This document shows positions 1 to 24,197 of a stretch of 24,197 nucleotides of DNA, piece after piece. Source of the stretch: a virus. The notes below the pieces were generated by a model, which was not told where the DNA came from, searched no databases, and saw only the letters and a list, made by a program, of their open reading frames with translations. Where the stretch lies: IMG/VR virus record IMGVR_UViG_3300035670_001213, positions 1 to 24,197 of that record; one strand, given 5' to 3'. A program made the position numbers and the translations under genes. Position 1 is the first letter of the stretch; each line of letters begins with the position of its first letter.

Positions 1-15
1 CGATAGAATAACCTT

Positions 16-43
16 AGGTCTGTGACCTTTCCCTAGGCTGTGC
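16..43 (+). promoter_or_regulatory. Intergenic element copy 1, upstream of the tail tube gene
   Basis: A 13-base hairpin-forming segment (AGGTCTGTGACCT, 5-bp stem) is followed after six bases by AGGCTGTGC. The same arrangement, with identical spacing, recurs at 12322-12349; the two match at about 22 of 28 positions. Here it lies in the leader of the tail tube gene, and GGGTTTGTATCGTACATC follows it, which resembles the leader motif at 11007-11029. Role unknown: a transcription or RNA-processing signal is inference. Confidence 0.45.
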
Positions 44-89
44 TGTTGGGTTTGTATCGTACATCAAACTAGCTCCAGGGAGGGGCATC

Positions 90-509
90 ATGACAACCTA
101 TCGCGGCGAAGGCGGCTCTGTCCGTTTTAATAAGGTGGCACCGGCCTCTGGCATTGCTCAAGTACGGTCTTGGTCTATGAACGTTGAGAAAACGGAAGTG
201 GAGACCACCGATCTGGGTTCTGGCTACCGGAAATATATGGGGTCTCTGGTGGGTGCATCTGGCACGGCTGAAATCTTCTATGATGCTGGGGCCACCTCTA
301 GCACCAAGGACTTTTTGGATGCGGTGAACGACCCCGAGGACGATGCCGACAGCATTTTCGAGCTTTACACCACCGATGACCGCAAGATCACCTTTAACGG
401 CATGATCACCGGCATGGACATTAGTGCCACTCCGGGAGAGGCCATCATGGGATCTTGTTCCTTCCGATGCAATGGCACCATCACCACTAGCGGACTGTAC
501 ACGGCTTAA
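90..509 (+). CDS. Major tail tube protein
   Basis: This 139-residue protein is very probably the subunit that polymerises into the tail tube. Length, beta-rich composition, a charged loop near residues 80-95 (NDPEDDADSIFELYTTDD) and the GEAIMGSCSFRCNG segment near the C-terminus fit siphophage tail tube proteins. Position supports it: it lies two bases before the tail assembly chaperone and then the tape measure, the standard order in lambda-like phages (V, G/T, H). The ATG at 90 has a good ribosome binding site (AGGGAGGGG, four bases upstream). It lacks the extra C-terminal Ig-like domain of lambda gpV. I assign by context and general sequence character; no catalytic motif is expected. Confidence 0.85.
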   Translation: MTTYRGEGGSVRFNKVAPASGIAQVRSWSMNVEKTEVETTDLGSGYRKYMGSLVGASGTAEIFYDAGATSSTKDFLDAVNDPEDDADSIFELYTTDDRKITFNGMITGMDISATPGEAIMGSCSFRCNGTITTSGLYTA

Positions 510-511
510 TT

Positions 512-883
512 ATGGCAACGACTAAGCGACTGATTGACCGGCTCAAAGAGGCTGAGGGGTGGCAGGTACAGACCCGCTATCCCTATGAGCTTAAGGACGC
601 AAAGGGGGATGTAATTGAAACCCTCTATTTCCGCCCCCGTACCCGTGCTGTCCGCAAAAAAGTGCAGTCTATGAACCCCAAGGATGCGGCGGAATACACC
701 ACCTATATGCTGATTTCCTCGGCTGAATTGGCGGATGGTTCCAAGGCCTTTGAGTTGGGGGATTTTGACATTCTGCAACGGGAAATCAGCGAGTCCCAGT
801 TGGATGAGCTTGAACTGTTCATGATCAATGCTGGGGCTAGTGCCACGCTGGAAGACGAAAAAAAAGACTCAGCGACGACCTAG
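512..883 (+). CDS. Tail assembly chaperone, short form (lambda gpG-like)
   Basis: This 123-residue protein precedes the tape measure gene, the place of gpG in lambda. Proteins of this family bind the tape measure protein during tail assembly and are absent from the mature virion. It starts two bases after the tail tube stop and is probably translated with it. Near its 3' end the zero-frame codons read GAA AAA AAA GAC, giving an A AAA AAA slippery heptamer at 859-865; the zero frame stops at TAG 881-883, while the -1 frame stays open to 1053 and meets the tape measure start. Together with the extension this is the usual G/GT pair. Zero-frame product recognised from context, length and frameshift signal. 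Confidence 0.85.
   Translation: MATTKRLIDRLKEAEGWQVQTRYPYELKDAKGDVIETLYFRPRTRAVRKKVQSMNPKDAAEYTTYMLISSAELADGSKAFELGDFDILQREISESQLDELELFMINAGASATLEDEKKDSATT
859..865 (+). other. Programmed -1 ribosomal frameshift site, A AAA AAA
   Basis: Eight adenines (858-865) place a perfect A AAA AAA heptamer in the zero frame, followed by G. A short stem is possible just downstream, AGCG at 871-874 with CGCT at 885-888. The zero frame terminates 16 bases later, and the -1 frame encodes a T-like domain up to 1053. A frameshift between two tail genes just before the tape measure is a known conserved feature of double-stranded DNA tailed phages. Confidence 0.85.
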
Positions 884-1053
884 ACGCTCGTTTTGAGTAT
901 CAGTTGGCGAAAGACCTGGGCATGACCGTACAACAACTAAACGACAACATGACCCAGGATGAGTTTGTGGGCTGGGTGGCCTTCTATGAATTGGCCTACG
1001 AAGACCAGCAGAAGATGTTAGAAGACGCTAAGCGCAACCGCCGGAGGGCATAA
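865..1053 (+). CDS. Tail assembly chaperone, -1 frame extension (gpT-like part of gpGT)
   Basis: After the -1 slip the ribosome would read 62 further residues, from RLSDDLDARFEYQLAKDLG to a lysine/arginine-rich end, stopping at TAA 1051-1053. The fusion, counted from 512, would be about 180 residues. The segment has the LGMTVQQL...EFVGWVAFYE pattern common in T domains of siphophage chaperones, in which T recruits the tail tube protein to the tape-measure/chaperone complex. No initiation site of its own is obvious and it abuts the tape measure ATG at 1054. It has no independent start in the plain reading frames, so a simple gene caller would miss it. Confidence 0.85.
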   Translation, partial: RLSDDLDARFEYQLAKDLGMTVQQLNDNMTQDEFVGWVAFYELAYEDQQKMLEDAKRNRRRA

Positions 1054-4000
1054 ATGGCTACTTTGTTTACTGTCGGGATTGAGGTACAGGCTAGCCAGGC
1101 CCAGCAGGCGATCCTACGTCTAGAAAGAGCCTTTAACCAAATGTCTGCCTCTGCAAGTGGGGCACAACAGGCGGGGCGGGATGTGGGACGAGAGCTAAAT
1201 GAGTCCACCCGGCAGATCAATAAATACGCCGATGAGATGGAGAAGGCGGCTAGGTCTCAAATGGATTTTGAGCGCGGAGCGTTGGCGGTATCGGCGGCCA
1301 TGGGGGCCTTAGCCTTCAAGGCAAAGCAGTATATTAACTCTGTGACCCAAGTGGGACAGGCGGTACAGGGGGCTGTAGCGGCGAACTCCACCCTAGCCAA
1401 GGATGCCAAGGGACTAGACCAGGCATTCCGGCAGTTGACGAAGGAATTGAACTACTCCACCAATAGCATGGAGTTAAACAAGGCGGCCTATGATGTGCTG
1501 TCGGCAGGGGTGAGTGATACCGCTGATGTGCTGAACGTCATGAAGGCTGGGGTGGCAGGGGCAAAGGGGGGATTCTCTGACCTAGGTACAGTGACCGATG
1601 CGGTGACAACCATCATGAATGCCTATGGGAAATCGGCATCTGAGGCCCAGAAGATCGTGGACATGATGATCACCACCCAGAACGACGGGAAGATCGTCGC
1701 GGCTCAGTATGGGCAACAAATTGGGGTAGTGGCGGCTGGTGCGGCTAATGCCGGGGTCAAACTGGAGGAACTTAACGCCGCTGTCTCTGTGGCAACGGTG
1801 GCCGGGGTACAGATTAGCAGTACCTTTACTGGGCTAAGACAAGCCATTAGCTCGATTGTGTCCCCCTCTGAACAGGCCAAGAAACTAGCCAAGGAATTGG
1901 GGATTGAGTTTAGCCAGAATGCCCTGAAATCAAAGGGTTTTGCTGGGGTGTTGAAGGACGTAGCGGCCGCTACCAAGGGCAATGCTGAGCAGATCACCAA
2001 GCTTTTTGGTTCAGTGGAAGCCAAGGCGACCATTGACCCTATCCTGAACAACCTACAGAAGTACGAGCAATTCCTGAACAACCAGACCAAGGCGGCGGGG
2101 TCGGCGGCTGATGCAACGGCTAAGGTGACTAAAGGGCTAGGAGCGGCTCAGGCGGCCCTAGCCAATATTGCAACCGAGGCTAGCCGCAAGGTATTTGAGA
2201 CCATCGAGCCGGGTGTTACTCTGCTAACCAATGCGACAACGGGGCTAGCCAAGGTCTTTGTTGACCTCCCCGAGCCGATCCAAAAAGTTGTGATCGGTAT
2301 TGGGTTAGTAACGGCGGGAGTAGCGGCGGCAACAGCGGCAACTATTGCCTTTAATGCTGTTGGGCTGACGGCTAGCGCCATTATGGGGGGATTAGCGACA
2401 GCGGTAGGGATTTTGACCGCTCCCATTACCCTGGTTGTCATTGGCATTGGGGCGGCCGCCTTAGCCTTCAAAGAGTTTTACGACAGTAGCGAGAACTTGC
2501 GTAAGGTATTGGCTCGGTTTGGGGATGCGGCGACTAAGATATTTAATGTCTTTGCTCGGGCTGTGGCACGGGTAACAGGCACATTTGGGGATTATGAGTC
2601 TGGCACTACCAGCGCATTAAAAGGGACAGGGGATGCTATCGCTCGATTCCTAGAGGGGGCGGTTAGCGGCTTTGAGAATTTCGCTAAATTTATCGAGTCA
2701 AGAGCGGCGGCTATCAATGCCACGATTAAGAGCATTGGGGACGGCTTTAATGCGGTGGCTGATGCGGCTCTTTACATCTTTGACCTCAAGACCTCAGGCA
2801 AAGAGCAGGCAGATATTAACCTGCGCCAGCGTCAGGCCCAGAGACGGATAGCAGAGGAACAAATTCCGCCCTATCTCCGCAACCGTGCCCAACAGGCGGC
2901 TGTGGCTAAGGCTAGTGCAACATCAGCGGCTACAGCATCAGCGGTCACATATCCAGGGATGGATGAAGAAGAACGCAAAAAGCTAGAGCAGGAGGCCCTG
3001 CGCCAGGAAAAAGAACTGGCAGACAAGCGTAAGCAAGAATTTGAGGAACGACAACGACTGGAACGGGAAGCCTTCCAAGACCGGAAGCAATACGAGGAAA
3101 CCACCCTCAACCAGCGCACCAACTATGAGATGCGGATCTTTGACCTGCAAACCAGGCACCAACAGATCCTCAAAGACCAGCGTTTAGAGACCGAGAGCGA
3201 GATCGCCAGGGCTGTTATCAGAAGCCAGCAGGAAATAGAGTCCTTGCAACGGCAGATTGAGCGGCGACGGTTAGAGCGTCAGTTACAGATGCAACAGCGG
3301 GCTATGCAGGTCATGGGGCTTAGCCAACAGATGGCCTTTGAACAGGGACAGGCTGGACAGGCGGCGAAGTTCAACCAAGGGCAGTTTGTTGGCGGTGGCG
3401 GTGGTGCCGCCATGGCATCTCTATCGGGCATCCTGGCCTATACCGGCAACACAGGCATTGGCTCTGGCCCTCACCTAGACTTAAGGGGCTTTACCGGGGC
3501 TGACCGCAAAAACAGAATTGGCCCCCAGCGACTAAAAGAGATTTCCCAGATGATTCAGGCGGGCAATAAGCCGCTGTCTGCATGGGGCATCACTTCTGGC
3601 TATGGGCCAAGACGGGCCCCTGTGGCTGGTGCCTCTACGTTTCACCCTGGTTTTGACTACGGCACCCCAGCGGGAACGCCGATCCGGTTTACGGGGCAAG
3701 CGACCAACGTCAAACAACGTCCCAATCAGGGCGGGGCTGGTCATGTGCTGGAAATCACCCTGCCCACGGGGGAGATTGTACAGTTGTTGCACCTACAGAA
3801 GTTTGGACAGGCCCTAGGACAAGCGGCTAAGCAGGGCGGGGCTATGCCCTCGGGTGGGGCCAATAGTCGGGGTAATGCCATTGCTCAGGCGGCTAAAATC
3901 CTGGGTGTTAATCCCCTAGACCTAGCAACTATCATCGAGTTTGAATCAGACGGGATACCCAACAGACGGGGCGGGGCTGGCGGCAATTATCAGGGGCTAA

Positions 4001-5445
4001 TTCAGTTTGGCCCAGCAGAGCGCAAGAAGTACGGCTATAACCCTGGCATGAGTTTTGAGGATCAAGTGCTTGGCCCTGTGGTGCGCTACTTCAAAGACCG
4101 CTTTAAGGGTGTGGGGATGAGTACCCAAGGGGCTAGTCTAGAAGACCTCTACACCACCGTCTTGGCGGGGAATCCTAAAGCGAATCGGGGGGCAAGGGAT
4201 GCCTTTGGTACCAGTGCCCGTTCTGGTGTGCAAAAAATGCTCAAGCCGGGGGCGGATCGGGATGTTGCCCTTAAGAAATACTTTGGCGGCAATGCTCCCG
4301 GTGGCGGCGGGGCCGGTGGGGGAATGGAACCCTACGGACTAGCCAACGTGCCAAATGTTACCGTCACCCAGCTAGACCTACAGGCCAAGCTAAATGAGCT
4401 TCACACCGAGCAATCGATCAACCTCCGAGAGCAGGCTATTGAACAGGCTGAGCTAAACAAACTTATCCAAGAGCAAGCCAATATTGCCCCCCAGATGATG
4501 CGGGACAACCTACGGCAACTCAAGGAACAGACCCGGCAGATAGAGGTTGAATCCAATTTGCTACGGCTACAAGGCGAGGAACGCAAGGACTACCTAGCCC
4601 AGTTGGAGTATGAAAAGCTCTACAAAAACGAGATACTAGCCCTAGAGCAAGCGATCCGCGACACCAGTGACCCGGTGCAGAAGTTGGCCCTGCAAAAGGC
4701 CCTTGTCGAGGCAGTGAAACAGGAGGGGGAAGTGCGGGCGGCTATCGCTGTCAACCAGGCGGCCCAAGACCAACTAGAGTCCCAGCGTAAACAGGTGGAG
4801 TGGGCCGAAAGCCAAATCCAATCCCTCAAGTCCCTGACGTTTTCCATGTCTGTGATGAATCAGGAACAGGAAATGGCAGTCCGTATGGCTGACAACATGG
4901 GTAATGCCTTTGCTGATGCCTTTACCCGATTTGCTACTGGTACCGGGACGGCCCAAGAGGCCTTTGCTGGGTTCATGTCTGGTATGGTCAGCGTCTTTGC
5001 TCAGGAAGTCCAGCGGATGGTGGCAGTAGCGGTGGCTAATAACCTGTTCCCTGGGCTATTGAATCTCTTTGGGGGCGGTGGTGCCCCTAGCCTGTTTGGT
5101 GGCGGTTTTAGTGGTGGTGGTGGTTTCTCAATTGGGGGCATTACCGGCGGTGTGGCCAGTGGCGTGGCCTTACCTGGCTTCTCAGTTCCCGCTCTAGCCG
5201 ATGGGGGTGTGGTTCGTAAGCCCACCATGGCTCTCATTGGAGAGCGTGGCCCTGAGGCCGTGGTACCCCTTGATCAGATGGGCGGCGGGGTTAACTCAGT
5301 GGTTAATGTCACTGTCAACAATGATGGCTCTGTGAAGACGGACAGCAACCAGGGCAACGAATTGGGCAGGGCCATCCAGAGGGCTGTGGTGGATGAGATT
5401 GCCCGCCAAAAACGTAGCGGAGGACTCCTAGCGAGTGTGAAATAA
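1054..5445 (+). CDS. Tape measure protein with embedded M23-like and lysozyme-like domains
   Basis: This 1463-residue protein sets tail length and is expected to help DNA ejection. Residues about 60-360 have the helical, Ala/Gln-rich character of tape measure cores. Hydrophobic Gly/Ala segments lie around 405-475, and charged coiled coils at about 640-770 and 1110-1270. Two hydrolase-like domains sit between. Residues about 790-925 carry M23 endopeptidase motifs in permuted order, with GPHLDL (His about 807) before FHPGFDYGTPAGTPI (about 862). Residues about 930-1080 resemble a lytic transglycosylase or lysozyme (IIEFESDG, candidate Glu near 960, then YQGLIQFG). The C-terminus has the ADGGVVRKPTMALIGERGPE signature typical of tape measures. 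The ATG follows CCGGAGG. It would digest peptidoglycan locally during infection; that is inferred. Confidence 0.92.
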   Translation: MATLFTVGIEVQASQAQQAILRLERAFNQMSASASGAQQAGRDVGRELNESTRQINKYADEMEKAARSQMDFERGALAVSAAMGALAFKAKQYINSVTQVGQAVQGAVAANSTLAKDAKGLDQAFRQLTKELNYSTNSMELNKAAYDVLSAGVSDTADVLNVMKAGVAGAKGGFSDLGTVTDAVTTIMNAYGKSASEAQKIVDMMITTQNDGKIVAAQYGQQIGVVAAGAANAGVKLEELNAAVSVATVAGVQISSTFTGLRQAISSIVSPSEQAKKLAKELGIEFSQNALKSKGFAGVLKDVAAATKGNAEQITKLFGSVEAKATIDPILNNLQKYEQFLNNQTKAAGSAADATAKVTKGLGAAQAALANIATEASRKVFETIEPGVTLLTNATTGLAKVFVDLPEPIQKVVIGIGLVTAGVAAATAATIAFNAVGLTASAIMGGLATAVGILTAPITLVVIGIGAAALAFKEFYDSSENLRKVLARFGDAATKIFNVFARAVARVTGTFGDYESGTTSALKGTGDAIARFLEGAVSGFENFAKFIESRAAAINATIKSIGDGFNAVADAALYIFDLKTSGKEQADINLRQRQAQRRIAEEQIPPYLRNRAQQAAVAKASATSAATASAVTYPGMDEEERKKLEQEALRQEKELADKRKQEFEERQRLEREAFQDRKQYEETTLNQRTNYEMRIFDLQTRHQQILKDQRLETESEIARAVIRSQQEIESLQRQIERRRLERQLQMQQRAMQVMGLSQQMAFEQGQAGQAAKFNQGQFVGGGGGAAMASLSGILAYTGNTGIGSGPHLDLRGFTGADRKNRIGPQRLKEISQMIQAGNKPLSAWGITSGYGPRRAPVAGASTFHPGFDYGTPAGTPIRFTGQATNVKQRPNQGGAGHVLEITLPTGEIVQLLHLQKFGQALGQAAKQGGAMPSGGANSRGNAIAQAAKILGVNPLDLATIIEFESDGIPNRRGGAGGNYQGLIQFGPAERKKYGYNPGMSFEDQVLGPVVRYFKDRFKGVGMSTQGASLEDLYTTVLAGNPKANRGARDAFGTSARSGVQKMLKPGADRDVALKKYFGGNAPGGGGAGGGMEPYGLANVPNVTVTQLDLQAKLNELHTEQSINLREQAIEQAELNKLIQEQANIAPQMMRDNLRQLKEQTRQIEVESNLLRLQGEERKDYLAQLEYEKLYKNEILALEQAIRDTSDPVQKLALQKALVEAVKQEGEVRAAIAVNQAAQDQLESQRKQVEWAESQIQSLKSLTFSMSVMNQEQEMAVRMADNMGNAFADAFTRFATGTGTAQEAFAGFMSGMVSVFAQEVQRMVAVAVANNLFPGLLNLFGGGGAPSLFGGGFSGGGGFSIGGITGGVASGVALPGFSVPALADGGVVRKPTMALIGERGPEAVVPLDQMGGGVNSVVNVTVNNDGSVKTDSNQGNELGRAIQRAVVDEIARQKRSGGLLASVK

Positions 5446-5786
5446 TGCCCAGTACCCTAACCTTCTCCATTCAATACGGAGCAACCAAGAACACTACCAC
5501 CCGAGTTAAGCGACTAAGCTTTGGGGATGGCTATGAGCAAGTGGCCCCCGATGGGATCAACGTCATTGACGAGACATGGGATGTGGTGACGGTTCCCCTA
5601 CGGGATTCGGTGGCAGATACCCTAGAAAGCACCCTTAACGGGCTATTGGGGGAATGGTTCTACTGGACACCACCCTATGGCTCAGAGGGCAAATACAGGC
5701 TAAATTCTGCCATCAGTCGCAACTATGTGGGGGTGAGCAGTTCCACCCTCTCCTTTACCCTGAAAAAAGTTTATGCCAGCACCTAA
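5445..5786 (+). CDS. Minor tail protein, gpM-like
   Basis: This 113-residue protein begins inside the tape measure stop codon (TAATG), a coupling typical of tail operons. The KRLSFGDGYEQVAPDGIN segment near residues 24-41 and the EWFYWTPPYG segment near 68 are characteristic of the lambda M family of tail-tip proteins. In lambda, M acts late in tip assembly, next to L and at the junction with the tail tube. Neighbours support this: tape measure before, gpL after with a 14-base overlap. Confidence 0.9.
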   Translation: MPSTLTFSIQYGATKNTTTRVKRLSFGDGYEQVAPDGINVIDETWDVVTVPLRDSVADTLESTLNGLLGEWFYWTPPYGSEGKYRLNSAISRNYVGVSSSTLSFTLKKVYAST

Positions 5787-6453
5787 CAGTGACCTTCAAC
5801 GGCTCTACCATTCCGGCATCGTGGCCCTGTTCACCCTTGACCTAACGGCTATCGGTGGCGGGGTCTATCGGTTCTGCAATTACAACCAGACCAGTGGGGC
5901 TAATGTCAGTTTTGGGGGCGTGGTTTATCAGGCTGTACCGATTGTGGCGGAGGGGTTTGAAATTAACAGCACGGGACAGATTCCCACCCCTACCCTCAAG
6001 GTCTCTAATGTTTTTGGGGTGATCACTGGATTGATTGGGCAGTATGACGATCTGGTGGGGGCCAAGCTCACCCGGCGGCGCACCCTAACCAAGTATCTGG
6101 ATGGGCAATCAGCGGCCGACAGTAGTGCCTATTTCCCTGATGACATCTGGTATGTTGAGCGGAAAGTCAAAGAAGATAAGTTATCGGTCGAGTTCCAGCT
6201 AGCCTCATCCCTTGACCTGGAAGGGGTGCAGATTCCGTTCCGGTTAATGATCCAAAATACCTGTGTCTGGCAGTATCGGGGCGATGGTTGTGGCTATGGG
6301 GGTGGCCCTGTGGCTGATGAATTTGATAACCCGACGGGTGATGCCAATCTAGACAAGTGCGGCAAGCGTGTCACCTCTTGCCGTCTCAGGTTTGGGCAGT
6401 TTGGGCAATTGCCTTTTGGGGGATTTCCTGGGCTGGATAGACGGGCGTTTTGA
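5773..6453 (+). CDS. Minor tail protein, gpL-like, with four-cysteine iron-sulfur motif
   Basis: This 226-residue protein overlaps gpM by 14 bases. It matches the lambda L family and ends with the usual LPFGGFPG segment. Four cysteines lie at residues 164, 173, 196 and 203; these spacings (9, 23, 7) are, from memory, those of the [4Fe-4S] ligands in lambda gpL, so an iron-sulfur cluster is likely. L forms part of the tail tip between tube and host-recognition proteins. In lambda, K follows L directly; here K is 4.6 kb away, behind accessory block 1. The C-terminus looks complete, so the block lies outside the gene. The start ATG at 5773 has no strong ribosome binding site and probably relies on coupling to gpM. 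Confidence 0.9.
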   Translation: MPAPNSDLQRLYHSGIVALFTLDLTAIGGGVYRFCNYNQTSGANVSFGGVVYQAVPIVAEGFEINSTGQIPTPTLKVSNVFGVITGLIGQYDDLVGAKLTRRRTLTKYLDGQSAADSSAYFPDDIWYVERKVKEDKLSVEFQLASSLDLEGVQIPFRLMIQNTCVWQYRGDGCGYGGGPVADEFDNPTGDANLDKCGKRVTSCRLRFGQFGQLPFGGFPGLDRRAF

Positions 6454-6456
6454 TGT

Positions 6457-6477
6457 CTGTGCGATACACTGAACATT
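6457..6477 (-). repeat. Left-edge inverted copy of the leader motif found before gpK
   Basis: Read on the minus strand this is AATGTTCAGTGTATCGCACAG with two bases missing relative to 11007-11029 and one mismatch. It lies immediately after the gpL stop, in opposite orientation to the copies at 11007 and 16936. It could be a terminal repeat of the inserted block or a repeated regulatory motif; the sequence alone does not decide. Confidence 0.4.
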
Positions 6478-6506
6478 GAGCGTGAATACCTGTTTAATGC
6501 CATACC

Positions 6507-6532
6507 TGGGGGATTGAGCCACCCCCTTTTTT
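6507..6532 (+). terminator. Rho-independent terminator after the tail tube-gpL operon
   Basis: GGGGG (6508-6512) pairs with CCCCC (6522-6526) across a nine-base loop, and six T residues follow. This is a classic intrinsic terminator about 55 bases after the gpL stop. It would end transcription of the first tail operon, so K, I and J would need their own promoter or antitermination. Confidence 0.75.
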
Positions 6533-6534
6533 AT

Positions 6535-6879
6535 ATGTCAGACTCTCCTCTGGAATCACGATTCAAGCGGTTATTCAACAAACTCCATCCAGACCTGGAG
6601 TTAATCCACGACCAAGTTAAGCCCGTCCCTAAGCGCAAGTTTCGCCTTGATTTTGCCCACCCCGAATCCCTGGTGGGCATTGAAATATCTGGGGGGATTT
6701 GGCGCAAAGGCGGGCATTCTAGTGGCTCTGGGTTGATGCGAGACTACGAGAAGATGAACTTAGCCCAAGCCCATGGTTGGATTGTGTTTCAATTGGCCAG
6801 CAAGCAGATTACCCCCCAGTGGTGTGACCTGATTGCCGAGGTAATTCGGGAAAGGTTAGAGATGGACAATCGGGGCTAA
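6535..6879 (+). CDS. Phage nuclease-like protein of the PD-(D/E)XK / DUF559-Vsr type
   Basis: This 114-residue protein has the KFRLDFAHPESLVGIEISGG segment followed by a Gly-rich stretch, then MRDYEKMNLAQAHGWIVFQ. It belongs to a group of small phage endonuclease-like proteins related to the Vsr/DUF559 fold: Asp39 and Glu50 are the likely metal ligands, while the usual following lysine is replaced by serine. Related proteins occur often in phage genomes; their substrate is unclear. The frame opens at TTG 6514, but that codon lies in the terminator loop, so I choose the ATG at 6535. Neither has a good ribosome binding site. Codon use resembles the tail genes. It is the first gene of the accessory block and faces the same way as the tail genes. 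Confidence 0.75.
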   Translation: MSDSPLESRFKRLFNKLHPDLELIHDQVKPVPKRKFRLDFAHPESLVGIEISGGIWRKGGHSSGSGLMRDYEKMNLAQAHGWIVFQLASKQITPQWCDLIAEVIRERLEMDNRG

Positions 6880-6924
6880 CTGTTTGATGTAGCATAGGCA
6901 AAACGTTGTTGTTGAGTGTTCCCT

Positions 6925-7173
6925 ATGACTACCAGAACTTGCCCCACCTGCTCTGCCAAATGGATTGACGACCAACTCTATTGGTCAACGGGGAAACCCG
7001 GCTCTGAGTTAGACCTAGCAGGACTTGTCTGCAATCCCTCCGCCAAGGGCCGGCGGTGCATTAACCCCTGTCGAGGGCTAGATGGGGGCGATACCTGGCA
7101 AAAAAGAAGCCAGCACCTCGATAAGGCCCTGGCGGAGATTGATGTGGCGTTTTCTGCGTCGGTTATGGATTAG
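6925..7173 (+). CDS. Small cysteine-rich protein, function unknown
   Basis: This 82-residue protein starts CPTC within its first ten residues, has further cysteines in LVCN, RCIN and PCRG, and then GGDTWQKRS. Five cysteines could form a zinc-binding knuckle. I recall similar proteins from cyanobacterial sources but no function. The frame also opens at GTG 6916; the ATG at 6925 is preferred although neither has a clear ribosome binding site. It overlaps the end of the next minus-strand gene by four bases, tail to tail. It may be cotranscribed with the nuclease-like gene, 45 bases upstream. Confidence 0.6.
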   Translation: MTTRTCPTCSAKWIDDQLYWSTGKPGSELDLAGLVCNPSAKGRRCINPCRGLDGGDTWQKRSQHLDKALAEIDVAFSASVMD

Positions 7174-7373
7174 CTACCCTGAATGGTGATTCGGATCACC
7201 TTGGATGAGTTAGGGGAATTGATGACTTCAATCTTTTTGCTTTGAGTAAACTTGATTAGTCCCTCTTCCCCGTATTTTTGGCGAAACCAGATCCCCGCTT
7301 CTGAATGGAATTTCCGTCCTTCGGCTTCACAGAGAAAATCATAGGTTCCGTCGATTGAGTTAGCTTGAAGCAT
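7170..7373 (-). CDS. Small protein, function unknown (67 residues)
   Basis: Begins MLQANSIDGTYDFLCEAEG and ends IRITIQGS. The frame extends upstream, but the ATG at 7373 is chosen because it follows the leader TCAACACAACCACGGAGACA, whose GGAG is a ribosome binding site and which also precedes the genes at 7830 and 9246. It lies 40 bases downstream of the gene at 7414-7830 and is probably cotranscribed from the promoter at 7860-7889. I see no known domain. Composition is AT-richer than the tail genes. Confidence 0.6.
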   Translation of the reverse strand: MLQANSIDGTYDFLCEAEGRKFHSEAGIWFRQKYGEEGLIKFTQSKKIEVINSPNSSKVIRITIQGS

Positions 7374-7413
7374 TTGCTTGTCTCCGTGGTTGTGTTGATT
7401 GATTTTGATTGGT

Positions 7414-7830
7414 TTAAGCAAAAAATACGTCATCTTCGGTGAGTGCTTTTACCGCAATCAATAAGTCTAGATCGTCTTTTGCAAATTCAACCATCTTGCT
7501 TAATGCACGCTTTTTTAACCCCCAATCTGAAACGATTCCTTCGTAGGCAATAAATCGCCAGCTATAAATTTCGTAGTCCAAGGCAATAGCGCTTTTCCCA
7601 AAAACACTTGCAACGTTGACGAGTTCACAATGAACTTCGTTGTTAGATTGTCCTTGTCCTTTGTGAATTTTGATACCCAGTTTCGGCATTTTGATTACCT
7701 CAATAGCTTTCTTGGAAACAAATCTGCACCCACCGACAAACCGAACCCAAAGCACGTTAGCCCATTCTTGGATTTCGATGATCGCGGAATCAAGGATATT
7801 TAGCTGTTGAGCGATTGCTGTAGTGTTCAT
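7414..7830 (-). CDS. Two-part small protein: shared 43-residue N-terminus plus unique C-terminal part
   Basis: As read, 138 residues. Residues 1-43 (from MNTTAIAQQLNILDSAIIEI to VSKKAI) are the same as in the gene at 8827-9246 except Arg36/Lys36; the rest is unrelated. An internal methionine at residue 48 (nt 7689) has its own ribosome binding site (GAGG, eight bases upstream), so a separate 91-residue protein starting MPKLGIKIHKGQG may be made instead or as well. The full frame starts at ATG 7830 behind GGAG and a strong promoter. The C-terminal part has no recognised domain. The case looks like a promoter and leader-coding module placed in front of an existing gene, which is inference. Confidence 0.6.
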   Translation of the reverse strand: MNTTAIAQQLNILDSAIIEIQEWANVLWVRFVGGCRFVSKKAIEVIKMPKLGIKIHKGQGQSNNEVHCELVNVASVFGKSAIALDYEIYSWRFIAYEGIVSDWGLKKRALSKMVEFAKDDLDLLIAVKALTEDDVFFA

Positions 7831-7892
7831 TGTGTCTCCGTGGTTGTGTTGACATCTTCAATATAACAAAACCTGCACAGAGATGTCAAGCA
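7725..7892. repeat. 168-bp direct repeat, copy 1 (promoter plus N-terminal coding module)
   Basis: Nearly identical to 9141-9308, offset 1416 bases. The repeat covers a minus-strand promoter, leader with ribosome binding site, and the first 35 or so codons of the gene at 7414-7830; weaker similarity continues inward to the end of the shared 43 residues. Outward, after a divergent gap, both copies have an eight-T run (A-tract on the minus strand) about 12 bases upstream of the -35 box. Confidence 0.9.
7860..7889 (-). promoter_or_regulatory. Strong sigma70-type promoter, copy 1
   Basis: On the minus strand TTGACA (7889-7884) is followed after 18 bases by TATATT (7865-7860); a TTATAT reading gives 17. 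An A-tract near 7906-7913 could act as an UP element. Inverted arms TGACATCT (7850-7857) and AGATGTCA (7881-7888) bracket the promoter core and overlap the -35 box, as a repressor operator would. It drives the genes at 7830 and probably 7373 with a leader of about 22 bases. Confidence 0.75.
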
Positions 7893-8089
7893 TTTGGCTC
7901 AGAATTTTTTTTCTTGTCCAGATGCCGTCTTAGTCGCTGATACCCTGTTAGGGGTTTATCGCCAATTAGGGGACGGCCCCCTTGGGGTGGTGACACGGGG
8001 TTAGGTGTCCACCAATGACCACAGTTGGGACAAGAGCGACGCTTGCCCCGTTTGTAGGTTTTGTCGCTTCCGCAACTAGGACACTGCAT
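7886..8089 (-). CDS. Small zinc-ribbon protein
   Basis: This 67-residue protein has CPSC (Cys3, Cys6) and CPNC (Cys20, Cys23) with basic residues between, a four-cysteine zinc ribbon of the kind found at the N-terminus of IS1-type transposase subunits and in many stand-alone phage proteins. The rest is Pro/Gly-rich, then basic (TGYQRLRRHLDKKK). It starts at ATG 8089 behind GGGAG and overlaps the upstream gene by 14 bases, so the two form an operon. Its stop codon lies on the -35 box of the next promoter. No transposase catalytic domain is near. A DNA- or RNA-binding role is plausible but inferred. Confidence 0.65.
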   Translation of the reverse strand: MQCPSCGSDKTYKRGKRRSCPNCGHWWTPNPVSPPQGGRPLIGDKPLTGYQRLRRHLDKKKNSEPNA

Positions 8090-8306
8090 ATTTCTCCCAC
8101 CCGCTCTCCAGATTTATTTCTTCTCCAGGGTTCAAGAATTGAATTGCCAATACTTGACATCCCAGGTACTCTGCCCAGTAATGTGCTTCTTTTGCTTCTG
8201 CGTATAAGCGTGCCTCGCGGATGTTTGCTGTCCAGTTTATCTCGTCAGTGTCTTGACGATTCACATAAAACAGACTGCCGTTTTCTTGAATTAGAACGTA
8301 AAACAT
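8076..8306 (-). CDS. Small protein, function unknown (76 residues)
   Basis: Begins MFYVLIQENGSLFYVNRQDT; acidic, with REARLYAEAKEAHYWAEYLG in the middle. The ATG at 8306 has a good ribosome binding site (GAGG, six bases upstream). It overlaps the zinc-ribbon gene by 14 bases. It lies 35 bases beyond the terminator of the upstream gene, so it may depend on readthrough or on a promoter I cannot define. No family recognised. Confidence 0.6.
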   Translation of the reverse strand: MFYVLIQENGSLFYVNRQDTDEINWTANIREARLYAEAKEAHYWAEYLGCQVLAIQFLNPGEEINLESGWEKYAVS

Positions 8307-8340
8307 TGTTTTCCTCTTGGGTCGTCATAGGGGATAATTA

Positions 8341-8378
8341 AAAGGCCCCTCGCTCCGTGGTTGTTGCTGAGGGGCTTT
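8341..8378 (-). terminator. Rho-independent terminator after the gene at 8385-8798
   Basis: GCCCCTC (8345-8351) pairs with GAGGGGC (8369-8375). On the minus strand the stem is preceded by AAA and followed by CTTTTAATT, and it begins within seven bases of the stop codon at 8385. Its loop contains CTCCGTGGTTGT, the core of the leader shared by three neighbouring genes. Confidence 0.75.
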
Positions 8379-8384
8379 GAGTGA

Positions 8385-8798
8385 TTAATAACCGGCTTCA
8401 GCTTTTTGCCATTCGTTCTCAAATTCGTCACGGGACGGAATGAGATGGGGATTAATGCTATGGGCAGAGCACCGTTCCTCAGCAGACATATTTAATGGCT
8501 CAAGCCATTCTTCGGACTGAATTAGCACGAGACGATTCTCTTCAATTTTTAGCTTTTCTCTGAGTTGTTCTTGGTAACGCCCGATGCAAGCCAAAGCAAA
8601 CTCCTCCACGTCTCCATCTGGATCAAATTCGTCAGAATCTAAAGCGGCGCTGATTATTGCCTGGTTTTTCTCTGCCTCATTTAATTTTTTGAGGATTTCG
8701 TGGCAGGCATTCTTCTGGTAGGCCACGGCAAATGCGGTTCCTACGCGCTGAAGCCATTCGGTGTCTATTGTTACGGTCGGGTCAAATTCAGTGATCAT
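8385..8798 (-). CDS. Acidic protein, function unknown (137 residues)
   Basis: Begins MITEFDPTVTIDTEWLQRV and is acidic and helical (KKLNEAEKNQ, GRYQEQLREKLKIEENRLVL), with a C-terminal PSRDEFENEWQKAEAGY. I choose the ATG at 8798 because AGGAG stands nine bases upstream; the frame also opens at 8855, which would overlap the previous gene and lacks such a site. A terminator follows directly. It forms a two-gene unit with the gene at 8827-9246 under promoter copy 2. No domain recognised. Confidence 0.65.
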   Translation of the reverse strand: MITEFDPTVTIDTEWLQRVGTAFAVAYQKNACHEILKKLNEAEKNQAIISAALDSDEFDPDGDVEEFALACIGRYQEQLREKLKIEENRLVLIQSEEWLEPLNMSAEERCSAHSINPHLIPSRDEFENEWQKAEAGY

Positions 8799-8826
8799 TT
8801 TATATTTCTCCTGTTGATTACTTTGC

Positions 8827-9246
8827 CTAAATACCGGCCAGCTTTTTGATTGCATCTACCCAGTAGGGTTCGTTTTGTTTGCCGTTCGCGGAAAATGGGC
8901 GATCCGTGACTCCGTAAGTGCCACTGCCAGAGATGGCGCATTGGAATTGTTTTGTTTTTACGTCGTAGTAGAATTTGTTGGAGTTGATTTGACGGGCCTT
9001 GCTGTTGCTGAGTTTTAGGGCATCAGCAATCAGAGAAGGCTGAAAATAGATGCGATCATATTCGCCTTTTTTCCAGCGGTTTCCAATTTCTTCAAGCGCT
9101 TCTAGTTCTGTCATTTTGATCGCCTTTTTGGATACGAATTTGCACCCACCGACAAACCGAACCCAAAGCACGTTAGCCCATTCTTGGATTTCGATGATCG
9201 CGGAATCAAGGATATTTAGCTGTTGAGCGATTGCTGTAGTGTTCAT
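8827..9246 (-). CDS. Two-part small protein: shared 43-residue N-terminus plus DNA-binding-like C-terminal part
   Basis: As read, 139 residues. Residues 1-43 duplicate the N-terminus of the gene at 7414-7830. From methionine 45 (nt 9114, AAGG eight bases upstream) a 95-residue unit follows: MTELEALEEIGNRWKKGEYD, then LIADALKLSNSKARQINSNK, which could be a short helix-turn-helix, then a C-terminal YWVDAIKKLAGI. Start at ATG 9246 uses GGAG under promoter copy 2. Whether the two parts are one protein or the second starts internally is undecided. It could be a small phage regulator; that is only inferred from the possible helix-turn-helix. Confidence 0.6.
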   Translation of the reverse strand: MNTTAIAQQLNILDSAIIEIQEWANVLWVRFVGGCKFVSKKAIKMTELEALEEIGNRWKKGEYDRIYFQPSLIADALKLSNSKARQINSNKFYYDVKTKQFQCAISGSGTYGVTDRPFSANGKQNEPYWVDAIKKLAGI

Positions 9247-9308
9247 TGTGTCTCCGTGGTTGTGTTGACATCTTCAATATAACAAAACCTGCACAGAGAT
9301 GTCAAGCA
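9141..9308. repeat. 168-bp direct repeat, copy 2 (promoter plus N-terminal coding module)
   Basis: Partner of 7725-7892, offset 1416 bases. The sequence is almost unchanged across promoter, leader and coding start, while the flanking coding sequences are unrelated. This implies a recent duplication, gene conversion or independent acquisition of the module. Confidence 0.9.
9276..9305 (-). promoter_or_regulatory. Strong sigma70-type promoter, copy 2
   Basis: Same sequence as copy 1: TTGACA at 9305-9300, 18-base spacer, TATATT at 9281-9276. Inverted arms TGACATCT (9266-9273) and AGATGTCA (9297-9304) flank the core, and an eight-base A-tract lies upstream on the minus strand. Drives the genes at 9246 and 8798. 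Confidence 0.75.
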
Positions 9309-9326
9309 CCCCACGGAATTTTTTTT

Positions 9327-9845
9327 CTACCGACGAATCAACCGCCGATTGGCCAGTGTGACCTGCTCCCCTGGCACCACTTCGTCTAAACTGCAATACT
9401 GCCAGGCCATGACATTCACGATATCCTCAGCGGGTACCGTCTCGTCTGTCCATGTGCCAAACACCTGGGCCACCACATCACGGATCTGGCAATCGCCCTT
9501 TTTGCTGGCCCGGAATAGGAAGCCAGCGTTAACGCCGAGGCTAATCAATCGCTTGTCCTCGGTGCATTTGCCGAGATATAAAACAGCTAGGAAATCCTCA
9601 ACGCTGAGATTGTCGGGAACCTGGGCATGATCCATGGCAATCTGGAAACGCTTGCGACGGGAGGGACACGGGCGCTCTACCTTGACCCAGTGCAATTCGA
9701 CAAGCTCAACATCGTCATCGGTTTCCTTATTCCATTCGATGCTGTACCAGAGGTAACTATTGCTGATGGGCTGACCAAATCCTTTGGGGTCGAGGGATTT
9801 GGCCCTGGTTTTGGCTATTCTGCGTTTGAGTCCTGACAGGGGCAT
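9327..9845 (-). CDS. Protein of unknown function (172 residues)
   Basis: Basic N-terminus (GLKRRIAKTRAKSLDPKG), a mixed middle with SYLWYSIEWNKETDDDVELV, and a C-terminus ending TLANRRLIRR. The start ATG at 9845 overlaps the stop of the Nmad1-like gene by one base (TAATG), behind AAGGGGG, so the two are translationally coupled. It is the last gene of the three-gene antirepressor operon, and no terminator is visible after its stop. I recognise no domain; candidate pairs such as Cys118 are too few for a zinc site. Confidence 0.65.
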   Translation of the reverse strand: MPLSGLKRRIAKTRAKSLDPKGFGQPISNSYLWYSIEWNKETDDDVELVELHWVKVERPCPSRRKRFQIAMDHAQVPDNLSVEDFLAVLYLGKCTEDKRLISLGVNAGFLFRASKKGDCQIRDVVAQVFGTWTDETVPAEDIVNVMAWQYCSLDEVVPGEQVTLANRRLIRR

Positions 9846-10105
9846 TAGTTGGCCCCCTTCTTGGCGATACGCAAGAGGATCAGATAGCCGATCAGGTCTA
9901 GTTCGGTATCCTCTGCATCCTCTGGCATTTGGTTTTGAAGGCGCTTGAGCTTATCGTCAATCCTTACCCGGATCTGCTCCTCTGGGCTGGCTTTACTAAA
10001 CACTCGCAGGGGTTGTAGGGCCGAGTTGCCATAGGCGGCATTTTTGCTCAGCAACATCTGCTCAATCTCTTCTAGGACAAGGCCTAGGGATTCTCTAAAA
10101 TTCAT
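9845..10105 (-). CDS. DUF1599 / Nmad1-like small protein
   Basis: This 86-residue protein has the LLSKNAAYGNSALQPLRVFS, RVRIDDKLKRLQNQ and DTELDLIGYLILLRIAK blocks of the DUF1599 family, also named nucleotide modification associated domain 1. The family occurs in many phages and has been linked by gene context to modified-nucleotide metabolism; its biochemistry is not settled, and helical relatives include MazG-like pyrophosphatases. The ATG at 10105 follows GGGAG by seven bases and lies two bases after the antirepressor stop. No base-modification enzyme is seen in this window, so the partner, if any, lies outside. Confidence 0.75.
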   Translation of the reverse strand: MNFRESLGLVLEEIEQMLLSKNAAYGNSALQPLRVFSKASPEEQIRVRIDDKLKRLQNQMPEDAEDTELDLIGYLILLRIAKKGAN

Positions 10106-10107
10106 GG

Positions 10108-10935
10108 TTATTCTCCCAGGAAGAGTTGGCGAGACTTGATGGCATGGAATCGGCGGTCAAGTTCGCCTAGGTATTCCCGCTTGAGTTGCTGAGACTCTTG
10201 CACATAGGCTGATAGTTGCCACGCTTCGGAGATGGATTCTAGTCCAGTCTGAGTTAAGAAGTTGTTAAGGGATTTGTAGTCAGGCTTGCCGCTCTTGGTC
10301 TTAAATCCATAGCGGTCACAGAGGTAAGTTTTGGTAACGGTCTCACCATCGTTAATAATTTCATCGTCCTTGATGATGCGGTCACGGTACTCTATTTTTT
10401 CAATGACACTAAATCCAAGTATCTTTTGTTGCACCGGCTCTGGGCAGGTGTTGACGATGGTATTGCGAAACTGAGCTAGGGCTAGATCTGCTTGTTTAGC
10501 CTGGGCTATAGCCATTTCCTTTTGAGCCTCTAGCGCCAGTCCCTCGTTGCGAAGCTTAATAAGCTCCATTTCATGGGCAATAGACGGATAACGCTCCTGA
10601 ACCAGTCGCCAATTCTTCTCTGCTTCGATGAAGTATTGACGAATTTGATCGCCCTGCTCTGTCTCGGCCATCAAGCAGAGATGTTTTAGTCCATCACAGG
10701 ATAGTGTGATGACCTCCCGAGGGCGGCCCCCTTCGATAGATGGGTTTTCCACCGAGATGTGGTAAACCTTGCCCTGACTGGATTTGGGGAGTTTACGCTT
10801 AGCCGAATCCTTGCGGCTGTATCCTGCAATCTGCCACGCCAGATCAAAAGGAACGGGAAACTGTACGCCTTTTGATTCTGCATCTAGCCATCCATCAATC
10901 AGGTTAGCGATGTCTTGTTTTACAATGCTTGTCAT
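10108..10935 (-). CDS. Phage antirepressor-like protein (AntA/AntB-type, MSV199-like)
   Basis: This 275-residue protein has an N-terminal domain with FPVPFDLAWQIAGYSRKDSA (from about residue 22) and ITLSCDGLKHLCLMAETEQG followed by IRQYFIEAEKNWRLV (about 75-113), the pattern of AntA/AntB-type phage antirepressors and related MSV199 proteins. A coiled middle (about 120-160) links to a C-terminal domain with LCDRYGFKTKSGKPDYKSLN. Antirepressors usually bind and disable a phage repressor to favour lytic growth. The ATG at 10935 has TAGGAG seven bases upstream. It heads an operon with the Nmad1-like gene and the gene at 9327. It diverges from gpK across about 100 bases that contain the GCCCT hairpin. 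The repressor it would act on is not in the window. Confidence 0.8.
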   Translation of the reverse strand: MTSIVKQDIANLIDGWLDAESKGVQFPVPFDLAWQIAGYSRKDSAKRKLPKSSQGKVYHISVENPSIEGGRPREVITLSCDGLKHLCLMAETEQGDQIRQYFIEAEKNWRLVQERYPSIAHEMELIKLRNEGLALEAQKEMAIAQAKQADLALAQFRNTIVNTCPEPVQQKILGFSVIEKIEYRDRIIKDDEIINDGETVTKTYLCDRYGFKTKSGKPDYKSLNNFLTQTGLESISEAWQLSAYVQESQQLKREYLGELDRRFHAIKSRQLFLGE

Positions 10936-10966
10936 AGGTGAACTCCTACGCGATTAGGGTTTACTA

Positions 10967-10994
10967 GCCCTGGGTGTTAGCGCACCGCGAGGGC
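10967..10994. promoter_or_regulatory. Conserved hairpin, copy 3 (antirepressor-gpK intergenic)
   Basis: GCCCT pairs with AGGGC, with inner GGTG...CACC pairing. The outer layout and the GCG preceding the right arm match the hairpins at 16808-16837 and 16894-16921. It is followed, as at 16894, by TTTAGAATGGGTTCA. It has no T tail, so an intrinsic terminator is unlikely. It sits between divergent genes, where a shared operator, RNA structure or mobile-element end are all possible. Confidence 0.55.
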
Positions 10995-11003
10995 CTCAAA
11001 GTT

Positions 11004-11029
11004 TAGAATGGGTTCATTGTATCGCACAG
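11004..11029 (+). promoter_or_regulatory. Leader motif before gpK
   Basis: TAGAATGGGTTCATTGTAT followed by CGCACAG. It shares TTTAGAATGGGTTCA and the following TGTA..CAC with 16931-16955. TAGAAT could be a -10 box, giving gpK its own promoter downstream of the terminator at 6507; no -35 box is clear. An inverted copy lies at 6457-6477. Confidence 0.4.
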
Positions 11030-11037
11030 CAAACGCT

Positions 11038-11730
11038 ATGGGCTCAATAGAAAGGCAGATAATCCAATTGGCGCAGGCTATACCGGACGAGGAGACCTGT
11101 GGCTTTGTTTTGAGCGATGGTTTGGTAGTCGCTACAACGAACAGGGCCAACAATCCCAAAGAGGAATTTGAGATTGGCCCAGAAGCCTTTGCCCATTACC
11201 ACAATCGAATCGAAGCCATCTGGCATAGTCACCCAGGCGGAGAGGCGATATTTTCCCCGGCTGATGTGGCCAGTTGCAAGGCCCTGGGTATCCCCTGGAT
11301 TTTGTACCACGTTCCCACGGGTATATTTAGGACGGCTGACCCCACGGGGAATGCTCCCTACACCGGACGGGATTGGGTCTACGGCATCAATGACTGCTTT
11401 GGGCTGGTGACAGATTGGCTCAGACGAGAACTGGGGTTTAATTTCCCTGATGTCCACCGCTACCACGATAAGCCGGAACCAAGCTACGCCATCCTAGAGG
11501 CATTCCCCCCACTGATGAGAGAGTCGGGGCTGATGGAAGTAGATGGCCCGCCCCGCTATGGGGATGTGCTGTTTATGCAGATTAACAATCCACTGCCGAA
11601 CCATTGCGCCGTTATGGTTAGCCCCGAGACCAACAGGATTCTGCACCACCTGCGGGATAGATTGTCTGAGACTGATTTCTATGGTTCCTATTGGCGCAAT
11701 GTCACGCATTCTATCTGGAGGGTCGCATGA
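11038..11730 (+). CDS. Tail assembly protein gpK-like: JAB/MPN peptidase plus NlpC/P60 domain
   Basis: This protein of about 230 residues has the two-domain structure of lambda K. The N-terminal half is a JAB/MPN metalloprotease with Glu19 (EETCGF), His63 and His65 (HSHP), Ser73 and Asp76, so the JAMM motif is complete. The C-terminal half is an NlpC/P60 domain with Cys120 (NDCFGLV) and His189 (NHCAVM), so peptidoglycan-hydrolase activity is plausible. K acts in tail-tip assembly or cell-wall penetration. The frame also opens at ATG 11008, but that codon lies in the repeated leader motif, so I choose ATG 11038; neither has a clear ribosome binding site. It is separated from gpL by accessory block 1 and overlaps gpI by four bases. 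Confidence 0.9.
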   Translation: MGSIERQIIQLAQAIPDEETCGFVLSDGLVVATTNRANNPKEEFEIGPEAFAHYHNRIEAIWHSHPGGEAIFSPADVASCKALGIPWILYHVPTGIFRTADPTGNAPYTGRDWVYGINDCFGLVTDWLRRELGFNFPDVHRYHDKPEPSYAILEAFPPLMRESGLMEVDGPPRYGDVLFMQINNPLPNHCAVMVSPETNRILHHLRDRLSETDFYGSYWRNVTHSIWRVA

Positions 11731-12317
11731 TCACAGTCAAATTATTAGGTGAATTGGGGCGGCGGTTTGGTCGTCAGTATGAGCTAGCGGCTATCAGTGC
11801 GGCCCATGTAGTCCATGCCCTAGCGGTGCAGATTCCCGGTTTTGCCGCCTATCTCTATCAGTCGGAGGAAATGGGCATTGGGTATCGGGTGGTAACAGAT
11901 GACCCCATGGGCCTATCTGCGAAGGAATTGCAGTTACCTGTATCCCAAAGGCTAGTGATTGCCCCTGTGGTACGGGGGGCTGGTGCCGTGGGGCGGATAT
12001 TGGCAGGGGTGGCCCTGATTGGGGCGGCCGCCTTGATTGGCCCTGGTATTGGCTTCCTAGGGATTAACTGGGGGTCTGCTCTGTTGGGGCTAGGGGCCTC
12101 GATGGTGCTAGGCGGTATTGCTCAATTGTTGACCCCGACCCCCAGCGGTGCCAAATCCACCCGAGAGGCTAAGCGCAATGAGTCCTACTTGTTTGACAGG
12201 GCTGTGGAGGTGGGAGACCAAGGCCTACCTGTGCCTTTGTTGTACGGAGAAAGGTATATCTCGGCCCTGGCGGTGATCTCTAGTGGCCTGTCGGCCGAGG
12301 ATATTCGGTTAAACTAG
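11727..12317 (+). CDS. Tail assembly protein, gpI-like
   Basis: This 196-residue protein follows gpK with an ATGA overlap and GGAGG upstream; an earlier in-frame start at 11691 has no such support. It matches the lambda I family: an N-terminal ubiquitin-like part (VKLLGELGRRFGRQY), then a Gly/Ala-rich hydrophobic segment at about residues 85-145 (RGAGAVGRILAGVALIGAAA), and a C-terminal part ending PVPLLYGERYISA. Gene I is needed for lambda tip assembly. K, I and J remain in lambda order, with one extra gene between I and J. Confidence 0.9.
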   Translation: MITVKLLGELGRRFGRQYELAAISAAHVVHALAVQIPGFAAYLYQSEEMGIGYRVVTDDPMGLSAKELQLPVSQRLVIAPVVRGAGAVGRILAGVALIGAAALIGPGIGFLGINWGSALLGLGASMVLGGIAQLLTPTPSGAKSTREAKRNESYLFDRAVEVGDQGLPVPLLYGERYISALAVISSGLSAEDIRLN

Positions 12318-12321
12318 AAAC

Positions 12322-12349
12322 AGGTTAGTGACCTAGCCGGAGGCTGTGC
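12322..12349 (+). promoter_or_regulatory. Intergenic element copy 2, upstream of the gene at 12382
   Basis: AGGTTAGTGACCT, six bases, AGGCTGTGC: the same layout as 16-43 before the tail tube gene, with 22 of 28 positions kept by hand alignment. A GGGTTAATTGTTCATTC segment follows, again like the motif after copy 1. The 64-base gap between gpI and the next gene is otherwise unremarkable. Confidence 0.45.
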
Positions 12350-12381
12350 CAAGGGGTTAATTGTTCATTCTGAGGTTAACT

Positions 12382-13086
12382 ATGGCAGGGCCAAGTATTG
12401 GTGTTTGGGTTAAGGTCAAAACTAAAAGCGGTGTTACCCCAAGGGTTATCCCCAATAAAGATGGTGGGGGCCAATATAGCCAAGGGCAAGTGATCACCCA
12501 ATCAGAATTTAATGAACTGAGACAGAAGCGGAATCAGCGGCTACAGGAAGACCGGGCTGGCAAGCCTGCTGACAATCAAACTATCCGCAAGCCTTTAACC
12601 AACGCAAAGGGACAAGGGCTTTTGTTTGATGCTGGGCAATACATCTCACCGGATGCTGTTAAAAAGGAAAGGAGGAGGGCAGATCGTCAAATTGACGCTT
12701 TACGGGATGAACGAGATGCAGTCAAAAGGGCGCTAACAGAAAGCACCACTCCTGATGGTGTTGCCAGACAACAGGCAAGAATAGCCAGAATAAACCAGCA
12801 AATAAGCAAATTGAAGCGGATTGTAGACGGCAAGGAGCAACCTAAGCGCTTATCAAAAGGCACTCCATCCGAAGGGAGGCAATCCTTGAATCGGGATAAA
12901 GTTCCTCTTGAAAAGCGGAAACAAAAACTATTGAACACACCCAGCAAAATCGAAATGCGGAGGGAAATTCTAGACTTAAGGAGAAAATCAAAGCGGGCTA
13001 TCAAGCGTGGTAACGAGGACATTGGTGTTGCTCTTAAGAAAAAAGCCGATGCGCTTGCCCAAGAAGTCAAGAGACTAAGATTCTAA
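12382..13086 (+). CDS. Basic coiled-coil protein of unknown function between gpI and gpJ
   Basis: This 234-residue protein begins MAGPSIGVWVKVKTKSGVTP; the ATG at 12382 has GAGG seven bases upstream, while the frame opens with TTG at 12361. Residues about 95-155 (KKERRRADRQIDALRDERDA onward) and about 175-234 are rich in Lys, Arg, Gln and Glu with heptad-like spacing, giving a very basic coiled coil. Codons are richer in AAA and AAG than in flanking tail genes, which suggests later acquisition. It ends directly before gpJ. Lambda has nothing between I and J. A structural or nucleic-acid-binding role can be imagined but is not shown. Confidence 0.65.
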   Translation: MAGPSIGVWVKVKTKSGVTPRVIPNKDGGGQYSQGQVITQSEFNELRQKRNQRLQEDRAGKPADNQTIRKPLTNAKGQGLLFDAGQYISPDAVKKERRRADRQIDALRDERDAVKRALTESTTPDGVARQQARIARINQQISKLKRIVDGKEQPKRLSKGTPSEGRQSLNRDKVPLEKRKQKLLNTPSKIEMRREILDLRRKSKRAIKRGNEDIGVALKKKADALAQEVKRLRF

Positions 13087-15009
13087 ATGACGGAAACAAA
13101 AGGCATTTACGGACAGGGCGGTGGTGGTGGTTCAGTAGCCCAACCCAGAACCCCCCAAGAGGCTGACGATACGCTATCCTCCCGCTCTACTGCTAGGGTG
13201 CTGTACCTGCTATCTGAGGGCCAAATCCAAGGCAATGCCAGTGGGGCTAATATCCAACGGGACATTTTCCTAGACGAAACGCCATTGGAGAACCAAGACG
13301 GTTCCCTAAACTTTGAGAACGTGGCGGTTGACTTCAAGGACGGACAACCCAACCAGACCCCAGTGCAAGGGTTTCCTGCGGTAGAGACGGAGATCCCTGT
13401 TGGCGTTGATATTACATTCACTGGTGGGAGTATCACCCGGCAATTGTCCAATGAAGCCGCTACCAGCGTCAGGATCAGGATCGTTCTGCCCAATGGGCTG
13501 AGGTTGCAGAATAGTGAGACGGGCGACATTACTGGAACAAGGGTTGATTTTGCTATCGCCATCTCGACCCAGGGCGGGCCCTTTGTGGAATTTAACCTGG
13601 ACATTGAGGGCAAGGCCAGCACCGCCTATGAGCGTAATTATGTTTTTACCCTATCCACAACAGGGCCATGGCAGATCCGAGTCAGGCGGTTAATTGACGA
13701 TGCCACCAGTGCGGGACAGATTGACCTAATCCGCTGGCAGTCCTACACCGGCATTGTTGATAACCAATTACGCTACCCCTATAGCGCATTGCTGGGTATT
13801 CGCATTAATGCTGACCAATTTCAGTCAGTGCCAACTGTGGGGGCCAGACTGAGGGGGATACGGGTCAGAGTGCCCAACAACTACAACACGGGAGACCGCT
13901 CCTATAGTGGCTTTTGGAATGGTCAACTACAGGCCCCGGTGTGGACTAATAACCCGGTCTGGATCTACTATGACCTGCTAACTAACGAGCGCTATGGCTG
14001 TGGGCGGTTCCTAGATGCCTCTCAGATTGACCTGTTCTCGCTTTACGCCATTTCGCAATACTGTGATGAGTTGGTCAGTGATGGCAATGGAGGGACTGAG
14101 CCGCGCTTTACCTGCAACTGCTATATCCAAAACCGGGATGATGCTTATTCTGTTCTGAACGGGTTGGCTTCTGTATTTAGGGGCATTCTCTACTGGAGTG
14201 AGGGCCTAATTGTGGCCAGTCAGGATAGGCCTGCCGACCCGGTGAGACTCTACACCGAAGCCAACGTTATCCAGGAAGTGGACGACAACGGCAATATCAC
14301 CAAGGCCCCCTTCACCTACTCGGGTACGGCTAGAAGGGCCAGGCATACAGTGGCAATTGTGTCCTACTCTGACCCCGAGGATTTCTATAAGTCCAAGGTG
14401 GAGTACGTCGAGGACAGGGCTGGTATTGAGCGCTACGGCTACCGAGAGACAGAGATAACCGCCTTTGGTTGTGCCAGTCGAGGACAGGCCCAGAGGGTAG
14501 GCCGCTGGACTCTGATCACAGAGCAAGTGGAGACCGAGACGGTAACATTTTCGGTGGCCACAGAAGGCCTATTGGTCAGGCCTGGGGAGATCATCAAAAT
14601 TGCTGACCCCCTCAAGGCTGGGCAGAGGATTGGGGGGCGCATCATGTCGGTGACGGGTAACACGGCTACTCTAGACAGTGCTATCTCTGGGTCTGGGGTG
14701 CTATCGATCCTCAACTCCAACGGGGAGATCCAAGAGGTGAACGTTACCGCCAACGGCTCAACGGTGAGCGGTTTGCCCTTTAGTCCCCAGGTTGAATCGG
14801 TCTGGGCGTTTTCTGGTGGGGCTGGTACCCGGCTCTATCGAGTGGTGGGCATCTCCGAGAGTGAAGACGGTTCCTATAGCATCACAGGCGTTCTCCATGA
14901 GCCGACTAAATACGCCGCAGTGGATAACGGCACGGTGGTAGGGCAATCTAACTTTACCCAGACCGGCGGGGTGCAAGGCGTTACAGGGCTAAGTGTGGGT
15001 GTGTTTTAA
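13087..15009 (+). CDS. Tip attachment / central tail protein, gpJ-like
   Basis: This 640-residue protein is clearly in the J family. Near the N-terminus LSEGQIQG and FLDETPLENQDGSLNF are typical of J; YPYSALLGIRINADQFQSVP lies near residue 225, the NERYGCGRFLDASQID segment near 298, and CYIQNRDDAYSVLNGLASVF near 340. J forms the tail-tip hub and in lambda carries receptor-binding domains. At 640 residues it is much shorter than lambda J (about 1130), lacking the C-terminal fibronectin-like and receptor-binding regions. Part of that may be supplied by the separate fibronectin-like protein at 16963 and the fibre genes after it, now separated by accessory block 2. It begins right after the previous stop (TAAATG) without a strong ribosome binding site. 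Confidence 0.9.
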   Translation: MTETKGIYGQGGGGGSVAQPRTPQEADDTLSSRSTARVLYLLSEGQIQGNASGANIQRDIFLDETPLENQDGSLNFENVAVDFKDGQPNQTPVQGFPAVETEIPVGVDITFTGGSITRQLSNEAATSVRIRIVLPNGLRLQNSETGDITGTRVDFAIAISTQGGPFVEFNLDIEGKASTAYERNYVFTLSTTGPWQIRVRRLIDDATSAGQIDLIRWQSYTGIVDNQLRYPYSALLGIRINADQFQSVPTVGARLRGIRVRVPNNYNTGDRSYSGFWNGQLQAPVWTNNPVWIYYDLLTNERYGCGRFLDASQIDLFSLYAISQYCDELVSDGNGGTEPRFTCNCYIQNRDDAYSVLNGLASVFRGILYWSEGLIVASQDRPADPVRLYTEANVIQEVDDNGNITKAPFTYSGTARRARHTVAIVSYSDPEDFYKSKVEYVEDRAGIERYGYRETEITAFGCASRGQAQRVGRWTLITEQVETETVTFSVATEGLLVRPGEIIKIADPLKAGQRIGGRIMSVTGNTATLDSAISGSGVLSILNSNGEIQEVNVTANGSTVSGLPFSPQVESVWAFSGGAGTRLYRVVGISESEDGSYSITGVLHEPTKYAAVDNGTVVGQSNFTQTGGVQGVTGLSVGVF

Positions 15010-15047
15010 TGGTAGTGGAGGGTTCACCCAAACCATTTACACAAAAA

Positions 15048-15081
15048 GGAGACGGGTTGAGCAACAGGCCCTCCGTCTATT
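15048..15081. terminator. Possible terminator between gpJ and the HNH gene
   Basis: AGACGG (15050-15055) pairs with CCGTCT (15073-15078), followed by ATTTCTT on the plus strand and preceded by AAAAAGG, so it could work in both directions. The loop also allows a small GTTG/CAAC stem. The T tract is weak. It would stop J-operon transcription from entering the minus-strand genes. Confidence 0.4.
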
Positions 15082-15100
15082 TCTTGAATCCCCAATATAT

Positions 15101-15487
15101 TTATCTCCACAATAGGTTTTTGTAATTAACAGGAATAGAACCCTTTTTGATTTGGCTATCCCGCATTGATTTGTGTTTCATGTCTTCTCTCAATGCATGA
15201 CAAGCCGGGCACAATAGCCGTAGATTGCTGATGTGGTTGCTACCACCGCTAGAGAGGGGACGGATATGGTCAACGTGGCCCTGTTTTTCTGCTAACTCTC
15301 GCTTGCAAACCCCGGCTCTTTTGGGCGCGGCATCTTCTGGTGATTCGCACAGTCCCCCGGCTCGCTTATAGACGGCTTTTTGGGTTTTGCGCCATTGTTC
15401 TTTATCTTGCCGTTTCCAGGTATAGACCGGCAGATTGGGATACCGCCGCTTAGATTTGATTTCTTGGTATAACTCACTTGTATTCAT
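15101..15487 (-). CDS. HNH endonuclease
   Basis: This 128-residue protein has a complete HNH motif: His71-Val-Asp73-His74, Asn88 and His97, with four zinc-ligand cysteines at 47, 61, 93 and 96 (LLCPACH). Such small stand-alone HNH nucleases are common in phages as homing-type nucleases, nickases or packaging accessories; no terminase context exists here. The basic N-terminus (KSKRRYPNLPVYTWKRQD) may contact DNA. The frame continues upstream into the pentamer array, but the ATG at 15487 matches the start of family-like sequence. No ribosome binding site is obvious. The array begins 23 bases upstream, so any transcript from the gene at 16154-16774 into this gene must cross it. Confidence 0.85.
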   Translation of the reverse strand: MNTSELYQEIKSKRRYPNLPVYTWKRQDKEQWRKTQKAVYKRAGGLCESPEDAAPKRAGVCKRELAEKQGHVDHIRPLSSGGSNHISNLRLLCPACHALREDMKHKSMRDSQIKKGSIPVNYKNLLWR

Positions 15488-15510
15488 GGTTGATAGAGAT
15501 AAGGGGAAAC

Positions 15511-16141
15511 ATGACAGGACATAACAGAACCCGACGTAACATGACAGGACTTGACTAGACAGGACTCGACTCGACATGACTTGACATGACGCGTATAGCC
15601 AAATCAGAGGGTGAAAACATGACAGGACATAACAGAACCCGACGTAACACAACCGGACTTGACTGGACAGGACGTAACACGACCGGACTTGACAGGTACA
15701 GCCAAATCAGAGGGTGAAACATGACGAGACTTGACGAGACCAGACGCGACGGGACATGACACGACGGAACACGACGAGACTAGATCTAACAGAACCGGTA
15801 TAGCCACTAGGAAAGGGTGAAAACATGACAGGACTTGACTAGCGGCGACATGAGAAGCCATGACTAGACTCAACAGAACTCGACGCGACAGGACTCAACC
15901 GAACCAGACCAGTAAAGCCACTAGAGACGCGTGAAACATGACAGGACTCGACACGACACGACCCGACTCGACAGAACCGGACAAGACTTGACATGACGGG
16001 ACACGGCGCGACACGACTCGTACAGCCAAATCAGAAGAATGAAAACATGACATGACTTGACGCGATGTGACCAGACTGGACTCGGCGAGACGAAACACGA
16101 CATAGCGAGACCTGACGGAAGGAAGCTTAACTCGACAAGAC
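15511..16141. repeat. Array of about 98 NNRAC pentamers in six higher-order units
   Basis: It fills the gap between two minus-strand genes. Plus-strand pentamers have form NN-R-A-C: the first two bases vary freely and RAC, mostly GAC, is kept; about 88 of 98 conform by hand count. Units, each starting ATGAC, lie at 15511-15590 (16 pentamers), 15619-15693 (15), 15721-15795 (15), 15825-15909 (17), 15938-16017 (16) and 16047-16141 (19). Linkers of 26-29 bases between them run GTAYAGCCA..., then AG.., GTGAAA(A)C. The first six pentamers of units 1 and 2 are the same, after which only the dinucleotides diverge. On the minus strand, the sense of both neighbours, the repeat reads GTYNN. No protein-coding pattern is kept. 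Confidence 0.9.
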
Positions 16142-16153
16142 AAGTACAGCTAG

Positions 16154-16774
16154 TTAGTCAAAGACCTCGAATGCGGTTACAGCATAGCGGCCATAGCCGA
16201 TAGAGCCTCGACCGTCAGCAATGCCCACCAATTGTCCAGCGGCTTCGATAGCCTGCTTCATTTGGGTTCTGGCAACAATTGTCGGATCCCAAAGGATAGA
16301 AAAATTCATTTCCCACCCTGGCTTGACCGCGACCCGGTAACGAATATTACGGGCTTTGGTGGAGGGATTCTTTACTCCAATCCGCTCGACGTAGCACACG
16401 GGCAACTCGTCAAACGGCACAGAGTAAGCGTCGATGACATCGGGGGACTCAGATAGGACGACCGGCTCACCTTCGTAATGAATTTTAACCATATCATCTT
16501 TGATTTGGAGAGTGGCCGCCATGTCATAGAGGATAGAGCCACGCCCCTTTTTGACGTGCCGGCCGCCTTCCTTGAGGGAACCAAAGAAATAGGTCGGAGG
16601 CAGGTAGAGTTCCCGTTGTTTGGTTAACAATACCGTCCGTTTCCACTCTTCTGGGTCATTGCCTGCTACCCCTGTTTTTTCTTGCTTCTCCAGGGGAAGG
16701 GCATTAACGCCAAAATGGTGTATTGCGAGTGTTTTAATTCCTTTAATGGCGATGTTCGCCGCTACAATAGACAT
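16154..16774 (-). CDS. Conserved phage protein of unknown function (206 residues)
   Basis: Begins MSIVAANIAIKGIKTLAIHH and contains GVAGNDPEEWKRTVLL (about residues 35-50), ELYLPPTYFFGSLKEGGRHV with KKGRGS (about 55-80), a WEMNFSILWDPTI strand region, and a C-terminal GIADGRGSIGYGRYAVTAFE. I recognise this layout from a widespread family of unannotated phage proteins. The Gly-rich turns near 75 and at the C-terminus recall RAMP/Cas7-type RNA-binding folds, but that is a loose impression without a diagnostic motif. The ATG at 16774 has AGGAG ten bases upstream; the frame extends to 16825 through a conserved hairpin and was rejected. Its stop lies 12 bases before the array end, and the HNH gene follows the array. 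Confidence 0.7.
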   Translation of the reverse strand: MSIVAANIAIKGIKTLAIHHFGVNALPLEKQEKTGVAGNDPEEWKRTVLLTKQRELYLPPTYFFGSLKEGGRHVKKGRGSILYDMAATLQIKDDMVKIHYEGEPVVLSESPDVIDAYSVPFDELPVCYVERIGVKNPSTKARNIRYRVAVKPGWEMNFSILWDPTIVARTQMKQAIEAAGQLVGIADGRGSIGYGRYAVTAFEVFD

Positions 16775-16807
16775 TGTGCAACTGCTCCTAAACGTTAAAG
16801 TTGTACC

Positions 16808-16837
16808 GCCAGTGGGGACGGCCATCCCGCGACTGGC
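16808..16837. promoter_or_regulatory. Conserved hairpin, copy 1
   Basis: GCCAGT pairs with ACTGGC, inner GGGGA with TCCC, then GCG before the right arm. The central GGGGACGGCCATCCCGCG is almost the same as in copy 2 at 16894-16921, while the outer stem differs on both sides so that pairing is kept (CAGT/ACTG against CCT/AGG). It lies about 33 bases upstream of the minus-strand start at 16774, in that gene's leader region. Confidence 0.6.
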
Positions 16838-16893
16838 ATTGATGGCTATTAATATAGCATATATTTTGTGTGTTGGGGGTAAAAATCGGTACT

Positions 16894-16921
16894 GCCCTGG
16901 GGACGGTCATCCCGCGAGGGC
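16894..16921. promoter_or_regulatory. Conserved hairpin, copy 2
   Basis: GCCCT pairs with AGGGC, inner GGGGA with TCCC, GCG before the right arm. Outer stem sequence agrees with copy 3 (10967-10994), inner part with copy 1 (16808-16837), making it intermediate. GTACTGCC before it and GTACCGCC before copy 1 extend the direct similarity. TTTAGAATGGGTTCA follows, as after copy 3. Both copies lie between divergent genes; the stretch between them is AT-rich (16838-16880). Confidence 0.6.
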
Positions 16922-16930
16922 TTTCATTCT

Positions 16931-16955
16931 TTAGAATGGGTTCAGTGTAGCACAC
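16931..16955 (+). promoter_or_regulatory. Leader motif before the fibronectin-like gene
   Basis: TTAGAATGGGTTCAGTGTAG then CACAC, closely matching 11002-11027 before gpK. The start codon follows within eight bases and has no ribosome binding site. TAGAAT may be a -10 box. Both copies mark the return to plus-strand tail genes after a minus-strand accessory block. Confidence 0.4.
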
Positions 16956-16962
16956 GAAAAAC

Positions 16963-17316
16963 ATGGCTAACCTTCGCATCACATGGAACAGGCCCACCAT
17001 CGTCCCCTATGCTCCCCTCGCCAGTGTTTTTCCTGGGGTGGTGTGGCAGAATCCCCAGATTGACTTCAGGGCCAGATCCTTCCGGGTGCAGTATCGGAGG
17101 GTAGGGGATGCTAATTGGCTAGAGGCTGGCGAAACCCGAGACACCGGCATCGAGATCAGGGGAGTCCCAGACGGTGTTTATCAGGCTCGTATTGCTACAA
17201 TTGATGTGACTGGTAGAGCCAGTGCCTGGGTAGCTAGTGGCGAACAGGGAACGATTATTAATTGGGTGGCACGATTCAGTGAGCCGAACCACGCACTAGC
17301 ACTAGGAGTCTTTTAA
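16963..17316 (+). CDS. Fibronectin type III-like tail protein
   Basis: This 117-residue protein begins MANLRITWNRPTIVPYAPLA and has the core of a fibronectin type III domain: RSFRVQYRRVGDANWLEAGE, then GVPDGVYQARIATIDVTGRA. In many siphophages such domains are the C-terminal part of gpJ; here the domain is a separate gene after accessory block 2, consistent with a short J. It may sit on the J hub or serve as a fibre adaptor. It ends ALGVF; gpJ ends SVGVF. The next gene starts within its stop codon (TAATG). Confidence 0.7.
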   Translation: MANLRITWNRPTIVPYAPLASVFPGVVWQNPQIDFRARSFRVQYRRVGDANWLEAGETRDTGIEIRGVPDGVYQARIATIDVTGRASAWVASGEQGTIINWVARFSEPNHALALGVF

Positions 17317-17720
17317 TGGCCAACCTATACGGCAGAGATGCAACGGGGGCTGATGCCTACCTGAGAGGAACTGGGACGGGCACCAACGCCGACCCCTTTG
17401 TCGTTGCCCACGATGTTTTTTGTAGCGTCCATAAATCGGCTTTTGTGACTGCCAGCGGCAATGCTGACCTAGTGGCCCTGGTGGCTGATAAAAAGATTCG
17501 AGTCACAAGCTTTCTGTTAACGGCTAGTGATGCCTGTACCCTGAAATTCCAGTCGGGGGCCAGTTCTGACCTTACCCCACCCTTTCACATCGCCCCCAGT
17601 GGCAACATCCCCCTGACCAACGAATTGGGGCTGTTTGAGACGGCAACGGGGGAGAAACTGAACGTGGTACTGAGCGGCACGGCTACCTATGCCGCTTTCG
17701 TCACCTATCGGGAGGTGTAG
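17316..17720 (+). CDS. Small beta-sandwich phage structural protein
   Basis: This 134-residue protein is coupled to the previous gene (TAATG). It starts MANLYGRDATGADAYLRGTG and then follows a pattern found in many phage tail-fibre clusters: a conserved ADKKIRVTSFLLTASDACTL strand pair, LKFQSGASSDLTPPF and a C-terminal TGEKLNVVLSGTATYAAFV. The alternating hydrophobic pattern predicts a beta sandwich. Similar proteins are usually annotated as hypothetical; a role as fibre-associated or decoration protein is inferred from the neighbours. Confidence 0.6.
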   Translation: MANLYGRDATGADAYLRGTGTGTNADPFVVAHDVFCSVHKSAFVTASGNADLVALVADKKIRVTSFLLTASDACTLKFQSGASSDLTPPFHIAPSGNIPLTNELGLFETATGEKLNVVLSGTATYAAFVTYREV

Positions 17721-17722
17721 CC

Positions 17723-18481
17723 ATGACCCGAGTAGTTGGCAATATCGGCGTGGCGGTAAATGGAACCCTGCATATTAAGCCCTCGGCGGCTTTTGTGGGG
17801 GTGGATAGCCGTTACCGGGCCTATCCGGTGGCTGGTGGCTTAGTGGATGTTGACCTGGCCCCGACCCCCAAAGGTGTTTATTACCTAGTAGATTTTCAAC
17901 CCGAGGGCAGTTTTAACAACCCCACCCCCCAAGAGCGTTGGAGTATCCCCCCTATTCCTGAGATTGCCTTGGATTCCCTACGTTTTCCCCGTTCCCGCCA
18001 ACTGGGCCAAACGACCCGCACCCGCCCCATCCTGCCCATGGTTGAGAATGGCGTTTTGCAACAGGAGCGCAACGACCTAGAAAAACAAAGCAAACGACTC
18101 AAAAACCAAGTAGAAAAACTGAAGGGTAGCAATGCCCAACTAGAGGCACGGGTACAGAGTCTGATGGCCGAGGTGGCAGAACTTAAGACGCAACTCTATC
18201 TGGTGCAGATACCCCAAGAGCGAGTCATAGAGCGGATTGAGCGGGTGCCCGTAGTGGAGAAGGTGGGCAATCAGGCCCTGTTGGCTCAAGTGGAAAGGTT
18301 AGGGCAGAAGGTGATGGCCCTGGAGGCTGAAAACCAACGCTTGCTGGGGATGCTGGAGACCGCCATTATTTCCCAGGCTATCCCCGTTGATGAGGACATT
18401 TTGGAGCCAGAGCCGGTATTTAATCCCGGTGGCACCCCTGCCCAGCGACTTGACTACATCCTGAAACAACGAGGCCTGTAA
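17723..18481 (+). CDS. Coiled-coil tail-tip or fibre protein
   Basis: This 252-residue protein has a beta-rich N-terminal part to about residue 75 (TRVVGNIGVAVNGTLHIKPS, then GVYYLVDFQPEGSF), a Pro/Arg linker, and a long coiled coil from about residue 110 to 215 (QERNDLEKQSKRLKNQVEKL, then QVERLGQKVMALEAENQRLL), broken at a Pro near 170. The end TPAQRLDYILKQRGL is probably a small docking helix. A trimeric fibre stalk or linker is the natural reading. The next gene overlaps by one base (TAATG). No enzyme motif seen. Confidence 0.6.
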   Translation: MTRVVGNIGVAVNGTLHIKPSAAFVGVDSRYRAYPVAGGLVDVDLAPTPKGVYYLVDFQPEGSFNNPTPQERWSIPPIPEIALDSLRFPRSRQLGQTTRTRPILPMVENGVLQQERNDLEKQSKRLKNQVEKLKGSNAQLEARVQSLMAEVAELKTQLYLVQIPQERVIERIERVPVVEKVGNQALLAQVERLGQKVMALEAENQRLLGMLETAIISQAIPVDEDILEPEPVFNPGGTPAQRLDYILKQRGL

Positions 18482-19188
18482 TGTCTGAGACGATCAACGT
18501 GACTGTACGTGAGGGAGATAGCTTTGACGAGCTTTATCTGTCCTATGAAAAGCCCTGGGGGACGGCTCATGATTTTAGCTCTAGCGTGTTAGTGGCTGAC
18601 ATCAAAGAGCGGTTCTCTGAGACGAATGTGGTAGAGAGTTTCGGCATTGTCAAGCTCTCTACGCAAGGACAAATCAAACTGGCCCTGACGGCTCGGCAGA
18701 CGGAACGCCTAGCCCGGATTGTGGAGTTGGGTTATTCAGAGCGGGATATTTCAGCGGCTGTGGTGCAACGCTTTGGGACACCAGGGGAGACGATTGCCGA
18801 ATTTCCCGATGCGGTCTATCCCTTCCTGTGGGATCTCAAAGAGTTTTACTACCTGAACGCCGCCACTATCAGCACTATCTCCCAGGGAACCGACCTAGAC
18901 CCCACGCCAGAAACTAGCCTTTTTCCGTTGGTGATTACCACCACCACGCCCCATGGGCTGACGGAAGAGGACTCGATTCGGCTATCGGGTACTAGTTTCG
19001 GGGCCTATAACACGACCTTTGCCAATAACCAATTGGTGATTGTCAGTTCCACCCAGTTTTATATCGTGCCCCTGAGCGGGATTCCCCAGTGGAGTCAAAA
19101 CGCTACTGGGGGCACGGTGCAAGTGCTGAAGCAGGACACAATCTGCATCGGCACCCTCAAAGTTATCCCCCGTATCTCAGTTCAATAG
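18481..19188 (+). CDS. BppU-like tail-tip protein with an inserted beta module
   Basis: This 235-residue protein starts SETINVTVREGDSFDELYLS, and the surrounding pattern (short strands, YPFLWDLKE, then CIGTLKVIPRI at the end) resembles the N-terminal domain of phage baseplate upper (BppU-type) proteins, which attach fibres to the tip. Between LKEFYYLN (about residue 125) and the last strand lies an insert of about 75 residues with ITTTTPHGLTEEDSIRLSGT, a small module also seen in tail-fibre proteins. Removing it would restore a domain of usual size. Similar inserts occur in two later genes of this cluster. Confidence 0.55.
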   Translation: MSETINVTVREGDSFDELYLSYEKPWGTAHDFSSSVLVADIKERFSETNVVESFGIVKLSTQGQIKLALTARQTERLARIVELGYSERDISAAVVQRFGTPGETIAEFPDAVYPFLWDLKEFYYLNAATISTISQGTDLDPTPETSLFPLVITTTTPHGLTEEDSIRLSGTSFGAYNTTFANNQLVIVSSTQFYIVPLSGIPQWSQNATGGTVQVLKQDTICIGTLKVIPRISVQ

Positions 19189-19197
19189 GAGGCTGTT

Positions 19198-20736
19198 ATG
19201 GCAGTAGATGTCGAAGAAGGTAAGGCAATTGTAAGCGTTGGTAGGACTAGCCCTATCCCCGCAGGACAGGCCACAGCGGCCAACTCTCTGCCGGTAGTAA
19301 TTGCTTCTGATCAGTCCCCGGTTCCCATTCTGGACAACCTGAGCGCCCCCTCTGAGGTGCGGGACGATATGCTGGGCATCCCTCGGGTACAGACTCCCCT
19401 GGCGATTTTTGACGATACCAATATTCTGGACATTGACCCCCAGAAGTGGGCTAAGACGGAGGACACGGGCAACGGCTATAGCTCAGTTACTCACTTGCCC
19501 CTAGAGTCTGGTGCCCAGATTCTGATTAATACCAACGCCCCCAATGGTCATGTGGCCCAGCTACAGACCCGGCTGGTGTTCCCCTATCAAACGGGACGGA
19601 TCACGGTGGCTAGCTTTGGGGTTGCTACTCTAGCCAATGCCAACGCATCCCTGGAATGGGGGATGTTCGACAACCGAGACGGATATTTTGTCCGGCTGGT
19701 GGGTTCCGACCTATTCTTTGTTCGTCGGACTTCTAGCGGTGAGACTCCCCAGACCCACGGAGCGCCCCCCGGCTCTGTGTCCTATACCGTGGGCAATACC
19801 ACCTACAAGCTAATTTCCGCCCCTGGCGACCCCGCCATCATGGAGGAAATTGTTGCACGGGCTGGCTTCACCGGAGACCCCCTAGACGGGTCGGTAGAGG
19901 GTAGTGCCGGAACCCATACCGTCAGTTTCTCCAACGTCTGTATGTGGCGGATTGAGTATGGATGGTATGGCGGCACGGGGGCCAGGCTGTTCGCTTATGT
20001 GCCCATTGATGAAAACCTACCCCAGGGCGAAGTGGCTAAATATTCCCGCTGGGTGTTGCTCCACCAAATCAACGTCTCTGACCGGATTCCATTCCCCTCT
20101 CTGGGTAATCCCAATCTGCCCATGACATTCAGGGCAGAGAAAACCGGGAACCTCCCGGCGGCTGTGTTCCTGAAAAAATATGGTGCCCAGGTCACGATTG
20201 ATGGAGGGGAGGCCCGTAAGCTCGACATCTATTCTGCGGAATCCAATCTAGTCAGTGCGGGAACGGCGGCCACTACTCCCCTGTTCACAATCCGCATGAA
20301 AGCGGTTATCACCAACAACCAGGGCACATCTAAGCGCAACAATCTCCGGGTTCTGCCGCTATTGCTGGGCTGTACGTCCCTCTATCGTGCCCGGTTCATC
20401 CTGATTAAAAATCCCTCTACCCTGAGCGCTTCTGGGTTGCCGATTAGCCTAGATGGGGCCACCGGCTGGACTAACCCCAATGCCCTGTCAGCAGTGGATG
20501 TCAATACTACCGCCGATACGGTTACGGGGGGCACGGTGATCGCCAGTTTCTTTACTGGGGTCGATGATGGCCAAACCATTGACCTAACGGAACTGTTTGC
20601 CATTGATCGCCAATTCCTGGCCCGAGAGCTTCAGTTATCCGATGGGGTGACAGGGGATAAATTGACCGTGGCGGTTCAGAGTCTGGAGGATCCCAGCAAT
20701 ACCTGCAAAGCCAGTCTGATTTGGGGGCAACGATGA
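19198..20736 (+). CDS. Large tail-tip/fibre structural protein, paralogue of the next gene
   Basis: This 512-residue protein has a strong ribosome binding site (AGGAGG) before ATG 19198. It begins with a variable 45-residue segment, then PILDNLSAPSEVRDDMLGIP, a WGMFDNRDGYFVRLVGSDLF strand pair near residue 155, the VCMWRIEYGWYGGTGARLFA segment near 245, and SRWVLLHQINVSDRIPFPSL near 285. The same blocks in the same order occur in the next gene, so the two arose by duplication. The GWYGGTGA block is common in phage virion proteins and suggests a lectin-like or capsid-binding beta sandwich. No autoproteolysis or endosialidase motif seen. Confidence 0.65.
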   Translation: MAVDVEEGKAIVSVGRTSPIPAGQATAANSLPVVIASDQSPVPILDNLSAPSEVRDDMLGIPRVQTPLAIFDDTNILDIDPQKWAKTEDTGNGYSSVTHLPLESGAQILINTNAPNGHVAQLQTRLVFPYQTGRITVASFGVATLANANASLEWGMFDNRDGYFVRLVGSDLFFVRRTSSGETPQTHGAPPGSVSYTVGNTTYKLISAPGDPAIMEEIVARAGFTGDPLDGSVEGSAGTHTVSFSNVCMWRIEYGWYGGTGARLFAYVPIDENLPQGEVAKYSRWVLLHQINVSDRIPFPSLGNPNLPMTFRAEKTGNLPAAVFLKKYGAQVTIDGGEARKLDIYSAESNLVSAGTAATTPLFTIRMKAVITNNQGTSKRNNLRVLPLLLGCTSLYRARFILIKNPSTLSASGLPISLDGATGWTNPNALSAVDVNTTADTVTGGTVIASFFTGVDDGQTIDLTELFAIDRQFLARELQLSDGVTGDKLTVAVQSLEDPSNTCKASLIWGQR

Positions 20737-22778
20737 CCAGCATTGTCTATCAGTTGCCGGAGGATGTGGGACAACGGGAGATCACCCGCAATGGCACGGT
20801 ACAGGTCACGGGATCGGACTTTCCGGCGGGGGTGGCCCCAGAGGCTGGCTCTATTCCTGTTGTCCTACCGCGCTCTGGCTATGTGTTGCCTATTCTGGAT
20901 CGGTTTAGAACTCCCTCTGAGGTTAACCGTGATCACTTGGGAATACCTCGTATTTCTACACCTCAGGCGGTCATTGAGGCAACAGACCAGTTTGAAATCC
21001 GTTCCCAGGATTGGATTCAGGAAGTAACCGGGATTAACGAGCGGGCTGAGGATGGCGTATTCTCGGCTCGGTGGACTCAGTTGCAGAATGCCGTTGTTGC
21101 CTATGACCCCATTCCCGATGGCTCGATTGAATACGACGACCTAGGACAAGCGGCCCGGTTAGAACTCCGCCGCCAAGAGGGGGGTTATCAACGGGTGAGG
21201 CTGTCCACTCGGAATCGTTTCCGCTATCAAGTAGGGCGGATTACACGGGTTTCGATGGGTGTGGAGATGTCCAATAATGCCCTGGAGGCTTGCACTAAAA
21301 CCTGGGGGATTGGGGATGCTCGGGACGGCTATTTTTTCCAGATCCAAGGGGATGGGGTTGGTGACAATTTCCGGCTAATTTATCGCTCTAGTTCTCGCAC
21401 TGGACTGGTGCGGGATATTATCACCCCTCGCTCTGAGTTCAACCGGGACAAATTAGACGGCACCGGGGCCAGTCAGGTTGACATTGACTTTACCAAGGTC
21501 ACGATGTACCTGGTGGAGTGGGGCTGGTACGGTGGTACGGGGGCCAAGTTCTATGTCCATGTGGTGGACGGGAACGAACTGAACCGGATTCCTCGCAGTC
21601 GCTGGGTGCTGTGCCATGAAATGCTGTTGCCTGACCAGAATCCCTTCCCTACACTGCAAACCCCTTCTCTGCCCATTACCGTCGAGCTAGCCAATAGCGG
21701 CTCATTGGTGGAACCCCAATTCATGAAACGGTTTGGGGCTTCGGTGCTGGTGGATGGGGGAACCGATAGCAAAAGGGAAATCCAAGCCATCGATGCCAAT
21801 GTAGCGGTTAATATTGGCCCTTTGGTTGGGGGGCTGGCAGGTTCCACTCCCAAGACCGTCCTGATCGTTGAATCCAAAGACTACGCCGCCAATGGACAGC
21901 TAAATGTACAGCAGGCTTTCCCCCTGAAACTCACTGCCACGGCTAACACATCCACTGAGCTATTGCTATTCCTAGATCCGGTGCTAGTGGATGAGAGCGA
22001 GGTGATTGGGCACAATAACGGCTCTTTGCCCCAAGGCGGGGCGGGAACCCCTGGACGGGTGGAGTATGCCCTAACGGTGCTAGATGGAGGCACAGAAACC
22101 GCCATCGTGACAGAGGACATCCTAGCCGCCTATTACAGTGTGGATGATGAATACCTGGGGGCGGGGCTGTTAAGTAGCACTGAAGTCACCTTTAACAGCA
22201 ATCAAGTGGTCAGCAGTGGCAAACGGATTGCCAGCTATTTTGTTGGGGCTAATAAAACCGTCACCATCTCCCTCAGCAACATTTTTCAATTAGTCAGGGA
22301 ACGCCTCAGCACTGAATACGACACGCCTTTCGAGTTCCCCACGACCCAAGAGGACTATCAAGTGGTCTCCCAGGCTGGTGTAACCCTGACCCTCAACCGC
22401 AAGCATCGGCTAGTGCAGGAGCAGAGGGTAATGGTGGGCAATACCAACTATTACGTTTTCTCTACCCCGAGCGAGTTTAGCCTAACCCTGGCCGATGCCC
22501 CTGCTGGCAGTCAGGTCACATTAGCAACCACTCCCAGCAAAATCACCGCCTTCTTTGACCTGGAGTTTGCCACCAGTCAGACCCAGCGGGGGGTGCCCAT
22601 CTATCGCTCAAAACTGGCCCTGTGTGCCCGGACTGTTGCCTCTGTGCAAAATCCCCTAGATGGCTCGGAGGCTGATGCTGAGTGGATTTCGGTCTATGAG
22701 GCGACTACAGACAACACTTATAGCCCGGTTAGCCCTGGCCCCACCCTGAACTATGCCCTAATCCTCGGAGTGAACTAA
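20733..22778 (+). CDS. Large tail-tip/fibre structural protein, second paralogue
   Basis: This 681-residue protein starts at ATG 20733 with an ATGA overlap; an in-frame TTG at 20721 is rejected. It shares with the preceding gene LDRFRTPSEVNRDHLGIPRI, a WGIGDARDGYFFQI strand, the VEWGWYGGTGAKFYVHVVDG block and SRWVLCHEMLLPDQNPFPTL, in the same order. It is about 170 residues longer, mainly in the C-terminal half, where a small insert (about residues 550-605, VTLTLNRKHRLVQEQRVMVG) interrupts the last domain. Two paralogous virion proteins in tandem may form a mixed fibre or provide alternative binding surfaces; this is inferred. Confidence 0.65.
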   Translation: MTSIVYQLPEDVGQREITRNGTVQVTGSDFPAGVAPEAGSIPVVLPRSGYVLPILDRFRTPSEVNRDHLGIPRISTPQAVIEATDQFEIRSQDWIQEVTGINERAEDGVFSARWTQLQNAVVAYDPIPDGSIEYDDLGQAARLELRRQEGGYQRVRLSTRNRFRYQVGRITRVSMGVEMSNNALEACTKTWGIGDARDGYFFQIQGDGVGDNFRLIYRSSSRTGLVRDIITPRSEFNRDKLDGTGASQVDIDFTKVTMYLVEWGWYGGTGAKFYVHVVDGNELNRIPRSRWVLCHEMLLPDQNPFPTLQTPSLPITVELANSGSLVEPQFMKRFGASVLVDGGTDSKREIQAIDANVAVNIGPLVGGLAGSTPKTVLIVESKDYAANGQLNVQQAFPLKLTATANTSTELLLFLDPVLVDESEVIGHNNGSLPQGGAGTPGRVEYALTVLDGGTETAIVTEDILAAYYSVDDEYLGAGLLSSTEVTFNSNQVVSSGKRIASYFVGANKTVTISLSNIFQLVRERLSTEYDTPFEFPTTQEDYQVVSQAGVTLTLNRKHRLVQEQRVMVGNTNYYVFSTPSEFSLTLADAPAGSQVTLATTPSKITAFFDLEFATSQTQRGVPIYRSKLALCARTVASVQNPLDGSEADAEWISVYEATTDNTYSPVSPGPTLNYALILGVN

Positions 22779-23581
22779 TGACGATCACCGGCTCTGCTAT
22801 CACTAACACTGCCACGGGTGGCTTACCCAGTGACACCGACGACAAACCCTATTCGTTTGCAGTCACGGCTCAGACGTTTATTAATCCCGCCAATGCGCCC
22901 ACAGATGCCTATATCGAGTGTCAGATCAACGGGGCTTTGATGACCAATGCCGCCACCAGTACCTACGGGCACAACTATCTAGGCTTTGCCCTAGCTGATG
23001 AATTGCAGGATTTGAGTGCTTGGGACAATACCCGCTATGCCTCGTCTGAGGGCATCTGGGCCATGTCCTTTGGTCAACGCCTCAGCAATAGCAAACAGAT
23101 TGCCGTTTTTGCCGACGGGGCGCAAAGAGCCTTTGTGGCCAAACCTCAAACCGTGGAATCGGTCTCTACTGCCAACAATACCCTGACTATCACATCCCAT
23201 CCCTTTACCACGGGCGACCCGGTGAAGGTGACAACCACGGGGAGCTTTCCTAGTGGGCTGACGGGTTCCTTTACCTACTATGTTGCTTCCATTGATGGCA
23301 ACACGATTGGCTTGGCCCTGACTGCCGCTGATGCCGCTATGGCCAACACGGTGGCGATTGACACGGTGGGTAGTGGGACGATTTCCGTTAACCCCTTCGA
23401 TGTGTTTCGGGTGGAGAGGGACGGGCTGACGGGAACCGTAGAACTCAAGCGTAACGGTACCGTGATCCACACCTATGGGGCTAGCACAACCCTCACCCTG
23501 CGGGGTTTCTACACTAGCCGGGAGGCCATGGATGCCTCAGAGCCTGTTTTTTCTGCCATCAAAGTTTACGGAGGAATCTAA
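22778..23581 (+). CDS. Tail-fibre structural protein with nested beta module
   Basis: This 267-residue protein overlaps the previous stop by one base (TAATG). The N-terminal 120 residues (SAITNTATGGLPSDTDDKPY; NYLGFALADEL; WAMSFGQRLSNSKQIAVFAD) and the C-terminal FRVERDGLTGTVELKRNGTV look like two halves of one beta sandwich of concanavalin or lectin type. Between them, at about residues 125-205, sits a module with NTLTITSHPFTTGDPVKVTT and GNTIGLALTAADAAMAN, a small domain recurrent in phage fibre proteins. The insert is in frame and does not disrupt the flanks. Probable role is binding or assembly in the fibre; no enzyme motif. Confidence 0.6.
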   Translation: MTITGSAITNTATGGLPSDTDDKPYSFAVTAQTFINPANAPTDAYIECQINGALMTNAATSTYGHNYLGFALADELQDLSAWDNTRYASSEGIWAMSFGQRLSNSKQIAVFADGAQRAFVAKPQTVESVSTANNTLTITSHPFTTGDPVKVTTTGSFPSGLTGSFTYYVASIDGNTIGLALTAADAAMANTVAIDTVGSGTISVNPFDVFRVERDGLTGTVELKRNGTVIHTYGASTTLTLRGFYTSREAMDASEPVFSAIKVYGGI

Positions 23582-24197
23582 ATGGTAGCCACCAAGCCCA
23601 TTACTCAATTAGCCACGGCTTCATCTGTCGGAGATGACGACCTATTTTTGCTGATTGACCAGACCACTAACCCCAGCATCCCCACGGGTAAAAAGCTGGG
23701 GGCATTGACCCTGAAAGAATATATTCAGGACATTACGGGGCTGTTGATTGCTGATACGACGACCATCGATGTTACCTACACTGATGGCTCCAACACGCTA
23801 ATTCTCGATGTCAAGGACAATAGCTCTACCCAGAAAATCGAGGTCAGCGATGCCGGTAGTTTGGTTTCTACTCGCAAGGGCATCAACGTAATTGATGGGG
23901 CCCTGATTACCATCACCGTTGCCGATAACGTGGGACAGGATCGGGCTGATATTACCATCGCCTCTACTGCGGTGGGGGCGGTAACCACCCTCACCGGGAC
24001 TGGCACGGTTTACAACGTAATTAAGCAGGTGGTGACCGAGGGGAATGGCTCCAAAACTATCGAGGCACGGGGCATCAAAACCCTGTCTAGTGCCCTGGTA
24101 GTGGCCCTGGCTGATACTAACAACGTCATCAGTTTTGACCTGGATGAGAGCCAGATTGCTATTAATGACCTAGACACAAGCACCCCGTTAGATGTGG
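23582..24197 (+). CDS. Tail-fibre protein, 5' part (runs off the window)
   Basis: An open frame of 205 codons from ATG 23582, with GGAGG six bases upstream, continues beyond the last base with no stop. It begins MVATKPITQLATASSVGDDD followed by LFLLIDQTT, a common N-terminal tail-attachment motif of phage fibres, then repeats of beta strands (TIDVTYTDGSNTLILDVKDN; GALITITVADNVGQDRADIT). Repeating Thr/Asp/Gly-rich strands are typical of fibre shafts. The receptor-binding end and any chaperone domain lie outside the window. Length, fold and partner cannot be judged. Confidence 0.7.
   Translation, partial: MVATKPITQLATASSVGDDDLFLLIDQTTNPSIPTGKKLGALTLKEYIQDITGLLIADTTTIDVTYTDGSNTLILDVKDNSSTQKIEVSDAGSLVSTRKGINVIDGALITITVADNVGQDRADITIASTAVGAVTTLTGTGTVYNVIKQVVTEGNGSKTIEARGIKTLSSALVVALADTNNVISFDLDESQIAINDLDTSTPLDV

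What the first reader, a model, noticed from the sequence alone, without database searches (positions are those of the whole stretch)
15511..16141. Degenerate pentamer array with a second order of repetition between a conserved phage protein and an HNH nuclease
About 98 pentamers NNRAC run almost without a break in phase, grouped as six units of 102-113 bases with a conserved linker. The RAC trinucleotide is kept in about nine of ten pentamers while the adjoining dinucleotide takes most of its possible values. A simple tandem repeat would show whole-unit copies with scattered errors; here change is confined to two positions in five, as if triplet and spacing are selected and the dinucleotide is free or is being diversified. 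Five bases is half a helical turn, so GAC faces alternate sides and recurs on one face every ten bases. On the minus strand, the sense of the flanking genes, the RNA would be GUYNN repeats with little self-pairing, suiting a protein-coated scaffold. I know of no described element of this form. Possible roles: multimeric protein-binding array, non-coding RNA, recognition region for the HNH protein, or a satellite kept by slippage.
Basis: partly seen in the sequence, partly recalled or inferred. Interest (0 to 1): 0.92.

Follow-up and report, generated by a model that had tools for sequence, protein, structure and literature searches.

The report
Phage gapped-guide RNA array (VIPR system)
The strange five-letter repeats are a bank of six guide RNAs of the recently described VIPR kind, read two letters at a time by a CRISPR-like protein encoded next door, and sister systems in Nostoc bacteria carry guides that match the capsid gene of cyanobacterial viruses.

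Summary
The array is real: six tracts on the minus strand at 15508-16141, 104 pentamers, 94 with GTY, with variable NN between. It is not a satellite. It is the vrRNA array of a VIPR system (Viral Interference Programmable Repeat; PMC13142463, preprint of April 2026). The neighbouring gene 16154-16774 encodes a Vipr protein: homologous to SUSP1 Vipr, with a Csm3/Cas7 (RAMP) predicted fold. The HNH gene 15101-15487 is its conserved partner. Published vrRNAs are GGY/NN "or a related consensus"; here the triplet is GUY. Eleven cyanobacterial Viprs with GUY form one clade nested among GGY relatives, so the scaffold base changed with the protein.

Guides from seven Nostocaceae sister loci match one gene, the major capsid gene of two 100-120 kb virus records. 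They do so only with a 1-nt skip, and the skipped base is always the codon wobble position. Two guide families hit two sites on opposite strands, so the published reading rule extends to GUY arrays. No convincing target was found for the window's own guides. The cassette vipr-array-HNH is all that the window shares with another prophage, so it moves as a unit.

Verdict: new member of a very recently described kind; GUY recoding and natural targets are the new information.

The parts
16154..16774 (-). vipr gene: RAMP-family protein that would polymerise on the vrRNA (ATG at 16774 after an AGGAG site; the longer ORF runs to 16825)
   Evidence: HMM of its family hits SUSP1 Vipr; profile without SUSP1 hits PDB 36pp 'SUSP1 Vipr protein' E 3.3e-8; AF2 model pLDDT 80.5, Foldseek top hits Csm3/Cas7; phrog_4652 of unknown function
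16044..16141 (-). vrRNA unit 1, 20 pentamers (15 GTY): TT TT GA AA TC CC AG TC AT GT TC TC GA CA TG AC GC AA AT AT
15935..16017 (-). vrRNA unit 2, 17 pentamers: GA GT GC GT CC AT AA TT CG CT GA GG GT GT GA CT AT
15822..15909 (-). vrRNA unit 3, 18 pentamers: TG TG CG GA CT GC GA CT GA TA AT TT AT GC TA AA CT AT
15718..15795 (-). vrRNA unit 4, 16 pentamers: CG CT AG TA TC GT CC GT AT CC GC TG TC AA TC AT
15616..15693 (-). vrRNA unit 5, 16 pentamers: CT AA CG GT AC CT CA AA CG GT AC GG CT AT CT AT (last six dinucleotides shared with unit 6)
15508..15590 (-). vrRNA unit 6, 17 pentamers: GC AT AA AT GA GA CT TA AA CT AT AC GG CT AT CT AT
15101..15487 (-). HNH nuclease gene, the likely vap (Vipr accessory protein)
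   Evidence: Pfam HNH 1.8e-11; an HNH homologue follows vipr on the same strand in most relatives of this clade, including all 11 cyanobacterial GUY loci
16814..16831 (-). Core of a hairpin upstream of vipr, CGCGGGATGGCCGTCCCC with paired flanks; second copy at 16899-16916
   Evidence: one copy lies upstream of vipr in prophage L175
15159..16832 (-). Mobile cassette hairpin-vipr-vrRNA array-HNH: the only part with detectable similarity to prophage record G010 (L175)
   Evidence: blastn and tblastn

Best explanation
The array is the guide bank of a VIPR system carried as a mobile cassette on a phage that probably infects filamentous cyanobacteria. The minus strand would be transcribed into about six guide RNAs of 16-20 pentamers, GUY-NN. 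Vipr subunits (16154-16774) would coat the RNA, one subunit per pentamer, gripping GUY and presenting NN. The NN pairs bind double-stranded DNA with one base skipped between successive pairs, so the target period is 3 and the skipped base is the codon wobble position. The HNH protein (15101-15487) would act on the bound DNA, or the complex would simply block transcription. Shown here: anatomy, homology, predicted fold, linkage of the three parts, and the 1-nt skip rule for sister GUY arrays. Inferred: transcription, processing, coating by this Vipr, HNH cleavage, and the identity of the window's own targets.
For: Vipr homology. RAMP fold. Array and Vipr linked, 32/51 versus 0/69. The 11 cyanobacterial GUY Viprs form one clade (100/99) inside GGY relatives, with GTY on the vipr strand. 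HNH partner. Targets: a Nostoc guide written with a 1-nt skip gave two exact hits in IMG/VR, both in the same major capsid gene (Pfam PF09950), extending to 12 dinucleotides, 24/24 bases. A second guide family hits the same gene on the other strand with 10 dinucleotides, 20/20. Both skip the wobble base. All seven Nostocaceae guides score 17-27 at skip 1; 525 shuffles reach at most 16, and skips 0, 2 and 3 at most 15. Over 161 pattern-defined units, NN composition resembles codon positions 1-2: G/A-rich first base, T-rich second, TA rarest. Mechanism precedent: PMC13142463.
Against: No target was found for the window's own guides: units 1, 2, 5 and 6 had no exact match in IMG/VR; unit 2 had one chance-level 3-mismatch hit in 218 genomes; unit 5 had none in 391. 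Unit 1's 8-dinucleotide run in a terminase gene is not significant (8 of 525 shuffles reach that score). Units 1 and 3 have several broken triplets and may be decaying. No RNA or biochemical data exist for this clade here. The published tail pseudoknot was not tested.
Confidence: 0.93

Rival explanations
1. A local satellite: pentamer repeats kept by replication slippage, with no function.
For: Units 5 and 6 share their last six dinucleotides, like a recent partial duplication, so recombination between units does happen.
Against: Degenerate arrays, but not plain ones, recur with the Vipr gene (32/51 versus 0/69). Dinucleotide strings are largely conserved between four Nostoc loci while the Y of GTY toggles (18/66 differences at Y versus 5-7/66 at N1 and N2). 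Targets are found at skip 1 only.
Confidence: 0.02
2. A protein-binding DNA array (operator or partition-like cluster of GAC/GTC sites bound by one of the flanking proteins).
For: Regular spacing; both neighbours are plausible nucleic-acid binders.
Against: DNA-site binding does not predict information in the NN positions, yet these specify phage gene sequence. The conserved triplet lies on one strand relative to vipr in the cyanobacterial clade. SUSP1 vrRNAs co-purify with Vipr as RNA (PMC13142463).
Confidence: 0.02
3. A VIPR system that is decayed or silent in this phage: once functional, now drifting.
For: Units 1 and 3 have 5 of 20 and 3 of 18 broken triplets; no target found for the four guides tested.
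Against: Vipr and HNH ORFs are intact, with the HNH motif and the G-loop. Units 2, 4, 5 and 6 keep GTY in 64 of 66 pentamers. Cyanophage sampling is thin.
Confidence: 0.1

Closest known systems
VIPR, Escherichia phage SUSP1 (type II) and P. fulva prophage systems, PMC13142463
   Same: Single Vipr RAMP protein, pentamer vrRNAs with two variable bases, several vrRNAs beside the vipr gene, phage-encoded, target read with a 1-nt skip at the wobble base (here shown for sister loci)
   Different: Triplet GUY instead of GGY; up to 20 pentamers against the stated 9-16; vrRNA array between vipr and an HNH gene instead of a DNA-binding Vap1; cyanobacterial setting
Nuclease-bearing VIPR types III-V (PMC13142463)
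   Same: Vipr plus predicted nuclease; host copies in defence islands aimed at viruses, as for the Nostocaceae loci here (type I R-M, caspase and NACHT neighbours in L144)
   Different: Exact type not assignable: the supplement with the consensus per type (fig. S17) could not be read, so GUY may already be listed there
Class 1 CRISPR backbone subunits Csm3/Cas7
   Same: RRM-type fold with glycine-rich loop; backbone that coats a guide RNA (Foldseek E 1.2e-7)
   Different: No CRISPR array, no cas genes; guide read in dinucleotides rather than 5-nt blocks between flipped bases
Short tandem repeats of cyanobacteria (STRR and similar; from memory)
   Same: Short phased repeats in cyanobacterial genomes
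   Different: Those are whole-unit copies; here two of five positions carry free information

Membership tests
VIPR | Vipr protein homologous to known Viprs | tested here: met
   Family HMM versus SUSP1 28474-29061: 88 bits over the full length; profile without SUSP1 versus PDB 36pp E 3.3e-8
VIPR | RAMP fold: RRM core and glycine-rich loop | tested here: met
   AF2 model pLDDT 80.5, pTM 0.78; 113 PDB matches with E <= 0.001, the 50 listed all from Csm complexes or Csm3; G-loop GIADGRGSIGYGR. Residues 20-44 and 189-191 are low confidence, so the thumb was not assessed
VIPR | vrRNA of pentamers with conserved triplet and variable NN | tested here: met
   94 of 104 pentamers GTY; all 16 dinucleotides used
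VIPR | Triplet GGY (or a related consensus) | tested here: inconclusive
   Triplet is GUY, not GGY; the paper allows a related consensus but the listing is in a supplement not open here
VIPR | 9-16 repeats per vrRNA | tested here: inconclusive
   16-20 pentamers here, the last (AT) probably part of the tail
VIPR | Invariable 3' tail with conserved structure | tested here: inconclusive
   A conserved ATGTTT...TTTGGCTRTAC linker exists in window and L175; no stable structure found in single units; no covariation test made
VIPR | 1-nt skip target rule | tested here: met
   Met for seven GUY guides of the sister Nostocaceae loci, at skip 1 only. Not shown for the window's own guides
VIPR | vap gene beside vipr | tested here: met
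   HNH gene conserved downstream of vipr across the clade
VIPR | vrRNA transcribed and bound to Vipr | not testable with these tools
   Needs RNA-seq and pull-down
CRISPR-Cas class 1 | CRISPR repeats and cas genes | tested here: not met
   No Rfam match, no identical spaced repeats, no cas-like match among the window proteins searched

The most novel reading that the evidence does not exclude
A GUY-coded branch of VIPR in which the middle scaffold base was recoded from G to U together with the Vipr protein (and, in other branches, to A or C), armed with an HNH nuclease, shuttled as a cassette between unrelated cyanobacterial phages and host defence islands, and in hosts aimed repeatedly at one gene, the major capsid gene of large cyanophages.
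Probability: 0.6. Interest if true: 0.75.

Novelty: new member of a known kind. Interest (0 to 1): 0.62.

Why it matters
VIPR was reported only in 2026 and its code tested on GGY guides. This locus and its sisters show by comparative genomics that the same gapped reading works with a different scaffold triplet, give natural targets in cyanophage capsid genes, and provide pairs of close Vipr proteins with GGY and GUY scaffolds from which the residues that read the scaffold can be found. The same cassette occurs on phages and in host defence neighbourhoods, which makes the proposed path from inter-phage weapon to host immunity directly testable in cyanobacteria.

Tried and rejected
Satellite or slippage (rejected). 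Protein-coding repeat: no frame stays open through the array. Known RNA family: no Rfam match. PADLOC has no model for the Vipr. tblastn of the window Vipr in 50,697 phage records: no match. Target scans for window units 1, 2, 5, 6 and in cyanobacterial genomes: nothing above chance; units 3 and 4 were not scanned. All-against-all target scan in about 1.3 Mb of fetched viral DNA: no signal at any skip, as expected for so little sequence. The Nostoc guide has no match in the genomes that carry it. Profile A2 against PDB gave E 1e-45 for SUSP1 Vipr but contained that protein, so it is not used; A1 does not contain it. One larger target scan timed out and was repeated on a smaller set.

Full report
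Observation. The region was read on both strands. On the minus strand, the strand of both flanking genes, it is six tracts of phased pentamers GTY-NN, 104 pentamers in all, 94 of them GTY, separated by conserved linkers. The phased pattern has 40 exact sevenfold matches on one strand and none for the reversed control.

What it belongs to. They fall in two kinds: plain pentamer repeats, and degenerate arrays with many different dinucleotides. A family built from the gene next to the window array occurs in 32 of 51 degenerate loci and in 0 of 69 plain ones. Array and gene are therefore one system.

Identity. A literature search found one description: VIPR, Viral Interference Programmable Repeat (PMC13142463). 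It has a single RAMP-type protein, Vipr, and guide RNAs of GGY/NN pentamers that pair with DNA through the NN only, skipping one target base between pairs. SUSP1, the experimental model of that paper, is held in the phage collection; its protein at 28474-29061 is flanked by GGY/NN arrays and is hit by our family HMM at 88 bits. A profile without SUSP1 finds the deposited structure 36pp, 'SUSP1 Vipr protein', as the only PDB match (E 3.3e-8). The predicted structure of the window protein (pLDDT 80.5) has Csm3-type subunits of CRISPR Csm complexes as its best PDB matches. The locus is a VIPR system.

Relatives and code. Scans with the protein alignment gave 32 genomic and 48 viral loci. In each locus the triplet of the neighbouring array was determined without assuming it. 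The nearest relatives outside cyanobacteria use GGY. The window, L129, L175 and seven Nostocaceae loci use GTY on the vipr strand; L176 has a GTT-rich array upstream of vipr that was assigned to GTY by eye. More distant groups use GGA, GCA, and apparently GAY. In a maximum-likelihood tree the eleven cyanobacterial GUY proteins form one clade (support 100/99) nested among GGY proteins. GUY also appears in distant branches, so the middle base of the scaffold has changed more than once. Residues that separate the cyanobacterial GUY proteins from GGY relatives are listed; all eleven carry one extra residue (Gly, Gln or Thr) in the G-loop that the GGY rows printed there lack. Which of these matter is not known.

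The HNH gene. An HNH protein lies downstream of vipr on the same strand in most loci of the clade. In the cyanobacterial loci the array mostly lies between the two. HNH is therefore the accessory gene of this branch, not a chance neighbour. The window and the prophage record of L175 share nothing detectable but this cassette, including an upstream hairpin, so it moves between unrelated phages.

Guides and targets. Guides differ entirely between the window, L129 and L175 although their Viprs are about 80% identical, whereas Nostocaceae species share guides. Within the four loci of guide family 1 the Y position differs most (18/66) and the dinucleotides little (5/66, 7/66); in the three loci of family 2 the numbers are 6/42 and 8/42, 6/42, so there the dinucleotides do not lag behind. 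The first shared guide, written with a 1-nt skip (20 fixed bases), gave two exact hits in IMG/VR. Both lie in the same 308-aa gene, a major capsid protein (PF09950, E 6.8e-28), in two records of 119 and 100 kb whose closest named relative by that protein is Aphanizomenon phage vB_AphaS-CL131. The match extends beyond the searched part to 12 dinucleotides, 24 of 24 bases, and the skipped bases are the wobble bases, some of which differ between the two phages. The second guide family was not used in that search; it matches the same gene on the other strand with 10 dinucleotides, 20 of 20 bases, in record G009, again skipping the wobble base. Across the two phage records all seven Nostocaceae guides score 17-27 at skip 1. 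Shuffled guides (525) reach at most 16, reversed guides 14, and skips of 0, 2 and 3 at most 15. In an earlier run over a larger target set with fewer shuffles one shuffled guide reached 19 at skip 1; it was not traced. The 1-nt skip rule therefore holds for GUY guides. The L144 locus stands beside type I restriction-modification, caspase and NACHT genes, which fits host defence.

What is not shown. No target was found for the window's guides (units 3 and 4 were not scanned). An 8-dinucleotide match of unit 1 to a terminase-like gene of G008 is at the level of shuffles. Transcription, RNA binding and HNH cleavage are inferred from the published system and from family membership. The host of the window phage is inferred from the clade only.

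Mechanism. Most likely the minus strand yields up to six guide RNAs. Vipr subunits coat each one, one per pentamer, holding GUY and exposing NN. The filament opens a DNA target of period three and blocks it or lets the HNH protein cut. A phage would use it against competitors; a Nostoc host would use the same device against cyanophages by way of their capsid gene, whose codon positions 1 and 2 are hard to change.

Novelty. The kind is known since April 2026. The GUY scaffold, its nested origin, the six-guide phage cassette, and the capsid targets are not in the main text of that paper. The supplement, which lists the related consensus sequences, could not be read. It is filed as a new member of a known kind.

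Noticed in passing
window 16814-16831 and 16899-16916 (-): Two hairpins upstream of vipr with identical core CGCGGGATGRCCGTCCCC and different but complementary outer stems (GCCAGT/ACTGGC, GCCCT/AGGGC); a third lies upstream of vipr in L175 (4943-4959). Looks like a structured regulatory or binding element of the cassette.
   Followed up: partly
window 7703-7914 and 9119-9328: A 212-base stretch repeated at 94% identity gives two minus-strand genes (7414-7830, 8827-9246) nearly the same first ~46 residues (MNTTAIAQQLNILDSAIIEIQEWANVLWVRFVGG) with unrelated C-termini, like a cassette of exchangeable moron genes.
   Followed up: no
window 13087-17316: The VIPR cassette sits in reverse orientation between the tail fibre J gene (phrog_31 positions 258-868) and an ORF that matches the next part of the same profile (892-957), so it lies at a split in a J-like gene or between two tail genes.
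   Followed up: no
L199, L202, L206, L204, L205, L019, L060: Vipr loci whose arrays use other triplets: GTT, GGA, GCA and apparently GAY. The scaffold triplet varies by Vipr clade while the first base stays G.
   Followed up: partly
L027: Array scored as AAY on the vipr strand (75 pentamers), a possible further scaffold variant or an array on the opposite strand.
   Followed up: no
L144 1-2564 and 7264-12099; L143 1071-2399: Chromosomal Nostocaceae VIPR loci lie near type I restriction-modification genes, PIN, NACHT-HEAT (EAD10) and caspase-domain genes, a defence-like neighbourhood.
   Followed up: partly
L216 near 10183: Window unit 1 matches 8 consecutive dinucleotides (skip 1, wobble skipped, antisense) in a terminase-like gene of the cyanophage record G008; within the range of shuffles, so only a lead.
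   Followed up: partly
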